A DNA stretch of 64,000 nucleotides from Chthoniobacterales bacterium. Lineage in GTDB: Bacteria > Verrucomicrobiota > Verrucomicrobiia > Chthoniobacterales > UBA6821. The position numbers were made by a program, and so were the translations under genes. The first letter of the stretch is position 1. Each line of letters opens with the position of its first letter. Of this stretch, positions 1-64,000 are shown in pieces. The notes under the pieces are model-generated. The model was not told where the DNA came from. It searched no databases and saw nothing but the letters and a program-made list of their open reading frames with translations. The stretch is taken from assembly GCA_019747895.1 (NCBI GenBank), contig JAIEQF010000001.1, positions 1 through 64,000 of the forward strand, written 5' to 3'.

Positions 1-159
1 CAAGTCAGTCGTGCCACAGCTGAACTTGACCCCATGCTGGAAGCTTGGAGAAATCGACCGATTCCATCCATCGCTCATCTTATTCTTGACGCTCGTTACG
101 AAAAAGTACGTGTCGATGGCATTGTTCGATCCTGTGCTGTTTTCACGGCCATTGGAATA
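1..159 (+). mobile_element. IS256 (mutator)-family transposase fragment
   Basis: Frame 1 reads through from the window edge with QVSRATAELD, then LEAWRNRP, then LILDARYEKVRVDG and AVFTAIGI. This run is typical of the central DDE region of IS256-family transposases, including the Asp of LDARYEKVR. Similarity stops at about 159, and on the minus strand the sequence beyond that point is the tail of the coiled-coil gene at 467-4321. The transposase is therefore cut off on its right side and appears to have landed in, or recombined into, that gene. The left part is outside the window. It is inactive as seen here. Confidence 0.85.
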
Positions 160-475
160 CAATCGTTTATATTCATTTTCTTGCCCTGCTGCCTGCGCCC
201 GAGCTGCTTGCTGTCACAACTCCGATGCTTGTGCGCAAAGTTCTACCGCTTCTTTATACATGAGTGCAATACCACTCTTTCCTTCTTCTGCTTCTGCTGC
301 TTTTGCTTGATAGTCTGCTTGACGTTGTAATGATATGCCTGACTGTTGCCAAGATTCCTGCTCCAGTATATTGTAATGTCCAGTTTCTATCCGTTGCGCA
401 GATTGTTGACACAGCTCTGATGCTCGTTCTAAGAGTGATGCTACTTCCTTATACCGTCCTGCAAGTTTATTCTTC
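160..475 (-). pseudogene. Frameshifted continuation of the coiled-coil repeat gene
   Basis: The gene at 467-4321 stops at a TAA just inside a repeat unit. Shifting frame near 475-480 restores the repeat: GKNKLAGRYKEVASLLERAS, then a second unit with ADYQAKAAEAEEGKSGIA and YKEAVELCAQASEL. An in-frame TGA at 214-216 follows, after which reading can continue as QQAARAQAAGQENEYKRLY up to the IS256 fragment. So the 3' end holds one frameshift, one nonsense codon and a transposon junction. A single-base assembly error could explain the frameshift but not the other two lesions. Confidence 0.8.
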
Positions 476-3400
476 CCTGGCCTCTATCGCTTCTGCCTCT
501 TTTGCTTGGTAATCCGCTTTTTTTTGTAGGTGCTCGCCTGAATAGCTATACATTTCTTTTTCATTTGGTAGTTTCCAAGTGCTTATTAGTATAGCAGCTT
601 TTTTAAACATTTTTGATGCTCGTTCTGAGGTTCCCGCTGCTTGTTGATATCCATTTGCAAGTTTACTCTTTCCTGCTTCTGCCGCTTCGACCTCCTTTAC
701 ATGGTAATACGCCTTCTTTTCTAGTGAACCTCCTGATTTTTGATAAAGAAGCCGACTGCTTGTGAGCAAGGTGTTTTCCACTAGAATAGATTTTTTAAAC
801 AATTCTGCTGACTCTTTTAAAATTTCTACTGCTTCTTGATACCCTTCTGCTAATCTAATTATTCCAGCTTCTGATGCTTCTGCTGCTTTTACTTGGTAGT
901 TTGCTTGTTGTTGTAAGAATTTAATTGAAAGTTGGATGTCTTCTGCATAAAAAGATTGCCCAAAAGATGGTTGCCAAGCTAACTGTTGTTCTAAAATCAT
1001 TACTGCTTTTCGATATCCTTCTGCTAGTTTGCTCTTCCCTATTTCTGTTGCTTCTGCCATTTTTGCTTGGTAGTCTGCCTTTTTTTGCCAAGATTCACCT
1101 TTAAGTTTATCCGAAATTGCTGTTTTAAGGTTAAATCTAGACTCTAGTACAACTGCACTTTTAAACAGCTCTGATGCGTGTTTTGAAGTTTCTGCTGCTT
1201 GTTGATAACCATTTGCAAGTTCACTCTTTCCTGCTTTTATTGCTTCGGCAGCTTGTAATCTATATTTTTGAGTGATACCTTCTGATTGAAATAATGATGC
1301 TTCGTTTACAACATTATATATGGTTGTCCAAAAAGATAAAGGTTGAGAAATTTTCTTTGTAGCTTGTTCTAGTTTTTGTTGAATCTGAAAATATCCTTGA
1401 GCTAGTTCCTTATTGCCGCTCAATTTTGCCTCCATCTCTTGGAGCTTACATTCCAGATTAAGCCTTACCAAGTTGGCTGCTAGTTTCTTTCTTTGATTTT
1501 CCCATAACACTTCATTCTCACAAGATATATATGTTTCTGAATTTTCTTCCCACATCATGTTATTACTCTCACAAAATATGTATGTATCAGCATCTTTTTT
1601 CATTTGTTCTATTGCCTTCCTATATTCATCCTGAGTTTTATTGTAAGCCATAACAAGGTCAACCTTAGAAAGTTCTTCCACTTCAGAAATTTCTTTAGCT
1701 ATTCTAACAATCTCTTGAGCAATATGAGCAGACAACGAAGCCTCTTCTGGTCTACAAATAAGAGAAGCAAGCTCTGTAATTTCTGTTAATTTTTTTGTAG
1801 TGTTAGCAATAATGGGAAGAAAAAATTTTCCTGCATTCTCCATATTAGTATACATTATATCAACGCCAACCCCAGATGCCATCCCGCATGGAATAATCAG
1901 TACAGGATGTAAAGGTGCACACACCAGACCTCCCAAAAATGAATTAATAGTAACATCAGGGCGTGGGATAGGCATGATAATTGGTTCGACGATAGCACAA
2001 GCTATTTTATTAGCTTCTTTAGCAACCTTGATAGCATCACTCGTTAGTTCATCAGCATTACAATCAATAGGTAAAGGATAGTTTCTATATCTATATTGTT
2101 GAACCTCCATAGCCTGAGAACACGCATTGAGATTTGAAATTAACCTTTTCAAAACAGGAATAATGGATTCCATTTTTCGAAATTTAGAAAAAATATCTAT
2201 ATCTTCTGGTGCTGTTTCACTGTTTAAAGACTGCACGATCTCATTAAACTGACTCCAAGTTACACTAACTGGAGCACAAGAAGATTCTACTATTGTAAAG
2301 TTGGGCTGAATCTCAGTTTTTCCCACTACTTGAGCCTTATTTTGGATTTCTTGGGCTATTCTTCCTAAACCTACAGCCATCCAAGCAGCTCGATCAGCCT
2401 CAACTTGAACCTCAGCTGTTTTAAAATCCATGGATTCAAAAAATATTTTTTTATCACTTTTCCCTTTAGCATTTCCTTCTTCCTTTAATTCTTTCAAAAG
2501 TTCTTCCGACTGGCGCATTCTCTCTCTCCAAGCAGAAGCTGCTATCGTAGTTGCCCAGCAAGGATCTTTCCTTCCTTGAGTATCAATTTGAGCAACTAAT
2601 TTTGGAGAACGTAAGTTATGTAACTTGGTAAATAAAGTAGTTAAATCCCTCTCAACAACAGGGTTTGCCCAATTATTCCAAGCACTATCCAGAGGGTTAC
2701 CAAAAATATCATTGCTACCTTCTACCAACTTACTAACAGGTGGTTTGAGAGCTTCTGCGATCTTCCTTGTTCTGTCAGCAATATTACTAAGGTCCCATTC
2801 TTTATAACTGTCTTGGATAGGGTCACTGTACTCTTTCAAAGTAACACCCAGCACAGGTATTGTAGTCTCTCCAAAACGGTTGCCCCAATGTTGGGCCTTA
2901 CAAATCATGTCAGTCTCCTGGCGATCAGCAATAGCAAACTCATAGATTGCCCTTTCCATTTTAGACAGTTCTTCATCTTTTTTTTCAAGTTTTTCAAACT
3001 TTTCACAATGCCCTTCAAAAATATCATTCAACTTTTTGGCGTCTAAAGAGGTTATAAATTCATAAGAACTTATAGAGCTAGGAAATAATCGTTCAACAAC
3101 CTGTTCTGAATATTCGCTCTCAAGCGCCTTCCTTAAAGCTGCAGTGATCTTTATGTTCTCCTGCCTATTACTACTATCATCCACAACTGCTTCTTGAGGC
3201 TGGATAAAATTACGGTTTTCCTCTTCCCTAATAATGAAGCGTGTAGCAATAGGATGATCAATAGCAGCACGTCTAAAATCCTCAAGTCTCAACGGCTCCG
3301 GAGCAGCATGTCCTCCAATAATCATATTTGCAGCTATCACCACTGCTATTATTATTTTTCTCAATGAGATACCAATGTTTCCTCTTTCACTGTTTTGGAG

Positions 3401-4321
3401 CGGATTGGCAATAAAATTTCTTAAATTTTCAAGTTTTAAGACTGCATTTGAGTTTGAGTTATGTTCTTCTCTCTCTGCGATGCCATCTCCTTGGCTTAGG
3501 TCTCCACGAGAAGCAAGGCTCGAGCGATTTTCTGAATCATCTTCATGCTCGTAATGAGGGTAGGAAGAGTTGTGCCACTTGTTAGTATCCTTATCCCCTT
3601 TCCCTTTATTTTTAACAAGTCCCTCTCGACCCAACATCATTAGAGGAGAAATCTGAAAAGGCATAACATCATCAGGCTGGGTAGTAATTGCAAAAATAGT
3701 CTCCCCATTTTGATTCTCTTCGTTCTTTGCCAGATGATACCTAGCTTTGGAGTTGGTCGATACAACCTCATCACCACGTAATTCGTACGATCCTACTTCC
3801 GTACTGGTGATTGCTTTTTCACCAGCGTCTTTTCTCGTGAGGCACCTATTTTCAACCCAGTTGCAAAATCTCATGGCATCTAACTTGGTGAGGCCAAGCA
3901 TGGGTTTGTCCTCTTCTTCGTCAACAGCAAAAAAGTTCCAATGACCATCCTCTTTTGCTTTCTTCATCAACTGATTTGCCGTTCTAGAATGATAAAGCTC
4001 ATGCACATCTGTCGTTGTTGCAACAGCATTTAGAAAAGCCCCATAATCGTCAACCGTGGTAATATGGGCTTCTGAAGACTCATCGCTTTCTAATAAAGAA
4101 ACATCATTTGACACTAATGAGCTTGAGATTGTCTTGTTATCAAGGTCTCCTGGCTGTTCAAGCTGTCCAATATTTTGAGTAGAGTTGTTATCAATGCACC
4201 AAGTAGCGCTCAAATCAGTTTCACAGCTTGTTTTCAGAGCTGCTGAGTTATCTTGAGCTACAAGCAATCTAGTGCTTTGCAATAAAACAACTAACAGAAA
4301 GAGAAGTTTGGTTTTTCTCAT
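467..4321 (-). CDS. Large secreted protein: FGE-like N-terminal fragment plus long coiled-coil repeats
   Basis: This 1284-aa protein has no recognised function. Residues 1-22 form a signal peptide (lysines, then LLFLLVVLLQ). Residues ~85-200 resemble the N-terminal part of formylglycine-generating-enzyme (SUMF1) domains: YGAFLNAVA, HELYH, KLDAMRFCNWVENR, EVGSYEL. The rest of that domain, including the active-site region, is absent. A motif SPLMMLGREG and a low-complexity acidic linker follow. A second signal-peptide-like stretch (RKIIIAVVIAANMIIGGHAA) lies near residue 320, suggesting that two secreted proteins became fused. The C-terminal half is helical, with about five degenerate repeats of ~70 residues (KADYQAKxAEAxEAGKSKLA, then GYQQAAxxxxxASELFKKA). 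The reading frame is broken at the 3' end. It may be an exported structural or host-directed protein; that is inference. Confidence 0.7.
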   Translation of the reverse strand: MRKTKLLFLLVVLLQSTRLLVAQDNSAALKTSCETDLSATWCIDNNSTQNIGQLEQPGDLDNKTISSSLVSNDVSLLESDESSEAHITTVDDYGAFLNAVATTTDVHELYHSRTANQLMKKAKEDGHWNFFAVDEEEDKPMLGLTKLDAMRFCNWVENRCLTRKDAGEKAITSTEVGSYELRGDEVVSTNSKARYHLAKNEENQNGETIFAITTQPDDVMPFQISPLMMLGREGLVKNKGKGDKDTNKWHNSSYPHYEHEDDSENRSSLASRGDLSQGDGIAEREEHNSNSNAVLKLENLRNFIANPLQNSERGNIGISLRKIIIAVVIAANMIIGGHAAPEPLRLEDFRRAAIDHPIATRFIIREEENRNFIQPQEAVVDDSSNRQENIKITAALRKALESEYSEQVVERLFPSSISSYEFITSLDAKKLNDIFEGHCEKFEKLEKKDEELSKMERAIYEFAIADRQETDMICKAQHWGNRFGETTIPVLGVTLKEYSDPIQDSYKEWDLSNIADRTRKIAEALKPPVSKLVEGSNDIFGNPLDSAWNNWANPVVERDLTTLFTKLHNLRSPKLVAQIDTQGRKDPCWATTIAASAWRERMRQSEELLKELKEEGNAKGKSDKKIFFESMDFKTAEVQVEADRAAWMAVGLGRIAQEIQNKAQVVGKTEIQPNFTIVESSCAPVSVTWSQFNEIVQSLNSETAPEDIDIFSKFRKMESIIPVLKRLISNLNACSQAMEVQQYRYRNYPLPIDCNADELTSDAIKVAKEANKIACAIVEPIIMPIPRPDVTINSFLGGLVCAPLHPVLIIPCGMASGVGVDIMYTNMENAGKFFLPIIANTTKKLTEITELASLICRPEEASLSAHIAQEIVRIAKEISEVEELSKVDLVMAYNKTQDEYRKAIEQMKKDADTYIFCESNNMMWEENSETYISCENEVLWENQRKKLAANLVRLNLECKLQEMEAKLSGNKELAQGYFQIQQKLEQATKKISQPLSFWTTIYNVVNEASLFQSEGITQKYRLQAAEAIKAGKSELANGYQQAAETSKHASELFKSAVVLESRFNLKTAISDKLKGESWQKKADYQAKMAEATEIGKSKLAEGYRKAVMILEQQLAWQPSFGQSFYAEDIQLSIKFLQQQANYQVKAAEASEAGIIRLAEGYQEAVEILKESAELFKKSILVENTLLTSSRLLYQKSGGSLEKKAYYHVKEVEAAEAGKSKLANGYQQAAGTSERASKMFKKAAILISTWKLPNEKEMYSYSGEHLQKKADYQAKEAEAIEAREE

Positions 4322-4672
4322 AGCGGGATATGTTGATTCTTTTTTTAGGTCACGAGCAAGATAAAACTTTTTAAAAAAAAGTTTGAACGTTTTCTATATT
4401 AGAAGTGTCAAACCGACTCGTAAGATAAAACTTTTATTTGACATTAACGGATTCCGTTAGATATTCAAAAAAGAAGGTTAGTCGTTATTCATTTAAAATG
4501 AGCCTACCGATTTACAACACTCACGCAGGAGACAAAAGCGATGGACTCGTTTTTGGCATGGAGGTAGGGAATTTCTTTTTCATTATTGCTGGAGCTGCCA
4601 TCTCTATTTTTTTCTCGTTTGTCAGCCATAATCTTCATCCTGACTCGGAACTTGGATCGCTAGTGATTTGTT
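4322..4672. other. Spacer with possible plus-strand promoter and palindrome
   Basis: This is the AT-rich upstream region of the large secreted gene. It contains a direct repeat of AAGATAAAACTTTT (4360s and 4423-4436). At 4437 TTGACA is followed by AACGGA-T-TCCGTT, a perfect 6+6 palindrome, and then TATTCA, which resembles a sigma-70 promoter with an operator in its spacer. Downstream on the plus strand is an ATG at 4498 opening a 66-codon frame with one hydrophobic stretch (GNFFFIIAGAAISIFFSFV). No family is recognised and the frame may be fortuitous. The minus strand may hold further degraded debris of the adjacent FGE gene, but I could not match it. Confidence 0.3.
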
Positions 4673-5141
4673 CTATTCCCATTCTGAGACATAAGTAACC
4701 GGAAAGGAAGCTTTGTCAGGATTGTCGTTGTATAGTGTATTAAATTGAAAAGGGCACGCCATAAGCTTGCTCTTTTTCCTTAGGGCTACGTTCTCAGATT
4801 TTACGTTATCTTCGGATAGCGTCTCAATCTTCGGCCTTGCCCTAAGAAAAAATTTCTGCGCCTTTAACGCGCCCTTTTCAATTTAATACACTATAAGTGT
4901 AACTTCCAGGCTTTCCCGAACGAGTGATAATAGAACCGATGCCTGCATCCTCTCCCATTTTTGGATTATAGACGCCATAAGTATCTGTTGCTGCAACGCA
5001 ATTCAAGAACTCGGTGTAGTCCGAAACGCTAACAACAGACTGGGGTCCAGCAGGAGGAGCTTGTTGAGAAAAGAGAGTGCTTCCAAAAAATGAAGTGGTA
5101 GCAAGAAGGGCTAAGAAGAATTTTTTTTGAGGAAAAGTCAT
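4673..5141 (-). pseudogene. FGE-like secreted protein gene interrupted by a small palindromic element
   Basis: The protein begins with a signal peptide (FPQKKFFLALLATTSFFGST). The N-terminal FGE block follows: VSDYTEFLNCVAA, YGVYNPKMG, SIITRSGKPGSYTY. Reading then enters the element at 4731-4895, which supplies SVLN and a stop. If the element and one copy of the duplicated TA are removed, reading continues exactly in frame as NDNPDKASFPVTYVSEWE before a TAG at 4673-4675. FPVTYVS matches LPITYVN in the intact paralogue at 5299-6324. The gene was therefore already short, or was truncated again after insertion. It should be treated as a pseudogene. Confidence 0.8.
4731..4895 (+). mobile_element. 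MITE-like element A (core I, TA target duplication)
   Basis: The element is about 165 bp and non-coding, with perfect 25-bp terminal inverted repeats starting TATAGTGTATTAAATTGAAA and flanked by a duplicated TA. This is the hallmark of IS630/Tc1-mariner-type mobilisation. No transposase is present. The interior carries the core I module in plus orientation: a hairpin CGTTATC-TTCG-GATAGCG, the block TCTTCGGCCT, and an enclosing stem (CCTTAGGGC paired with GCCCTAAG). The same interior occurs in elements B and C under different termini. It splits the FGE-like gene on the minus strand. Confidence 0.88.
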
Positions 5142-5298
5142 GGGGGATTGGGCTAAAATTCATTTTAAAATTTTATTTTAAAATTTGCAAAAAATCTTCA
5201 TCTCAGATGTTTCAAGCACATCGAGATTAGGAAATAGCGAGGGCTAATCGAGCCAGACAAGACTAAGGATGCAACTCGCTCACTTCCGGAAAAAATCT

Positions 5299-6324
5299 CT
5301 AGTTGCTCCAAGGCCACCACCAACTCGATTTAGGCGCTGGTTGTTTTGCCGGCACATTATAAACCACACGGAACCCAGTAGTGCTACTGCTAGTATTAGC
5401 ATCGACAAAGGAAACGTGCGAGAAGCGGAGATCTTGATAATTTTTCGATGCCCAAGAACCACCACGAACAACAAATTTAGTAGGGTCACTAACAATAGCA
5501 GCTGTGGTCCATTGATTAACATTTCCAGCCATATCATAAGCACCGCAGGGACTTGCTGAGTTAATAAATGTTCCAACGGGAGTCAGGCGCGGTTGCGTTG
5601 CTGTGGTGAAGACCCCATTCAAGCAATAATTGGCTTCATTAGGAGCATCTGGAGTGAGAAGGCTATTTGCAGGAGGAGCAAAGCTTGCAGTTCCAAAGCT
5701 ATAGTAGTATGGAAAATTTCCATTTTTAGCTGGTTGGTAATAGGCTGCTTTGTACCATTGATTTTCGGTTGGAATATTCCATTTGGAGTTTGTAACTAGC
5801 TCGAAAACTCCTTGAACATTCCGATTATAAGCTCCACTTTCGGTTGTTCCTACTGTTTCTTCGCCAACTGGCTGGCCATTTTCTAGCCAATTGCAAAATC
5901 GAAATGTCGAAAATATATTGACATAGGTAATCGGAAGTTGTGCGCAATAATCACTAATAGGTTGGTAAGAATAACCAGTCGTCTCATCTCCTGAACGCGT
6001 GATGCACGCAACATCAGGATCATTGCTCATGTTTTCATTATAAAGTCTGTGAGGGTCACTTTTGCTAGCGACCGCATTTAAAAACGCACAATATTGTTCC
6101 GCCGTAACATCATATTTTCCAATTTGATAACTTGTTGCTACCGATCCAAAACTGATTTTTCCTGGGGCTAATGGAATATCCTTGGTGTTATTAGGATCAC
6201 CCACAGGAACAAGATCAATGGTAATTTTGTTAGCAGTGGCAGATGAATTTTCTTGTGCGAAGAGAGGGTGACTTAACAGACAAACTACTAAAGCAATTTT
6301 TAAGAAAAAAGAATGCTGGTTCAT
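5299..6324 (-). CDS. Secreted formylglycine-generating-enzyme-like (SUMF1 domain) protein
   Basis: This 341-aa protein has a signal peptide (FFLKIALVVCLLSHPLFAQ) followed by an essentially complete FGE-sulfatase domain. Visible blocks are the beta-sandwich start (VPVGDPNNT, IGKYDVTAEQYCAFLNAVA), ITRSGDETTGYSY, LPITYVN, FRFCNWLENGQP, WNIPTENQWYKAAYY, CGAYDMAGNVNQW, VVRGGSWASK and TGFRVVYN. FGE proper oxidises a sulfatase Cys to formylglycine, but many bacterial members of this fold lack that chemistry and the Cys pair cannot be assigned here. No sulfatase gene is visible. It is the only intact member of a local family whose other members (4321, 5141, 36044 and 62471 regions) keep only the N-terminal third. 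The tail KSSWWWPWSN is unusual. Confidence 0.85.
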   Translation of the reverse strand: MNQHSFFLKIALVVCLLSHPLFAQENSSATANKITIDLVPVGDPNNTKDIPLAPGKISFGSVATSYQIGKYDVTAEQYCAFLNAVASKSDPHRLYNENMSNDPDVACITRSGDETTGYSYQPISDYCAQLPITYVNIFSTFRFCNWLENGQPVGEETVGTTESGAYNRNVQGVFELVTNSKWNIPTENQWYKAAYYQPAKNGNFPYYYSFGTASFAPPANSLLTPDAPNEANYCLNGVFTTATQPRLTPVGTFINSASPCGAYDMAGNVNQWTTAAIVSDPTKFVVRGGSWASKNYQDLRFSHVSFVDANTSSSTTGFRVVYNVPAKQPAPKSSWWWPWSN

Positions 6325-6428
6325 AGAGGATAGAGGAAAGTAAGCTTAGGGTGATGGAGGTCGATTAATTAACCTTGCAGAACGTAAATCACTTTTTTGA
6401 AAATGCAAATTTTATTTTTCAATTTTCC

Positions 6429-8027
6429 TTACCTTTTGAATTGCCGTTTCCATCTCGATTGCAGCAGTGTCAGAAATCCTGACATCTCTTCAATCTTCAG
6501 TAACCATCCCATGCTCATAAAAAGAGCCACGGCTCCAGCGATGACGCCCAAGAGTCCTCCCATTCTGAATAGCACCGGCATTTTAGAAAGATGATGCAGC
6601 CAGGGATGAGCAGCTATAGCCAAAAGAATCATCGGAACAGAAGCTACTGCACATCGCCAGAGCGTGCTCCAAAGTCTTCCCAAATGGAGTGTTCCAGCAA
6701 AGCGAGTCATAAAAAAGAGGAGCATTCCAACATTCAACATCGCTGCTAGAGCCGTTGAGAGTGCCAACCCTTTATGTCCCATCTTGAGATGAAAAATAAA
6801 GAAGAGGTTAAACAGAAAGTTAACGGCAATCGAAAGGAAGCTAATCATCATCGGAGTCCATCGGTGATTGATCGAATAAAAAGCAGGCGTCAACACCTTG
6901 ATGCACGCATAAGCGATCAATCCCAGCGCGTAAAATTGCAGTGACTCAGCCGTGCGTAAAGTGTCGAATGCCTGAAATTTTCCGCGTTGATAAATTAAGG
7001 CGATAATAGGTTCGGCCAACATGATCAAACCAATCGCAGCAGGAAGCGTTAAAAAAAGAGCCAGTCGCATGGCTCGACCTAAGGTTGCACAAAATTGAAC
7101 CATGTCACCGAGGATGGCCATGCGCGAGATCACAGGCAAGGTCACGGTGGCAATCGCAACACCAAAGACGCCCAGCGGCAATTGCATCAAGCGAAAAGAA
7201 AAAGAGAGCCAGCTAACAGGGCCATCTCCGAGGTAGGATGCAAAAATACTATTGATCATCACATTGATCTGAACCGCGCTCGCGGCAATCACCGCAGGAA
7301 GCATCAGCGAGAGGACTTGTTTGACTCCGGGATCCCGCCAACGGCAATCCAGAATCCAATGGAAGCCAGCTTTATAAAGACTTGGCACTTGAACAAGCAG
7401 CTGCAGAAGTCCTCCCAATAACGTTCCCAAAGCAAGTCCTATTAAAGCGCGTTCGCCAAAATGAGGATCCAACCACCAGCCAAAAGCAACGCCTCCGAGA
7501 ATCGATCCGAGATTAAAAAAACTGGAAGCTAACGCCGGCGCTGTAAAAATATTCTTCGCGTTGAGCATCCCCATTGCGAGTGCTGCCAAGGAGACCAATA
7601 AAATAAAAGGATACATCACGCGTGTGAGGAGCACCGTTAAGAGAACTTTGTCCGGAGAAAATCCAGGAGCCAAGACATAGATGAGTTGAGGCGCAAAGAT
7701 CACGCCGAGCAATGAGACAAGACTCATAAAAACAACTGTCAAGCTCGCCATCTTCGCAGCAAGGCTCCAGGCCGACTCTTCTCCTTCGGTTGCAATCTTC
7801 TGCGAAAAAACCGTCACAAAAGCTGTCGATAAAGCTCCTTCGGCAAAAAGATCACGTAACAAGTTGGGAGCTCGGAAGGCGGTGATGAAGGCATCCATCC
7901 CCCTCCCCGCTCCGAAGAGTCCTGCAAAAATCAGCTCACGACAAAGTCCTAAAATCCGACTCATCATGACAGCTCCAGCTACAATGCCTGCCGCGCGGGT
8001 GTTGAGACGTTCGTTGGAAGGATTCAT
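6429..8027 (-). CDS. murJ: Lipid II flippase MurJ
   Basis: The 532-aa polytopic membrane protein of the MVF/MurJ family translocates lipid II across the inner membrane for peptidoglycan synthesis. The N-terminus has the classic pattern AGIVAGAVMMSRILGLCREL, then FGAGRGMDAFITAFRAPNLLRDLFAEGALSTAF interrupted only by normal spacing, with about 14 hydrophobic segments to the end. Length matches the family (500-530 aa). It is transcribed alone, between the FGE-like gene and acs. Its presence implies a peptidoglycan-synthesising organism, in line with murJ in most free-living PVC bacteria. Confidence 0.95.
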   Translation of the reverse strand: MNPSNERLNTRAAGIVAGAVMMSRILGLCRELIFAGLFGAGRGMDAFITAFRAPNLLRDLFAEGALSTAFVTVFSQKIATEGEESAWSLAAKMASLTVVFMSLVSLLGVIFAPQLIYVLAPGFSPDKVLLTVLLTRVMYPFILLVSLAALAMGMLNAKNIFTAPALASSFFNLGSILGGVAFGWWLDPHFGERALIGLALGTLLGGLLQLLVQVPSLYKAGFHWILDCRWRDPGVKQVLSLMLPAVIAASAVQINVMINSIFASYLGDGPVSWLSFSFRLMQLPLGVFGVAIATVTLPVISRMAILGDMVQFCATLGRAMRLALFLTLPAAIGLIMLAEPIIALIYQRGKFQAFDTLRTAESLQFYALGLIAYACIKVLTPAFYSINHRWTPMMISFLSIAVNFLFNLFFIFHLKMGHKGLALSTALAAMLNVGMLLFFMTRFAGTLHLGRLWSTLWRCAVASVPMILLAIAAHPWLHHLSKMPVLFRMGGLLGVIAGAVALFMSMGWLLKIEEMSGFLTLLQSRWKRQFKR

Positions 8028-8121
8028 GAAAGGGAAAAGAAATTAGCCGCAAAGCAATTCAAGGCAAAGAAGAAAATGGCAGCAAAAATAGACTTTCGCT
8101 GATGGAAGCGAGCTGCATCAG

Positions 8122-10032
8122 TTAGGGCTGTTTGCTCGCTGCATGTTCTTGTAGCAATTCTTCAATCACTTTGGGATCAGCTAGAGTGGAAACATCGCCA
8201 AAATCTTGCGTTTCACCCGAGGCAATTTTCCTTAAGAGGCGACGCATAATTTTTCCGGAACGTGTTTTAGGTAGTGCTACGGCAAATTGGATGATATCCG
8301 GTTTCGCAATAGGTCCAATAATTTTAGCCGTTTGTTCCATTAAAATTTCCTTTAATGCGAGTGTTGGTTGAACATTGGCTTTAGGTGTAACAAACGCATA
8401 AATACCTTCTCCTTTGATCTCGTGGGGATAGCCGACGACGGCTGTCTCTGCAATGTCCGCATGCATCACCAGCGCGCTTTCAATTTCGGTTGTGCTTAAA
8501 CGATGCCCTGCTGTGTTAATAACGTCATCAATGCGCCCTGTAATATAATAATATCCATCGGCATCACGTTGTGCACCATCACCGGTAAAGTAAGCGCTTG
8601 CTACAGGCATAAGATATCCTTCGATAAAACGTGGATGATTGTTATACACAGTTCGCATGAGCGCAGGCCATGGCAGGGTGATTAATAAATTACCTTTGGT
8701 TTTTTCAGTCAATTCAGGTTTGATTCCCCAAAAAGGCTTTGTGGCTGATCCTGGCTTTAAGGGTGTAATGCCGGCAATAGGGGTAATTAAAAATCCTCCC
8801 GTTTCTGTCTGCCACCACGTGTCAATAACGGGGCATTTTGAGTTTCCAACCTTATCAAAATACCATTTCCAGACACTCGGATTAATCGGTTCGCCCACCG
8901 TTCCTAATATTCGTAGACTCGTACGTTGGCTTTTCTTCACCCACTCATCACCTTCTCGCATGAGCGCACGAATAGCGGTAGGCGCCGTATAAAAAATATT
9001 CACGTGATGTTGGTCAACAATTTGCCAGAATCGTCCTGCATCAGGATACGTAGGAATGCCTTCATACAGCAAAATTGTCGCGCGATTAGCCAGTGGCCCA
9101 TAAACACCATAAGAATGTCCCGTAATCCATCCAATGTCGGCGGTGCACCAATAAATATCACCCGGTTGATAATCAAAAACGGTTTTAAAAGTTAATGCGG
9201 TGTATAATAAATAACCAGCAGTAGTATGCAAAATGCCTTTTGGTTTTCCTGTTGAACCAGAAGTGTACAGCACAAAGAGAGGATCTTCGGATTCCATTTC
9301 AACACAATCGCAACGACTCTCAACGCCTTGCAGTGCCTCATCATAAGATACATCACGTTGTGCATTCCAAGGCACCAAATTTCCGGTTCTTTTTACCATT
9401 AGCACCGTTTCAATGTGAGGAGAATGTTCTAGTGCCTCATCAACTTGTTTTTTTAAAGCAATGAATTTTCCGCCTCGCAATCCTTCATCAGCAGTAATGA
9501 CTAAACGACACGCTGTTTCATTTAAACGACTCGACAAAGCTTCTGCAGAAAATCCAGCGAAGACAACACAATGAATCGCGCCGATGCGCGCGCAAGCTAA
9601 CATACTCACAATGGCCTCAGGAATCATGGGTAAATAAATTCCCACCACATCACCACGGCGAACACCATATTTTTTTAAAACATTCGCACAACGACTCACT
9701 TTCTCGTGTAATGCATGATAACTTATTTTCAGTGACTCTGCGGGATTGTCACCTTGCCAAATCAGAGCAATGTCATCTCCATGTGCTTCAAGATGGCGAT
9801 CCACACAATTGTAACAGGCATTTAAACGTGCCTTGTCAAACCAACGCTCTTCTCCTTTTGTCCAATCACCTGTTAAGACGTTTTTCCAAGGAGAGCAAAA
9901 ATCTAAAATTGCAGCCTGTGTTGCCCAAAAATTTTCTGGATGCTTAATGGATTCTTGATACAACGCTTCATATTGTTCTGCTGTTAAACCATCACGACGC
10001 TGGTACAAATTTGCAGAAATAATATTCGCCAT
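8122..10032 (-). CDS. acsA: Acetyl-CoA synthetase
   Basis: This 636-aa AMP-forming acetate-CoA ligase activates acetate through acetyl-AMP. Key motifs are the P-loop-like YTSGSTGKPKG (~residue 260), the adenylation motif DTWWQTETGG, the hinge region GRIDDVINTAGHRLST (~500) and the C-terminal TRSGKIMRRLLR (~590), whose Lys is the usual lysine-acetylation target that silences the enzyme. Length is standard. It stands alone, downstream of tsaC on the same strand with 22 bp between them, so it may share the purE-tsaC transcript. Confidence 0.96.
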   Translation of the reverse strand: MANIISANLYQRRDGLTAEQYEALYQESIKHPENFWATQAAILDFCSPWKNVLTGDWTKGEERWFDKARLNACYNCVDRHLEAHGDDIALIWQGDNPAESLKISYHALHEKVSRCANVLKKYGVRRGDVVGIYLPMIPEAIVSMLACARIGAIHCVVFAGFSAEALSSRLNETACRLVITADEGLRGGKFIALKKQVDEALEHSPHIETVLMVKRTGNLVPWNAQRDVSYDEALQGVESRCDCVEMESEDPLFVLYTSGSTGKPKGILHTTAGYLLYTALTFKTVFDYQPGDIYWCTADIGWITGHSYGVYGPLANRATILLYEGIPTYPDAGRFWQIVDQHHVNIFYTAPTAIRALMREGDEWVKKSQRTSLRILGTVGEPINPSVWKWYFDKVGNSKCPVIDTWWQTETGGFLITPIAGITPLKPGSATKPFWGIKPELTEKTKGNLLITLPWPALMRTVYNNHPRFIEGYLMPVASAYFTGDGAQRDADGYYYITGRIDDVINTAGHRLSTTEIESALVMHADIAETAVVGYPHEIKGEGIYAFVTPKANVQPTLALKEILMEQTAKIIGPIAKPDIIQFAVALPKTRSGKIMRRLLRKIASGETQDFGDVSTLADPKVIEELLQEHAASKQP

Positions 10033-10054
10033 GGTAGCAGATTAGTTGAGTCTA

Positions 10055-11143
10055 TTATTCTGTAACCGCCCGTCGTAAGCGATCCATAATGGCGCAACCA
10101 ATCCCCTCCTCTGGGATAGGCTCTACAACAAGTGATGTTACATCGCTCTCATCCAGTCGCCGCAAAGCGCCATAAAGATTGGCGGCAGCTTCTTTGAGAT
10201 CACCGGAAGAGCTTAAAATCTCGATGGCACCAAATCCTTCTCGAGTTTGAGAGAAAGCAAGCAGGCCGATTTCTTTTGAAGGTGTTTGTAAAGAATCATG
10301 CCACGATAATTTTTTGCGTGGCGCATAATGACTTTTTAAAGATCCGGGTGCTTTGCCATGGATTGATTGGTTCATCACTTTTCCAAATGATGAGAGTTTT
10401 TCTGCCGTGATCGGTCCAGGTCGTAAAATTTGTAATAAAAGACCTTCTTCCAAACTCGCTGATAGAGATGCAGTGGAAGGAGCCTCCGGCGCACAGCGGC
10501 TGAGTGTATAGTTAATACTCGATGACGCGAGCACCGGAGCGACACCGCAATGCGCTCTATCAGTAGAGTTTCGAAGAAGGTCTTCATGAGGCCAGACAAT
10601 CGTTGACTCCAGACCATGATAGCACGGGCCGCCGTCGACGATGAGTAGAATTCTCCCATCGAGCTCTTCGTGGACATCAGCAGCCGTTGTCGGACTGATG
10701 CGTCCAAAACGATTGGCGCTAGGAGCAGCGAGTGGTAAATCAAGTTGCTGTAAAATTTTTCTAAAAACCGGATGAGCTGGAACACGCACAGCCACCGTTT
10801 CCAAACCGGCAGTGACTAAATCAGGAATCGTAGTAGCTCGCGGCAGGAGCAGCGTCAAAGGGCCAGGCCAAAAGGCTTCTGCAAGCTGTTCTACGAGCTT
10901 TTTACATTCAGGCGTCAAGCTAACAACCCGATCGAGCCAAGAAACATCGAGGAGATGGACAATCAATGGATCAGAGAGCGGTCGCTGCTTGGCTTCAAAA
11001 ATAGAGGCGACGGCTTTGGAAGAAAAAGCATTTCCTGCGAGGCCATAAACCGTCTCGGTCGGAAGGGCCACAACTTCTTCTTTTTTTAAAAGAGCAACAG
11101 CAGCAGTGATGCCTGGCTCTGCTGGTAGCAACAATGTTTTCAT
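10055..11143 (-). CDS. tsaC: Threonylcarbamoyl-AMP synthase (Sua5/YwlC type) with in-frame insertion
   Basis: The 362-aa enzyme forms threonylcarbamoyl-AMP for the t6A37 tRNA modification, acting with TsaD encoded at 19004-20026. The YrdC domain is clear ([55 protein letters not shown]). A linker and a Sua5-type C-terminal domain starting near [12 protein letters not shown] follow. Between GLESTIV and [11 protein letters not shown], which are nearly adjacent in normal family members, lie about 47 extra residues (roughly 188-235). They are encoded by a palindromic repeat element on the opposite strand (10441-10582). The frame is intact and no catalytic motif is lost, so the protein is probably functional. 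Its ATG overlaps the end of purE by 4 bp. Confidence 0.93.
10441..10582 (+). repeat. In-frame palindromic element (core II), copy in tsaC
   Basis: The 142-bp element has matching inverted ends GACCTTCTTCCAAACTC and GAGTTTCGAAGAAGGTC. It shares its interior with the copies at 15447-15589 and 57382-57525 (GGCGCACAGC, ACGCGAGCACCGGAGCGAC, CAGTAGAG). The internal hairpin GAGTGTAT-agtta-ATACTC differs from the other copies at both arms, preserving pairing. Relative to its host gene it is inverted, so tsaC is read through the complementary strand ([22 protein letters not shown]). No stop codon results. Confidence 0.9.
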
Positions 11144-11685
11144 GTTGCTGACTTCACTTTTTTTTCTTTGGACTTTTTTGGGAGCCCCAATTTGCTCGTT
11201 GCTGCCTTGATTCGCTGTTCGTTTCTAAAAGCTGTTAATTTTTTTGCAAGAGCTGGGTCGTTTTGTGCTAACAAGGCAACAGCAAAGAGGGCTGCATTTT
11301 TTGCACCGGCTTCGCCAATCGCGAACGTAGCGACCGGGATACCAGCTGGCATCTGCACAATCGAGAGGAGCGAATCCATTCCTGCTAATGTTTTGCTTTT
11401 GATCGGAACACCAAGGATAGGGAGCGTTGTTTGTGCTGCCAGCATTCCTGGAAGATGCGCGGCGCCTCCAGCACCAGCAATAATCGCAACGAGCCCTCGC
11501 TTTTGGGCCTCAGCGGCATACTGAGCCATTTCCATAGGCATCCGATGAGCGGAGAGAACTTGTGCCTCATACGGAATGGCAAATTCTTCGAGCAGTTTTG
11601 CTGCTTCCATCATCGTTTCCCAATCAGACTTGCTTCCCATGACGACGCCGATTAGTGGATTCAATTTAGAAATTTCTTTTAGCAT
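11140..11685 (-). CDS. purE: N5-carboxyaminoimidazole ribonucleotide mutase PurE
   Basis: This 181-aa class I PurE converts N5-CAIR to CAIR in purine synthesis. Diagnostic residues are the start [12 protein letters not shown], the loop SAHRMP (catalytic His) and [12 protein letters not shown]. The C-terminus ([12 protein letters not shown]) is a lysine-rich extension. It is upstream of tsaC with a 4-bp overlap, so the two are probably co-transcribed and translationally coupled. purK is not in the window. Confidence 0.95.
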
Positions 11686-11770
11686 AGAGTTGCAATCATA
11701 TGTGAATTTTCATCAATATGGCAAATCATCTATGCCATCTCTTACTGACAACCTGTCACCTGTTACCTGT

Positions 11771-12292
11771 ATGCCTGCAAATAATATTATCCTCATCGGC
11801 TTCATGGGCTCTGGTAAAAGCAGTATTGGGAAGCAACTTGCCAAGCAGCTTCAGTACGATTGCCTCGACACGGATGAGTTGATTGTTGCCAAAACGGGCA
11901 AAAACATTGCCGCTCTTTTTGAGGAAGAAGGCGAAGCTCGGTTTCGCGCATGTGAAACAGAAATCCTCGAAGCCTTGTCCGCATCTTTTGAAAAAAGTTT
12001 TGTCTTATCAACCGGTGGTGGGATTATTTTATCTGAAAAAAATCGAGTGATCTTAAAATCGTTGGGAACCGTCATCTGGCTCAACGCTTCTCCTGAAGTA
12101 CTTTTCGAGCGTGCTACGCGTCAATCAAAGCGCCCTCTGCTCGAAGTCGAATATCCGCGCCGCACTTTTGATCAGCTCTTAGCAAAGCGACTCTCGCTTT
12201 ATCAAGAGACCTGCAATCTTGAAATTGACACGACCGAACTTTCTTATTCGAAAACAGTGGCTGAGCTTCTAAAGCAGCTGTTGAAAAGTTGA
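11771..12292 (+). CDS. aroK: Shikimate kinase
   Basis: The 173-aa enzyme phosphorylates shikimate at O3 in the chorismate pathway. The Walker A motif GFMGSGKSSIG lies near residue 10, DTDELI follows, then ARFRxxE-type residues (EARFRACETEIL) and STGGGII. I chose the ATG at 11771 because it starts right before the first beta-strand (NNIILIGFMGSGK). Upstream codons run through a CCTGT-type intergenic repeat and into purE on the other strand. There is no visible Shine-Dalgarno sequence. Confidence 0.93.
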   Translation: MPANNIILIGFMGSGKSSIGKQLAKQLQYDCLDTDELIVAKTGKNIAALFEEEGEARFRACETEILEALSASFEKSFVLSTGGGIILSEKNRVILKSLGTVIWLNASPEVLFERATRQSKRPLLEVEYPRRTFDQLLAKRLSLYQETCNLEIDTTELSYSKTVAELLKQLLKS

Positions 12293-12306
12293 ATGCTTCT
12301 TGATAA

Positions 12307-13425
<1,119 letters not shown>

Positions 13426-13524
13426 AAGAGAGAATTAACTGCAAAGAGCGCAAAAAAATAAAAGATATTTTCTTTCTCCTTGGTTTCTTTGTGTTCTTTG
13501 TAGCCATTATTCTTAATACAGCTT

Positions 13525-14739
13525 ATGCCAAAATTATCCCTGCTCGATCTCAACGTCGCTAACAAACGCGTTTTAGTCCGTGTCGATTTTAATGTTCCAC
13601 TCAACGAGAAGAACGAAGTTGTTGATGACACAAGGATCGTAGAGGCTTTGCCGACGATTCGTCATTTGATTTCTTATCAGGCAAAGACAATCTTGCTAGC
13701 TCACTTTGGGCGCCCCAAGGGAACGGTCAACGCAAAATATTCTCTGGCTCCTGTTGCTGCTCATCTCAAAAAATTATTGGCAAAAGAAAACGCAGCTGTT
13801 CATTTTTGCAAGGAATCTGTTGGTTCTGTTGCTGAACAAGCGATTGCAGCTATGAAGCCAGGCGACGTTCTCTTGCTAGAGAATGTTCGCTTTCATGCTG
13901 AGGAAGAAACGAATGATTCCATCTTTGCTCAAGCGTTAGCATCACTCGGCGACCTTTATGTCAATGATGCCTTTGGAGCAGCTCATCGCGCGCATGCCTC
14001 CACCGCAGGAATCGCCTCCCATCTGCCTCAAGCAGCGATGGGATTCCTCATGGAAAAAGAGGTTCGTTATCTTCATGGAGAACTGACTCATCCTAAAAAA
14101 CCTTTCTTGGTGATTTTAGGCGGCTCCAAAGTCTCTGACAAAATCGGGGTTATTGAATCGTTGATGAAAAAAGCAGACACCTTCCTCATTGGTGGTGCGA
14201 TGGCTTATACTTTTTTCAAAGCACTTGGCATCGAAACCGCGCTCAGCCGTGTGGAGGCTGACAAACTGGATTTAGCGAGAGACATTTTAAAAAAAGCGGC
14301 GGAACGAGGTGTCAAATTTTTACTCCCTCTTGATTGCATCGCGACGCAAGAAATCAAAGCGGGAGCCCCAACACAGAATATTCCATTGTCTCAAGAATCA
14401 GGCATTCCCCTCACCTGGGAAGGCGTCGACATCGGCCTCGCAACGCGAGAGCTCTATGCTAAGGAAATTGCTCAAGCAGGAACGATCTTATGGAACGGTC
14501 CTGTTGGCATTTTTGAAATTCCTGATTTTGCTGGCGGTACTCGTGCTCTTGCCGAAGCCATTGCAGCGAATACGCAGGCTCTTTCCATTATTGGTGGCGG
14601 TGACTCCGTGACGGCAGTTAAACAATTTGGTCTTGCTGAAAAAATGAGTTTTATTTCCACGGGCGGTGGCGCTTCGTTAGAGCTTCTCGAAGGAAAAGAA
14701 TTGCCTGGAATTGCAGCACTGACAGAAAAAAAGAATTAG
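13525..14739 (+). CDS. pgk: Phosphoglycerate kinase
   Basis: The 404-aa enzyme transfers phosphate between 1,3-bisphosphoglycerate and ADP. Family blocks are KRVLVRVDFNVPL near the N-terminus, HFGRPKG, LLLENVRFHAEEE, NDAFGAAHRAHAST, LGGSKVSDKIGV and the nucleotide-binding IIGGGDSVTAV followed by STGGGASLELLEGK. Length is standard. It is second in the glycolytic run. Confidence 0.97.
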   Translation: MPKLSLLDLNVANKRVLVRVDFNVPLNEKNEVVDDTRIVEALPTIRHLISYQAKTILLAHFGRPKGTVNAKYSLAPVAAHLKKLLAKENAAVHFCKESVGSVAEQAIAAMKPGDVLLLENVRFHAEEETNDSIFAQALASLGDLYVNDAFGAAHRAHASTAGIASHLPQAAMGFLMEKEVRYLHGELTHPKKPFLVILGGSKVSDKIGVIESLMKKADTFLIGGAMAYTFFKALGIETALSRVEADKLDLARDILKKAAERGVKFLLPLDCIATQEIKAGAPTQNIPLSQESGIPLTWEGVDIGLATRELYAKEIAQAGTILWNGPVGIFEIPDFAGGTRALAEAIAANTQALSIIGGGDSVTAVKQFGLAEKMSFISTGGGASLELLEGKELPGIAALTEKKN

Positions 14740-14833
14740 CCACAAAGAGCACAAAGAAATCAAAGAATAGAATAAAGTTGTCTTTTGGCATGTTATTCCT
14801 GCAACCTGTGACCTGCAAACTGTACCCTGCTTT

Positions 14834-15754
14834 ATGCCTCATCCCCGAAAAAAAGTCATTGCTGCCAATTGGAAAATGAATCTCACTTCTAGTGAGGTGA
14901 AGCCTTATCTGGAAACATTGCTTCTAGAAACTCAACAGGTCGAAGGAATCGATATCGTTTTGATTCCTTCTTTTACCTCGATTCCTAAAGCTTCGGAGCT
15001 TTTAGAAAAAACACCAAAGGTACGTCTAGGTGCTCAAAATTTTTCCGCTCATGATAAAGGAGCCTTTACCGGTGAGGTCTCCGCTAGAATGCTTCGCGAT
15101 CTTTTTGTTCGCTATATTCTTGTAGGCCATAGTGAGCGACGTCAGCTCTTTGGTGAAACAGATCAGATCGTTCATGAGAAACTTCTTGTAGCTCATCGCA
15201 ATGAATTTCGTCCGATCCTCTGTGTTGGAGAGACTTTGGAAGAACGTAAAGCAGGAAAAGCAAAGCAGGTGTTAGAAAATCAACTAAAAGTGGCCCTGGC
15301 CGACTTATCTGTTGAAGACCTTGCTGATACGATTATTGCTTATGAGCCTGTCTGGGCCATTGGAACAGGTTGCACCGCCACGACAGAACAAGCGAGCGAG
15401 ATGCATCATTTTATTAGGGAAATGATCAAGGATCTCTCAAGCAAAGGGCCTCTTTCAAAACTCGCTGCTGGTGATGAGAGGCAAGGAATCGACGGCGCAC
15501 AGCAACTGAGTGTACAAGAGGTACTCAATGGCGCGAGCACCGGCGTGACGCAGCCTATCGCGTCAGCAGTAGAGTTTGGCAAGAGGTCCAAGGAAGTTGC
15601 TGCTAAAATTCGATTGATATATGGTGGTAGTGTCACGCCGGCCAATGCGTGCGAGCTTTTAAAATCTCCCGATATCGATGGTGCCCTCGTTGGTGGTGCT
15701 AGTCTTGATCCACGCGCTTTTGCTGAGATTGTGAAAGCAGCGGCGACAGCCTAA
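14834..15754 (+). CDS. tpiA: Triosephosphate isomerase with in-frame insertion
   Basis: The 306-aa enzyme interconverts dihydroxyacetone phosphate and glyceraldehyde 3-phosphate. Catalytic motifs are complete: NWKMN (Lys14), VGHSERR (His) and AYEPVWAIGTG (Glu), with the phosphate loops YGGSV and GALVGGASL. Typical TIM is about 250 aa. The excess is one block at roughly residues 205-252 between HHFIREMIKDLSS and KEVAAKIRLIYGGSV, encoded by a palindromic element (15447-15589). The site is in a surface helix-loop before the YGGS strand, so activity is plausibly retained. It is last of the gap-pgk-tpiA run. Confidence 0.95.
   Translation: MPHPRKKVIAANWKMNLTSSEVKPYLETLLLETQQVEGIDIVLIPSFTSIPKASELLEKTPKVRLGAQNFSAHDKGAFTGEVSARMLRDLFVRYILVGHSERRQLFGETDQIVHEKLLVAHRNEFRPILCVGETLEERKAGKAKQVLENQLKVALADLSVEDLADTIIAYEPVWAIGTGCTATTEQASEMHHFIREMIKDLSSKGPLSKLAAGDERQGIDGAQQLSVQEVLNGASTGVTQPIASAVEFGKRSKEVAAKIRLIYGGSVTPANACELLKSPDIDGALVGGASLDPRAFAEIVKAAATA
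15447..15589 (+). repeat. In-frame palindromic element (core II), copy in tpiA
   Basis: The element is about 143 bp with ends CCTCTTTCAAAACTC and GAGTTTGGCAAGAGG, extended by CTGCTG/CAGCAG inside. It contains the conserved GGCGCACAGC, the hairpin GAGTGTAC-aagag-GTACTC (15508-15526), GGCGCGAGCACCGG, and a TGACGC/GCGTCA inverted pair near its right end. It is in the same orientation and reading frame relative to its host gene as the copy at 57382-57525, giving the shared peptide pattern PLSKxAAGD, LSVQEVLxGASTG, ASAVEFGKR. Confidence 0.9.
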
Positions 15755-15761
15755 AGGCTGT

Positions 15762-15897
15762 CAGTAACGGGTAGCGAGTGGCGGGTGGCGAGTAACTCTA
15801 CGATCGAAATATAATTAGCTTTTCAAAATTAGTATTTTGCTAGGATATCTTTTAAAAAAAACTTGCTTAGAAGCCTCTGGACTCGCCACTCGTTATT
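15762..15897. repeat. Inverted phrase repeat (GCGAGTGGCGGGT type)
   Basis: GTAACGGGTAGCGAGTGGCG, continued by GGTGGCGAGTAAC, lies just after tpiA. Its inverse (ACTCGCCACTCGTTAT) lies just before the chosen permease start. The pair would fold across the spacer. No promoter or gene is recognised in it. Confidence 0.6.
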
Positions 15898-15905
15898 TTT
15901 CCTTC

Positions 15906-16808
15906 ATGCTCCCTGCTCGCTTCCTCTCGCTCTTCCTCGTCCTCTTCTGCGTTGTCTCCATCACTTTTTTTTTGATGAGGCTTTCGCCTGGAGGACCATT
16001 TGATGCAGAAAGAAAATTACCGCCGGCCATTGAACATCAACTTCTCCTCAAGTACAGACTTAATGGTTCGTTGTGGCAGCAATACACCGACTATCTTAAA
16101 GATCTTCTTCATGGCGATCTGCGCCTCTCCACAAAATATCGCAATCGGAGTGTCGCTGAAATTTTAGCACAAACATTGCCAGTAACTTTTACCCTAGGGA
16201 CGCTCTCACTCCTTATGGCGCTTGGCTTCGGGCTCTGGATCGGAGCTTTTGCTGCGGCACGGCCTCATTCTCTTTTCGATCATTGTGCGCTTCACTTTGC
16301 TCTTCTTGCCGTTTCTTTGCCTGCTTTTGTGCTTGGTCCTCTCTTGATTCTCTTTTTTTCCATTTGGCTGCATTGGCTTCCTGTCGGCGGCTGGGGATCT
16401 TTTTCTCAACTGTTATTGCCCTCCATCACCTTAGCTCTTCCTTTTATTGCTGTGATTGCACGATTGTTTCGAGATCAGCTGCGAGAAGTTCTTCAAGATG
16501 ATTTTATTCGTACGGCTCATGCCAAAGGACTCTCTCAGCGCGCCATTATTTATCGTCATGCCTTGCGTGTTGCGATTCTTCCCGTGATTTCCTACACCGG
16601 TCCCCTTGCTGCTAATCTCCTCACAGGATCCATTGTTGTTGAAACTATTTTTCATATTCCGGGAGCTGGTAGTTTTTTTGTGAACTCTATCCTCAACCGC
16701 GATGGTTTCTTGCTAGGAGGCATCGTGATCGTTTACTGCACGCTGCTTATTTTTTGTAATTTTATTATCGATATTGCCTATAGTCGTCTTGATCCACGCA
16801 TTAAATAG
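15906..16808 (+). CDS. OppB-type peptide/nickel ABC transporter permease
   Basis: This ~300-aa inner-membrane permease of the DppB/OppB family starts with RFLSLFLVLFCVVSITFFLMRLSPGGPF, a typical first segment. The BPD-transport signature is DDFIRTAHAKGLSQRAIIYRHALR, here given as DDFIRTAHAKGLS then RAIIYRHALR. It ends SRLDPRIK. I prefer the ATG at 15906: the upstream codons from 15837 cross a phrase repeat, and family members start close to this point. It pairs with the OppC-type gene downstream. No substrate-binding protein or ATPase is nearby, so the substrate cannot be stated. Confidence 0.88.
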   Translation: MLPARFLSLFLVLFCVVSITFFLMRLSPGGPFDAERKLPPAIEHQLLLKYRLNGSLWQQYTDYLKDLLHGDLRLSTKYRNRSVAEILAQTLPVTFTLGTLSLLMALGFGLWIGAFAAARPHSLFDHCALHFALLAVSLPAFVLGPLLILFFSIWLHWLPVGGWGSFSQLLLPSITLALPFIAVIARLFRDQLREVLQDDFIRTAHAKGLSQRAIIYRHALRVAILPVISYTGPLAANLLTGSIVVETIFHIPGAGSFFVNSILNRDGFLLGGIVIVYCTLLIFCNFIIDIAYSRLDPRIK

Positions 16809-16875
16809 AAATTCACAGGGATGGAGGCTCTTCTTCTTTTCATTCCTGTCACCTGTTTGCCTATAATCTGCTCTC

Positions 16876-17736
16876 ATGCCTCGCTCCATTCGCTTTTCAG
16901 TATTTTTTCTTTTAGGAATCGTGGCGCTTTTGCTGATCGGACCTCATTTTTTCCCGAAAAGTTATGCTGAACCTAGTTCCCTTCCTTTTGCCTCTCCTAG
17001 CTGGCAACATTGGTGTGGTACGGATCTGAATGGTCGTGATCTTTTTTATCGCATGCTCACGGGCGGAACAATTTCGTTGTTAGTTGGGTGTGCTGGTGCA
17101 TTCATCACGCTCCTTGTGGGAACCTTTTATGGAATGGTTGCCGGTTATGTTGGAGGATGGTGTGATGCGGGAATGACCCGTTTCATTGATATTCTCTACT
17201 CCATTCCACGCCTCATTTTTATTCTCATTTTCATCAATGCTTTTAATGAGCGCTTGCAGCAAAGTGCCAATGATCTGGGATGGTCATGGTTGGTTGGCTC
17301 TTCGAGAATTTTGATTTTGATTGTCAGCCTCGGATTAATTGAGTGGCTCACGATGGCTCGCCTCGTTCGAGGCCAAACTCTTTCATTAAAAGAACGTCCT
17401 TTCGTTGCTGCTGCTCAGATATTAGGTCAACGTTCTATTATTATTCTTTGGCGGCACATTTTTCCCAATCTTTTGGGAATCTTAATGGTCACGCTGACAC
17501 TTTCCATTCCTGCCGTCATTATTGACGAAGCCTTCTTGAGCTTTCTAGGATTAGGAGTGCAAGCGCCGATGTCTAGCCTCGGATCCTTACTGGCAGAAGG
17601 TGCCAGCGCTATCAATCCTCTCAGAGGAGCATGGTGGACATTGCTTTTTCCAGCATTGTTATTGCTTCTACTCTTGATGACGTTGAACTACCTTGGAAAT
17701 GAACTGCGAGAATTTCATCTCAAGAAAAGGAGCTGA
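16876..17736 (+). CDS. OppC-type peptide/nickel ABC transporter permease
   Basis: This 286-aa partner permease has the OppC/DppC hallmarks HWCGTDLNGRDLFYRMLTGG, SLLVGCAGAFI, YGMVAGYVGGW and ARLVRGQTLSLKERPFVAAA, with the EAA loop ending HIFPNLLG. About six membrane spans are present. It follows the OppB-type gene by 67 bp. The two form the membrane channel of a peptide-class ABC importer or of a microcin-C-like YejBE system. The rest of the operon must lie elsewhere. Confidence 0.88.
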   Translation: MPRSIRFSVFFLLGIVALLLIGPHFFPKSYAEPSSLPFASPSWQHWCGTDLNGRDLFYRMLTGGTISLLVGCAGAFITLLVGTFYGMVAGYVGGWCDAGMTRFIDILYSIPRLIFILIFINAFNERLQQSANDLGWSWLVGSSRILILIVSLGLIEWLTMARLVRGQTLSLKERPFVAAAQILGQRSIIILWRHIFPNLLGILMVTLTLSIPAVIIDEAFLSFLGLGVQAPMSSLGSLLAEGASAINPLRGAWWTLLFPALLLLLLLMTLNYLGNELREFHLKKRS

Positions 17737-17840
17737 CTTAAAATATTTGAATGAAGATAAAATTTTTATTTCTTTCCCTTGCAAAAAGAGAAAAGTGAGC
17801 TTAAATTTCCGCATCCTTATAAAACCACCAATATCAGCCT

Positions 17841-18353
17841 ATGAAAACAATAGCTTCTTTTATTACTTCTTCCCTCTTGGCTTTCACGTTAGTTACTGCT
17901 CAGAGTGCAGTTATCCAGCAAATTCCATCCCCTATTAAACTATCAATTCCACCTTCCTCTCCTTCTCAAGAGGAGATCATTAGTTTTCAACAAGAATTAG
18001 AAAAAAATCCGGAAGACCAAAGCAAACCAGTCATTCTAAAATTACATGAGAATAATAATGGGGCTAAAGTAACAGTTCCAAGTGGATCTCTTGTTAAAGT
18101 GATCTTAGCAACCCAGTCGGCTAGTACAGGCTCTGATTGGGCTCCAACATTTTCTTCTCCTGATGTTTTAGAATTTAAGCATAAAAAAATAAAACAGGCT
18201 CCTCGTCCTTTGATCGGAGCTCCTGCTCAAGAATGCTGGACCTTCATAGCAACGGCTCCTGGTCAAACAACCTTAACATTTTCTTTGGCCCGCTCTTGGG
18301 AAAAAGAAGCTACTCCTCTAAAAACAGTTCACTTTGACATTACTGTTGAATAG
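17841..18353 (+). CDS. Secreted chagasin-like (inhibitor I42) protein
   Basis: The 170-aa protein has a signal peptide (MKTIASFITSSLLAFTLVTA). The mature part resembles the chagasin fold. A Ser/Gly loop (STGSDW) sits where the family has NPTTGY, followed by PAQECWTFIATAPGQTTLTF and SWEKEATPLKTVHFDITV, close to the family's RPWE...P...F.V ending. Chagasin-family proteins inhibit papain-like cysteine proteases, so a role against host or self proteases is possible but unproven. The variant first loop weakens the inhibitor assignment. A second small secreted gene follows after 53 bp. Confidence 0.6.
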   Translation: MKTIASFITSSLLAFTLVTAQSAVIQQIPSPIKLSIPPSSPSQEEIISFQQELEKNPEDQSKPVILKLHENNNGAKVTVPSGSLVKVILATQSASTGSDWAPTFSSPDVLEFKHKKIKQAPRPLIGAPAQECWTFIATAPGQTTLTFSLARSWEKEATPLKTVHFDITVE

Positions 18354-18406
18354 CCTTCATGAATATTATTTACAAATTTTAACCCTCAACCTTATATTAA
18401 CAACCT

Positions 18407-18949
18407 ATGAAAATGAAAAATGTATTCGCCCTTGCTTTATCACTCCTTCTTAGCCTTTCGGCTTTGCATGCAGTGCCAACAGATCCTTCTGCTCCTGTAC
18501 AAATGACTATCTTGACTAATAAAGATAGTGGAACATCGACCTCCGTAAATATGTCCCAAGGATTTTTTATGGTCTCTTTAACTTCTGAATTGTCTGATGA
18601 TCAGTTTACTTTTACAGATTCCTGTTTGGTAAATGGCTTCAAGAAACCTTTTGCTTTTGGAGTTAATGGACTGACTGCAGACGGTGTAGAAGAACTGAGC
18701 TTAGCTGCGACTTCTGCTACAGATCCTATCTATCTTGAGGATAGCAATGAAGATTTTTCTCATATTAACCAAGATGGGACTAACGATGATGGTACATTGA
18801 AATACAATTACAACCTAGTCAGAACAACAGGATTTACTTTCTTTGCTCTTGCAGCAGGTACTACAAAGCTCACCTTCACTAATGGTGCTCATACCTACAC
18901 CTATAATATCACAGTAGTTGATGATCTGCTTCCAACTCCTGCACAGTAA
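18407..18949 (+). CDS. Small secreted protein, chagasin-like fold possible
   Basis: The 180-aa protein has a signal peptide (KNVFALALSLLLSLSALHA). I do not recognise a family with confidence. The ending FTFFALAAGTTKLTF then YTYNITVVDD mirrors the last strands of the chagasin-like neighbour, so both may be diverged tandem copies. It is acidic (many Asp/Asn/Thr) and lacks cysteines apart from one in DSCLVNG. It is followed by a strong hairpin terminator. Confidence 0.65.
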   Translation: MKMKNVFALALSLLLSLSALHAVPTDPSAPVQMTILTNKDSGTSTSVNMSQGFFMVSLTSELSDDQFTFTDSCLVNGFKKPFAFGVNGLTADGVEELSLAATSATDPIYLEDSNEDFSHINQDGTNDDGTLKYNYNLVRTTGFTFFALAAGTTKLTFTNGAHTYTYNITVVDDLLPTPAQ

Positions 18950-18971
18950 TCATCTTTTTTAAACATTCATC

Positions 18972-19005
18972 AAAAAGGCTCCATCGTCATGATGGGGCCT
19001 TTTTT
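18972..19005. terminator. Rho-independent terminator, likely bidirectional
   Basis: A stem AAAAAGGC..CCATC pairs with GATGG..GCCTTTTTT around a GTCAT loop, flanked by A-runs and T-runs on both sides. It sits between the convergent small secreted gene and tsaD, so it can serve both. Confidence 0.85.
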
Positions 19006-20026
19006 ATTTTCCAACTTGCCACTGAGGCACGATCTCCTGAATCACGGAACTTTGTTCGCCAGCCTGCAGATGATGCATTGCGGCAAAAGCAATCATTGCG
19101 GCATTGTCGGTAGCGAGTGAGACAGGAGGAAAATAAAGTTGCCATCCTTTTTTCTGACAGAGTTCTTGGAGTTGAGCTCGCAATGCGGAGTTGCAAGCGA
19201 CTCCTCCGCTGACTCCAATGATATCGAGTTGCTCTTGTTCAGCAGCACGACGAGTCTTTTCAACAAGAACTCCAACAATCGCTTCTTGCACGGAGGCGCA
19301 AAGATCAGGAAGAACTTTTTTTAACTCTTCCTCGCTGAAGTTTTCCTTTTCTAAAAAATACCGTATGGAAGTCTTAAGCCCACTAAAACTAAAATTCAAA
19401 TTACCTTTTTCTAAAAAAGCTTTTGGAAATTGAAAGCGATGAGGATCTCCTTCTCGAGCAAGACGATCGATCTCGATTCCACCTGGATAAGGCAAGCCGA
19501 GGAGTTTTGCAATCTTATCAAAAGCCTCTCCTGCTGCATCATCAGTCGTAGCTCCGAGGAGACGGTACTCTCCTGCGCGAACAACTTCCGTTAATTGCGT
19601 GTGCCCGCCACTGACGAGTAGTGCCAAATGACGAGGGATTTTTTCATTTCCAAAAAAAGGAGAAAGAAGATGTCCTTCCAAATGATTCACGGCCAAGTAA
19701 GGAATCTGAAGTCCCAGCGCGACTCCTTTTGCAAACGAGGCGCCAACAAGCAGCGCAGGAGCAAGCCCAGGACCAGCTGTTGCAATAATGGCACCTAACT
19801 CCTCAGGCTTCATTCCTGCTTCCGAGAGAGCTCGTCGAAAAAGTGGATCAATCGCTAGCAAATGATTGCGAGAAGCCACCTCAGGGACAACTCCTCCAAA
19901 GCGAGCGTGAATCTCGATTTGAGAAGCGACCAAACTTGTTATCAGCTGATCAGGTGGTCTTAGAATGGCCACCGCCGTCTCATCACAGGAGGATTCGATG
20001 GCGAGGATGGGTTTGGAGAAAGTCAT
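19004..20026 (-). CDS. tsaD: tRNA threonylcarbamoyltransferase TsaD
   Basis: The 340-aa catalytic subunit of t6A37 synthesis transfers threonylcarbamoyl from TC-AMP, made by TsaC, to tRNA. ASKHA-fold motifs are present: AIESSCDETAVAI at the start, the metal-binding AVNHLEGHLLSPF, VSGGHTQL, PGGIEIDRLAREG, FSGLKTSIRYF and VSGGVACNSALR, followed by ATDNAAMIAFA with a metal-binding Asp. Length is normal. TsaB and TsaE are not in the window. Confidence 0.96.
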   Translation of the reverse strand: MTFSKPILAIESSCDETAVAILRPPDQLITSLVASQIEIHARFGGVVPEVASRNHLLAIDPLFRRALSEAGMKPEELGAIIATAGPGLAPALLVGASFAKGVALGLQIPYLAVNHLEGHLLSPFFGNEKIPRHLALLVSGGHTQLTEVVRAGEYRLLGATTDDAAGEAFDKIAKLLGLPYPGGIEIDRLAREGDPHRFQFPKAFLEKGNLNFSFSGLKTSIRYFLEKENFSEEELKKVLPDLCASVQEAIVGVLVEKTRRAAEQEQLDIIGVSGGVACNSALRAQLQELCQKKGWQLYFPPVSLATDNAAMIAFAAMHHLQAGEQSSVIQEIVPQWQVGK

Positions 20027-20042
20027 AATGCAAGACGAGACT

Positions 20043-20178
20043 AAAGGCTGAAAGCTGAAGGCGAAAGGAAGAGCTTTTTATAATATGGTAACACAAGAAA
20101 CTTTGGATTCAAAAAGTCGTTTTTTTTTCAACTAACATTTCCTTCAGTCTTTCGCCTTCAGCCTTCAGCCTTCAGCCT
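20043..20178. repeat. Inverted phrase repeat (TTCAGCC type)
   Basis: GGCTGAAAGCTGAAGGCGAAAGG lies after the tsaD start codon side, split here as GGCTGAAAGCTGAAGG plus CGAAAGG. CCTTCAGTCTTTCGCC and three TTCAGCC units lie before the end of birA. The two arms are inverse copies and would form a long hairpin across the tsaD-birA spacer. Confidence 0.65.
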
Positions 20179-20188
20179 ATTTTTTCTT

Positions 20189-20824
20189 CTACATCAGTCT
20201 CGCTTTCCATGCCAGGTCCAACTCCTCAGGTTCATGAAGAAGTTGTTGATAACGCTCATGGAGCTTTTGCAGTAAGATTGCGAAAATTTCTTGGCGGTTA
20301 ATATTTTTTCTTCTGGTAGCCAATGACAAAGAAGTTACCTTTTCTCGCAGGTCGGGTGGAAAATCAGTTTCTTGTTGGAGGATATTAAATCCGATCCCAA
20401 CGACGGCGAAAGAAGATTTTCCTATTCTCGTTTCTACCAAAACACCCGCGACTTTTTTTTTGCCAATCAAAAGATCGTTCGGTTCTTTAATTTTTAAATC
20501 GTTGAGCACAATTCCTGTTTTTAAAATGGCATCATAAAGCGCTACCACTGCAAAATGAGAAAGAGCAGGAATCATTTCTGGCCTGATCATAGGCCGAAGT
20601 AAAAGCGACATCCAAATTCCTGTTTCTGGTGGCGAAAACCAAGGTCGTTGAAATTGACCTCGCCCAGATGTTTGTTCATCGCCAATGATCACCGTTCCCT
20701 CCGGAGCCCCAGCCTCTCCTAATTGCAAGGCCTGAGTATTGGTGGAATCGATGCTTTCAAAAAAATGGATTTTTTCTCTCCACGGAGAATGTTGTTGGAG
20801 AAGCTCCACATTGATAGCATTCAT
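20189..20824 (-). CDS. birA: Biotin-protein ligase (catalytic domain only)
   Basis: This 211-aa biotin-[acetyl-CoA carboxylase] ligase attaches biotin to BCCP. Motifs are SIDSTNTQALQL, the biotinyl-AMP loop SGRGQFQRPWFS and KEPNDLLIGKKKVAGVLVE with the catalytic Lys, followed by VVGIGFNI. It lacks the N-terminal DNA-binding domain, so it is not a repressor. It also ends just after the catalytic domain, short of the usual C-terminal SH3-like part, with its end abutting a phrase repeat. It follows nadC with no gap. Confidence 0.9.
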   Translation of the reverse strand: MNAINVELLQQHSPWREKIHFFESIDSTNTQALQLGEAGAPEGTVIIGDEQTSGRGQFQRPWFSPPETGIWMSLLLRPMIRPEMIPALSHFAVVALYDAILKTGIVLNDLKIKEPNDLLIGKKKVAGVLVETRIGKSSFAVVGIGFNILQQETDFPPDLREKVTSLSLATRRKNINRQEIFAILLQKLHERYQQLLHEPEELDLAWKARLM

Positions 20825-21679
20825 TTATTTTATCTCTAACGAAAGATCGGCCCATAGTGCTGAATGCGTCAAAGCTCCCAATGAGATCTCATCAACGCCC
20901 GTCTCTGCAACGGCCCTAATATTTTCTAACGTGATGCCGCCACTGGCTTCCAACCTGACTGTAGGAGCCATTTGATTCTTCAAAGCAACGGCCTGGCGCA
21001 TCTCCTTTAAGCTCATATTATCAAGAAGAACAACATTCACGTCTTTGATGGCTAGAAAAAAAGCAACCTGCTCCAAGGTATCTGCTTCAATTTCTATTTT
21101 TAAAGCAGGATGCTTCAACCGAAGTTCCTGAATTTTTTTTGGCAGCATATTTTTTTGTTCGGTGCCTAAGGCCGCAAGATGATTATCCTTGATCAAAACA
21201 GCATCAAAAAGCCCAATGCGATGATTTTTTCCACCACCTAATTTAACGGCTTCTTTTTCTAACAGCCGCCATCCCGGTGTCATCTTGCGTGTGTCTAAAA
21301 TTGTTACACCTGTTCCGGCAACGGCATCAACGTATGATTGGGTGAGTGTTGCGATTCCCATCAGACGTCCTAAAAAATTGAGCGCTACCCGCTCAGCTGA
21401 AAGCAATGATCTCGTTGCTCCTTCGATTTCTAGCAAGGGTGCTCCAGGTTCTAACGTCGCTCCTTCGGTCGTTAACAAAGTTACCTGCAATGTGGGATCG
21501 ATTTGGTTAAAGACTTCTCGGGCCACGGACAAGCCTGCTGCCACCGCTTTCTTCCGTGTGATAATCCTCGCCTGACTCTGCAGCTCCTCTGGAATAAAGG
21601 CTTCGGAAGTAATGTCGCCATTTCCTAGATCTTCAACCAAGGCTGCTTTGATTAATGCTGTTGTTGTTTTGTTCATCAT
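20825..21679 (-). CDS. nadC: Nicotinate-nucleotide pyrophosphorylase (quinolinate PRTase)
   Basis: The 284-aa enzyme converts quinolinate and PRPP to nicotinate mononucleotide in de novo NAD synthesis. Motifs are ALVEDLGNGDITSEAF at the start, NFLGRLMGIAT, LDTRKMTPGWR, KLGGGKNHRIGLFDAVLIKDNH and EASGGITLENI. I chose the ATG at 21679 (21676 is equivalent). The longer frame to 21757 is hydrophobic and lies in a CACAAAG-type repeat. It is coupled to birA; nadD lies at 42116-42811. Confidence 0.95.
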   Translation of the reverse strand: MMNKTTTALIKAALVEDLGNGDITSEAFIPEELQSQARIITRKKAVAAGLSVAREVFNQIDPTLQVTLLTTEGATLEPGAPLLEIEGATRSLLSAERVALNFLGRLMGIATLTQSYVDAVAGTGVTILDTRKMTPGWRLLEKEAVKLGGGKNHRIGLFDAVLIKDNHLAALGTEQKNMLPKKIQELRLKHPALKIEIEADTLEQVAFFLAIKDVNVVLLDNMSLKEMRQAVALKNQMAPTVRLEASGGITLENIRAVAETGVDEISLGALTHSALWADLSLEIK

Positions 21680-21695
21680 TGGTACAAAATTTAAA

Positions 21696-21831
21696 TTAAC
21701 CACAAAGTAATAAAAAAAGAGAAGAAGAGAATAGCCACAAAAGAACACAAAGAACACAAAGAGAAAGATTTTTTGTGTGTTCTTTGTGTTCTTTTGTGGC
21801 TATTTCTTTTTTAAAATTCTTTGTGGTTAAC
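21696..21831. repeat. Nested CACAAAG palindrome
   Basis: Two nested inverted pairs fill the nadC-hemB spacer. The outer pair is TTAACCACAAAG with CTTTGTGGTTAA. The inner pair is ATAGCCACAAAAGAACAC plus further AACACAAAG units with the exact inverse. There is no gene inside. Confidence 0.8.
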
Positions 21832-21836
21832 CTGGT

Positions 21837-22826
21837 TTATGCCCACTCTCGCAGGAGCTCCCCTGCAAAATAGGTCAGGATCATATTCGCGCCTGCACGT
21901 TTGATCGCTAGCAGAGCCTCATTCCGTGCAGCTTTGTAATCGAGCCATCCGAGGCGAGCTGCCGCATGGATTTGTGCATATTCACCAGAAACTTGATAGG
22001 CTGCCACAGGAAGTAATGTCACCTCTCGCACAGCGCGGATTACATCGAGATAGGCGCCAGCAGGCTTCACCATGAGAATATCAGCGCCCTCCTCCTCATC
22101 TAGTTTTGCTTCTAGCAGTGCTTCTCGGATGTTAGCCGGATCCATTTGGTAGCCCCGTTTGTCGAGAGGCGTTTTTTGCGCGCTGCCAACAGCATCACGA
22201 AAAGGACCATAAAATGCAGAAGCATATTTTGCGGAATAGGCCATGATGCCGACTTCTGTCAAAGCGAGATCATCTAACATAGAGCGAATGGCCTTCACGC
22301 GACCATCCATCATGTCAGAAGGAGCAACGATATTGGCTCCAGCCTCTGCTTCAGCCACTGCTAGACGTGCTAATACTTCCACCGTCGCATCGTTTTTGAC
22401 ACAACCTTTTTCATCTAACAAACCGTCATGACCATGACTCGTGTAAGGATCAAGAGCAACATCGGCGATGACGACCAACTCAGGACAGGCTCTTTTGATC
22501 TCACGAATCGCCCGGTAGAGAATATTTTTGGGATCAAGAGTATGCATTCCCGTGGGATCTTTGTGACAAGGATCAATCGAAGGAAAGAGCGCGACTGCAG
22601 CAATTCCTAGATCGCAGAGCGCGCGGCACTCCTCTACCAAAGAAGATATCGTGTGACGTACCATGCCTGGCATGGAATTAATTTCCTCAGGCGCTCCGCT
22701 TCCGGCATGAAAAAAAAGTGGCTGAATAAGATCATCGCGATGAAGTTTTGTTTCTTGCACCAATGCTCGAATGTTAGCTAACGCACGGTTTCGACGAGGT
22801 CTACGTGGAAGATGGAGAGGAGTCAT
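21837..22826 (-). CDS. hemB: Porphobilinogen synthase (delta-aminolevulinate dehydratase)
   Basis: The 329-aa enzyme condenses two 5-aminolevulinates in haem synthesis. It starts MTPLHLPRRPRRN; the ATG at 22826 is preferred over an upstream TTG in repeat sequence. Active-site lysines are in YSAKYASAFYGPFRDA and MVKPAGAYLD. The metal region reads ADVALDPYTSHGHDGL, with Asp/Ala where zinc enzymes have Cys, which is the Mg-dependent type seen in many bacteria. It is transcribed alone. Confidence 0.96.
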   Translation of the reverse strand: MTPLHLPRRPRRNRALANIRALVQETKLHRDDLIQPLFFHAGSGAPEEINSMPGMVRHTISSLVEECRALCDLGIAAVALFPSIDPCHKDPTGMHTLDPKNILYRAIREIKRACPELVVIADVALDPYTSHGHDGLLDEKGCVKNDATVEVLARLAVAEAEAGANIVAPSDMMDGRVKAIRSMLDDLALTEVGIMAYSAKYASAFYGPFRDAVGSAQKTPLDKRGYQMDPANIREALLEAKLDEEEGADILMVKPAGAYLDVIRAVREVTLLPVAAYQVSGEYAQIHAAARLGWLDYKAARNEALLAIKRAGANMILTYFAGELLREWA

Positions 22827-22835
22827 ATAAAACAA

Positions 22836-22967
22836 TTAGCCACAAAGAACACAGAAAAATAAGAAAATGGCCACAAAAGAACACAAAGAAAAAAATTATC
22901 GATTTAAAAATAGATTCAATTTTATAAAAATCTTTTTTTGTGCTCTTTGTGTTCTTTTGTGGCTATT
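22836..22967. repeat. CACAAAG palindrome
   Basis: TTAGCCACAAAGAACACAG and ATGGCCACAAAAGAACACAA precede an AT-rich centre. TTGTGCTCTTTGTGTTCTTT, continued by TGTGGCTA, closes it. It occupies the hemB-glmS spacer. Confidence 0.8.
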
Positions 22968-22974
22968 TTTTTAA

Positions 22975-24825
22975 TTACTCAACGGTCACACTCTTAGCCA
23001 GGTTGCGCGGCTTGTCCACATCGCATCCACGTGCCACGGCTATGTGATAAGCGAAGAGTTGCAATGGGATGACTGATAAAATAGGAGTTAAGTAGTCAGG
23101 GGCTTTTGGAATTAAAATCAGATCATTGCAGATTTGTTCTAACTCTTCAGAGTGACCTTCTGTACCAATAGCAAGTACTGGACCGCTGCGAGCTCGGACT
23201 TCTTGAATGCTGCTTAAGTTTTTGGTGTAAACTCCATCATGCGGTGCAATAAAAACAGAAGGCGTCTCTTCATTAATGAGTGCAATGACACCATGCTTTA
23301 GTTCTGCACTCGGATGCCCACTGGCCGCGATGTAACTGATCTCTTTGAGCTTGAGTGCTGCTTCCAGAGCGATGGGATAATTAAATTGTCGTCCCATGAA
23401 AAGCATCACAGAAGATTTAGCATAACGTTGAGCAATCTTCTCAATCGTTTTATCTAATTTTAATGTAGCTGCAATTTTTTCAGGAAGTGCTTCCAATTCA
23501 TGAATGATTTGACTTCCTTGCGTGCTAGAGAGATTCCGAATACGTCCTAGCAAGAGTGAGATTAAGGTCAACACCATCACCTGAGAAGTAAAGCTCTTCG
23601 TTGCTGCCACTCCAATTTCGGCACCAGCATGCATGTAGACACCACCGTTACTCTCACGAGCAATCGTGCTGGCAACATTATTACAAATTCCTAGGGTTCG
23701 ATGTCCCTTGCGTTGGCTTTCGCGCATGGCAGCCAGCGTATCGGCCGTCTCGCCACTCTGACTCAAAGCAAAGACGAGCGTGTCTTTGGTCATCGGTAAA
23801 TTGCGATAACGAAATTCGCTAGCAAATTCACATTCGGTCGGAATTTGTGCTAAGGATTCAATAAGATATTCTCCCACCATCGCTGCGTGCATGGCCGTTC
23901 CACAACCGGTAAGAACAATGCGTTCGATGGAACGTAATTCTGCATTCGACATCTCTAAGCCGCCCAGCTTAGCAGTAGCCTCGTCAATGGAAAGGCGGCC
24001 GCGCATGGCTTCTTGGACAGTACGGGTCTGTTCAAAAATTTCTTTGATCATGTAATGAGGGTATTCGCCCTTGTCGCTCTCTTGAAGAAGGTCCTCAACG
24101 GTTGTCACATTGTAGTGTGCTCCATTTCCCTCGAGCGTAGAAATGGTAAAGGTTTCTGCTGAGAGCGAAACGATTTCGTTGTCTTTGAGATAAACAACAT
24201 TTTTTGTATGAGCTACAATGGCACTCGCATCACTTGCCAGAAAATTTTCCCCTTCCCCAATCCCAAGAACTAACGGGCTTCCGCGGCGAGCGCCAATAAT
24301 CACACCAGGAAGGTCTTCATGGACCAGAGCAATCCCATAAGTTCCTTTTGCTAGGTGTAACGCTGCACGAACAGCAATGATGAGATTCTCTTCTGTTTTC
24401 TCAGTAGCAAGGTCGAATTCACGCCCAATTAAATGCGTGAGTACCTCGGTGTCTGTTTCCGAATGAAAAACATGCCCCTCTTCTTTTAATTGAGTTCGTA
24501 GCTTGGCATAATTTTCAATCACGCCATTGTGAACTAAGGCTAATTTTCCAGAAGCATCCAAATGAGGATGAGCATTAGCTACGGTTACTTTTCCATGAGT
24601 TGCCCAACGAGTATGACTGATGCCGATATGTCCACCCAGCGGCTGTTCTCTTACGAGTTTGCGCAAATGATCAATACGACCTAACGATTTTCGAAGTGAA
24701 AGTTTTCCATTTTCAATCGTTGCCATTCCAGCAGAATCATAGCCGCGATATTCCAATCGGCTTAATCCTTCTAAAAGAATAGGTACAGCTTCCTTCGGTC
24801 CAACATATCCAACAATTCCACACAT
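22975..24825 (-). CDS. glmS: Glucosamine-fructose-6-phosphate aminotransferase (isomerising)
   Basis: The 616-aa enzyme makes glucosamine 6-phosphate from fructose 6-phosphate and glutamine, the entry step to UDP-GlcNAc. The N-terminal MCGIVGYVG supplies the Ntn nucleophile Cys2. HTRWATHG and the glutamine-binding region follow. Two SIS domains carry CGTAMHAAM, ALSQSGETADTLAAM and ASGHPSAELKHGVIALI, and the end DKPRNLAKSVTVE is canonical. No glmS ribozyme is evident: the leader is a short CCTGTAA-type repeat. Confidence 0.97.
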   Translation of the reverse strand: MCGIVGYVGPKEAVPILLEGLSRLEYRGYDSAGMATIENGKLSLRKSLGRIDHLRKLVREQPLGGHIGISHTRWATHGKVTVANAHPHLDASGKLALVHNGVIENYAKLRTQLKEEGHVFHSETDTEVLTHLIGREFDLATEKTEENLIIAVRAALHLAKGTYGIALVHEDLPGVIIGARRGSPLVLGIGEGENFLASDASAIVAHTKNVVYLKDNEIVSLSAETFTISTLEGNGAHYNVTTVEDLLQESDKGEYPHYMIKEIFEQTRTVQEAMRGRLSIDEATAKLGGLEMSNAELRSIERIVLTGCGTAMHAAMVGEYLIESLAQIPTECEFASEFRYRNLPMTKDTLVFALSQSGETADTLAAMRESQRKGHRTLGICNNVASTIARESNGGVYMHAGAEIGVAATKSFTSQVMVLTLISLLLGRIRNLSSTQGSQIIHELEALPEKIAATLKLDKTIEKIAQRYAKSSVMLFMGRQFNYPIALEAALKLKEISYIAASGHPSAELKHGVIALINEETPSVFIAPHDGVYTKNLSSIQEVRARSGPVLAIGTEGHSEELEQICNDLILIPKAPDYLTPILSVIPLQLFAYHIAVARGCDVDKPRNLAKSVTVE

Positions 24826-24833
24826 AAGCTCTA

Positions 24834-24867
24834 AGGCTACAGGTTACAGGTTACAGATTACAGGCAA
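24834..24867. repeat. CCTGTAA-type phrase repeat
   Basis: GGCTACAGGTTACAGG, TTACAG and ATTACAGG units lie directly upstream of glmS. They belong to the same 7-bp phrase family as those at 42734, 44121, 45289 and 48073. Confidence 0.7.
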
Positions 24868-24951
24868 AAAATGCTTTTGTTTCAAGAGGCCTGGATTTTA
24901 GTTGCATTCAAACTTTTCGCAATGAAATATTCGATGTTCTCATAAAACCTA

Positions 24952-26244
24952 ATGGAACCAAAAATCCTTTCACCACAATCTCGAACTGTTGCCGTCATTA
25001 TGGGTGGTGGTGCTGGAACGCGCCTTTCTCCTCTAACTCGAGAACGAGCTAAGCCAGCAGTTCCTATTGGTGGAAAATATCGCTTAGTCGACATTCCTAT
25101 TAGCAACTGCCTGAACTCTGACATCCATGGCATTTATGTCTTAACACAATTTAATAGTCGCTCTCTTCATCGTCACATCAACGAAACTTATAAGTTCGAT
25201 TCTTTTCATCGCAGTTTTGTTGAAGTTTTAGCGGCGCAGCAAACACCGAATGGATCTCAGTGGTACCAGGGCACTGCCGATGCAGTCCGTCAAAATCTTG
25301 GGACCTTTCTGGAACACGATTATGACTATTTTATTATTTTAAGCGGCGATCAACTCTATCGTATGGATTATCAAGCTATCTTGCACGAGCATCAAGAGAG
25401 TGGCGCTGATCTTACGATTGCCTGCATTCCTGTCAATCATGCAGCGGCGCCAGGCTTTGGTATCATGGAGACAGATCCTTCCTTGCGTATTACTCGCTTT
25501 GTAGAAAAGCCAAAAGAAATTTCGACCTTAGCAGAATTAAAGATCAAACCCTCTTTGTTGAAAGAACTTGGTGAGAAGATCGATGAAACGCTCTATTTAG
25601 CATCGATGGGAATTTATGTTTTTAATAAGCAAGTTCTGCTTGATTGTCTCGACAATCAATTTCCTGATTTTGGAAAAAATGTCATTCCGAAGGCGATCAC
25701 CACGCACGATGTGAGAGCCTTTATTTTTCGTGGCTATTGGGAAGACATAGGAACCATTCGCGCTTTTTTTGATGCTAATCTTCAACTCACAGATCCTTCT
25801 CCCTCTTACAGCTTTTATGCGCCAGGGGCTCCGATCTACACGCATTCTCATTTTTTGCCAGCTAGTATCATTGAAGAAGCGATCGTCCGCCGTGCCATCA
25901 TTTCTGATGGATGTGTGATTAATGCTGCTCACATTGAGCGTTCCGTCATTGGGATTCGAAGTATTATTCGACCTGGCACTGTTCTCAAAAATACGATCAT
26001 GATGGGGGCCGATTTTTATGAATCAGAATGCCAAAAAACATCTGAAAGCCTCTATCCTCTTGGCATTGGTGCTGACTGCCACATTGAAAATGCCATCATT
26101 GATAAAAATGCAAGGATCGGAAATAATGTAACGATCACCCCTCTTGGCAAAGAAAACGACTCCGAAGGACCTGGCTATGAGGTTAGAGATGGGATTGTTA
26201 TTATTTTAAAAAATGCGATCATTCCTTCGGGGACGGTGATTTGA
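24952..26244 (+). CDS. glgC: Glucose-1-phosphate adenylyltransferase
   Basis: The 430-aa ADP-glucose pyrophosphorylase supplies the donor for glycogen synthesis. The nucleotidyltransferase signature GGGAGTRLSPLTRERAKPAV is followed by GGKYRLVDIPISNCLNS, YQGTADAVRQN, LSGDQLYRMD and SMGIYVF. A left-handed beta-helix domain with hexapeptide repeats is at the C-terminus. Start ATG 24952 has no obvious Shine-Dalgarno. Other glycogen genes are not in the window. Confidence 0.95.
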   Translation: MEPKILSPQSRTVAVIMGGGAGTRLSPLTRERAKPAVPIGGKYRLVDIPISNCLNSDIHGIYVLTQFNSRSLHRHINETYKFDSFHRSFVEVLAAQQTPNGSQWYQGTADAVRQNLGTFLEHDYDYFIILSGDQLYRMDYQAILHEHQESGADLTIACIPVNHAAAPGFGIMETDPSLRITRFVEKPKEISTLAELKIKPSLLKELGEKIDETLYLASMGIYVFNKQVLLDCLDNQFPDFGKNVIPKAITTHDVRAFIFRGYWEDIGTIRAFFDANLQLTDPSPSYSFYAPGAPIYTHSHFLPASIIEEAIVRRAIISDGCVINAAHIERSVIGIRSIIRPGTVLKNTIMMGADFYESECQKTSESLYPLGIGADCHIENAIIDKNARIGNNVTITPLGKENDSEGPGYEVRDGIVIILKNAIIPSGTVI

Positions 26245-26248
26245 AGAG

Positions 26249-26425
26249 AATGGCCACAAAGAACACAACGAGATCAAAGAAAGAATCTTAATTCCTAGAA
26301 TTTTTTTTGTGTTCTTTATGGCTAATTCTTTTTTGAAAGAAACCAGCATTGGTAAAAATATTTCACTTTTAAAACAACAGCATCTTTTCTAATTCTTTCT
26401 TTACGTTCCTTGTGGTTAATTAAAA
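26249..26425. repeat. CACAAAG inverted repeats between glgC and lipoprotein
   Basis: ATGGCCACAAAGAACACAAC and TTGTGTTCTTTATGGCTAAT form one degraded pair. A further CTTTACGTTCCTTGTGGTTA arm lies before the next gene. There is no coding capacity between. Confidence 0.65.
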
Positions 26426-26432
26426 TAATTTC

Positions 26433-26984
26433 ATGAAATACATCACCATCATCTTCCTCGTTCTTTTTTCGCTCCTCCTCTCAAGCTGTCTCTACGACAA
26501 TGCTCCAAGCCAACCAGCAGCCCAAATTAATACAGCCCTCGTAGGTGTTTGGACGGCTCAAGATAAAAACGGAAAAGTCTTTGAAGTCACGGTCACTCCT
26601 GAAAGCAATCTTCTCTATCATGTGAGTTGTTGTGATAAAGATAAGAATGAAAAAGATCCTTGGCAATTTGAAGGATGGATCTCTCGTATTGATGAGCTCA
26701 AAATACTCACGCTCTGCTCCCTTTCTGCGGACCCTCGCTATCATGGAAAATATATTTTCTTCCACTATGAAGTAGTCGCCCCAGAAAAAAATCCCATCGA
26801 CAATGTCGCTCCCAAAAGAATGCGCATCACCCAACTCTTGCTTGACGAATCAGCCCGTCATCTTGATCCCAAGCTGCTTCGTCAAGCTATCCGTCAACGG
26901 TTAAAACAAGAGACGCTCCTTCCTTCCGAAGGTTCAGTCGTCTGGACTAAGGTTGGAAACGTTACCTGGAAGGGCGAGAATTAA
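26433..26984 (+). CDS. Putative lipoprotein
   Basis: The 183-aa protein has a type II signal sequence. The stretch ITIIFLVLFSLLLSSC gives a lipobox LLSSC with acylation at about Cys19, followed by YDNAPSQP. The mature part (VGVWTAQDKNGKVFEVTVTP, then LYHVSCCDKDKNEK) looks like a small beta-rich domain. I do not recognise the family. It is convergent with the 871-aa secreted gene, overlapping its 3' end by 23 bp. Confidence 0.75.
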   Translation: MKYITIIFLVLFSLLLSSCLYDNAPSQPAAQINTALVGVWTAQDKNGKVFEVTVTPESNLLYHVSCCDKDKNEKDPWQFEGWISRIDELKILTLCSLSADPRYHGKYIFFHYEVVAPEKNPIDNVAPKRMRITQLLLDESARHLDPKLLRQAIRQRLKQETLLPSEGSVVWTKVGNVTWKGEN

Positions 26985-29577
26985 TGCCCCCCTCACTCGC
27001 AGGAGTGGCTGACCTGGCACGCCAAAGGACTGTTTGATCGCTAATAGCAGCTTCCGAAACGAGGATGCTAAATTTTACAAAAGGTGAAAGATGCGGTTGC
27101 GACATTAAGATAGCAGAGGTGCCTGCTGTTACGATACGCCAAGTAAGTGAGTTTAGACCAGAATTTCTTGGCGATGATGAGAGCCATTCTGCAAGGCTCA
27201 TACCAGAGAGCGCTCTCTTGAGTTCACTTTCAGTAAAAGCCTTCAGTTTTTCAACAGTGAGTTGCTTCTCGGAATCAGCAGCATTAAAAGCAGTATCGAA
27301 ATTTCTAAGAATCGTTGCGATTTGTGTAGGATCAAGTTTCGGTTCTTTTTCTAAAAAGCTTTTTAGCGTCATCTTAGCTACGGCAATGCCTCTCTGAATC
27401 GAGCCTGTCTCATCAGCAAGCGCGTCACGAGCGGTGGAGGTATTTAAAAAAGGATTGAATGAGAGAATCGAAGAACCATCCGCTTTGATCATTTTTTGAG
27501 CCTCTGGGGAATCTGCTGGGATTTTCAGTAGCTCTTCGATGGAGTGATGCTCTGCAATAAAATAGCTACTTGGATTGTTATAAATAGTCTCTTCTCGTGC
27601 AATGAACTCCCTTATCTCTCCGAGACGTATGGGAGTTTCTGCTGCAATATTAGCAGCAAATCGCTGATCAAATCGTTGGAGGCCGTGACTTCCAAATTCT
27701 CTGAAGAGAGCTAATCTGATTAAATGAGTTCCATGAAGATAAGGTTGGCGATTGGCATCAGTTGGAAAAGGCGATGGTAGCTCCGCTAGAGTAATTTTGT
27801 CATTAAAGGCTGTAACCGCTTCTTCATCATGACCTGTTATGTTTTTGAGCTGAGAGAGAATATCTAAACCAAATCTTTCTCCTGTTTCAGGACTTTCAAG
27901 ATTAGTGGCGTCGAATAAGGAAGAGAGATCGGCAAGCATTTTTGTTCTCAATTCATTTCGGTTCTCGATTGCAAAATTAGCTTCACTATCATCTGAGGCC
28001 ATTGCTGCGGATGCAGTAGTAAAGTCCTTAAGAGCCTTAGCTAAATTTTCTTTTACTTGAGGGATCGCTCTTAACTCCACAGTGCAAGCATCTGCAATCT
28101 GATCATAGGCGAAAGCAGTTTGTTCTAATACTGAAGCGAGCTCAGTAAATTTTTTCACCTGCTCGCTTAAATTTTTTTGATTTTGGGGTGTTGCAAAGGG
28201 AATTTGTTCACTTCCATTTGCTGCATCCACCCTCAGTTTTTGAGCTCTTTGAAAAAGCATATCGGCATTATTTGCTGCAACAGCGCCAGCGCTTTGATCT
28301 GATACTGTTTGAGCAAATTGAAACTCAGCATGATTTTGATGGCAGAGTTCTTGGAGTTCCTGGATAAGCTGATGAGAAGAAAATTTATTTTGTTGTGGTA
28401 AATCGTCAGCAGCTATCGAGCTGAGCGAGTCAGAAACTTGTTCTAATTGAAGCGTAGACTTCCCTATTTTTTCCTCTGCACCTTCCGAAAAAGCTACGGC
28501 TACAATAGCATCTGAATGAGAAATAATTTGACTGGCGAAGTTGAGATCCTCTTCTGAAGCCGTTTCAGGATTCTCTCCAAGAAAGGCAAAAACGCGCTGT
28601 TTAAGTTCTAGAGCTTTTAAAACTCTAGCTTCGGGTAGTGAGGGATCAAGTTGAGTCTCTTTTGCTGTAGAAGTTCCGTTGCGAATAAAACGTTTTTCAA
28701 GAAGTCTGGAATAATAAAGTTCTTGGATATCTGAGAATTGCTTTGCATTTTTAAAAGAAAGAACACTGATAGCAAAAGTTGCCTCATCATTTATTTTTTG
28801 AAGAGCACTCTTTTTCGTGTTAGGGGATATCGCGAGTGCCGATGGGAGTCCTGCAAGCATCGTGCGTTCGAGAGTCATCTCTGCTCTTCTTTTAACTTGT
28901 TCGATCTTCTGTTTTGCTTCAGCTGCAATCGATTCTTTTTGGCTTGAATAGTTCTGTTCAAGAGAAAGCATCTCTTTATGAAGAACTGTTAATTTTTCAT
29001 TTTTTCCGATGATAGAAGCGAGTCGTTGAGGATTAATCGGGTGTGTAGTTGACGCAGAAACGATGCTAATATGATGATCAGTAAGCTCGATGCTCGTTGT
29101 TGGCGAAACGCTGTTAAAGTCACCATCTTTTATTGCACCTCTCAAGGAGCCTCCTTCTGGAGGCAACTGGACAATGCTAGTAGAGCCAGCAGCTTTTTCC
29201 ACCGCAGGGTTCGAAGGACAACTAGAAATGCTAAAATAAGCTGAAATTCGATCGTCTGTTATTGATGCCATATGGTGAATGTTAACAGCTCTCCCTCCAT
29301 TCTGCAATCCAGATCCCTGGTTGCTTGGCATAGCACTATCCTTCTCAACAGGAAGTATGGTGCCGCGCAAGCAATCGTCACCGGCAGGCGCCATCTCTAA
29401 GATTTCTTCCTGCCTACGATTTTTTCCAGTTTTAGTGACAGGATCTCCCTCTCCTTCCTGTTCTATATCGAAACCATTTCGTCGTCTTCTTATTAGCTTT
29501 CTGGTCTCCACTGCCAAAAGAGGAGTAGCCACTAAAGTTAGTAATAAGGTCCAAAAGAGAATTTTTTTTACTTTCAC
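26962..29577 (-). CDS. Large secreted helical protein, family unknown
   Basis: The 871-aa protein starts at GTG with a signal peptide (KKILFWTLLLTLVATPLLA) and a basic RKLIRRRR stretch. Residues ~30-190 are low complexity. Residues ~200-240 (EKLTVLHKEMLSLEQNYSSQ, then AKQKIEQVKRRAEMTLERTM) look like a coiled coil, and the remainder is Ala/Leu/Glu-rich helix. No enzymatic motif is seen. In layout it resembles the 1284-aa and 1010-aa secreted proteins of this window. A run of eight C residues (29579-29586, minus sense) sits directly before the GTG, where a ribosome-binding site would be. A host-interaction role is conceivable, but I cannot assign one. Confidence 0.7.
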   Translation of the reverse strand: MKVKKILFWTLLLTLVATPLLAVETRKLIRRRRNGFDIEQEGEGDPVTKTGKNRRQEEILEMAPAGDDCLRGTILPVEKDSAMPSNQGSGLQNGGRAVNIHHMASITDDRISAYFSISSCPSNPAVEKAAGSTSIVQLPPEGGSLRGAIKDGDFNSVSPTTSIELTDHHISIVSASTTHPINPQRLASIIGKNEKLTVLHKEMLSLEQNYSSQKESIAAEAKQKIEQVKRRAEMTLERTMLAGLPSALAISPNTKKSALQKINDEATFAISVLSFKNAKQFSDIQELYYSRLLEKRFIRNGTSTAKETQLDPSLPEARVLKALELKQRVFAFLGENPETASEEDLNFASQIISHSDAIVAVAFSEGAEEKIGKSTLQLEQVSDSLSSIAADDLPQQNKFSSHQLIQELQELCHQNHAEFQFAQTVSDQSAGAVAANNADMLFQRAQKLRVDAANGSEQIPFATPQNQKNLSEQVKKFTELASVLEQTAFAYDQIADACTVELRAIPQVKENLAKALKDFTTASAAMASDDSEANFAIENRNELRTKMLADLSSLFDATNLESPETGERFGLDILSQLKNITGHDEEAVTAFNDKITLAELPSPFPTDANRQPYLHGTHLIRLALFREFGSHGLQRFDQRFAANIAAETPIRLGEIREFIAREETIYNNPSSYFIAEHHSIEELLKIPADSPEAQKMIKADGSSILSFNPFLNTSTARDALADETGSIQRGIAVAKMTLKSFLEKEPKLDPTQIATILRNFDTAFNAADSEKQLTVEKLKAFTESELKRALSGMSLAEWLSSSPRNSGLNSLTWRIVTAGTSAILMSQPHLSPFVKFSILVSEAAISDQTVLWRARSATPASEGGINSRPSR

Positions 29578-29675
29578 TGGGGGGGGAGAGACTAGCGGTT
29601 TAGAAGATGTGAGATTTGGTGCTGACTGTTAATATACGCTAAAGCAGCTTAATCGCTACTAATTACCAACCATTT

Positions 29676-30119
29676 TTATTTTTTTGCCCACTTAATAAAG
29701 GCTTCAGGGCCTCCCGCGAGATAGTTTGAACTCTTCAACTGCTTGCCTTGAGCATCTAGCAACAGCAGCGTTGGATATCCTTGGATATTATATTTCGTTT
29801 GCAGATCACTATTTTGTTTTTTAAGAGACTCTGATTGTTCTGATAATTTTTTTCCTTGAGGAAAATCAACAAGAACCAGGACTAAATTCTTTTCGGCATA
29901 ATCTTGAAATGCCTTTTGAGCAAAGACCTCTTGATCTAGCTTGATGCACCAGGGACACCAATTGCTTCCTGTAAAATCAAGAAGAACTAATTTTTTTTCT
30001 TTCGAGGCTTTTTTGAGTGCAGCTGGATAATCAGTCGTCCAGAGATCAGCAGCAGAAAGCGATACTGCGAGGAGAGCTAATGTTACAAGAAATGCAAAAA
30101 GACGTTTGGTTGTTCTCAT
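29676..30119 (-). CDS. Exported thioredoxin-like protein
   Basis: The 147-aa protein has an N-terminal signal sequence (LFAFLVTLALLAVSLSAA) and a thioredoxin fold. The redox motif is TGSNWCPWCIKLDQEVF (WCPWC), and the cis-Pro strand YNIQGYPTLLLLDAQGKQL follows. It belongs to the DUF255/thioredoxin_7-like group common in PVC bacteria and likely acts in periplasmic thiol chemistry. DsbD at 33146-35260 could be its electron donor (inference). Confidence 0.88.
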   Translation of the reverse strand: MRTTKRLFAFLVTLALLAVSLSAADLWTTDYPAALKKASKEKKLVLLDFTGSNWCPWCIKLDQEVFAQKAFQDYAEKNLVLVLVDFPQGKKLSEQSESLKKQNSDLQTKYNIQGYPTLLLLDAQGKQLKSSNYLAGGPEAFIKWAKK

Positions 30120-30167
30120 GTTGCTGTTTTACGATGTGACAGTAGTGATTGCAACGAATTTCTTTTA

Positions 30168-30308
30168 GAGGGTGTCTTGAAAAAGGCTAAAATAGCGCAT
30201 TGCGGCGTCACTCCGGTGCTCGCGTCCTCGAGTATCACTTATACACTGCGGGTCTGCGTACCTCGTTCCTGGCACTGCATCAATTTTATTCATTTTCAAG
30301 ACACCCTC
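30168..30308 (-). mobile_element. MITE-like element D: core II interior with IS5-like termini
   Basis: The 141-bp element has perfect inverted repeats GAGGGTGTCTTGAAAA flanked by TTA on both sides, a 3-bp target duplication as in several IS5-family groups. Its interior, read on the minus strand, matches the gene-borne core II copies: CGCAGTGTATAAGTGATACT, then ACGCGAGCACCGGAGTGAC and GCCGCAATGCGCT. The left duplication lies downstream of the thioredoxin gene's promoter side. The right TTA is the stop codon of the holin-like gene. Confidence 0.87.
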
Positions 30309-30788
30309 TTAGACCTTTTTCTCTTCGTTGGAAGAATTAATGCTACGAGTTCCAATCACCTTCGCACGTGCCTGCTTGACAGCAGGAGTTTCTTTCTTAA
30401 CCAAGGCAGGGCTAAAAAAAGAAATTGCACTTACTCCCCAATTGATCAAATTAATTAAAATTGCTCCCCAAAATGCTGTAGAAAAACGATCCACTTGAAA
30501 AGAGGGAAGGATTTTAGCAACCAGATAAAGTAATCCGGCATTCAGAAAGACATTGAAAAAACCGATTCTCTCTACAAAAAGTTTCACTTGAGTCGTGATG
30601 ACAAGCGTATAGCAGACTCTGCTCAAGAAACCAAAAAGAAGAGCGGCCTCCAATAACGTTGTTATAGAATCATAGGTAAATCCCCTCTTCAACAAAACCG
30701 CTCCCAGCATGGCAAGAGAGAGGATCAAACAGCGCTGAAAAAAATTCAGCCATGATACTGAAGAAGGAAAATACTCAGGGTGTTTCAT
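30309..30788 (-). CDS. Phage-holin-4-like (YvlD family) membrane protein
   Basis: The 159-aa protein has four hydrophobic segments. The block FLNAGLLYLVAKILPSF, then FWGAILINLINWGVSAI, is typical of the YvlD/holin superfamily IV proteins (PF04020-like), which are membrane proteins of unclear function rather than true lysis proteins in most bacteria. The charged C-terminal tail ends exactly at the TTA flanking element D, so the stop codon may have been created or preserved by the insertion. The tail may be shorter or longer than in the ancestral gene. Confidence 0.75.
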   Translation of the reverse strand: MKHPEYFPSSVSWLNFFQRCLILSLAMLGAVLLKRGFTYDSITTLLEAALLFGFLSRVCYTLVITTQVKLFVERIGFFNVFLNAGLLYLVAKILPSFQVDRFSTAFWGAILINLINWGVSAISFFSPALVKKETPAVKQARAKVIGTRSINSSNEEKKV

Positions 30789-30803
30789 AAAAGTTTTTAT
30801 TAT

Positions 30804-31529
30804 TTAAGCAAGCTCCCTAGCAACAGTATCGTAAACAGTCTGCGCAAATTTGATGCGAGCATGCCATTTGTAGTTAGCTGGAATAATCGTCCAAGGAGCA
30901 ATTTTTGTGGAAGTTTTTTGAAACATGACTTCAGCTGCCTCATTGTGCTGTTTCCATTTGCGGCGATTACGCCAATCTTCTTCATTGATTTTCCAATGCT
31001 TCAGCGGCTCTGCTTGACGTTTTTTAAAACGTCGGAGCTGTTCTTGCTTGGTAATCATCATAAAAACCTTGATGAGAATTGCACCACCATCGCAAAGCGT
31101 TCTCTCAAAATCATTGATCTCTTGATAAGCCTGCTTCCATTCTTTGGGAGTTGCAAATTTTTCGACACGCTCTACCAAAACGCGTCCATACCAGGAGCGA
31201 TCAAAAACAGATAGATTGCCATGAGGTGGAAGCTTGTTCCAAAAACGCCAAAGATAATGATGTGCGAACTCTTCCGTTGTCGGTTTTACAATCGAATAAA
31301 CGCGTACCAAGCGAGGGTCAAGCGGCTCTGTCACACGCTTAATGGCCCCTCCCTTGCCAGCAGCATCGGGACCTTCTACGACAATAATCACGGAACGCTT
31401 ACTCTCTTTGAGTTTCATTTGCAGTTGAAGCAAATTGAGATGATATTTCTCTAACTCTTGCAGATAGGTTTCTTTGCTAATCGAACAATTTTGATTGAGA
31501 TCATCAAGGCTGATGAGTTTCTTGGACAT
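30804..31529 (-). CDS. ppk2: Polyphosphate kinase 2 family protein
   Basis: The 241-aa P-loop kinase uses polyphosphate to phosphorylate nucleotides or AMP/ADP. Visible are the Walker A region VEGPDAAGKGGAIKRVTEPL, the segment PTTEEFAHHYLWRFWNKLP, the lid-associated VFDRSWYGRVLVERVE and RRKWKQHNEAAEVMF. Length and single domain fit the one-domain PPK2 classes. Substrate class cannot be settled by eye. Confidence 0.92.
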   Translation of the reverse strand: MSKKLISLDDLNQNCSISKETYLQELEKYHLNLLQLQMKLKESKRSVIIVVEGPDAAGKGGAIKRVTEPLDPRLVRVYSIVKPTTEEFAHHYLWRFWNKLPPHGNLSVFDRSWYGRVLVERVEKFATPKEWKQAYQEINDFERTLCDGGAILIKVFMMITKQEQLRRFKKRQAEPLKHWKINEEDWRNRRKWKQHNEAAEVMFQKTSTKIAPWTIIPANYKWHARIKFAQTVYDTVARELA

Positions 31530-31590
31530 AGATGTATTACGTTTTACCGGTTAGAGGAGCATTTGAAAAGAGCTTTTGAAAATATCATGA

Positions 31591-32586
31591 TCAAATACGG
31601 AAATGACGATTTGCAAATTGTATCATTTTTTTTCTTATTAAAAAGTTGCGTCGCTGCCGCGGAGATTGTTGATAGAATATTTCTGCGAGTTCCGGTAATT
31701 TTTCTAAGACTAAAAATTTCCAATGCTGCAAAATCGCCTCTGTGGAGACTCGCTTCGAAGCCTCTCTCCCCTGCTCCACTAGTTGTTTTCGGAATTTCGG
31801 ATCTTCTTTTAGCCTGATCAACTGCGCGAGCATTTCGGAGGCAGAGTTTGCTTGGAGATAATTTTTTCCAATTTTTCCCTCCGCTGCATAACCACTCTCT
31901 TTTCCACCCACAAAGGGAACTCCAGCATGCCAAGCATTGTAGAGTTTGGTGGCCGGTTTATTGAAGTGGCCTGAGCGAGAAAAATTTCGAAGAGCAATAA
32001 CCACATCAGCCGTACGATAATCATGCCAACACTCCACAGGTGGCATCTCTACATAAAGTCCAGTGCGTCGGCGCACTTGCTGAATCCACTCCAAGGAAAA
32101 AATGTCTTGATGACATTGATAGTTTTGTCCCACAAAATAGGCATTTTCAAAACGATCGCCTCGTCCAGAATCACGCGGCAGAAGACGCGGTTGAGGCCAA
32201 TGGGGTACAAAGAAGGAGTCAGGAAGATAGCGCGCGCGATTTTTATTTTGAACGAGATGGAAGTGAGCAGCAGGATGAACAAAACGTTGCGTGACAATAT
32301 CAACAAAAAAAACTGCTGGTGGAATAGGAAGATGCCATTCGCAATAAACTTCCAGTGAAGAGTTCAAGGCAATCACAATTCCTTGCGATGGCATGTGAGT
32401 GGCAAGCTCGCAGGCAACTCCTGCTTCATTCAAAAGAAGCCATGTCTGATAAATCCAATTTTGAGCAGAAAAAACAGGAGGGATGATTCTCTCAGCAGGA
32501 AAAGGAGCTTTTTCTTTCCATGCTTTTTCCCAGGTCGGATTAGGCAAACAACTTTTTGGAAGATAAAAAGTGACTTGGGGATTCAT
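31591..32586 (-). CDS. Glycosyltransferase-like protein
   Basis: The 331-aa cytosolic protein has no signal sequence. The C-terminal half resembles GT-B glycosyltransferases: DVVIALRN, a donor-site-like KPATKLYNAWHAGVPFVGGK with ESGY in the position of the conserved Glu, then helical AQLIRLKEDPKFRKQLVEQG. The acceptor is unknown. It is not obviously paralogous to the two transferases at 53-55.7 kb. The gene is followed by a spacer containing element B1 on its upstream side. Confidence 0.65.
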   Translation of the reverse strand: MNPQVTFYLPKSCLPNPTWEKAWKEKAPFPAERIIPPVFSAQNWIYQTWLLLNEAGVACELATHMPSQGIVIALNSSLEVYCEWHLPIPPAVFFVDIVTQRFVHPAAHFHLVQNKNRARYLPDSFFVPHWPQPRLLPRDSGRGDRFENAYFVGQNYQCHQDIFSLEWIQQVRRRTGLYVEMPPVECWHDYRTADVVIALRNFSRSGHFNKPATKLYNAWHAGVPFVGGKESGYAAEGKIGKNYLQANSASEMLAQLIRLKEDPKFRKQLVEQGREASKRVSTEAILQHWKFLVLEKLPELAEIFYQQSPRQRRNFLIRKKMIQFANRHFRI

Positions 32587-33145
32587 GGACTACGCCACTT
32601 ATATTTCTAATCAAATTGAATGGAAGCAAAAACTCGAAGACGAAAGCAAAATCAAAAAATAATTTTTTATATATAGTCAAATTACTTAGAAATTACAGGG
32701 AAGAACGCAGGAATTTTTAGAAAAGGCCAGGCCGAAGACCGAGCGCTATCTAAACGATAACGTGACGGGATGAGAACGCAGTCTTTTCCTAAAAAGGACA
32801 AGTCAGTTGCTTGTAAGTTCTAAGTAATTTGACTATAATGAACTGGCACCAAAATTAACAAATTACGGAACCGACTCCTCGACGCCACCTTTTGACCCCT
32901 TTTCAATCTTTCAAGGTTCAAGTAGAAAATTTTTAAGCATACCTTCCAAGAAAAACGCTTTATTTGAGCTACAATGGGCCTCTGTTAGGTGGGGTGCTGT
33001 GGTCATAGCACCCGATTGAGAAGCCACTACTTTCATCAAATCATTCAGATAATCAATCTGTTGCTAAGAATATTTTCTTCCTTCTGTATCAGTCTCTCAG
33101 GGATTTTCTCTGTAGAAAACTTCAAATTTTTCCTCATTCCGGCAG
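32587..33145. other. 559-bp spacer: element B1 and a strong hairpin
   Basis: This region holds no credible gene. It contains element B1 (32672-32837). Near 32976-33020 CTCTGTTAGGTGGGGTGCT pairs with AGCACCC. The GTTAGGTG-plus-hairpin start recalls the M-box (Mg2+) riboswitch, but later M-box elements are not recognisable and no plus-strand gene follows. Confidence 0.4.
32672..32837 (-). mobile_element. MITE-like element B1 (core I)
   Basis: The 166-bp element has inverted repeats TATAGTCAAATTACTTAGAA and TTCTAAGTAATTTGACTATA and a TA target. The interior carries core I in minus orientation: hairpin CGTTATC-GTTTA-GATAGCG, TCTTCGGCCT and CTGCGTTCTCA. It differs from B2 (35859-36024) at two positions only, so movement was recent. 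No transposase is present. Confidence 0.92.
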
Positions 33146-35260
33146 TTAATCCTTCGAAAAAGCCTTCACCAAGGCATTTTCAAAAAGTAGCTCAGAGAAC
33201 TGAATCGGTTCACTCTTAACACCCGGCGGGTAGTAGACGTAATAAGGAATGCCCACACGGTTAAACTGCTTTAACGCTTGAGTGATTTCTGGATTGGAAT
33301 TTGTCCAGTCAGCTTTCATTGGCACAATGTGATGTTCGCGCAAGAGTGTTCTGACGGCTGGCGTGTTGATGGCGGTGCGTTCATTAAACTGGCAGGTCAA
33401 GCACCACGCTGCTGTGAAGTCGAGAAAAACCGGTTTTCCCTGGCTGCGTAGTTCTGCAAGACGCTCGGCAGAATAAGGAATCCATTGAATTTCATCACTC
33501 GCAACGGGAGAGAGTAAGGTCATTTGTTCTTCGGAAAGCGAGGAGGCCTTTGTGGCAGAAGAAAGAATTTTAGGGACTAAGATCCAGAAAGAAAGCAAAG
33601 CGATGAATACACTAAAACTGAGAGCGCCCCAGCGCACTTGTTTTTGTGCAGCAAAGAAAAGACCATAAATCCAGGCGCTGATTCCTAAAAACAAAAGAAG
33701 CACAAGTGTCAAAAGCACTCCGCTTGCTCCGTGTTGTCTGCCGAGAACGCCGAGCAACCAAATATTCGTTGCGATCAAGGGGAAGCCCATGAACTGCTTA
33801 AGATGCTCCATCCAAGGCCCACGACGAGGCACCCACTTCACCCAAGCTGGGTTGAACGAGAGGAAGAAAAATGGAAGAGCCATGCCGGTTGCAATCGAGC
33901 AAAAGATGACAATGATCACGATTCCTGACTGTACAAAAGCAAAACCAAGCGCACTGCCAAGAAAAGGAGCTGTGCAAGGAGTTGCCAACAACGTTGCAAA
34001 GAGTCCTTGGAAAAAAGAACCAAGATATCCCTCTTGCGAGGCTAATTGATCAAGCGAGTTAGAAGCAGAACCCGGCAAGTTCATTTCAAAAACACCAAAA
34101 AGATTCAGCGCAAAAAGAAAAACGAGGCTGCTAATGACGAGTAAGAAGAAAGAATTTTGAAATTGAAAGGCCCAGGTTACTTCTTGGCCTGAGGCTTTTA
34201 AGAGCAGGATCAAAAGGCCGAGCGCCAAGAACCAAACATAGATACCAGCAATGAAAGCGAGGCCATGACGAAAAATTTTAGGTCGACTCTCACGTGCTTG
34301 CGCGATGAACCCAAAAATTTTCAAAGAAATCACCGGCAAAACGCACGGCATTAAATTCAAAATCAAACCCCCTAAAAAACCGAAGAAAAGGGCAGCCAAC
34401 AGTGCCTTCCATGAATCTGGCATCGCCTGGAGATGCTGCGCTTTCTGAGGAGAGCAAGTGGCTGTATGCGGTAGATTAGGAGAGAGCCACCAACCTTGTT
34501 TGCTTCCCTCTTTGTTTATCTCCACCAGTAATCCGTGAAAAGCGACTCCTTTTTTCCAAGGAACCATCATGACATAATGTCCTTGGTTTTCTGTCGTCAT
34601 GATTTTTCCGACTTTCATGTCGGAGGGCGGATCAGGAAATAATTCGTAGCGACTCCCCTCCCTTCCTTCGAAACAAATGATTTCATTCTCTGCTTGTGAG
34701 AGTAGCGAAAAAGAAAAAGGAGGACCTCCCGGTGCTGGCCAAAGGGCTTCGCTCTTGGACGAAGAAGATGTTGAAGTTGAGGAACCGCTTCTAGCGCCAG
34801 GAACCATCAGGGAAAGATGACTGCTTCCCGGCACACAGCTTTCGCGACAGGCCAACCAAGAAAGCGTTGCCTCGATGGGAAAGAGTGTTTTAGGAACAAT
34901 TTTTTTTGCAGGCGTGATCGTGCTTTTTAAAAAGCAACGCTTCTCGTAGCCATAAATCGTCATGTTGCCTGGTTCAGAAAATTGTGCTGGCAAAGAAAAC
35001 TCGAGTGGTCCCGCATTCCAGCCAGGAGGGAGTTGCCAAGCAATGGTGGGCGGAAAACCTGCATCTCCGGCATATTGCCAATAAGTGTGCCACCCTTCTT
35101 TGATCTTTAACTCGATGATGACATCAAATGATTCCCCAGCAGTGACAGCGGGCACTGAGGCTGAAATAGTAGGCGTGACAAGCAGATCTTCTGCAAGAGC
35201 GGCTTGGGCGAAAGCTATGAGGAGCGTTCCCAAAAACAAAACAAGTTTCATTATTTTCAT
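33146..35260 (-). CDS. dsbD: Thiol:disulfide interchange protein DsbD
   Basis: The 704-aa inner-membrane protein carries electrons from cytosolic thioredoxin to the periplasm. It has a signal peptide, an N-terminal DsbD-alpha-like domain (residues ~25-270) and an eight-helix core with the paired cysteines in NLMPCVLPVISLKIFGF and ATPCTAPFLGSALGFA. The C-terminal thioredoxin domain carries FLDFTAAWCLTCQF and the cis-Pro strand RVGIPYYVYY. The fused N-terminal layout is the ScsB/DsbD type usual in PVC bacteria. It may serve the WCPWC thioredoxin at 29676-30119. Confidence 0.94.
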   Translation of the reverse strand: MKIMKLVLFLGTLLIAFAQAALAEDLLVTPTISASVPAVTAGESFDVIIELKIKEGWHTYWQYAGDAGFPPTIAWQLPPGWNAGPLEFSLPAQFSEPGNMTIYGYEKRCFLKSTITPAKKIVPKTLFPIEATLSWLACRESCVPGSSHLSLMVPGARSGSSTSTSSSSKSEALWPAPGGPPFSFSLLSQAENEIICFEGREGSRYELFPDPPSDMKVGKIMTTENQGHYVMMVPWKKGVAFHGLLVEINKEGSKQGWWLSPNLPHTATCSPQKAQHLQAMPDSWKALLAALFFGFLGGLILNLMPCVLPVISLKIFGFIAQARESRPKIFRHGLAFIAGIYVWFLALGLLILLLKASGQEVTWAFQFQNSFFLLVISSLVFLFALNLFGVFEMNLPGSASNSLDQLASQEGYLGSFFQGLFATLLATPCTAPFLGSALGFAFVQSGIVIIVIFCSIATGMALPFFFLSFNPAWVKWVPRRGPWMEHLKQFMGFPLIATNIWLLGVLGRQHGASGVLLTLVLLLFLGISAWIYGLFFAAQKQVRWGALSFSVFIALLSFWILVPKILSSATKASSLSEEQMTLLSPVASDEIQWIPYSAERLAELRSQGKPVFLDFTAAWCLTCQFNERTAINTPAVRTLLREHHIVPMKADWTNSNPEITQALKQFNRVGIPYYVYYPPGVKSEPIQFSELLFENALVKAFSKD

Positions 35261-35323
35261 AAACTAAATAAAAAAGAAGACTTCTTATTTGCCTTTCTGG
35301 CAAGAGATAAATAATCTTTCCCC

Positions 35324-35695
35324 ATGTCTTCACTAGCTATTATTTTTGGAATTTTATTAAACATCGTTGGCCTCGTTGGCTTTTTTGGAACGGGCGCCAC
35401 TCATCACACGGCCCTCATTCCCTGTGTTCTTGGGCTTCTGCTGATCTTGTCTGGTTTGATTGCACGAAAAGAAAAACTCCGTCAGCACGCGATGCATGTT
35501 GCGGTTTTGGTGGCGCTACTCGGTTTTCTGGGCACGGCTTCAGCATTGGGGAAAATCACTCTTTTATTCGGCGCAACAGCTGATCCCAAAGCCGCTGCCA
35601 TCATGGCTAAGAGCGCCACAGCATTTCTTTGCCTAATTTTTTTCATTCTCTGTGTACGTTCGTTTGTCAAAGCTCGCCTTTTGAAAAAATACTAA
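35324..35695 (+). CDS. Small polytopic membrane protein
   Basis: The 123-aa protein has four hydrophobic segments (LAIIFGILLNIVGLVGFF, TALIPCVLGLLLILSGLIA, VAVLVALLGFLGTASALG, TAFLCLIFFILCVRSFV). A short basic loop (RKEKLRQH) lies between helices 2 and 3. It is a common hypothetical in Verrucomicrobia-like genomes, with no function known to me. It is divergent from dsbD. Confidence 0.75.
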   Translation: MSSLAIIFGILLNIVGLVGFFGTGATHHTALIPCVLGLLLILSGLIARKEKLRQHAMHVAVLVALLGFLGTASALGKITLLFGATADPKAAAIMAKSATAFLCLIFFILCVRSFVKARLLKKY

Positions 35696-36019
35696 AGGCT
35701 TCAGAGAATGGGCACAAAGAGCCCAAAGAAATCAAAGAAACAAGAAAAATAGCCACAAAAGAACGCACGAAACTCAAAAAAAATTTGTGCTCTTTGAGGC
35801 TAAATCTTTTTTCTCTCAGCTATTCATAAAATTAATTCTTATGCCCCCGCTGAACAGCTATAGTCAAATTACTTAGAAATTACAGGGAAGAACGCAGGAA
35901 TTTTTAGAAAAGGCCAGGTCGAAGACCGAGCGCTATCTAAACGATAACATGACGGGATGAGAACGCAGTCTTTTCCTAAAAAGGACAAGTCAGTTGCTTG
36001 TAAGTTCTAAGTAATTTGA
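35696..36019. other. Spacer with CACAAAG repeats and element B2
   Basis: ATGGGCACAAAGAGCCCAAAG and AATAGCCACAAAAGAACGCA precede a degraded inverse arm (TTTGTGCTCTTTGAGGCTA) at 35710-35802. Element B2 then runs to 36024. There is no gene. Confidence 0.6.
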
Positions 36020-36024
36020 CTATA
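35859..36024 (-). mobile_element. MITE-like element B2 (core I)
   Basis: The second 166-bp copy of family B has the same TATAGTCAAATTACTTAGAA termini. It differs from B1 at two positions (a C/T change in the AGGCCGAAGA block and a G/A change next to GATAAC). Its right end lies directly before the coding sequence of the FGE-fragment gene and contributes an in-frame TGA, removing that gene's original start. Confidence 0.92.
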
Positions 36025-36916
36025 CACACTCTCTTTATTATTTTTGGTTCTCTGCATTCCTCACCTCTCCTTTGCAAGTGATGATGATCAAGAACCAACT
36101 TCTTATGAGGCTCATCTCCTCAGTATCAAAGAATATTGCAGGTGTTTGAAGGGAGCTGCCTCCGCAGAAGATTCCTATCGCCTCTACGATATGGAAACGA
36201 TGAGTCGAGAAATTCTTCAAACTGCATCTCCTGAAGATCAGCATCCTCATTTTCTTTATTCCGTCGCAGAGGATATTGATCCGAAAAGCCCGATGTTAAA
36301 CCTTACAGAACTTGATGCCATGAGGTGTTGTAACTGGATAGAAACTTCTCTTCCTTCGAGTGATAATACGCCACCAAATACGGAAGTAGGTTCTTACATA
36401 TTACATGAAGATGGGTCGTTTGAAGTCAATGATGCCGCTCAGCTTCATCTGGTTCACCACGACGATGGGACTTTTGAAATCATCAGTAGCGTTAAGAAGA
36501 CAACTTCTCCTTTAATGATGCCTGGCTTGGAGAAAACAGATGGCAACAAGGGGAAATGGGTGCGGCTATTTCCTGATATAGGAAGTGAAACCACAGCCAA
36601 CCGCAGAGAGTATGATCGTGTAGATGACCAATACGGATCTTCGTCTCCGCAGAATCGTAGCATTCCTATGAATATTACGGTTCCATCGCTGTCCAACATC
36701 GTTCATAACGATAACTTCGACGACGACTCTTTGATTGGTCATACTGGTAATGCTCATCAAGAGGGAAGCTATATTGCTATCAAAGATCATCTCTGGTGCC
36801 TTCCCGAGATAATCAAAGCTTGTCTTAGGTCACAAGAGGATCGAGACCTGATGGCACAGGCACGTCAAAAAATAAGAAATCCTTTTGGCGTTGGTGATAG
36901 CTCGAGCAAAAAATAA
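36020..36916 (+). CDS. FGE-fragment secreted protein with start region lost to element B2
   Basis: About 290 aa remain. The frame opens right after a TGA inside element B2 and reads YTLSLLFLVLCIPHLSFA, the hydrophobic core and cleavage region of a signal peptide without its Met and basic N-terminus. The only start candidate is TTG at 36044, which leaves a very short signal. The mature part matches the N-terminal block of the 1284-aa protein: EYCRCLKGAA, SYRLYDMETM, SPMLNLTELDAMRCCNWIE, TEVGSYILHEDG and TTSPLMMPGLEK followed by GNKGKW. The C-terminal half has no recognised domain. The gene is probably inactivated or poorly exported. Confidence 0.65.
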   Translation, partial: LYTLSLLFLVLCIPHLSFASDDDQEPTSYEAHLLSIKEYCRCLKGAASAEDSYRLYDMETMSREILQTASPEDQHPHFLYSVAEDIDPKSPMLNLTELDAMRCCNWIETSLPSSDNTPPNTEVGSYILHEDGSFEVNDAAQLHLVHHDDGTFEIISSVKKTTSPLMMPGLEKTDGNKGKWVRLFPDIGSETTANRREYDRVDDQYGSSSPQNRSIPMNITVPSLSNIVHNDNFDDDSLIGHTGNAHQEGSYIAIKDHLWCLPEIIKACLRSQEDRDLMAQARQKIRNPFGVGDSSSKK

Positions 36917-36926
36917 CAAAGACTCT

Positions 36927-37802
36927 CTATTTTACTGCAGGCAACGAACTTTTCTTGTTGCCTGTTTGCTGCAACTTGTCACCCGTTGTTGCTGGCATTT
37001 CCTCATGCTGTAAAGCCGCTTTCATCGCTTCATCAGCAAGTGCTCGCAACTGCTGGACCTCACTCAGTGCTGGAACTTTGTTTTGAGCCGCAATGGAGCG
37101 GATCGTTTTTAAATTAGCGCTTACCGCAATCACAATAGGCCTTCTTTTCGTACGTGGGCTTAAGGTGTCCATCCGTTCAATAAAATAATCCATCACAGGA
37201 AGTCGAACCAGTGCTGTTGCTTTTTCTGTGGTGTAATAATCAGCTGCAACGTGTGTTGCCATTTGAAAACCACGCAACCATCCGCCAAGGCTAATCAAAT
37301 CAGCCATCTCGCCGTCATGAAGTTCAATCATCGATTCTTCTACCTCGCGCTGACAACGATTCAACTCTTCACGCAATCCTGACCAATCACCTCGGTCCGC
37401 CAACTCAAAAAGACTTTTGCTGTGATAGGTTAATTTTTGACCGGCAGCGAGCGCATTGGCATCTTTGATTAAAGCTTTACCAATTTCTACCATCAATGAT
37501 TGCTGACGAGAAATCGTTGCCACAAAGCCATTCGCCACAAGCGCTCCAAATTGTACCGCAGTCTGCAAGCGATTATTGAACGTATCATTATTATTAAAAG
37601 TTTTCACCATCTCCAGTGGTGGCGGTTGAAAGATTTCGAGGTCGTGAAAAACTTTTCCAACTAAAGGTGTTGTCATTTCATTCACACCCAATTCTTCTAG
37701 CATATGTTCTCGAGCACTCTCTTCGAAATCGTGATCAGTCGGAGATGCTGCCGCAAGTCTGAAGAAAGCGGCTATTGTGACTATCGTAAAAAAAGGAATC
37801 AT
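36927..37802 (-). CDS. Conserved-looking exported protein, family unknown
   Basis: The ~291-aa protein, starting at the Met before IPFFTIVTIAAFFRLAAASP, has an N-terminal signal or anchor. The frame extends upstream to 37868, but that part lacks signal character. The body is helical: RLQTAVQFGALVANGFVATI, LMVEIGKALIKDANALAAGQ, LISLGGWLRGFQMATHVAAD. This recalls uncharacterised exported proteins of Verrucomicrobia, and I can give no function. The Gln/Lys-rich tail is probably disordered. It is convergent with the FGE-fragment gene. Confidence 0.65.
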   Translation of the reverse strand: MIPFFTIVTIAAFFRLAAASPTDHDFEESAREHMLEELGVNEMTTPLVGKVFHDLEIFQPPPLEMVKTFNNNDTFNNRLQTAVQFGALVANGFVATISRQQSLMVEIGKALIKDANALAAGQKLTYHSKSLFELADRGDWSGLREELNRCQREVEESMIELHDGEMADLISLGGWLRGFQMATHVAADYYTTEKATALVRLPVMDYFIERMDTLSPRTKRRPIVIAVSANLKTIRSIAAQNKVPALSEVQQLRALADEAMKAALQHEEMPATTGDKLQQTGNKKSSLPAVK

Positions 37803-37933
37803 CAAAAATAAAAAATTAGTAGATCTCAAAAGCGAGTCATACCATAGCACGTTGATCTTATCAAACACAGAATAATTCAGGCTTTATATTCACTCATTAC
37901 CCATTACTCTTTACTCATTACTTTTTAAAAAGA

Positions 37934-39217
37934 ATGTCCCTCACCACTCAACTTCATGTGCTAGGTCAAGCCGCTCGAGAAGCCGCACGTTTCTTAGCCG
38001 GGCTCTCGACCGAAGAAAAAAATCGAGCGCTCTTGGCTATGGCTGATCAGATCTTGGCAAGTCAGGAAGAAATTTTGGCTGCTAATGAAGAAGATTTGAA
38101 GGTAGGCAGAGAAAAAAACTTGAGCGCTCCCCTCCTTGATCGATTGACACTAACACCAGCGCGTCTCCAGGGTATCATCGCAAGCATTCATCAAGCAGCC
38201 TTTCTTCCTGACCCTATTGGAAAAATTCTTGCCGAGTGGAAACGCGAAGATGGATTGGCATTTCAAAAAATGAGTGTGCCCCTTGGCGTTATCGGAATCA
38301 TTTATGAATCGCGGCCGAATGTGACCGTTGATGCTGCAATCCTCTGCCTCAAGGCTGGAAATGCCTGCTTGTTGCGAGGCGGTTCAGAAGCTTTTCATAC
38401 GAACACGGCATTAGCAACCTCGCTGCAGCTAGCTTTGAAAGCGACTCACTTTCCTGAAGCCTGCATTCAACTTGTGCCAACTACCGATCGCGCTGCAATT
38501 CCTATTCTCTGCGAAATGGAGGAGCACCTCGATTGCATCATCCCGCGTGGAGGCAAGGCTCTTATTGAGACCGTGGTACGTCATGCGCGCATGCCCGTGA
38601 TCAAGCACAATGATGGTATTTGCGCTGCCTACATTGACCAGGAGGCCAACCTCAAGATGGCTTCAGAACTTGTTTTCAACGCCAAGCATCAGCGTCCTAG
38701 CGCCTGCAATGCACTCGAGACGGTTTTGTTGCATGAAAAAATTGCAACTGAATTTTTAAAAACAGCCGGAAAAAAATTATTACAAGAAGGGGTCGAGCTT
38801 CGCTGTTCTTCAGAACTTCTCGCACTTGTTCCGGATTCTCTGCGAAAAGAATTTTCTCAACAGATTAAAAAAGCGAGCAAGGAAGATTTTCGAACAGAAT
38901 TTTTAGCACTGACGCTGGCTCTCAAAACAGTCGCCTCAGTTGAAGAAGCCATTGATCACATCACAGGGCATGGCTCGCACCATAGCGATCTGATTGTGAC
39001 AGAGAATCAACAGACAGCAGAACAATTTTTGCGCGAAGTCGACAGTGCTACCGTTTATTGGAATGCCTCGACGCGCTTCACCGATGGTGGCGAGTTTGGC
39101 TTTGGTGCCGAGATCGGCATCAGCACTGGTAAATTCCATGCTCGCGGCCCGATGGGCTTGGCTGAATTGACGAGCTATAAATATTTGATTCGTGGGCATG
39201 GGCAAATAAGAAAGTAA
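37934..39217 (+). CDS. proA: Gamma-glutamyl phosphate reductase
   Basis: The 427-aa NADPH-dependent enzyme makes glutamate 5-semialdehyde in proline synthesis. Blocks include VPLGVIGIIYESRPNVTVDA, CLKAGNACLLRGGSEA, VPTTDRAAI and the Cys nucleophile region RPSACNALETVL. The ending FGAEIGISTGKFHARGPMGL is canonical. proB is not adjacent. The leader is an ATTACTC phrase repeat. Confidence 0.96.
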   Translation: MSLTTQLHVLGQAAREAARFLAGLSTEEKNRALLAMADQILASQEEILAANEEDLKVGREKNLSAPLLDRLTLTPARLQGIIASIHQAAFLPDPIGKILAEWKREDGLAFQKMSVPLGVIGIIYESRPNVTVDAAILCLKAGNACLLRGGSEAFHTNTALATSLQLALKATHFPEACIQLVPTTDRAAIPILCEMEEHLDCIIPRGGKALIETVVRHARMPVIKHNDGICAAYIDQEANLKMASELVFNAKHQRPSACNALETVLLHEKIATEFLKTAGKKLLQEGVELRCSSELLALVPDSLRKEFSQQIKKASKEDFRTEFLALTLALKTVASVEEAIDHITGHGSHHSDLIVTENQQTAEQFLREVDSATVYWNASTRFTDGGEFGFGAEIGISTGKFHARGPMGLAELTSYKYLIRGHGQIRK

Positions 39218-39230
39218 ACACAAAAAATAA

Positions 39231-39394
39231 TTAACCGCAAAGAACGCAAAGAGCGCAAAAAAAATCAGCAGCTAGTTTGCTCTCCTAAATTCACAGGGTT
39301 CAATTATAATGCTTATCAATGAAAAGCATCAACTAGCGTAGCTTTATTTTTTTGTATTTTTTTCTTTGTGCTCTTTGCGTTCTTTGCGGTTAAT
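39231..39394. repeat. CGCAAAG palindrome
   Basis: TTAACCGCAAAGAACGCAAA with GAGCGCAAA lies at the left. TTTGTGCTCTTTGCGTTCTT with TGCGGTTAA lies at the right, enclosing ~100 bp of non-coding sequence between proA and acyP. Confidence 0.8.
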
Positions 39395-39418
39395 TTTCTT
39401 CCGCTTTTCTTTATTTTT

Positions 39419-39742
39419 ATGATCACTTACCAAATTTATTACGAAGGAAAAGTTCAAGGCGTCGGCTTTAGAGCCACTGTTCTTGGGCTTGCACGAGGCT
39501 TTGATATTGCCGGTGAAGTCAAAAATCTTCCTGATGGTCGCGTTGAATTATTACTCCAAGGAGAATCGCAAGAGGTTGAAGAATTTTTAAAAGCAATTAA
39601 AGAAAGTCATCTTGGTAGTCATATCATGTCAGAACAAAAAAACCTCATGGATGCTGATTCGACTTTACGCTTTCGTGGATTTAAGATTCTCCCTTCAACT
39701 CTTCAACCTTTTAACCCTTCAACATCACGCAGCAATCTATGA
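39419..39742 (+). CDS. acyP: Acylphosphatase
   Basis: The ~107-aa enzyme hydrolyses carboxyl-phosphate bonds. It carries the signature GKVQGVGFRATVLGLA (active Arg in GFR), followed by VKNLPDGRVELLLQG. Start ATG 39419 was chosen because upstream codons lie in the CGCAAAG repeat. The last ~15 residues (STLQPFNPSTSRSNL) are encoded by a TTCAACC phrase repeat and go beyond the usual ~90-aa domain. The gene overlaps bioD by 4 bp. Confidence 0.9.
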   Translation: MITYQIYYEGKVQGVGFRATVLGLARGFDIAGEVKNLPDGRVELLLQGESQEVEEFLKAIKESHLGSHIMSEQKNLMDADSTLRFRGFKILPSTLQPFNPSTSRSNL

Positions 39743-40377
39743 ACTTTTTTATTACTGGTACCAATACCAATGCTGGCAAAACCTATGTGACAGCTTTGCT
39801 AACCCAAGCTTTTCGCAAAATAGGATACCCAACGATTGCACTTAAACCACTTGCTTCGGGTGGATGGAGCGATTCCGAAATTTTGTCGGCAGCGGCAGAC
39901 CATCTCTTAAGCCCCCAAGAGATCACCCCCTTTTTTTTCAATCTTCCTTTATCGCCGATGCAGGCCGCGACAGCAGAAGGCAAAACTATCTCTCCCCAAG
40001 AAATCATTTCGTTTATCGAACGAATGAAAAAAAATCATCCATCTCTCCTTGTCGAAGGAGTTGGCGGCTGGAAGGTACCTCTCACCTACGATTTTACAAT
40101 CGCTGACTTGGCTGCTGCAGTTGGCTTTCCGGTTTTCCTCGTCATTCGCAATCAGCTTGGCGCCAAGAACCATGCCTTGCTCACGCTCGAGTCGATTCAA
40201 AGTCACGGCCTCACTTGTGCGGGTATCATCCTCAATCATCTTCCCGAAGATGAAGCCGATCCTGCCATTCCAGGATATCGTGAATTTTTTAAAAACTTCG
40301 CAAAACTTCATCAACTCCCTTTTTTAGAAATTTTTCCAAATCAAAAAGAAATTGATCTTTCTCTTCTTTCAATTTAA
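39739..40377 (+). CDS. bioD: Dethiobiotin synthetase
   Basis: The 212-aa ATP-dependent carboxylase closes the ureido ring of dethiobiotin. Motifs are the P-loop FITGTNTNAGKTYVTALL, KPLASGG, LLVEGVGGWKVPL and IRNQLGAKNHALLT. Other bio genes are not adjacent. The alpha-oxoamine synthase at 55971 looks like serine palmitoyltransferase rather than BioF. Translation is coupled to acyP through an ATGA overlap. Confidence 0.94.
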   Translation: MNFFITGTNTNAGKTYVTALLTQAFRKIGYPTIALKPLASGGWSDSEILSAAADHLLSPQEITPFFFNLPLSPMQAATAEGKTISPQEIISFIERMKKNHPSLLVEGVGGWKVPLTYDFTIADLAAAVGFPVFLVIRNQLGAKNHALLTLESIQSHGLTCAGIILNHLPEDEADPAIPGYREFFKNFAKLHQLPFLEIFPNQKEIDLSLLSI

Positions 40378-40402
40378 GAAAGACAAAAACCTTATCTGAC
40401 TT

Positions 40403-41131
40403 ATGGAAATTCATCCTGCCGGTTTGACTCCTCCTATTCCACTACCTGGAGGTAATACAAACCTTCCTTTTGTTGGTAAAAAAACGGCACCTCTGCCTCC
40501 CTCAGTCACTGGAAGCCTTTTTAAAGAAAGAGAGCCAAATCATCTTCCCGCTAAAAATGTTATTGCAGGATCAAAATTCAGCATCCCTTCTTTTGCTACT
40601 CCTTCTTTAGATTCTTCACATACTACTCAACAAAAAGTTCAAATTTCAGGCGGCCTTTTCACAAAAGAAAATTCAGATTACACTCCATCTAAAAAATCAA
40701 TTTCGCTCCCAACCTTAAAACTTCCTTCTTTTATTGCCTCTTCTTCTACTAGTTTCCAAGCGAATCGAGACCGTCGAGAGAGTTTTTATGGATCGCCCTA
40801 CCCTGATAGCACTGAAACACCAAGAGTTAAAGATGCCTTAAATATTTTAGGATTAGGAGACTTGGGATTAGAAAAAGAGCTAGAAAAAAAATCTCTAAAA
40901 CTGAGTCCATTGGGGGAGATTAATTTTAGTAGTGGGAGGATAAGAAAATCCAAATCCGATGATAGTAGTAGCGTTATGAGCAACAGCCCGTCCTCTACTG
41001 CCTCTTCTATTGCTACGACAAGAGAAGGGGCTTCAACAACACCAATAAATACACCAGAATCAGAATCACCAGTGCCTTTTTTTTCTCCACAACAAGCTCC
41101 TCTAGCTCCTATTCAAGGAAAAACAGACTAA
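40403..41131 (+). CDS. Disordered Pro/Ser-rich protein, unknown
   Basis: The 242-aa protein has no signal peptide and no recognised domain. The composition is Pro/Ser/Thr/Lys-rich (HPAGLTPPIPLPGGN, SSVMSNSPSSTASSIATT), with one short predicted helix (KDALNILGLGDLGLEKELEK). Codon use looks like its neighbours and the frame is long, so it is probably real. Its 3' end overlaps that of pncC by 30 bp. Disordered, signal-less proteins of this kind can be secretion substrates, but nothing here shows that. Confidence 0.6.
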   Translation: MEIHPAGLTPPIPLPGGNTNLPFVGKKTAPLPPSVTGSLFKEREPNHLPAKNVIAGSKFSIPSFATPSLDSSHTTQQKVQISGGLFTKENSDYTPSKKSISLPTLKLPSFIASSSTSFQANRDRRESFYGSPYPDSTETPRVKDALNILGLGDLGLEKELEKKSLKLSPLGEINFSSGRIRKSKSDDSSSVMSNSPSSTASSIATTREGASTTPINTPESESPVPFFSPQQAPLAPIQGKTD

Positions 41132-41587
41132 ACGATTTAGTATTGCTTCCGTTACTTTTTCTTTAAAAACCAACCGCTCTTCCGGGAAAAATTCCTGCCA
41201 GACTTCTGTCGGTTTTCCTACTTGAGCCATCGCTAAGAAAACAGTTCCGACTGGTTTTTGCTTGCTCCCTCCGGCAGGGCCTGCAATACCCGTTGTAGCA
41301 AGGCCAAAAGTGGCGCCACTTTTTTGTTGAATCCCTTCAGCCATCGATTGAGCGACCTCAGCGCTGACAGCACTATGCTTTTCAATCAAGTTAGGAGAGA
41401 CTCCCAGCAATCTCGTCTTGGCAGCATTGGAATAACAAATGACCCCTTCTAAAAAAACAGCGGAGGCTCCTGGAATATTCGTTAATGTGTGCGCTAGTAA
41501 ACCGCCTGTGCACGATTCTGCAGTTGCAATGGTTTGAGAAGAGAGGCTTAGTTTTTGAAGAAGCGTCGCAGCAACAGCATCAAGCAT
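41102..41587 (-). CDS. pncC: Nicotinamide-nucleotide amidase (CinA C-terminal domain)
   Basis: The 161-aa stand-alone CinA C domain deamidates NMN to nicotinate mononucleotide. Motifs are TIATAESCTGGLLAHTLTNI, GASAVFLEGVICYSN, SAEVAQSMAEG and LATTGIAGPAGGSKQKPVGT. It forms a minus-strand run with rsfS and nadD, with a theme of NAD recycling. Confidence 0.93.
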   Translation of the reverse strand: MLDAVAATLLQKLSLSSQTIATAESCTGGLLAHTLTNIPGASAVFLEGVICYSNAAKTRLLGVSPNLIEKHSAVSAEVAQSMAEGIQQKSGATFGLATTGIAGPAGGSKQKPVGTVFLAMAQVGKPTEVWQEFFPEERLVFKEKVTEAILNRLVCFSLNRS

Positions 41588-41595
41588 CTTGTTAT

Positions 41596-42162
41596 TTATT
41601 TTGTGTTCTTTGTGCTCCGCTTTAGCGGCTTTGTGATCTTTGTAGTGAATTTCAGCTTCTTTGAATCATTCCAGAGCGACTCCAGATCGTAAATCTCACG
41701 CAACTCTTGATGAAAAATATGAACAATAATGTTTCCAAAATCGATGACGATCCATCGGCTTCCTGGATAAGCATCATCAGCATGTGGAGGAATACCCTTC
41801 TCCGTCCGCATGCGATCTCGAATGGAACTTGCAACCGCTTTAATCTGTGGTTCTGAAGAGGCAGAGACAATGACAAAAAAATCGGCAAAGGAAGAGATCC
41901 CTCGCAAATCCAAGATGATAGGATCCTCTGCTTTTTTATCCAGAGCTGCCTCAACGCAGAACCGAGCTAGCGCCTCTTCAGCATCTATGTCTTTAGGAGT
42001 TGTTGCTTTTTTGACAACTGCTTTTCTAGGAGTTGCTTTTTTAACAACCGTTTCTTTAGCAGTCGCTTTTTTAACAACCGTTTCTTTAGCAGTCGCTTTT
42101 TTAACAACTGTTTTTTTAGCAGTCGCTTTTTTGGTAGAGCTTTTTTGTTTTAATGTAGTCAT
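41596..42162 (-). CDS. rsfS: Ribosomal silencing factor RsfS with lysine-rich N-terminal repeats
   Basis: The RsfS domain (residues ~65-170) binds uL14 on the 50S subunit and blocks subunit joining in starvation. Its blocks are ILDLRGISSFADFFVIVSAS, IVIDFGNIIVHIFHQELREI and YDLESLW. It is preceded by ~60 residues of 10-mer repeats (KKATAKETVV) encoded by 30-bp tandem DNA repeats, giving a highly basic tail like that of histone-H1-like proteins. The C-terminus (KFTTKITKPLKRSTKNTK) is read from a CACAAAG-type repeat. The start overlaps nadD by 47 bp. Confidence 0.92.
   Translation of the reverse strand: MTTLKQKSSTKKATAKKTVVKKATAKETVVKKATAKETVVKKATPRKAVVKKATTPKDIDAEEALARFCVEAALDKKAEDPIILDLRGISSFADFFVIVSASSEPQIKAVASSIRDRMRTEKGIPPHADDAYPGSRWIVIDFGNIIVHIFHQELREIYDLESLWNDSKKLKFTTKITKPLKRSTKNTK
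42005..42140. repeat. 30-bp tandem repeat inside rsfS
   Basis: About four copies of a 30-bp unit (GCTTTTTTAACAACCGTTTC followed by TTTAGCAGTC) encode the KKATAKETVV decapeptides. Copy number may vary between strains by slippage. Confidence 0.85.
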
Positions 42163-42811
42163 GGATGGATGAAGGAAGAAGATAGTCGACGTTTTTGTTT
42201 TTGGCGAGACGTTCTCGAATTTCTGTAGAAGAAATATCGATACAACGACCTAACAGAATGGGGTCAAGAATAGGGTCAGCCATCGAATTTCGCGAAATGG
42301 GGTCAGTCATCGAGTTTCGTGAAAGAACGACAAACGAAACAAGTTTTTGTAGCTCTTCACTCTCTTTCCATCCAGGGAGACCAGCAAGTTGATCTTCGCC
42401 AATGAGGAAAACAAAAGTTGCTCCTCGATGTTCTTGTTGAAGCTCTTTGACTGTATCGATGGTAAAAGAAGGGCCTGTTCGAGAAAGCTCTCGCGGATCA
42501 ATGCTCCAACCATTTCTTCCGCGAATCGCTAGCTCCATCATCGCTACGCGATCCTCTGCAGAAGCCGCTGGAGGCTGGTTTGTTTTGTAGGGAGAAATTT
42601 TAGCAGGAATTAAAATCAGTTGATCCAACTTTAATTTTTCAAAAGCAGCCTCCGCTAAAATCAGGTGTCCCAAATGAATCGGATCAAACGTGCCACCGAA
42701 GAGGCCGATGCGGCCATCTCCTGCTTCGCAGGAGCAGGTAACAGGTTGCAGGTAACAGGTTGCAGGAACTTTACTCTGTAGAGTGGAGTTAAGCTCAATT
42801 TGTCGATTCAT
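42116..42811 (-). CDS. nadD: Nicotinate-nucleotide adenylyltransferase
   Basis: The 231-aa enzyme adenylates NaMN to NaAD. The core starts at RIGLFGGTFDPIHLGHLILA, with ILIPAKISPYK, FLIGEDQLAGLPGWKE and SSTEIRERL. The ~34 residues before the core (TLQSKVPATCYLQPVTCSCE) are read from CCTGTAA/CCTGCAA phrase repeats. No internal Met offers a better start, so the repeat appears to be translated. A 27-bp tandem duplication encodes RNSMTDPIS/RNSMADPIL. It forms a run with rsfS and pncC. Confidence 0.93.
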   Translation of the reverse strand: MNRQIELNSTLQSKVPATCYLQPVTCSCEAGDGRIGLFGGTFDPIHLGHLILAEAAFEKLKLDQLILIPAKISPYKTNQPPAASAEDRVAMMELAIRGRNGWSIDPRELSRTGPSFTIDTVKELQQEHRGATFVFLIGEDQLAGLPGWKESEELQKLVSFVVLSRNSMTDPISRNSMADPILDPILLGRCIDISSTEIRERLAKNKNVDYLLPSSIHDYIKTKKLYQKSDC

Positions 42812-42859
42812 TTAAAAAAAATTTCCTGTAACCTGTAACCTGTAAAGCTGTCCCCTGTT
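42734..42859. repeat. CCTGTAA/CCTGCAA phrase repeats in and before nadD
   Basis: AGGTAACAGGTTGCAGGTAA and further ACAGGTTGCAGG units lie in the nadD 5' coding region (42734-42766). The inverse TTCCTGTAACCTGTAACCTG, with TAAAGCTGTCCCCTG, lies at 42823-42858 at the namZ end. The arms can pair across the nadD start codon. Confidence 0.75.
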
Positions 42860-44063
42860 ATTGATACAACAAAAACGGCTGCCGTTCATATCGGAAATGG
42901 TTCAAGAAAGGCGTCCAGCTAGCAATGATTTGCTCTGGAGATTTTCTGGCGAGTTCTTCTTTAATGTTGGAGCTCCCGTAGACTTTATAAAAGAGATTTA
43001 GTTTTTCATGTGGAGCACGAGCGATGAGAGTGCCATGAGTCTGATGATAACTTGCTGCTAACAAGTAAAGCGAGGCTGCAGCGAGATTGCCACTGTGTGG
43101 ATTAATTTTAAAACGAACTCCTTTGCCGCATCGCGTTGCATAAGGATAGACCCCCATGCCATTACATTTTGAGAGCAAGTAAGGATAGAGTGTTGGCTTA
43201 ATCCAGTGAGCTGTAAAAAATTCAAAGGCCGAAGTGGTTCCAATGCCAATATCAATCCCCTCGCCTAATTCACTTACGACGCCGGTGACGACGTAATAAA
43301 AAGGTGAAGAGCAATTTGGAATGTTGGGAGAAGGTTTCACCCAAGCAAGTCCGGTGTTAGACCAGACCATGGAACGAGACCAGCCATGCATCCGAACGAC
43401 TTTGAGATCGGCTTTGATGGGACTCATCCATCCTTTTTCATTGGCCATCATGGCAAGCTCGCCCATCGTCATTCCATGGACATAGGGAACCGGAAGTTGA
43501 CCGACAAAAGAAACCCATTGAGGATCAAGTGGCATTCCCTCGACACGTTCTCCACCGAGAGGATTGGGGCGATCGAGAATAACAAATTCTTTATGCTGCT
43601 CTGCGCAAGCCTGCAGGCACTTCGCCATCGTACTGATGTAGGTGTAACTACGGCATCCAATGTCTTGCATGTCAAAAACCAGGACATCAATGCCAGCCAA
43701 CATTTGCGGCGTTGGTTTACGCGTATCGCCGTAGAGTGAATAAGCCGTTAAGCCAGTCAGACGATCGCGTCGCGAGCGGACATTGACCCCTGCTTTTTCC
43801 ACACCATCCAAACCATGTTCAGGCGTATAAAGCGCAACAAGGTGCACATTTTTCTTTAAAACAAGTCGAGTCAAGACGCCTTGCTTATTGACACCTGTTT
43901 GATTTGTGACGAGCCCCACACGTTTTCCTCGCAATAGATCGAAGTGATGTTCCATAAGCACATCAATACCGAGATCGACGGCAGAGGCGGCTTGCACGAA
44001 AGTGCATAAGAAAAAAGTTAACGCTAATATATTTTTAAAAATCTTTTTCATTATTGTTTTCAT
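42858..44063 (-). CDS. namZ: Exo-beta-N-acetylmuramidase NamZ (DUF1343)
   Basis: The 401-aa exported protein has a signal peptide (NILALTFFLCTFVQAASA) followed by the DUF1343/YbbC fold: GKRVGLVTNQTGVN, YTPEHGLDGVEKAG, DVLVFDMQDIGCRSYTYI and ILDRPNPLGGERVEG. Family members such as Bacillus NamZ release MurNAc from the non-reducing end of muropeptide chains. It is divergent from nagZ, whose product removes GlcNAc. The pair therefore fits sequential dismantling of MurNAc-GlcNAc chains, as in known NamZ-NagZ loci. Confidence 0.9.
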   Translation of the reverse strand: MKTIMKKIFKNILALTFFLCTFVQAASAVDLGIDVLMEHHFDLLRGKRVGLVTNQTGVNKQGVLTRLVLKKNVHLVALYTPEHGLDGVEKAGVNVRSRRDRLTGLTAYSLYGDTRKPTPQMLAGIDVLVFDMQDIGCRSYTYISTMAKCLQACAEQHKEFVILDRPNPLGGERVEGMPLDPQWVSFVGQLPVPYVHGMTMGELAMMANEKGWMSPIKADLKVVRMHGWSRSMVWSNTGLAWVKPSPNIPNCSSPFYYVVTGVVSELGEGIDIGIGTTSAFEFFTAHWIKPTLYPYLLSKCNGMGVYPYATRCGKGVRFKINPHSGNLAAASLYLLAASYHQTHGTLIARAPHEKLNLFYKVYGSSNIKEELARKSPEQIIASWTPFLNHFRYERQPFLLYQ

Positions 44064-44097
44064 TTCGTTTTTTGCAAATTAGTAATACTCTTTTTCA

Positions 44098-45252
44098 ATG
44101 AATCAACAAGTTAATAACGGCAACCTGCAACCTGTAACCTGCAACCTACCATCGCTTCGCGATCGCCTCGGCCAGCTTCTTCTCATCGGCGTTCCAGGAA
44201 CAACCATTGAACCAGCTTTTGCTGATTACATTCGTCGAGTTCAACCAGGTGGCTTTATTCTTTTTGGGCGTAGTATTCAAACACCTCAACAACTCAGGAA
44301 TCTGATAGATCATCTACGCGAGCTGAGCGACATTGAACCGATCATTACGATTGATCAAGAAGGAGGTCGCGTTTCGCGGCTCAAACTTCTTGGAAATGAG
44401 CCTCCCAATGCGAGACAACTGCGTGAATCAGGAAATCCCGAATTGATTCGTCGTCATGGAAAAATTACAGGGGAGCTGCTGCGCCTATTCGGATTCAATC
44501 TCGATCTTTGTCCTGTCCTCGATATTGCTTTTGATGACGAGGCAGACAACTCTTTGCGTGGACGTTGCTACGGAACAACTGCAGAACAAGTCATCGAGCT
44601 GGCAGGTTTCTTTAATGAGGCTTTGCGGGCTACGGGAATTTTAAGTTGCGGCAAGCATTTTCCAGGATACTCCTCTGCTGTGAGTGACCCGCATCATGAA
44701 CTCTCGGCACTCCCTCGCCCTCGCACGGAACTGGAGGCGCATGAACTGAAAGTCTTTCGTCATTTTGCACCCATGATCGATAGCATGATGATTGGGCATA
44801 TTGCTTTTCAAGAGCTGGATCCTTCTGGGCTTCCCGCTTCCCTCTCCTCAGCAGTGACGACAAAGCTGTTACGTGAGGAGATGGGCTTTAAGGGGCTCGT
44901 CATGACCGATGATCTCGATATGGGAGCGATCCTCAATCATTATGGTTTTGAAGAGATGCTACGACTCGGACTTGCCGCAGGTAATGACATCCTAATGATT
45001 TGTCATCGTACAGAACTTGCTGAAGAAGCTTTAAAACATCTCGCAACTTTTCCTCAAGAACAACTCGAACGCGCTCTTGCTAACATTGCCCGCTTCAAAT
45101 CACGGATGGCACCACCAACCACTTTTTCAGAAGCTGCTTTTAAAAATCTTGATGACCAAGTTTGGAAACTCCGTGTCGACACGCTCGGAGAAAAACAAGC
45201 CGCTGAAAAAAGTCCAGAGGATGGGAAGCGTTCGCCGGTTGAGGTTTATTAG
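44098..45252 (+). CDS. nagZ: Beta-N-acetylhexosaminidase NagZ (GH3)
   Basis: The 384-aa GH3 enzyme cleaves terminal GlcNAc from muropeptides. Key segments are IITIDQEGGRVSRLK, LDLCPVLDIAFD, CGKHFPGYSSAVSDPHHEL with the acid/base His, and the nucleophile Asp in VMTDDLDMGAI. No signal peptide is seen. The first ~17 residues (NGNLQPVTCNLPS) are read from a CCTGTAA-type repeat (44121-44147), so the true start could be further in. It is divergent from namZ by 34 bp, suggesting joint control. Confidence 0.93.
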   Translation: MNQQVNNGNLQPVTCNLPSLRDRLGQLLLIGVPGTTIEPAFADYIRRVQPGGFILFGRSIQTPQQLRNLIDHLRELSDIEPIITIDQEGGRVSRLKLLGNEPPNARQLRESGNPELIRRHGKITGELLRLFGFNLDLCPVLDIAFDDEADNSLRGRCYGTTAEQVIELAGFFNEALRATGILSCGKHFPGYSSAVSDPHHELSALPRPRTELEAHELKVFRHFAPMIDSMMIGHIAFQELDPSGLPASLSSAVTTKLLREEMGFKGLVMTDDLDMGAILNHYGFEEMLRLGLAAGNDILMICHRTELAEEALKHLATFPQEQLERALANIARFKSRMAPPTTFSEAAFKNLDDQVWKLRVDTLGEKQAAEKSPEDGKRSPVEVY

Positions 45253-45450
45253 CGTCTGTCCAAAAAAATAATTTTTTGACCAGCCTCTGGTTACAGGAGG
45301 CTGGTTACAGGATACAGGTCAAAGTTACTTGAAGAAAAATAAAGATTTTTTGAATCCGCTTTCCATTATTCTCATTGAATCATAAGCAATTCTTTTTAGA
45401 AAGTTTAGTTGGTTTTTCCTGTGCCCTGTTAACCTGTAACCTGTAACCTG
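45253..45450. repeat. CCTGTAA-type repeats between nagZ and tRNA-Arg
   Basis: CTCTGGTTACAGGAGGCTGG and TTACAGGATACAGG (45289-45320) face CCTGTGCCCTGTTAACCTG and TAACCTGTAACCTG (45418-45450) as inverse arms. There is nothing coding. Confidence 0.65.
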
Positions 45451-45454
45451 ATCT

Positions 45455-45526
45455 TGTCCCCGGCGGGAATCGAACCCACATCAAAGATTTAGGAAACCTC
45501 TATTCTATCCGTTGAACTACGGGGAC
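45455..45526 (-). tRNA. tRNA-Arg (CCU)
   Basis: On the minus strand, acceptor GTCCCCG pairs with CGGGGAC. The D arm is GTTCAACGGATAGAAT, the anticodon loop TTCCTAA (anticodon CCU, reading AGG), and the T arm GGGTTCGATTCCC. The discriminator is A. CCA is not encoded, unlike the Val tRNA at 59700. Confidence 0.9.
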
Positions 45527-45651
45527 AAAAGTGTCTGCTTATTTTATAAACAAACCTATTTTACACACATTTTTTCAAAAATGTAAGATCCATTTTTTTA
45601 ATTACTTTTGCATTATTAAAGAAATGCCATACGCTAACTTTTTTTACAAAT

Positions 45652-47187
45652 ATGCAAAAGATGATCAAGCTACCCCCGTTTAAAACGCTGGTCATTCCAA
45701 CTCTCCTACTTGCTCTGGGTGAATCTTCCAATCTTAAAGCTCAGTCCTCCCCACAGCAGCCATCAGAGTACTTTCCAACGGCTCATATTCTTGCTTTTTC
45801 CGAGGAAAAAGGCACAACACCGGATCAGAAAATAGAGAAAAAAATTCTAACAACCGATTTTAAATACCCTTATATCCGCACGGAAGAAAAATTAGATACA
45901 ACTACCAAAGTTCCCATCGGAAAAGAAGTAGCAATGGTTGCTGACCATATTCTTGTAACGCTGTCCCCAGGAGAAGAGCCACTGCATTTTCTTCAACAGC
46001 TTGATCTTCCGGGTGCCTCTTTAGAAAAAGTTCCGGTCAAATCCGCTCTTTATCGTTTGAACTTAGGAAGCATTTCTCTCGATGCTGTTCCAAAAGCGCT
46101 TCAAACCATCGCTTCGAAGCATCTCGCTGTCATTAATAGCGAACCTGATTACATTTGTTCTACGATTGACTGTAAGGAAAATAGTAATTTACCAAATGAT
46201 CCTCTGTACAACTTGCAATACAATTTGTGGAGGTCGTGGACTCTTTTAGAAACAGGTGCTACCGACGGAATCGCCTTTGAAAGCGGCATTGATGCTGAAA
46301 GAGGATGGAAGATTAGAAGTAAAGCACCTTCCATTGTTGTTGCAGTTATTGATTCTGGAATTCGTTATACCCACGAAGATTTAGCAGACAACATGTGGCA
46401 TAATCCAAATCCTGTTTCTGGAGATCTCTACGGGACTAATGCTGTTGCTCATAATGGTGATCCCATGGATGACGAAGGTCACGGCACTCATTGCGCTGGG
46501 ATCATTGGGGCTGTTGGTGACAATGGTATAGGTATTGCTGGAGTTGCATGGAAAGTGCAATTGATGTCCTGTAAATTTTTAGATGCTTCTGGAAAGGGAG
46601 TAATTAGTGATGAGGTAGCGGCCATTGATTATGCCTGTAATCATGGCGCTCGCATTTTAAATTGCAGCTTCGGAACAATCATTCCCTCTTCCGTAGAAAA
46701 GGCTGCATTTGAAGAAGCTCGCAGTCACAACATCATCGTTGTGGTTGCTGCAGGAAATAACCATGCGGATAATGATGATGAGAATGCCACCTTCTACAAC
46801 CTTCCTTCCTACCCAGCGGCCTACAAGTTAGATAATATGGTCTCTGTTGCTTCAACATCTCTTTTTAGCCAACTCTCCAATTTTTCCAATTATGGAGCAA
46901 AAACAGTTCATCTAGCAGCTCCTGGAGAAGAAATTTACTCGACTTGGTTTAGTGATGATCACTCCTACCATGTCGAGTCAGGGACTTCTATGGCAGCTCC
47001 TCACGTGACAGGAGCCTTGGCACTGATGATGGAACAATTTCCGAAACTTTCCAACCAACAATTAATCGCTCATCTTTTGTTCACTACAGACAAACTTCCC
47101 GAGCTAAAAGATAAAACAATTTCTGGAGGACGCCTGAATCTTTACCGTGCTTTGAAGTGGAATCAGAAGGCAAAAAGTAATGAGTAA
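45652..47187 (+). CDS. Secreted subtilisin-like serine protease (S8)
   Basis: The 511-aa protein has an N-terminal export signal (TLVIPTLLLALGESSNLKAQ) and a pro-region of about 200 residues (HILVTLSPGEEPLHFLQQL resembles an inhibitor I9-like pro-domain). The catalytic domain holds Asp in VVAVIDSGIRYTHEDL (~232), His in DEGHGTHCAGIIG (~277) and Ser in ESGTSMAAPHVTGALALMM (~446). Family members are secreted endopeptidases. There is no C-terminal sorting domain. It is transcribed alone. Confidence 0.94.
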   Translation: MQKMIKLPPFKTLVIPTLLLALGESSNLKAQSSPQQPSEYFPTAHILAFSEEKGTTPDQKIEKKILTTDFKYPYIRTEEKLDTTTKVPIGKEVAMVADHILVTLSPGEEPLHFLQQLDLPGASLEKVPVKSALYRLNLGSISLDAVPKALQTIASKHLAVINSEPDYICSTIDCKENSNLPNDPLYNLQYNLWRSWTLLETGATDGIAFESGIDAERGWKIRSKAPSIVVAVIDSGIRYTHEDLADNMWHNPNPVSGDLYGTNAVAHNGDPMDDEGHGTHCAGIIGAVGDNGIGIAGVAWKVQLMSCKFLDASGKGVISDEVAAIDYACNHGARILNCSFGTIIPSSVEKAAFEEARSHNIIVVVAAGNNHADNDDENATFYNLPSYPAAYKLDNMVSVASTSLFSQLSNFSNYGAKTVHLAAPGEEIYSTWFSDDHSYHVESGTSMAAPHVTGALALMMEQFPKLSNQQLIAHLLFTTDKLPELKDKTISGGRLNLYRALKWNQKAKSNE

Positions 47188-47314
47188 AGGGTAATGAGTG
47201 CTTCTAGATCAAAAATAAAATGAGACTTTTAAAACTCACATATTGATAGAATATTTTTAAAAAAATAGCGCTTGATCATTGCACCAGCTGCTCATTGCCC
47301 ATTACTCTTTACTT
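47176..47314. repeat. ATTACTC phrase-repeat inverted pair
   Basis: GTAATGAGTAAAGGGTAATG follows (and overlaps the last codons of) the protease gene. CTCATTGCCCATTACTCTTT precedes the convergent DUF502 gene and supplies part of its 3' end. The same phrases occur before proA (37890-37925). Confidence 0.7.
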
Positions 47315-47978
47315 CTTCTTTAGGCGCAACTAATCCAGCAGACATCACCAGCTTAGTCACTTGTTCCAACGTTAGAGAACTTTCAATCACTTTTTCATTT
47401 TGAACGATGATTAAAAATCCTGTTAATGGATTGGGAGAATGAGGCACAAAAACCATCGTCATTTGCCCTCCGAGTTTTGGCTCATTAATTTGACCCGTGA
47501 CATATCCGACAAGCATGCATCCTGTTGAGGGACATTCTACATAGGCTACGCGTTTAAAATTTCCTGCTGCTTTAATAGTTTTAAAAGATTCCAAAGCTTG
47601 TTTAACAATGCCGTAAATCTGCGCAACAAGTGGAATGCGATGAAATAAAGATTCAATAGCACCCAGCACTTTATTTCCAATCACATGAGTTGTCATGAAA
47701 CCCAAAACAAGGAGTATAAAAAGTGTTGTGACAAAACCTATCCCTGGGATGTTAATCTTAAGAGCACGATATAATGGAGCTGTCACCCCATTGACAAAAT
47801 TATAAGAAATTTCTAAAACGAGAACCGTCGCAATCAGTGGAACCGCTACGGCAACCCCTGTCAGAAGACGATTGCAGAGATGATGAAATAATGACTTTGC
47901 CTCTTCTACCTCAGCCATCAAGGCTGGAAGCTCATCAGGATTTTTATTATCATTCGGAAAATTATTAAATACGTTCAT
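47292..47978 (-). CDS. DUF502 family membrane protein
   Basis: The 228-aa protein has two membrane segments (LLTGVAVAVPLIATVLVLEI; IGFVTTLFILLVLGFMTTHV). The DUF502 pattern follows: LFHRIPLVAQIYGIVKQ, RVAYVECPSTGC, VFVPHSPNPLTGFLIIV. Function is unknown. The family is widespread in bacteria and plants (LCV-like proteins). It is transcribed alone. Confidence 0.85.
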   Translation of the reverse strand: MNVFNNFPNDNKNPDELPALMAEVEEAKSLFHHLCNRLLTGVAVAVPLIATVLVLEISYNFVNGVTAPLYRALKINIPGIGFVTTLFILLVLGFMTTHVIGNKVLGAIESLFHRIPLVAQIYGIVKQALESFKTIKAAGNFKRVAYVECPSTGCMLVGYVTGQINEPKLGGQMTMVFVPHSPNPLTGFLIIVQNEKVIESSLTLEQVTKLVMSAGLVAPKEEVKSNGQ

Positions 47979-48072
47979 AAATATTACTTCTAATTGTTAA
48001 GACTAATAAAACTAGAAACAATAGCGAGCCTGGAATTATCTCGCTGTTTTTTTCTGTTCCCTGGTTCTTCTC

Positions 48073-48106
48073 CCCTGTAACCTGCAACCTGTAACCTGCA
48101 ACCTGT
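48073..48106. repeat. CCTGTAA/CCTGCAA array before the ABC exporter
   Basis: Five head-to-tail 7-bp phrases (CCTGTAACCTGCAACCTGTA, ACCTGCAACCTG) end 6 bp before the ATG of the ABC exporter, in the place of a ribosome-binding site. Confidence 0.8.
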
Positions 48107-48111
48107 TTTCA

Positions 48112-49884
48112 ATGTCTCTCTACCTTCGCGTTTTTCGTTATTTTAAACAATTTCTCTGGCAGACATTGTTTTCTCTTTTTTTAATGAGCTTGGGCGTTGC
48201 CCTCAATCTCTTAAAGCCGTGGCCATTCAAATATATTGTTGATGGCATCTTACCCTCAACGTTTGTTACTGGTAACACTTCGCAGTTGTTTGTAGAACGC
48301 TGGCTTGGTTGGACCTCGCCTTCTGGACAAATTCTCGTTCTTTCTGCCGCGCTGGTGATCATCACGCTGCTGGCTAGCATCGTGACGCTGCTGAGCAATA
48401 TTCTTCTCATTCGCATTGGACTGAAAGGAACACTTAAATTGCGTGCTGATCTTTATGCCTGCCTCCAATCGTTGCCTCTAAAATATCACGATGCACGTCG
48501 GAGCAGCGATTCTTCTTATCGCGTTGCTTACGATTCTCAGTCGATTCAAACGATGTACAACAAAGGCTTCTCCACGATTTTCACGGAAGCGGTCACTCTT
48601 GTTGCGGCCTTTGCCTTGATGGTGCGGATGGATTGGAAGTTAACCATGGTTTCGTTTGTGGTCCTCCCTGTCGTTATGTTTGGGATTCGTTTTTATTCAG
48701 AACGAATTCGTCGTGCTTCCACTTCCATTCAAGAACGAGAAAGCGATCTGCTCGCGACAACGCAAGAAGGACTCAGCTCCGTCCGCATGATTAGGGCTTT
48801 TGGTCGCGAATCTTTTGAAATTGGTCAGTTCCTGCGCGCTGCCACGCAGAGCTTAGAGGCTAACTTTAAAATGAACATCACCTCGACGCAGAGCGCGTTG
48901 GTCGTTGGAACGTTAATGGCACTGGGAACTTCCTTGATGTATGCGATGGGAGCTTTTCAAGTGCTGCATGGAAAATTGACACTCGGTGATCTCTTGGTCT
49001 TCGCCTCTTACCTCGTCATGCTCTATACGCCCATCGAGCAACTCACCTACACTGCTTGGGCCTTGGAAGGAGCGGCTGCAGGAGCTCAGCGCTGTTTTGA
49101 AGTTCTCGATGAACGCGAAGAAACAGAAGAGCGACCTCATGCTGCAACGCTCGAACAGGTTACGGGCGAAATCACTTTTAGCAATGTCTCTTTTTCTTAC
49201 ACTCCAGCAAAAGCGATTTTGAAAAAAATTAATCTGGTCATTCCTCCAGGAGAAACAGTCGCATTTGTGGGCAGTACTGGAACAGGAAAGAGCACCCTCT
49301 TGAGTTTGATTCCTAGATTCTATGATCCATGCGAAGGCGTAGTTCGTATTGATGGGCACGATCTCCGTGATCTGACGAAGGCATCGCTCCGAGCTCAGAT
49401 CGGCATGGTTTTTCAAGAGACGGTTCTTTTTTCCTCGACCATCAAAGAAAATATCGCCTATGGACGCGAAGGAGCCACTGATGAAGAAATCATCGAGGCT
49501 GCAAAAAGCGCTCAGGCTTATGACTTCATCATGGCAATGCCTCACGGCTTTGACACACCAGTGGGCGAACGTGGCGGGCATCTCAGCGTGGGACAGCGTC
49601 AACGGATTGGGATTGCGCGTGCTTTTTTAAAAAATGCTCCGATCCTGCTGCTCGATGAACCAACTTCTGCACTTGATCCTGCTACAGAAAAAGAGATCAT
49701 GGAAACCATCTTTGAATTGATGAAAGGACGCACTACTTTGATTGTCACTCACCGCATCGCTACGGTGCATCGACTCAAGCACATTGTCGTCTTGCAAAAT
49801 GGAGCCATCGCTCAACAAGGCAGCGGCGAAGAATTATTAGCAGATGAAGGAGTTTATGCCCGACTTCATAAGTCGATCGGATGA
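48112..49884 (+). CDS. MsbA-type ABC exporter (lipid or multidrug)
   Basis: The 590-aa half-transporter has six N-terminal membrane helices (to ~residue 310), then an ATPase domain with Walker A FVGSTGTGKSTLLSLI (~386), Q-loop MVFQETVLFSS, signature LSVGQRQRIGIARA, Walker B ILLLDEPTSALD and switch His VTHRIATVH. It resembles MsbA/LipA exporters. It leads a plus-strand run with glycosyltransferases and sphingolipid genes, so a lipid-flipping role is plausible. The substrate is not shown by sequence. Confidence 0.92.
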   Translation: MSLYLRVFRYFKQFLWQTLFSLFLMSLGVALNLLKPWPFKYIVDGILPSTFVTGNTSQLFVERWLGWTSPSGQILVLSAALVIITLLASIVTLLSNILLIRIGLKGTLKLRADLYACLQSLPLKYHDARRSSDSSYRVAYDSQSIQTMYNKGFSTIFTEAVTLVAAFALMVRMDWKLTMVSFVVLPVVMFGIRFYSERIRRASTSIQERESDLLATTQEGLSSVRMIRAFGRESFEIGQFLRAATQSLEANFKMNITSTQSALVVGTLMALGTSLMYAMGAFQVLHGKLTLGDLLVFASYLVMLYTPIEQLTYTAWALEGAAAGAQRCFEVLDEREETEERPHAATLEQVTGEITFSNVSFSYTPAKAILKKINLVIPPGETVAFVGSTGTGKSTLLSLIPRFYDPCEGVVRIDGHDLRDLTKASLRAQIGMVFQETVLFSSTIKENIAYGREGATDEEIIEAAKSAQAYDFIMAMPHGFDTPVGERGGHLSVGQRQRIGIARAFLKNAPILLLDEPTSALDPATEKEIMETIFELMKGRTTLIVTHRIATVHRLKHIVVLQNGAIAQQGSGEELLADEGVYARLHKSIG

Positions 49885-49912
49885 GAATGCCTTTTATTGA
49901 TCTTTTTCTAAA

Positions 49913-52900
49913 ATGATAATATCACCCCCGGCAATAGCAGCATTCCTCTTTTTTTTCATAGGAATGACTTATGCAAACGATGTGAAATCATGTGAAGAAT
50001 ATCAAGAGACAAATCCCTTGATGATGATGCTTCCTAAAAGTTCTTTCAACGGTAAGACGCCACTTCATGAGAATGTTAGAGAACCAAGAAATCTTAAAAA
50101 AGATGTTCAAGATGATGCAGAAACTCTAGCCCCGATATTTCATCACTCTCGTGACGAGGAGGTCGCGAAGGCAGATGGGGCAAGGCAGAAGCAGGATTTT
50201 GATCAGGGCTATATGAGTACATACTGTCCTGATCAAAATTCAAGTCTAACGCAGCATTCATCGGACTTCCCGGCTTTCGCAGTAGAGAGGGGTGAAATAT
50301 TCGGGCTAGAACAAAGAAGCGATCAATCTCCTAAGATACAAGAAACAGGATACTCTGCGGACAATTTAAACTTTCCATCTTCTAAGACAGATCAAACCAC
50401 TAACCCTTCTGAAGAGCCCCATTCCATTAAATCGGTCTCCAGGCTAAACATCACTCCTGAATTGCTAACAGAAAAAGTTACTTCATTAAAAGCAGCTAAA
50501 GAAAAATTAAACCAAGCTATTCTCCAAGCAGAAGAAAACTATTCACTCATTCCAATCTTAGAGCCTTCAGAAAAAAACAAGACTCCTGGCCTTCCAATAC
50601 AAAAAGTAGAAATGCTCATAAGAGAAGCCTTGGCGAGCATGGACCAAGAAAAAGAAAATGCTTTTCAACAAGTCCAAGAAAAAGAAAAAACTATTGAAGC
50701 ACTTATCCAAAAATTGATAACCATTAGTGATGAATTAAAGTATCAACAAGTTCCTTCCTTCAGATCGCTTCTTCCACAAGAGCGTCAAAGACTAGAATCC
50801 TTGATGGAAGATACTGATTGTATGGAATCAGAACTCCAACAAAATGCTGCTGAACTTAGAGCAGCAAGCGCTCCTTCGGCTTATGCATTCTATTTCGCTC
50901 ACGCTGCAGAACAAGCATTAGTAGAATTTCGTAATAAGATTGAGAATGTAAAAAAATATAGACCAAATCATCCAAAGGCGATCTCAGAGCTTCTAGAACC
51001 TGCTTTGACTGCTAACATAATGACAACCTTAGCTCTCAGCTCTGCTCGATATGCTCTTGCTACGGCTATTATAGATAAGGTCGATAAAGCTGCTCTTATT
51101 GCATCTGGCAATGAATTGACTCCTGACCAGGTAAGCCTTCTAGAAAAGCGAGTCACAACAGCAGCTGATCTTGTTGGTTCCTTACAAACTCTCAAAAACG
51201 GAAATACTTTAGTTTTTCAAGAAGTTTATATTGCTCTCTCCCAGAATATGTCTTTTCAGGATATTCTTGTTAGCCCTAGCCAGTTTGTAGATCCCGCTAA
51301 AATGTATAAAAACTTTTATCCTCTTTGCCACCTCGACCAGCTTGTTCTTCCGTCTCCTGTTGAACTTGTTAAACAACTCCACGAACTCACTCTGGAAGCC
51401 TTCCGCCAAGACTCCATCAATCTGCTTCATCCTTATTCGGGACAACCAAAAACAAGATACTCTCTTAATGAGATTCTTCAACATCATTTAGAATCGTCCC
51501 TAGCTCAGATATCGGAAACTTCAATGCCTGAATTTTTTCAAGCTCAAGAAAACTTTCAACTCACTGTTAGCTGGTTTGGTCAATCACAAATGAAGCTCTA
51601 TTTATTAAAACATTCTGCATTATCAAAAGAAGCGCTCTTTTCTCTTGCTTGCAGTGAGATCACTAAAGAAATGCAGCAAGCCAATAGCTACAAATATAAT
51701 GATGCGGGTTCATTTTGCGAGGCACATTTCCCTGTAGATAGTCCTCATTTTCCTTTACACCAATATGCTCAGCAAAGGATACTAGTTGCTCATCAAGTGG
51801 CTAAGGAAGTTAATCAAGCCTTGTCCCAACATCAGGAAAATGATCCCCTAAAATCGTTAGAAGTGATTTTAGCAAAAGAAATTTTAGGTACTGCTGTCAA
51901 AGCAGCTCAACCTCTTGTTAAAATATCTACAGTTTGGGAAAAAAAATATGACCTTCAAGATTTAATAGCATCTACTATTCACGGTAAGTATGGATTACTA
52001 AGTCACAACTTGAATCGACTAAACACTTCTCTCCAAAATCCTGCAACAGATCAAAAACTCCAAAAAGATGTTAAAAAATTAAATAACTTTTTCAATGAGG
52101 TAAAAGCTGCGGCTTCCACAGAGGCTATTGAGAAGATTCTTTATTTAGAAAATCTTCCAGAAAGAACATGGTGTTCGTCTCAAGATTTTTCCAACTGGGT
52201 GAAAATTGCTTACTTTAATAAATCTTGTACTCTAGCTGCGATTGCAAAATCAGCAAGACAAGCCCTTCCCGCTCTCATGAGAATTGGCCAGAATGGAACT
52301 AGTCTCTTCTCTTTAACAACCCTTAACACAAAAACACCTGTTCAAAATCAGAAGTGGCATAAGATGATGGATAGGTTTTATCCTCTTCAACGCCTGTTAC
52401 CGTTACTTTCTTCTTGTGCCTTTCTTGACAGCATCGATGTAAAAGATCTCAAACAAAAAACGATTTTTGATCAGACGATGGAAATTGTGATTAATGCTGC
52501 TAAAACTAGTAAAACGATTTCCGAGGCACTTGCTTTTGCAGGATTATTAGTACGCAACAGTTATCAAGACCTCGAATCACTGAAAAATCGAATTGGAGGT
52601 GAGAATATGCTACAATTAGAAACACTTGTTGCTAATATTCAAAGGGAGGCCTCGCTTGCTTACGGCTTGGCCACTAAAGTCATGGACGCTTATGACAACT
52701 ATTATAATGCGTTAACTAGGATTGACACAGAACTGGTAAAAACAACTAAAAAACCTACTCTCAATCTCCCGAAAGCATTAAAAGAATTTCAAGCACATAT
52801 CAACTCCATCAACCAACCATTTTCAGTGCCTAAAGAATTATCTGCAGACAACCTTCAGGAAGCAATTTCTGATAGCAAGGCCATCTTGGAACGAGTTGAA

Positions 52901-52945
52901 GGAATGAAAACTCAAATCAAAGCTTTGTTGCCAATACATTGGTAA
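49913..52945 (+). CDS. Large secreted helical protein, family unknown
   Basis: The 1010-aa protein has a signal-like N-terminus (PPAIAAFLFFFIGMTYA). Near residue 35 NPLMMMLPKSSFNGKT recalls the SPLMM-G motif of the two FGE-fragment proteins. A low-complexity region runs to ~180. A coiled coil (KVTSLKAAKEKLNQAILQAE; KENAFQQVQEKEKTIEALIQ) and about 700 residues of helical sequence without a known domain follow. It is 29 bp after the ABC exporter, so may be co-transcribed. It joins the 1284- and 871-aa proteins as a class of large exported helical proteins of unknown role. Confidence 0.7.
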   Translation: MIISPPAIAAFLFFFIGMTYANDVKSCEEYQETNPLMMMLPKSSFNGKTPLHENVREPRNLKKDVQDDAETLAPIFHHSRDEEVAKADGARQKQDFDQGYMSTYCPDQNSSLTQHSSDFPAFAVERGEIFGLEQRSDQSPKIQETGYSADNLNFPSSKTDQTTNPSEEPHSIKSVSRLNITPELLTEKVTSLKAAKEKLNQAILQAEENYSLIPILEPSEKNKTPGLPIQKVEMLIREALASMDQEKENAFQQVQEKEKTIEALIQKLITISDELKYQQVPSFRSLLPQERQRLESLMEDTDCMESELQQNAAELRAASAPSAYAFYFAHAAEQALVEFRNKIENVKKYRPNHPKAISELLEPALTANIMTTLALSSARYALATAIIDKVDKAALIASGNELTPDQVSLLEKRVTTAADLVGSLQTLKNGNTLVFQEVYIALSQNMSFQDILVSPSQFVDPAKMYKNFYPLCHLDQLVLPSPVELVKQLHELTLEAFRQDSINLLHPYSGQPKTRYSLNEILQHHLESSLAQISETSMPEFFQAQENFQLTVSWFGQSQMKLYLLKHSALSKEALFSLACSEITKEMQQANSYKYNDAGSFCEAHFPVDSPHFPLHQYAQQRILVAHQVAKEVNQALSQHQENDPLKSLEVILAKEILGTAVKAAQPLVKISTVWEKKYDLQDLIASTIHGKYGLLSHNLNRLNTSLQNPATDQKLQKDVKKLNNFFNEVKAAASTEAIEKILYLENLPERTWCSSQDFSNWVKIAYFNKSCTLAAIAKSARQALPALMRIGQNGTSLFSLTTLNTKTPVQNQKWHKMMDRFYPLQRLLPLLSSCAFLDSIDVKDLKQKTIFDQTMEIVINAAKTSKTISEALAFAGLLVRNSYQDLESLKNRIGGENMLQLETLVANIQREASLAYGLATKVMDAYDNYYNALTRIDTELVKTTKKPTLNLPKALKEFQAHINSINQPFSVPKELSADNLQEAISDSKAILERVEGMKTQIKALLPIHW

Positions 52946-53111
52946 AATCAACAGCATTGAAAAATAATTTTCTTTTTTAAAATAGGGTTCTTTGCTATAC
53001 CCATGATGATTTGATTTTGGATATTAATGTGATTTTTGCTGCATTACTTTTACAACATGGATTGTGTAGCAAATTACTCGATCTTTTTCTCCAAAGAAAA
53101 ATGCATACTTC

Positions 53112-54290
53112 ATGAAAAAAAAAATCATCGTTCTCGGCTTTATGGGAGGCTGTCCCATAGCAGGTGTTATCTGGCAACACATCCACTATATCGTTGGATT
53201 GCAGCGTCTAGGGCATGAGGTCTACTACGTGGAAGATACTTCTCGTTTTCCTTACAACCCTTCTAACTTTGACATCTCGGATGATTACGGTTATGCCGTT
53301 CAAACATTGACAACATTGGCTAAAGAGCATGGTTTTGAGGGACGCTGGGCTTACTGTGCCCGCTATCGTGAGACTTTTGAAATGGCTGGCATGAAACATG
53401 AAGAGCTCTTACAACTTTATCGCGATTCTGATGCTGCCTTGAACATTTGCGGTTCACACAATCTGAATGAAGATTTGGCTCTCATTCGCAACTTAATTTA
53501 CGTTGAGAGTGATCCTGGAGTAGAGCAGATTAAAGTGGATCAACAAAATCAAGCAACCATTTCATTTTTAAAATCTCACCAGCATCTTTTCACCTTTGGA
53601 GAAAATATTGGACAACCTGATTTTCCTATTCCCACTCACGGTCTCACCTGGCTTCCAACACGACAACCTATAGTGACAGATCTTTGGTGTCATCATGCAG
53701 AAGCATTGCCATCAACTCCAGAAGATCTATTCACCTCTATCTGCAATTGGTCTACCAGTGGTAAAAAAGATATTATTTGGCGCGATTCTAATTATCTTTG
53801 GAGCAAATCACTCGAATTTTTAAAATTTGTGGAAGCTCCTAAAAAGTCAGGCGAGATATTTGAACTGGCAACGGACATCAAAGAGCCAGAGGAACAAAAG
53901 CTTTTTGAAAAAAATCATTGGCGCCTCATCTTGCCTCATGATTTAAGCACATACTGGAATGACTATCACCATTACATTATTCATTCCAAAGGAGAATTCA
54001 CCTGCGCCAAAGATCAATATGTACGCCTTCACACAGGTTGGTTTAGCGACCGGAGCGCCTGTTATTTAGCGGCTGGAAGGCCCGTCATCACGCAAGAGAC
54101 AGGCTTTAGTAAATTTTATGGAAAGGGAGAAGGGCTGATCGGATTCTCCACCCTCGAAGAAATTGTGGAAGCCGTCCGCTCCATTCGTGCCGATTACAAA
54201 AAACATTCCCGTGCTGCACTCGAGATCGCTCGCGAGTTTTTTGAAGCGGAAAAAGTCCTTAAGTCGCTACTCGATCGGGCGGGGATTTAA
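53112..54290 (+). CDS. Glycosyltransferase-like protein (paralogue 1)
   Basis: The 392-aa soluble protein has a Rossmann-like start (KKIIVLGFMGGCPIAG, HYIVGLQRLGHEVYYVED). The C-terminal GT-B-like domain reads CAKDQYVRLHTGWFSDRSAC, YLAAGRPVITQETGF and LEEIVEAVRSIRADYKKHSR. It aligns by eye with the next gene (GW-SDR-A-YL--GRPVIT-E-G), so the two are tandem paralogues. The position upstream of spt suggests glycosylation of a lipid, but the acceptor is not known. Confidence 0.75.
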   Translation: MKKKIIVLGFMGGCPIAGVIWQHIHYIVGLQRLGHEVYYVEDTSRFPYNPSNFDISDDYGYAVQTLTTLAKEHGFEGRWAYCARYRETFEMAGMKHEELLQLYRDSDAALNICGSHNLNEDLALIRNLIYVESDPGVEQIKVDQQNQATISFLKSHQHLFTFGENIGQPDFPIPTHGLTWLPTRQPIVTDLWCHHAEALPSTPEDLFTSICNWSTSGKKDIIWRDSNYLWSKSLEFLKFVEAPKKSGEIFELATDIKEPEEQKLFEKNHWRLILPHDLSTYWNDYHHYIIHSKGEFTCAKDQYVRLHTGWFSDRSACYLAAGRPVITQETGFSKFYGKGEGLIGFSTLEEIVEAVRSIRADYKKHSRAALEIAREFFEAEKVLKSLLDRAGI

Positions 54291-54493
54291 AGGTATCGGG
54301 TGTTCTGATTCTGTAGCTGTTGGAAAGCTCCAGATAACTTTTTTTATAGGAATTGTGGCAAACCTCCTGCTCTCAGTAAACTTGATCTTTCCATTGCCAT
54401 AAGTATTAAAAATTTCTTTCAATCTACGCCTAGAAAAAATCTTTTCAATGTTCAAAGCTTTCTTTTTTTAAAAAATTAAGAATACTTTCAACG

Positions 54494-55696
54494 ATGTCTT
54501 TCCTACAGCCTACAGCCTCTAGCCTACAGACTGTTTCTTCCAACCAATCGCCTATCTTCATCGGCTGTGGCTTTGCCGCAAAGTATCCGATGGGCGGTGG
54601 CAATTTTTCGGTGCCGCTCCAATATTTGCTAGGCCTCAAGCGCCTCGGGCGCAGGGGCATCTGGCTAGAGGTGCTTCCCGAAAGTGGCGATCCCGTTCTC
54701 GATGCTAGTCGTGTAAGAATTTTTCAACGTCGGATGCGGCACTATGGAATTGAGTATTGCTTGCTCTTAGAACCAAAAATTCTTCAGCAAAAAAAACCAG
54801 AAGAGCACGATCTCTCACAAATGAAGTCGTACGGTATGACGATTCCCGAACTTCGCGAGACCGCTCCAAATGGAACTCTCCTCAACTTGAGTTATTCGAT
54901 CAAGCCTCCCCTCGTTACTCTTTTTGAAAAAAAACTTCTTTGTAGCCTGGATCCCTCCGAGGTTCTCTATTGGATGAATCAGCTAGAGATGGGCCAGTCG
55001 TACCATGATGAATTTTGGTCGGTGGGACTTTGCATGGATCAGATCGATCAACGACTCCCCGCTTCTCCTGTCCCGTGGAAATCTTTTTTTCCTCTCGTCG
55101 ATACTGAATTTTTAAAAGCACAACCAAAACCAATGTTCAAAACGCGCCCGCGCTTCACCACAATCGGTCAATGGTATTGGGATGGCCTTATTGAGCTGGA
55201 CGGCAAGAACATTGATTTTTCAAAAAAAGCTGCCTTTGAGCCTTACATAGACCTCCCGCGACGCATGCCTGAAGCCATTTTTGAATTGGCGATGAATTTA
55301 AATCCTGACGATCCCGAACGGCAACGCCTTCGAAAATGGGGATGGCATGTTGTTTCGCCTCATCGACTCATGCCAACACCGGAGCGTTACTATCAGTACC
55401 TCGCAGGTTCTTTTGCTGAGTTCACCGCCGTGAAATTAGAAGCCCAAATGCAAAGTGGGTGGTTGAGTGATCGCGCCGCGGCTTATCTTTCTTTGGGACG
55501 ACCTGTCATTACCGAACCAACAGGAGCGGAACAATTTCTTCCACACGAAAGTGGCATGCTTTTTGTGCACACCCTGGAAGAAGCCCTGGAGGCCTCTCGC
55601 CGTGTGTTGCTCGATTGGTCCCACCTCGCGCAGCAAGCTCGTCAAACAGCAGTCGCTTATTTTGATGCAGCCAAGACATTGAAAAAAATGCTGTAG
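54494..55696 (+). CDS. Glycosyltransferase-like protein (paralogue 2)
   Basis: The 400-aa soluble protein starts FIGCGFAAKYPMGGGNFSVP, then LQYLLGLKRLGRRGIWLEVL. Its C-terminal domain reads QMQSGWLSDRAAAYLSLGRP, VITEPTGAEQFLPH and LEEALEASRRVL. The first ~15 codons (LQPTASSLQTVSSNQ) lie in a CCTACAGCC phrase repeat, so the start is uncertain. It is paired with the preceding gene. Confidence 0.75.
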   Translation: MSFLQPTASSLQTVSSNQSPIFIGCGFAAKYPMGGGNFSVPLQYLLGLKRLGRRGIWLEVLPESGDPVLDASRVRIFQRRMRHYGIEYCLLLEPKILQQKKPEEHDLSQMKSYGMTIPELRETAPNGTLLNLSYSIKPPLVTLFEKKLLCSLDPSEVLYWMNQLEMGQSYHDEFWSVGLCMDQIDQRLPASPVPWKSFFPLVDTEFLKAQPKPMFKTRPRFTTIGQWYWDGLIELDGKNIDFSKKAAFEPYIDLPRRMPEAIFELAMNLNPDDPERQRLRKWGWHVVSPHRLMPTPERYYQYLAGSFAEFTAVKLEAQMQSGWLSDRAAAYLSLGRPVITEPTGAEQFLPHESGMLFVHTLEEALEASRRVLLDWSHLAQQARQTAVAYFDAAKTLKKML

Positions 55697-55970
55697 CTGC
55701 ATGCACTCTTGTCCAAAATAGAAATCAATAACAGAAACAAGAGGACTCGGTTTGCTCTGTAGACCTACTTTGGTTGAAACGTTGAAGGGGCAGCAATACG
55801 AGATCTTTTCAACGTTTCAACGCTTCAACATTTCAACTCTGTTCACAGCAATAAAAAGTATACTTATTTCAAATTAAACAATCATCTTGGACAGCAATAA
55901 CCATACACCTAAAATAGATGCTTGAGCAGTTACTCCATCTAGTCTAAGGTATCACCTTCATATCTCATCA
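55697..55970. other. Spacer with GTTTCAACG inverted repeats
   Basis: GGTTGAAACGTTGAAGGGG at 55784-55802 faces TTTTCAACGTTTCAACGCTT and CAACATTTCAACTC at 55806-55841. There is no gene; the upstream region of spt is AT-rich. Confidence 0.55.
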
Positions 55971-57230
55971 ATGTCCAAAGATCTTTTTAAAAAATGCCGC
56001 GAGTATCATGACTCGAAAGATGCACGTGCTCAAGGATTCTATCCTTACTTTCGACGTATTGATGACAGCGAAGGAAATCATGTAATCTGCGAAGGAAAGC
56101 AGAAAATCATGATAGGTTCTAATAACTACTTGGGGCTTGCTCAAGATCCTCGCGTTATCGAGGCTGCCTGCGAAGCGACACGTCGATTTGGTGCTGGCTG
56201 CACCGGTTCTCGTTTGCTCAATGGAACGATTGCCCTGCATGAACAGCTTGAGGCTGCTTTGGCTGATTTTTTACAACGAGAATCAGTTCTTCTTTTTTCA
56301 ACAGGATTTTTTGCCAATCAGGGAGCTCTGACAGCATTGACCGAAGCAGAAGATGCCATCCTTTGTGATCGTGAAAACCACGCGAGCATCATTGAGGGCT
56401 GTCAAACTTCTGTAGCACGCCTGGTCCCCTATCGTCACAATTCGGCTGCAGCTCTTCGCAACCGTTTAAAAAGACTTCCTGAGGATGCAGGAAAATTGGT
56501 TGTGATGGATGGTGTTTTTAGCATGTCCGGAGATATTGCTGACCTACCTTCCATGATTGAAGTTAGCAAGGAATACGGTGGTGTCATGTATGTCGACGAA
56601 GCCCATTCTCTCGGAGTCTTGGGACCACAAGGTCGCGGAACGGTACATCATTTTGGCGTCAATGATGACGTTCCTATCGTTATGGGCACTTTTTCCAAAT
56701 CCTTAGGATCGATGGGAGGCTTTATTGCAGGCTCTCACGAGATGATCGAATTTCTGAAACATAAAGCACGTTGTCTGATTTTCACAGCGGCTCTTGCCCC
56801 TGCTGTTGTTGGAGGAGTTTTGAAAGCCCTTGAAATCATGCGTAGCGAACCAGAGCGCATTGATCAGCTCTGGAAAAACACGCGCAAGATGCATGAAGGA
56901 TTTAAATCGCTTGGGTTTAATATCGGCTCTACCCAAACACCGATTGTTCCGATCTTGATTGGCAGCGAGGCAAGGGCTTTTGCTTTCGCGCAACGCCTCT
57001 TTGAAGAAGGTATTTTTGCTACCCCAGCAATTTATCCAGCTGTTCGTTATGGTGAAGCCATTGTGCGGACCAGCTTCATGTCAACGCACACAGAAAAAGA
57101 TCTCGATTTCATTTTAGAAATCTTTGCAAAATTAGCCCGTGAACTAGGAACCTTCGATGATCCCGTCTACACACAACCAGGCCGCCGACGCAACATTTTC
57201 GATTTTGCCTTGCAAGAGCAAGACCGATAG
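55971..57230 (+). CDS. spt: Serine palmitoyltransferase-type alpha-oxoamine synthase
   Basis: This 419-aa PLP enzyme of the alpha-oxoamine synthase family condenses an amino acid with an acyl thioester. The N-terminal GFYPYFRRIDDSEGNHVICE and MIGSNNYLGLAQDPRVIEAA are the pattern of bacterial serine palmitoyltransferases, rather than BioF or KBL. GAGCTGSRLLNGT, DRENHASIIEGCQ, DEAHSLGVLG and the PLP-lysine motif MGTFSKSLGSMGG (~241) follow. The next two genes encode a GNAT acyltransferase and an epimerase-type reductase, as in bacterial ceramide synthesis. BioF activity cannot be excluded by eye. Confidence 0.85.
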   Translation: MSKDLFKKCREYHDSKDARAQGFYPYFRRIDDSEGNHVICEGKQKIMIGSNNYLGLAQDPRVIEAACEATRRFGAGCTGSRLLNGTIALHEQLEAALADFLQRESVLLFSTGFFANQGALTALTEAEDAILCDRENHASIIEGCQTSVARLVPYRHNSAAALRNRLKRLPEDAGKLVVMDGVFSMSGDIADLPSMIEVSKEYGGVMYVDEAHSLGVLGPQGRGTVHHFGVNDDVPIVMGTFSKSLGSMGGFIAGSHEMIEFLKHKARCLIFTAALAPAVVGGVLKALEIMRSEPERIDQLWKNTRKMHEGFKSLGFNIGSTQTPIVPILIGSEARAFAFAQRLFEEGIFATPAIYPAVRYGEAIVRTSFMSTHTEKDLDFILEIFAKLARELGTFDDPVYTQPGRRRNIFDFALQEQDR

Positions 57231-58458
57231 ACAACTTTTTGAAACAATCCCTGAGCTCCTGCATGCCAAGGAGCCTCATTTCACCCCTCCTTTTCCGGGA
57301 AGTGTTGTCAAACTGATTGAACCTGAAGGAGCTTTTTGCAAACAGCATGGTTCTATTGTGCCACTGATTATCTTTCGTCATGAACCTCTTTCAAAATTCG
57401 CTGCTGGCGATACAGTGCTAGGAGCTTCCGGCGCACAGCGACTGAGTGTACAAGAGGTACTCGATGGCGCGAGCACCGGAGCGACGACGCAATGTGCGTC
57501 AGCAGTAGAGTTTGGGAAGAGGTTCAATGGAAAGCCGGTAGGACGAATCGCAGCCATCATCAACCGCTCTCACAATAGTTACAACAAGGATCGCGTTGGA
57601 TTTTTTGGTTTCTTTGATTTCATCAATGATCCAGCTGTTGCTAGAGCCTTAGTAGAAGCTGCTGCCAAGATCGTCCAACAAGAAGGAATGACCTCCTTAC
57701 GCGGTCCCTACAATCCTTCGATCAATGATGATTGCGGCGTGTTGACGGAAGGATTTCATGCTCCTTCATTTGTTTCCATGCCATGGAACCCTCCCTATTA
57801 CGAATCGCTTTACAAGCAAGCAGGCCTCGAGTCCGTGAGAAAGCTCTATGCGTGGATGATTCCTTTGCAACGAGAGACACCAGAACGTGTGAATAAAATC
57901 GTTCAACGCTTGTACAAGCGTGCCAAAGTAACCATTCGGACATTGGATATGAAAAATTTAAAAAAGGAGATGGAGATCATTCATCGCCTTTACAACAGAA
58001 CGCTTGATCGCAACTGGGGTTTTTATCCGATAGCACTTGATGATCTCCTCCACGCTGCAGACGATTTAAAAGCCATTGCTGATCCAGGATTGATTCTCTT
58101 TGCTTGTGCAGAAGGCCGAGAAGTGGCTTTCAGCCTCTCTCTTCCTAATGTTAATGAGCTCTTCCATGCAGCGCGAGGCCGCAAAGGAATTTTGCGTTTT
58201 CTAGAAATGGCGTTGCGCATTCAATTTCAAAGACCAAAGGATGCCCGTCTGTGTGTCCTTGGTGTTGATCCTGAATACCGAGACAAGGGTTTGAGTGCGC
58301 TTCTTTTTTATGAAGTATTTGTCCGAAAGAAGGCCAAGTACGAACGCTCCGAGGTCTCTTGGGTGGAAGCGAATAACACCGAAATTCTCGAAGGAGCCGA
58401 ACTGATGGGCGGCCATCGCGATCGGACTTATCAAATTTTTGAGAAAAATTTAGTTTAA
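57157..58458 (+). CDS. bcerS: GNAT-fold acyltransferase, probable bacterial ceramide synthase, with in-frame insertion
   Basis: The 433-aa protein overlaps spt by 74 bp. It starts with FSILPCKSKTDRQLFETIPE and AKEPHFTPPF. The GNAT-like core reads KPVGRIAAIINRSHN, FFGFFDFINDPAVARALVEA, LRGPYNPSINDDCGVLTEGF and ending blocks LCVLGVDPEYRDKGLSALL with VEANNTEILEGAELMGG. The position between spt and a reductase matches bCerS of Caulobacter-type ceramide pathways (inference by context). Between FRHE and NGKPVGRIAA lie ~47 extra residues (76-122) encoded by a palindromic element (57382-57525). Without it the protein has the usual ~385 aa. Confidence 0.75.
   Translation: MIPSTHNQAADATFSILPCKSKTDRQLFETIPELLHAKEPHFTPPFPGSVVKLIEPEGAFCKQHGSIVPLIIFRHEPLSKFAAGDTVLGASGAQRLSVQEVLDGASTGATTQCASAVEFGKRFNGKPVGRIAAIINRSHNSYNKDRVGFFGFFDFINDPAVARALVEAAAKIVQQEGMTSLRGPYNPSINDDCGVLTEGFHAPSFVSMPWNPPYYESLYKQAGLESVRKLYAWMIPLQRETPERVNKIVQRLYKRAKVTIRTLDMKNLKKEMEIIHRLYNRTLDRNWGFYPIALDDLLHAADDLKAIADPGLILFACAEGREVAFSLSLPNVNELFHAARGRKGILRFLEMALRIQFQRPKDARLCVLGVDPEYRDKGLSALLFYEVFVRKKAKYERSEVSWVEANNTEILEGAELMGGHRDRTYQIFEKNLV
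57382..57525 (+). repeat. In-frame palindromic element (core II), copy in the GNAT gene
   Basis: The 144-bp element (48 codons) has inverted ends GAACCTCTTTCAAAATTC and GAGTTTGGGAAGAGGTTC. The internal hairpin GAGTGTAC-aagag-GTACTC is at 57444-57462, GGCGCGAGCACCGGAGCGAC follows, and a GACGCA-atg-TGCGTC hairpin lies on the right. The orientation and reading frame are the same as in tpiA. Confidence 0.9.
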
Positions 58459-58501
58459 TCCACTACAAATAGCCGCAAAGAATTTTTAAAGAAGAAGAAG
58501 A

Positions 58502-58578
58502 AATAGCCACAAAAGAACACAAAGAGCACAAAGAAAATAATATCCTTTTTGTGCTCTTTGTGTTCTTTTGTGGCTATT
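58502..58578. repeat. CACAAAG palindrome
   Basis: AATAGCCACAAAAGAACACA with AAGAGCACAAAG is followed, after ~16 bp, by its inverse CTTTGTGTTCTTTTGTGGCT. The hairpin ends 20 bp before the GTG of the reductase gene. Confidence 0.85.
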
Positions 58579-58597
58579 CTTTTTTACTTATTATCCT

Positions 58598-59590
58598 GTG
58601 AATCTCTTATTAACTGGCTCTACTGGCTTTGTCGGCCGCAATCTGCTTTTGCAAGCGCTCCAAGATCCGACCTGGTCAGAAATTATTCTTCCAGTTCGCA
58701 GTGAAGCAAAATTAAAAGAGCAACTCTGCAATGAAGGAATAAAGAGGCTTCCAGAGCGACTACATCTTTGCTCTGTTGATGAAGATGGTTACTCTTTAGA
58801 AAAAGCCCCCTCGCCTGACATCGCCATTCACTGCGCAGGCCTAACTTTTTCACGGCATCGAGCTGACTATTTTAAAACGAACGTTGACGGAAGCTTGGAA
58901 CTTTTGAAAGGACTTCCTGAGAGCTGCCAGCTTCTTGTTTTGTCCTCTCAATCAGCAGCTGGACCAACACCAGACTTTGTTGAGCTGCGAACGCGCGAGC
59001 ATGCAGAAAAACCACACTCTTGGTATGGCGAATCAAAATTAGCAATGGAAAAAAAACTTTTGCAACATGCTCAAGATCGCTTGCTAATCCTGCGACCACC
59101 GATGATTTTAGGCCCTCGTGATAGCGCAACGGTTCCACTTTTTCAAATGGCACGCGGCCTTCTCAGGATGAAGCCTGGCATTCAAATCAAGCACTACAGC
59201 TGGATTGCAGTCGATGACCTTTGCCGTGGAATATTAATGGCGGTAAAAAGTGATTGGAAAAAGCTTCCTCACCATAATTATTTTATTGCAAGCAACGAGA
59301 CCATTACCGATCTGACTTTAATTCAAACAACAGCTGATGTTCTTGGCGTCAGCGGCATCACACTTCGTTTGCCACATGCCATGATTGAACTGATCTCATT
59401 CGTGGCTGATAAAATCCCAGCTTTGCACAAGCCCCTCCAAAGCCTCGGCCGCGATCGTGTCAAAGAAATCCTACCTCAACGCTGGGTTGCTGATGGAAGC
59501 GAATTCCAACGTGATTTTGAATGGAGGCCGCAGACTTCTCTTCGCGAAACCTTGAAACAAACAGCAGACTGGCTGAAAGTGAACAGATGA
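58598..59590 (+). CDS. cerR: NAD(P)-dependent epimerase/reductase, probable ceramide reductase
   Basis: The 330-aa extended short-chain dehydrogenase has the cofactor loop LLTGSTGFVGRNLLLQAL, IHCAGLTFSRHRADYF, the catalytic SWYGESKLAMEK (Tyr-x3-Lys), LRPPMILGPRD and YSWIAVDDLCRGI. I chose GTG 58598, just before NLLLTGSTG, because upstream codons lie in a CACAAAG palindrome. The role as CerR rests on its position after spt and the GNAT gene; by sequence alone it is only an epimerase/dehydratase relative. Confidence 0.8.
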   Translation: MNLLLTGSTGFVGRNLLLQALQDPTWSEIILPVRSEAKLKEQLCNEGIKRLPERLHLCSVDEDGYSLEKAPSPDIAIHCAGLTFSRHRADYFKTNVDGSLELLKGLPESCQLLVLSSQSAAGPTPDFVELRTREHAEKPHSWYGESKLAMEKKLLQHAQDRLLILRPPMILGPRDSATVPLFQMARGLLRMKPGIQIKHYSWIAVDDLCRGILMAVKSDWKKLPHHNYFIASNETITDLTLIQTTADVLGVSGITLRLPHAMIELISFVADKIPALHKPLQSLGRDRVKEILPQRWVADGSEFQRDFEWRPQTSLRETLKQTADWLKVNR

Positions 59591-59699
59591 AGAGTGGAGA
59601 GTTGCTAAAATCAAAAGTTCTTTTTCTGCGAAGCCTCTTTGACTCAAACTCAAACTCAAACTTCATCACTCAAACCCATGGCTGGTTCGCTGCCATGGA

Positions 59700-59774
59700 T
59701 GGTGCGCGATGGCAGGTTCGAACTGCCGACCCCTACAGTGTCAGTGTAGTGCTCTACCGCTGAGCTAACCGCGC
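59700..59774 (-). tRNA. tRNA-Val (GAC), CCA encoded
   Basis: On the minus strand, acceptor GCGCGGT pairs with ATCGCGC. The D arm is AGCTCAGCGGTAGAGC, the anticodon stem CTACA/TGTAG, the loop CTGACAC (anticodon GAC), and the T arm GGCAGTTCGAACCTGCC. It ends ACCA in the DNA. Confidence 0.93.
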
Positions 59775-60029
59775 ATAATTAAGAAAGAAGGAGCCTAGAT
59801 GCGAGCTGAGGCTGAGGCAATCTTTTTTGAAAAGAATGCACCATTTTTTTTTAAAATGACGATTCCATCATTTTGTTATTGCCATAAGAAATAAGCCATG
59901 TTAGGCCATTTAAGTTAATTTTCTTCAAATCTTTTTTACATGCCTATGAATCAGTAATATCATCTTCCAGTTCTCAATTCTAGCAGTAGTTATTTTCCTT
60001 TCTTAATTCCTTCAACTTTCCTGCATTTT

Positions 60030-61571
60030 ATGATCCTACCTTTCGCCCTCCTCATGGCCACTGTGCTCAGCTCCACCAATCAGCTTGCTGACCCAACACC
60101 AAGTCCAACCCCAGCTCCAACCCCAGCTCCAACACCAGAACTTCATCAAAGAGCGCGAGGATTGACGGCTATTAGAACTGCCATCGGTGCTCTTAGTCCT
60201 GGTGAAACGGAAGACGACGAATTAATTACACAAATTTTTGATCCAAACTCTCCTCAGCAACAAAAAATTTCAGCCTTCCAGCCGATGCCTGCAATGCCAC
60301 ACACGGTGAAACAACTTCAATATGCATCGGGCAATTGGTTTGGACCTCGTGATTTTTTGCACGAACATGGACTCGACTTTTCCACCGTATACACGGGCCT
60401 GTTCATCGGTAATCCTGTGGGTGGAAAAAGTCAAGGCTTCGCCTATGTCGATACAATCGCTCTTTCACTCATGATCGAAACAGAAAAACTTTTTGGATGT
60501 GGATGGAAAGGTGGTCACATTGTTATGAGCGCAATGCAACAAGATGGAGGATGGCAGGAAAATCTCTCAACAGCTCATATCGGCAATCAGTTTACCGTTA
60601 ATGGCATCGTCGGTGGAACCACGATGAAGTGGGCCAATCTTTATTTGAACCAAGATATCTGGGATGGTCGTGTAAACTTAATTATTGGACGTTGTGCTTC
60701 AATGGATGAATTTGATAACTCTCCCGTCCTTTGGAACTATGTTGGAAGCCTTCAAGCTAATCCGACCAACCTCAAAACAACCTGGAGTCCTAACACCAGC
60801 TGGGGAAGCCGTATCAAACTGCGCCTCACTCAAGATACCAATATTCGTTATGGTATTTATCAAATCACTACTCCTGGCGTTAACAATTTATGTTGGAATT
60901 TCTTTCCTAGTGATAGCGCCTCCATGTTTGCTCAATATACATGGGATCCTGAATTTTGTCGGCCAGGGAGTAGAACGATTTTTGATGGCCTTAAAAAAGA
61001 AGAGCCTAAAGCTGATAATAAAACGGATGATAAGTCCTTCAAAAATCCTGTTGATATTGCTCAACTCAAAAAACTGCCAGGTCATTATTTTATTGGTGGT
61101 TCTTATACCTCCGAAGGTGTCTCTCAATTTGCATCTCAGACTTCTCAAGCAAACGCTTCTGCTTTCTATATTCATGGAGATCAGAAAATCTATCGTCCAA
61201 ATCCTACAACAGATGCAGGCCTTCTAGTTTGGACAGAATGGGGGTATTCTCCTGAATCTGAAAATGCTTTCCTTACTCTACAGGCTAAAGGAGGTGCTAT
61301 TTATCAAGGCCTCATTCCTGGACGTGTTAATGATTTTACTATTTTCGGTATTGGATATGGACTCTTCAATCCCAATTACGCTTCCGTCCAGAAAGCAAAT
61401 AGTCAAGGTGATCCCACTTATGAAATTGTCAACGAACTTGGTTATCGTATCAACTTCTCACGCTTCTTTTATGTGCAACCTGATATTCAATACATCATCA
61501 ATCCCGGTGGCACAACAGGCGCCATTCCCAATGCTCTGGTGCTAGGAGCTCAGGTTGGGATTACGTTTTAA
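60030..61571 (+). CDS. OprB-family outer-membrane porin
   Basis: The 513-aa protein has a short signal (LPFALLMATVLSS), then a Pro-rich spacer of PTPAPTPAPTP repeats and a carbohydrate-selective porin (OprB) domain. That domain reads NWFGPRDFLHEHGLDFSTVY, GGWKGGH-like GCGWKGGHIVMSAM, LYLNQDIWDGRVNLIIGR and a C-terminal strand LVLGAQVGITF with terminal Phe, the outer-membrane insertion signal. It forms a beta-barrel for sugar uptake. The native terminator at 61869 is separated from it by element C. Confidence 0.88.
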   Translation: MILPFALLMATVLSSTNQLADPTPSPTPAPTPAPTPELHQRARGLTAIRTAIGALSPGETEDDELITQIFDPNSPQQQKISAFQPMPAMPHTVKQLQYASGNWFGPRDFLHEHGLDFSTVYTGLFIGNPVGGKSQGFAYVDTIALSLMIETEKLFGCGWKGGHIVMSAMQQDGGWQENLSTAHIGNQFTVNGIVGGTTMKWANLYLNQDIWDGRVNLIIGRCASMDEFDNSPVLWNYVGSLQANPTNLKTTWSPNTSWGSRIKLRLTQDTNIRYGIYQITTPGVNNLCWNFFPSDSASMFAQYTWDPEFCRPGSRTIFDGLKKEEPKADNKTDDKSFKNPVDIAQLKKLPGHYFIGGSYTSEGVSQFASQTSQANASAFYIHGDQKIYRPNPTTDAGLLVWTEWGYSPESENAFLTLQAKGGAIYQGLIPGRVNDFTIFGIGYGLFNPNYASVQKANSQGDPTYEIVNELGYRINFSRFFYVQPDIQYIINPGGTTGAIPNALVLGAQVGITF

Positions 61572-61587
61572 AGAAAAAATGGAGTAA

Positions 61588-61829
61588 TACCACTTCCATT
61601 AAATAATGAGACTATAGGACGCAGGAGTTTTGGTTTCTAGCAAGGCAGAAGAGTGAGGCGCTATGCCAAGCATAACGTAAGCTCTGACAACGAAGCTAGG
61701 GAGCAAAACATACATGCGTCGTGGCAGCCGCTGGATCGACTGCCGCCAGGCAGCCCGCAAGGGCGAGCCTCGCGGGCGCGAGCGAGTTACACCAAGTCAC
61801 AATAGTCCGATTATTTAATGAAAGTGGTA
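61588..61829 (-). mobile_element. MITE-like element C (core I, third terminus type)
   Basis: The 242-bp element has imperfect inverted repeats TACCACTTCCATTAAATAAT and ATTATTTAATGAAAGTGGTA with a TA target. Core I lies in the left half, in minus orientation: hairpin CGTTATGC-TTG-GCATAGCG, and CTTCTGCCTTGC in the place of CTTCGGCCTkGC. An additional GC-rich palindrome (CCCGCAAGGGCGAG, CTCGCGGGC) is on the right and is absent from A and B. It lies between the porin and its terminator. Confidence 0.85.
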
Positions 61830-61868
61830 TAAGACTTGTTTTACTCTCTGCTGTTTTACTAAAAGCAT

Positions 61869-61909
61869 AAGCCGCAGCAACTGCATCAAAGCAACTGCTG
61901 CGGCTTTTT
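61869..61909 (+). terminator. Rho-independent terminator
   Basis: AAGCCGCAGCA pairs with TGCTGCGGCTT around a loop, followed by TTTTTG. It probably ended the porin transcript before element C inserted between them; the minus-strand reading also ends near it. Confidence 0.85.
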
Positions 61910-61937
61910 GTTAATGAGAAATAATTAAGATTGAAGA

Positions 61938-62471
61938 TTAATTTCCGCTACCGCCATTAGATCCAAATCCCCACGTACTGCCACAAGGAGGAGCAGGATT
62001 CTGTCCCGAATGATTGTTATTAGGAGGATTATAAGCTTGAGCCATACAGTGGCCTCCTACACCAATTTGACCAGAATGGTCACCAGCATGATTACGAGGA
62101 TCAAAACCTGGAGGAGCATCTTGTTTAATAATTAAAAGACGATTGTTTAAATCATCTAGACCATTTTGATTTTCATCACTCAACGTAACGAGTTCATCTT
62201 CTTTGCCAGGAACTACCGAGTAGCTATAACCACTAGAAGTTTTTGACTGAGTAATGATGTCTGACATGCTTTCATTGTAGAGTCCGCTGGTATCTTGAAC
62301 GGATGCTACAGCAGTCAGAAGTTCAGTGTATTTACTTGCTACTACTTGAGACGGCTGAGGACTCGAGTCAGCAGCTGCATTTGCCTTTAAAACAGAGGTG
62401 CTGAACAAGACTGCTACAGCAGTAATGCTCATTGCAAAGAAACATCTTTTTGAATAATTAATATACTTCAT
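61938..62471 (-). CDS. FGE-fragment secreted protein
   Basis: The 177-aa protein has a signal peptide (CFFAMSITAVAVLFSTSVLKANA). A short match to the N-terminal FGE block follows: SKYTELLTAVASV, SGLYNESMSDIITQSK, SGYSYSVVPG. The catalytic part is missing. The rest is Asn/Gly-rich (YNPPNNNHSGQN, GFGSNGGSGN) with two cysteines. It is the fourth local member with only the FGE N-terminus. It looks like a complete gene with normal ends, so the fragment may have a use of its own. Confidence 0.72.
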   Translation of the reverse strand: MKYINYSKRCFFAMSITAVAVLFSTSVLKANAAADSSPQPSQVVASKYTELLTAVASVQDTSGLYNESMSDIITQSKTSSGYSYSVVPGKEDELVTLSDENQNGLDDLNNRLLIIKQDAPPGFDPRNHAGDHSGQIGVGGHCMAQAYNPPNNNHSGQNPAPPCGSTWGFGSNGGSGN

Positions 62472-62583
62472 AGGTTTGGTTTATTGTTAGTTGTTTTTTA
62501 TTTGACTGACATTATTGAAACTTACAAGTTTGTTAATACTTATTAACCAATTATTTGTCAATAAAAAGCTTGCCGTTTCCACA

Positions 62584-63837
62584 ATGAAAAAAAATTTTTA
62601 TCCTAAAAATTTCTCCAGCTTCATCCTCAGCAATACGCTGGGAACTTTTTTAGAATATTTTGATGCGACGCTTTATGCTTTTTTTGCCACGACGTTTGCT
62701 CTCATTTTCTTTCCCGAAAAAAATGCAACGACCAGTTTAATTTATACATTTGGTATTTTTGCGATCTCTTTTCTTATTCGACCATTTGGAGCTTTGCTTT
62801 TTGGCACGCTTGGAGACAAGTGGGGACGTCGAAATATTTTAGCAGCAAACATTCTTTTGATGTCAGTGGCCACTATAGGAATTGGCTTGATTCCATCCTA
62901 CAAAGCCATTGGTCTTCTCGCACCAGCTTTGCTTATTTTTTTCCGTCTCCTGCAAGGATTGGCGATTAGTACTGAGTTTACTGGAAGCAGTATCTATCTC
63001 TTGGAAACACTTCCTTCAAGGCATGGTTTCTTTTCAGGCGTCTCTACTTCTGCTGGAAGTTTTGGTATTGCTTCCGCTTCCTTAGTGGCAGCAATCGTGA
63101 GCCACTTCCATTTTGAAAGTCATTGGCGTTGGGCTTTCTTTTTTTCTGGAGCAGTGATCGGGTTGCTTGGTTTTTATCTCCGTCGCAAGCAGGTGGAGTC
63201 GATAGCTTTTTTAAAAGCAGCTGAAGCTAAATTGCTCCACAAAAAACCGCCCTTGGTCCTTTTTAAAAAATATCGACGTGAATTTTTTCTTTCTACTCTC
63301 CTAGCCATTTATCTCGGCATTGTCCTTTATGCGGTCTTGGTTTACTCAGCAACTTATTTGGAACGATTAGGATTCTCTTCTCAAAATGCTTTACTCATTA
63401 GCACAGCAACTTCTTTAATCGAGGCTCTTGCCAGTCCCTTTTTTGGATGGCTTTCCGATCGTCATGGCCTCCGGTCCATTTTGATGTTTGCAACACTAAG
63501 TATGGCATTCTTGGCGCTTCCTCTTTTTTCTCTCATCAATGTCCATGAAGTTGGAATAACGTTGATTGCTTTTGGTGGATTAGGTTTTTTAGCAGCAGCT
63601 TTTGATGGGCCACTGGTTGCTTATCTCATCGCAAAATTCGATATCACTGTCCGCCATACCGGTGTCTCCTTGAGTTACAATCTAGGAGCGGGACTTTTCG
63701 GCGGCTTTACTCCCGTCGCCCTCACCTACTTTATCAACAAAACAAAAATCATTTTTTTCCCAAGCTTTATTTTGATGGGATTTGCCCTCCTTGCATTCTG
63801 CGTTTTACTAAGAGAAAAGAAATTAAATAGTCATTGA
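62584..63837 (+). CDS. MFS transporter, metabolite:H+ symporter (ProP-like) family
   Basis: The ~417-aa protein has 12 hydrophobic segments and the MHS pattern: NTLGTFLEYFDATLYAFFA, IRPFGALLFGTLGDKWGRRN (loop 2-3 motif), LLQGLAISTEFTGSSIYLLE and FGWLSDRHGLRS. The family imports osmolytes or organic acids. ProP-like members are common in intracellular bacteria. ATG 62584 fits the family start; the upstream codons to 62515 are AT-rich leader. The substrate is unknown. Confidence 0.9.
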   Translation: MKKNFYPKNFSSFILSNTLGTFLEYFDATLYAFFATTFALIFFPEKNATTSLIYTFGIFAISFLIRPFGALLFGTLGDKWGRRNILAANILLMSVATIGIGLIPSYKAIGLLAPALLIFFRLLQGLAISTEFTGSSIYLLETLPSRHGFFSGVSTSAGSFGIASASLVAAIVSHFHFESHWRWAFFFSGAVIGLLGFYLRRKQVESIAFLKAAEAKLLHKKPPLVLFKKYRREFFLSTLLAIYLGIVLYAVLVYSATYLERLGFSSQNALLISTATSLIEALASPFFGWLSDRHGLRSILMFATLSMAFLALPLFSLINVHEVGITLIAFGGLGFLAAAFDGPLVAYLIAKFDITVRHTGVSLSYNLGAGLFGGFTPVALTYFINKTKIIFFPSFILMGFALLAFCVLLREKKLNSH

Positions 63838-63879
63838 AGCGCTCATCGTATACCTTCAATCTTTTTATTATTCCTCTTC

Positions 63880-64000
63880 TTGAAGCATCGTTTTTTTTCA
63901 TATTTAAGCTCTCTGCTCATACTGCTTTTGCCTGGTTGCGCCTCAGTCAGCATTAAAAGTATCTGCTTTGGGGACGGGACTCCTCAAAAACTTCCTGATC
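63880..64000 (+). CDS. Start of a putative lipoprotein gene (partial)
   Basis: From TTG 63880 the frame reads KHRFFSYLSSLLILLLPGCA, a lipoprotein signal with lipobox LLPGC, then SVSIKSICFGDGTPQKLPD to the window edge. The product is unknown. The start codon is the only one near the basic N-terminus. Confidence 0.5.
   Translation, partial: MKHRFFSYLSSLLILLLPGCASVSIKSICFGDGTPQKLPD

Follow-up and report, generated by a model that had tools for sequence, protein, structure and literature searches.

A short repeat within an FGE-like reading frame

In the 64,000-nucleotide stretch of DNA analysed here (the window), an FGE-like reading frame is interrupted by a short repeat, element A, which raises the question of whether a mobile element has disrupted a working gene at this locus or has landed in sequence that was already incomplete. 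The range under which the insertion was first described, 4673–5141, is the entire interrupted frame and not the element. We assign a probability of about 0.93 to the explanation that element A is a MITE that inserted at a TA, which was duplicated, with an IS630 transposase likely acting in trans, and that its target was a truncated duplicate of an FGE-like gene.

Element A proper occupies positions 4733–4893 (161 bp), or 4731–4895 (165 bp) with both flanking TAs, its borders being fixed by comparison with empty sites. It carries a perfect terminal inverted repeat of 25 bp, TA counted (TATAGTGTATTAAATTGAAAAGGGC), at 4731–4755 on the forward strand and 4871–4895 on the reverse strand, and each end, read inward, contains stop codons in all three frames; the interrupted frame terminates inside the right terminal inverted repeat (...GSYTYSVLN*). 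Being short, non-coding and bounded by terminal inverted repeats, with no transposase frame of its own, the element has the make-up of a MITE. As a single strand it folds strongly (−39.1 kcal/mol versus a shuffle mean of −14.3 kcal/mol, z = −8.6), and one terminator-like and one promoter-like match fall within it, although these are consensus matches and weak evidence; both features might suggest a hairpin kept as a regulatory RNA, terminator or promoter whose position here matters. We consider this very unlikely because an Rfam search of 4500–5300 returned two weak matches, both far under their gathering scores, with no family reaching its own, and because the element lies within a defunct gene fragment and its copies are scattered and lineage-specific.

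Empty sites and TA duplication

The two flanks were joined with one TA and compared with the genomes of the genus, every genome compared being a draft assembly. In the source genome itself (G000, a 2.06-Mb draft in 55 contigs), the joined flanks aligned with a paralogue on contig C50 that carries no insertion, in a gapless match of 288 nt (98.3% identity, E 7e-142), with a single TA where the window has two, at 4731–4732 and 4894–4895. Orthologues of the C50 gene in two congeneric genomes are likewise uninterrupted and have the TA, one on G005:C125 (87% identity over 297 nt) and one on G002:C34 (78% over 174 nt, or 72% with gaps over 320 columns). These three counterparts bear out the insertion at the site proposed in the preliminary description and its definition of the empty site: once the element and one TA are taken out (163 bp, a length not divisible by 3), GSYTY reads on in frame into NDNPDKASFPVTYVSEWE, and the arrangement that would have spoken against it, an element at the same place in an intact but differently framed gene, was seen in none of the three homologous sites, all of which were empty. 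The further claim that the joined frame proves TA duplication was right about the duplication but not about the proof, which the window by itself could not provide; the duplication is demonstrated because there are empty sites outside it. The joined flanks thus reconstruct a genuine empty site whose TA was duplicated on insertion, and their match is far beyond chance.

An alternative interpretation is that the locus is an assembly artefact, in which unrelated flanks were joined across a repeated 165-bp element or a strain variant of C50 was mixed in. Identical copies of element A do lie on three contigs of this 55-contig draft (the window, C50:9341–9505 and C30:19814–19978), but both flanks belong to a single collinear stretch of 288 nt containing one TA, an arrangement that a mis-join between loci would not produce, and the window copy is distinguished from C50 by several base differences and by its outer flanks; we regard an artefact as extremely unlikely.

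Among 36 joined sites compared (35 element copies and the insertion sequence described below), informative matches spanning the junction were obtained at four. Besides the window site, the copy at C50:9341 has an empty site with one TA in G005:C125, and G003 copy L158 has a third, inside a repeat family. For G002 copy L128, the counterpart in a G000 repeat has CA and lends no support to TA, the two repeats being well diverged; copy L143 matched nothing but itself. Of the 38 near-full copies that were tallied, 31 have TA at both ends; the set numbered 41 before the degenerate L153, L156 and L157 were left out. Partial copies, the two from G004 (L161 and L162) among them, were below the length limit for inclusion in that set, and G002 contributed 17 retrieved copies of its 22 full-length places among the matches listed.

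The interrupted sequence

On C50 the gene is uninterrupted, with 1026 codons encoding a three-module FGE-like protein, with FGE-sulfatase matches in the later modules and a sub-threshold FGE match in its first 235 residues. Homology between it and the reverse strand of the window starts at about 5136 and ends at 4686, while the C50 gene continues for more than 900 further codons. The fragment therefore covers only about codons 3–98 of that gene, in a 5′ part at 4896–5141 (start codon, signal-peptide-like leader and the start of a half FGE module) and a 3′ part at 4686–4730, and its protein is 94% identical to that of C50 over 99 residues. Just past the homology breakpoint, a stop at 4673–4675 (reverse strand) closes the joined frame at 101 codons; these 101 residues matched no Pfam family at E up to 1, PF03781 (FGE-sulfatase) included, and the sequence past the breakpoint (4322–4690) is unrelated to C50 and, among the six genus genomes, was found in its own genome only. 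With homology lost at 4686, a joined frame of only 101 codons and no match in Pfam, the target is a 5′ fragment: the interrupted sequence is a copy of the three-module FGE-like gene cut short after its first ~98 codons.

The view that removal of the element restores an FGE-like gene is thus not supported. That a working gene was disrupted at this locus is nonetheless the reading invited by the continuous frame after removal and by a plausible leader and ATG at its start. We judge it extremely unlikely because the joined frame stops at 101 codons with homology lost at 4686 and no Pfam match, because the intact relative is located elsewhere, on C50, and because, of five codons at which the fragment and C50 differ in the stretch compared, four are amino-acid replacements, a pattern expected under relaxed constraint, although the number is tiny. 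We caution that a continuous frame after removal of an element need not imply a broken functional gene.

The preliminary alignment of the joined sequence with the gene at 5299–6324 (reverse strand) captured a true relationship (38% identity over 65 residues), but this neighbouring full-length FGE-like gene (PF03781) is a distant paralogue, and the sister copy is the gene on C50. The closest named relatives of the neighbour are from Verrucomicrobia lake metagenome assemblies, and its orthologue in G005, inspected for an empty site, lies between acs-like and sua5-like genes with no fragment alongside. A literature search joining Spartobacteria, freshwater genomes and formylglycine found no papers. 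Half FGE-like modules of about 100–150 residues also occur at or near the N terminus of several otherwise different predicted exported proteins of the genus, often large ones (for example, at 467–4321, 36098–36430 and 62181–62441 of the window).

The most probable sequence of events is that a partial duplicate (about codons 3–98) of the first FGE-like module arose, the intact version being that on C50, and that element A then inserted at a TA of this fragment and duplicated it, so that duplication would have come first and insertion second. The element was likely moved by a transposase of the IS630 family that acted in trans on its 25-bp ends. Insertion closes the frame within six codons because of the stops in all three frames at each end, and it was probably without cost to the cell because its target was already a truncated copy.

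Distribution of element A

Element A has five near-full places in G000 and was matched in all six genus genomes, with the many dispersed copies typical of a MITE, whereas outside the genus, of 32 further relatives, one gave a match, weak and partial. The 20-base end, sought with up to two mismatches, was present in eight of 387 genomes of the phylum, a sample in which the other four known genus members are absent: multiple hits on both strands occurred solely in two genus members and the other six genomes had one hit each, compared with two genomes hit among the 387 by the reversed control pattern. The exact 25-base end was not found in IMG/VR viral contigs, and a search of plasmids with element A in distant mode gave no matches. 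The family is thus common in this lake genus of Verrucomicrobiota and nearly absent elsewhere. Three G000 copies are identical and identity averages 98.8% among 17 G002 copies, whereas G000 and G002 copies are on average 87.7% identical to each other; high identity within genomes set against lower identity between them indicates bursts that were recent and, by this measure, separate in G000 and G002.

A candidate IS630 partner

A 918-bp insertion sequence at G000:C54:33567–34484 encodes PF01710 and PF13358 in two overlapping frames and matches NF033545 (IS630). The HTH_Tnp_IS630 frame (130 residues) and the DDE_3 frame (193 residues) overlap in the region of eight consecutive A residues, at which frameshifting or slippage may join them. 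Its ends are shared with element A, being equal at 25 of 27 positions at one end and 24 of 27 at the other, and beyond them the two have no notable similarity; because only the ends are shared, element A did not arise from this insertion sequence by simple internal deletion. The shared ends are consistent with mobilisation of element A in trans, and since the candidate partner is in the same genome, transposase and ends are directly testable.

The C54 transposase had no match in G001, G003 or G004 (three of the six genus genomes, all incomplete drafts), though all six carry the element, and the best match in G005 reached only 34%. The best IS630 match in G002 (L166, on G002:C24) is interrupted, with in-frame stops and a split of about 125 bp at ~1952–2078; the ~125-bp sequence inserted there has one TATAG-type end. 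More distantly, a Neochlamydia IS630 relative has 52% protein identity to the C54 transposase, and one of its ends begins TATAGTGG. Among the five plasmid relatives examined, those of Neochlamydia and Rhabdochlamydia have TATAGT-type ends, that of Synechocystis has a partial one, and those of Conchiformibius and Magnetococcus have no convincing ends.

Comparison with known elements

Element A is best viewed as an IS630-type MITE of the usual sort, set apart by how clean its empty site is. With IS630 insertion sequences such as that on C54 it shares TA ends and common terminal repeats, but it lacks the transposase. RUP of Streptococcus pneumoniae, a TA-inserting MITE with IS630-like ends (PMC2229807, PMC3049150), is described as similarly small, with TA, stops in all frames and a position sometimes within genes, and IS630-Spn1 has been proposed as its mobiliser in trans, as an IS630 element is proposed here. 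Unlike element A, RUP is 107 bp long, has a 9-bp contiguous terminal repeat (PMC2229807) and belongs to Streptococcus, the two being compared by description. According to one passage of PMC2229807, similarities between the ends of bacterial repeats and insertion sequences had, RUP excepted, been neither sought nor found. The hupL MITE of Ca. Thiomargarita nelsonii interrupts a gene described as incomplete even apart from the MITE, as here, but it has 10-bp direct repeats and belongs to a different family. A single paper, on Thiomargarita, was found to treat Verrucomicrobia, miniature inverted repeats and IS630 together.

The ends also resemble those of the Correia elements of Neisseria (CREE/NEMIS), which are described as ~107 and 155 bp long with TA at their ends (PMC2229807, PMC3049150). 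The ~155-bp form is close to element A (165 bp) in length, and both have long inverted repeats and TA ends; the long form, like element A, has stops in all frames. Comparison of the ends alone with four published Correia variants (from the methods of PMC5039591) gave 18 of 20 identical terminal bases for two and 14 of 20 for the other two, and when the first TA was set aside, none of 2,000,000 random AT-rich 18-mers matched as well. Correia elements are found in another phylum, and outward promoters have been reported for them. It is conceivable, if on balance doubtful, that element A and the Correia elements form one TATAGTG-ended class served by one IS630 transposase subgroup across Verrucomicrobiota and Chlamydiota; if so, the C54 insertion sequence and its Neochlamydia relative would serve to model the partner that moves Correia elements autonomously. 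The locus offers a clean filled and empty MITE pair in an uncultured freshwater genus of Verrucomicrobiota, and a candidate for the autonomous IS630 partner is present in the same genome.

Other repeats in the window and genus

Several further repeat families were observed. A ~140-bp in-frame repeat, resembling Rickettsia palindromic elements and probably of more interest than the insertion of element A, occurs in either orientation within housekeeping genes (TsaC/Sua5, triosephosphate isomerase, a GNAT-like gene and homoserine dehydrogenase), at 10443–10585, 15449–15591, 57385–57527 and, in part, 30187–30247 of the window, and at G000:C50:14511–14649. Of the 24 G000 copies examined, 18 are contained in open frames of 200 codons or more; G000 and G005 have about 40 matches each (the best 40 of 110 and the best 40 of 96, respectively) and the other four genomes fewer. 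Element A copies L128 (G002:C91) and L158 (G003:C8) are apparently nested in copies of this repeat. A second family of 166 bp, 98–99% identical among 32672–32837 and 35859–36024 of the window and L067:4942–5107, has ends of the form TATAGTCAAATTACTTAG... and is apparently another TA-ended MITE. A tandem 15-bp array at 41972–42151 of the window appears to encode a putative lysine-rich repeat, and an AT-rich palindromic repeat with CACAAAAGAACACAAAG motifs is present at 21736–21811, 22899–22974 and 58510–58585.

Follow-up and report, generated by a model that had tools for sequence, protein, structure and literature searches.

A mosaic IS5-type MITE in a genus-specific family of hairpin elements with a branch that enters genes

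Element D and its insertion site

Element D, a 141-bp IS5-type MITE, occupies positions 30168–30308 (plus strand) of the window, by which we mean the whole 64,000-nt stretch of DNA analysed here. D is intergenic, unlike the class C relatives found within genes (see below), and is flanked by two minus-strand genes, one thioredoxin-like (29676–30119) and the other encoding a Phage_holin_4_2-like small membrane protein (30309–30788). Read on the plus strand, D consists of a left arm with an IS5-type TIR (30168–30194), a core, here core II (30195–30281), and a right arm with the TIR inverted (30282–30308). Support for the arms comes from arm identity, from the match of the first 15 nt of the left arm to an IS end in the sister genome G002, and from the exact TIR match on the right; support for the core comes from core identities, which place it nearest to class B, the elements with TAGAGC ends. 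The 16-mer GAGGGTGTCTTGAAAA is present without mismatch at 30168–30183 on the plus strand and at 30293–30308 on the minus strand, forming the inverted termini of D. Copies of TTA lie at 30165–30167 and 30309–30311, and the right copy doubles as the stop codon (TAA on the minus strand) of ORF 30309–30788. No ORF of 100 aa is found within the 141 bp, and a transposase gene of its own is absent from D.

The history of the site is given by a sister species represented in a Lac Pavin Verrucomicrobiia assembly (locus L089), in which the orthologous site lacks D. There the sequence reads ...GAATTTCTTTTAGACC... with a single TTA, and the occupied site reads ...GAATTTCTTTTA, the 141 bp of D, and TTAGACC.... 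On either side of D, the flanking sequence matches one unbroken stretch of the sister genome at about 85% identity. Thus, the TTA duplication around D is real, and D is a clean 141-bp insertion plus a 3-bp duplication that arose after the two lineages split. These comparisons bear out an earlier, sequence-only reading of the locus, which had credited D with perfect termini and TTA duplications. Two further full copies are present in D's own genome (G000), one identical (C29:10927–11067) and one 98% identical (C51:79118–79258), indicating that D was recently active.

The hairpin family, its ends and its gene-borne copies

D is a member of a roughly 140-bp hairpin family that is specific to one genus of Verrucomicrobiota; most of its relatives are hairpins of about 144 bp. 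A covariance model built on 31 class C copies found 125 matches in the own genome and 110, 53, 20, 13 and 7 in five others of the genus, for a total of 328 with all six genomes positive, and a search with stricter filters in 71 other genomes, from the family and the order, gave no match (0/71). By their ends, the core copies divide into three main classes. Class A is characterised by ends of the sequence GAGGGTGTCTTGAAA and by a duplication of 3 bp, the duplications at other IS5-ended copies being TCA, TAA and TTA. Class B, the TAGAGC-ended class, has TAGAGCATTTTCAC/TAGAGCGTTTTAAA ends with TA at both. In class C, which includes the gene-borne copies, the ends vary between copies and match within one copy: of the outer 14 nt, 10.5 positions agree within copies, versus 7.5 when partners are permuted. 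The prior claim that the core occurs with two or more kinds of termini therefore stands, the number being at least three. Class C copies outside long frames have end subfamilies of their own, mostly 142–144 bp and distinct from the in-gene 144-bp copies; CTAGTGCATTGTAAATTC (L342, L343, L350) and AAACTGCCTCATAAATTC (L329, L356), on contigs of the own genome, are examples.

The gene-borne ends had been described as unrelated to those of D. By direct identity this is correct, the arms of D and of class C agreeing at only about 46%. However, when the IS end was compared with a profile of 140 class C ends, none of 20,000 shuffles fitted as well, the fit lying mainly in AAATTC at positions 13–18, and intermediate ends exist, namely GAGCGTGTCCCAAAA (L114), GAGCGTGTTCAAATTC (L072) and AGAGCGTGTCTGAAATTC (L355). 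Because the IS end fits this profile, the gene-borne ends are probably diverged IS5-type ends rather than ends of another kind, and they have a 3-bp duplication likewise.

Three 144-bp class C copies lie in the window, all on the minus strand: at 10440–10583, in frame in a Sua5/TsaC (threonylcarbamoyl-AMP synthase) gene; at 15446–15589, in frame in the triosephosphate isomerase gene, where five sister genomes have an empty site; and at 57382–57525, in ORF 57157–58458. An in-ORF copy was defined as one in a frame of 180 codons or more, with no fewer than 15 codons to either side of it, and 33 of the 77 own copies read in context qualified. Length was divisible by three in 32 of these 33, with 30 being exactly 144 bp, versus 16 of the 44 others, among which 143 was the commonest length. 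One reading frame was used per orientation, in 18/18 and 14/15 copies. The hosts in this lake bacterium, essential genes among them, include triosephosphate isomerase, Sua5, UvrA, a radical-SAM methylthiotransferase, homoserine dehydrogenase, RsmE, TatD and a TPP enzyme. Comparison with empty sites in sister species gave insertions of 147 nt, i.e., 144 plus a 3-bp duplication, which was AAA/AAG in triosephosphate isomerase and TTT/TTT in RsmE; identical 3-nt flanks were found at 10 of 43 copies, where 2.2 were expected and the permutation maximum was 7. The triosephosphate isomerase insert lies between the residues aligned to 204 and 208 of PDB 7rmn, a position between two conserved segments. 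Variants of 201, 222 and 225 bp include a second palindrome and are still multiples of three. Hence the 144-bp branch enters genes without destroying them, since an added length of 144 + 3 nt leaves the reading frame unshifted and in each orientation one frame contains no stop. We also considered that the outer arms of the gene-borne copies were made from the target by inverted duplication; this was rejected, the empty sites lacking those sequences.

A second palindromic element, of about 80 bp, occurs both alone, at 61708–61788 of the window and elsewhere, and nested within core II elements, the further loci noted for it being L271, L283, L268, L258, L261, L011 and L019. Where the hosts are gene-borne, it is present in multiples of three.

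Mosaic structure of D and rival explanations

That the interior of D is the interior of the gene-borne copies had been claimed from the sequence alone, with a shuffled-sequence alignment named in advance as the control. Local alignment of the core (30195–30281) with the copies at 10440–10583, 15446–15589 and 57382–57525 gave scores of 81, 53 and 66, and the best scores from 2000 dinucleotide shuffles were 30, 28 and 30, respectively. The similarity thus persists above the control, and chance is ruled out as its source. The arms of D tell of other relatives than its core does. D's arms are 91–93% identical to those of the IS5-ended MITEs L004, L090, L095 and L104, whose cores are only 76–79% identical to that of D. 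Class B elements show the opposite pattern: identity to D reaches 93% in the core and is no more than 57% in the arms, about the level of random sequence. Informative sites divided arm from core at the junctions, with Fisher p values from 1e-3 to 1e-6; a one-base offset in the extracted left arms of some parents blurs this contrast and does not create it.

Trees of the arms and of the cores conflict. Each of the three end classes occupies one side of a branch in the arm tree, with support of 100/100 for B, 94/97 for C and only 78/0 for A. The core tree places D, with its sister copy, among the TAGAGC-ended class B copies. Three changes of end-class label are needed in the arm tree, versus nine in the core tree. 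A single clade of the class A (IS5-ended) cores was rejected, at an AU p of only 0.04, and D plus class B as one clade was not rejected (p 0.25). The trees contain only two distinct D-type copies, and because the alignments are short (56 and 88 columns) we regard the tree conflict as good, not overwhelming, evidence. From these sequence comparisons D is shown, to the same degree, to be a mosaic, with IS5-type arms round a palindromic core of the TAGAGC-ended class. The simplest route to the mosaic would be that homologous elements recombined or underwent gene conversion with one another, presumably in the direction of a class B core entering IS5-type arms.

We consider it quite probable that D is, as a whole, best explained as a mosaic IS5-type MITE in a genus-specific hairpin family that has a 144-bp gene-entering branch. 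The sequence-only reading had proposed that an IS5-type MITE took up a structured cargo, and the parts of this that describe D as an IS5-type MITE, with a core known from at least three kinds of ends, are retained. Capture of an independent cargo, such as a structured RNA or a protein-coding palindrome, would account for that variety of ends; we judge it very unlikely nevertheless, given that the IS5-ended MITEs of the sister species (L090, L095, L104) already bear their own diverged version of the same core, that the gene-borne ends are IS5-like, and that an Rfam search gave no family match. Since IS5-ended relatives carry a homologous core already, it looks as if one core took the place of another in D, in an exchange among homologous elements, which is a better description than cargo capture: ends and cores were swapped between related families, and foreign cargo was not taken up. 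An alternative without any recombination is that ends switched by drift, all classes descending from one IS5-type MITE and D keeping the old ends and the old core. The intermediate ends in L114, L072 and L355 and the fit of the IS end to the class C profile favour drift, and drift probably explains the broader diversity of ends, though not D. For D it is unlikely, in view of arms close to those of IS5-ended copies with much less similar cores, a core close to that of class B elements with near-random arms, the break of informative sites at the arm/core junctions, and the disagreement of the two trees. The genomes compared are draft metagenome assemblies, the own genome being in 55 contigs, and a repeat family of more than 100 copies might be misjoined in such an assembly. 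An artefact of this sort is scarcely credible, given the continuous sister stretch to which the flanks of D align around a clean 141 + 3 bp insertion, and given that unrelated genes contain in-frame inserts whose empty sites are clean.

A further rival to the mosaic-MITE explanation concerns the paired arms, whose matched changes might reflect selection for an RNA hairpin in transcripts, acting in regulation or mRNA stability, rather than the needs of transposition. The predicted folds are very stable (z about -4 to -9; -3.9 to -8.6), and the two-sided covariation is strong: among 31 class C copies, 31 of 53 pairs had two-sided changes, which exceeded 500 shuffles (0/500) and all slid versions. 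In the outer stem, however, G-T wobble steps were rare, with 3 cells versus 71 two-sided Watson-Crick changes, and A-C mismatches numbered 19, where related, non-independent copies inflate the counts and A-C on one strand equals G-U on the other. Further, copies fixed at the same site in different species had 16 one-sided changes and 1 two-sided change, i.e., 16 of 17 changed pairs altered on one arm, in a small sample of non-independent copies. Selection on an RNA hairpin is, on this evidence, decidedly unlikely. Copies at different sites vary by paired changes on both arms, which would fit selection for matched ends at the moving stage, and the mostly one-sided change at shared sites would be decay; our inference is that movement requires matched arms, which decay later. 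The same has been reported for Rickettsia elements, in work cited in PMC6649704. Conversion of one arm by the other, keeping the arms matched in place, is not supported by these same-site changes, small as the sample is. As for known structured RNA families, D had no Rfam match at E 1, and tRNAs were the only matches in the window.

Candidate transposase and comparison with known elements

The earlier suggestion to search for IS5-family transposases with the ends of D was followed, and the search was productive. Contig C20 of the sister genome G002 carries an IS whose left end is GAGGGTGTCTTGAAATTCAAGG and whose two ORFs match NF033580 (IS5 family transposase); the first ORF also matches PF13340 and PF01609, the NCBIfam name is transpos_IS5_3, and the two ORFs are apparently read by frameshift. 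The C20 copy is without a right end, and further IS ends, right ends included, are found on other G002 contigs. A relic of the same IS, interrupted by a MITE, lies on contig C25 of the own genome. Both copies are incomplete, and no contig yielded an intact IS together with both its ends. Over its first 15 nt the G002 IS is the same as the ends of D, and identity of D to the G002 IS ends and the C25 relic extends over 15–16 nt. Because of this match, the insertion of D at its present site was most likely mobilised by an IS5-family (IS5_3) transposase acting on these ends. Searches by transposase families and by end patterns turned up no IS for the ends of class B or of class C. IS630-type transposases do occur, but the end beside them, TATAGTCAAATTAC, is that of another MITE family.

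Several known systems resemble D or its relatives. Like the IS5-family MITEs associated with IS5_3/DUF4096-type transposases, D is short, has no transposase gene and has recent near-identical copies; its perfect TIRs are the first 15 nt of an IS5-family element, and the 3-bp duplication is TTA, TCA or TAA. D thus shows the features of IS5-family MITEs that were tested, namely shared TIRs, a short duplication and no transposase gene. It differs from them in being a mosaic, with an interior that is a palindromic core common to other classes rather than a deleted IS. The class C relatives are like the Rickettsia palindromic elements, or RPEs (PMC10969869, PMC2229807), in being hairpins of about 100–150 bp, in frame in unrelated conserved genes, with an open frame, a conserved peptide and apparently intact host genes. 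In contrast to RPEs, the host belongs to Verrucomicrobiota and not to Rickettsiales, D itself is intergenic, and here both the duplication, of 3 bp, and a likely transposase family are identifiable, the RPE target duplication being listed as unknown (PMC2229807). The insert peptides had no match, to RPE or otherwise, among the models of Pfam and of NCBIfam, which contains RPE models. The gene-borne relatives function like RPEs, which they resemble; we do not file them as RPEs because no sequence kinship is shown and the host phylum differs. The Correia/NEMIS elements of Neisseria (PMC2229807) likewise have two length forms, one open-framed and fused in genes and one intergenic, but differ in ends and interior; here the forms are of 144 bp versus mostly 143 bp, with several end types. 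The coding palindromes of nematomorph mitochondria (PMC6649704) are also hairpins within protein-coding genes, but their arms stay perfect in place, whereas here fixed copies decay on one arm. In the part of the open-access literature covered, no account of such elements in Verrucomicrobiota was found.

On balance, we lean towards the broader view that protein-coding palindromic transposons form a system peculiar to a Verrucomicrobiota genus, independent of that of Rickettsia and driven by IS5-family transposases, in which ends and cores are exchangeable modules and proteins keep gaining inserts of about 49 residues. If so, a core that is harmless in genes could pass from one transposase to another, as exchangeable ends and cores imply. 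Discussion of protein-coding palindromes has centred on Rickettsia, and the reviews cited here name no target duplication and no enzyme that mobilises them (PMC2229807, PMC10969869). The same life style would now be seen in a second phylum, where the empty sites are clean, the duplication measures 3 bp, a candidate transposase can be named and a mosaic links intergenic and other forms, so that protein-inserting palindromes can be tied to a likely transposase. Movement of coding palindromes becomes testable with one transposase and two 140-bp DNAs, and nature supplies, across sister species, housekeeping enzymes that carry a 49-residue insert in one species and lack it at the corresponding site in another.

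Other repeats were observed alongside these elements. A MITE family with TATAGTCAAATTACTTAGAA ends is present in the window at 32672–32837 and 35859–36024. IS630-type (DDE_3) transposase genes adjoin TATAGTCAAATTACTTAGAA ends on contigs C18 and C29 of the own genome, and because of this adjacency an IS630-type IS is probably the cognate of these MITEs. A class A end lies within an IS630-type transposase gene that is split there (G002:C24:6180–6708; L180, L183). An intergenic palindrome family with inverted repeats CACAAAGAACACAAAGA / TCTTTGTGTTCTTTTGTGGC occurs in the window at 21714–21811, 22857–22976, 58495–58592 and other positions. A coding tandem repeat at 41972–42151 has a 30-bp period made of 15-bp half units, GTTGCTTTTTTAACAACC, and is reminiscent of lysine/alanine-rich histone H1-like proteins.
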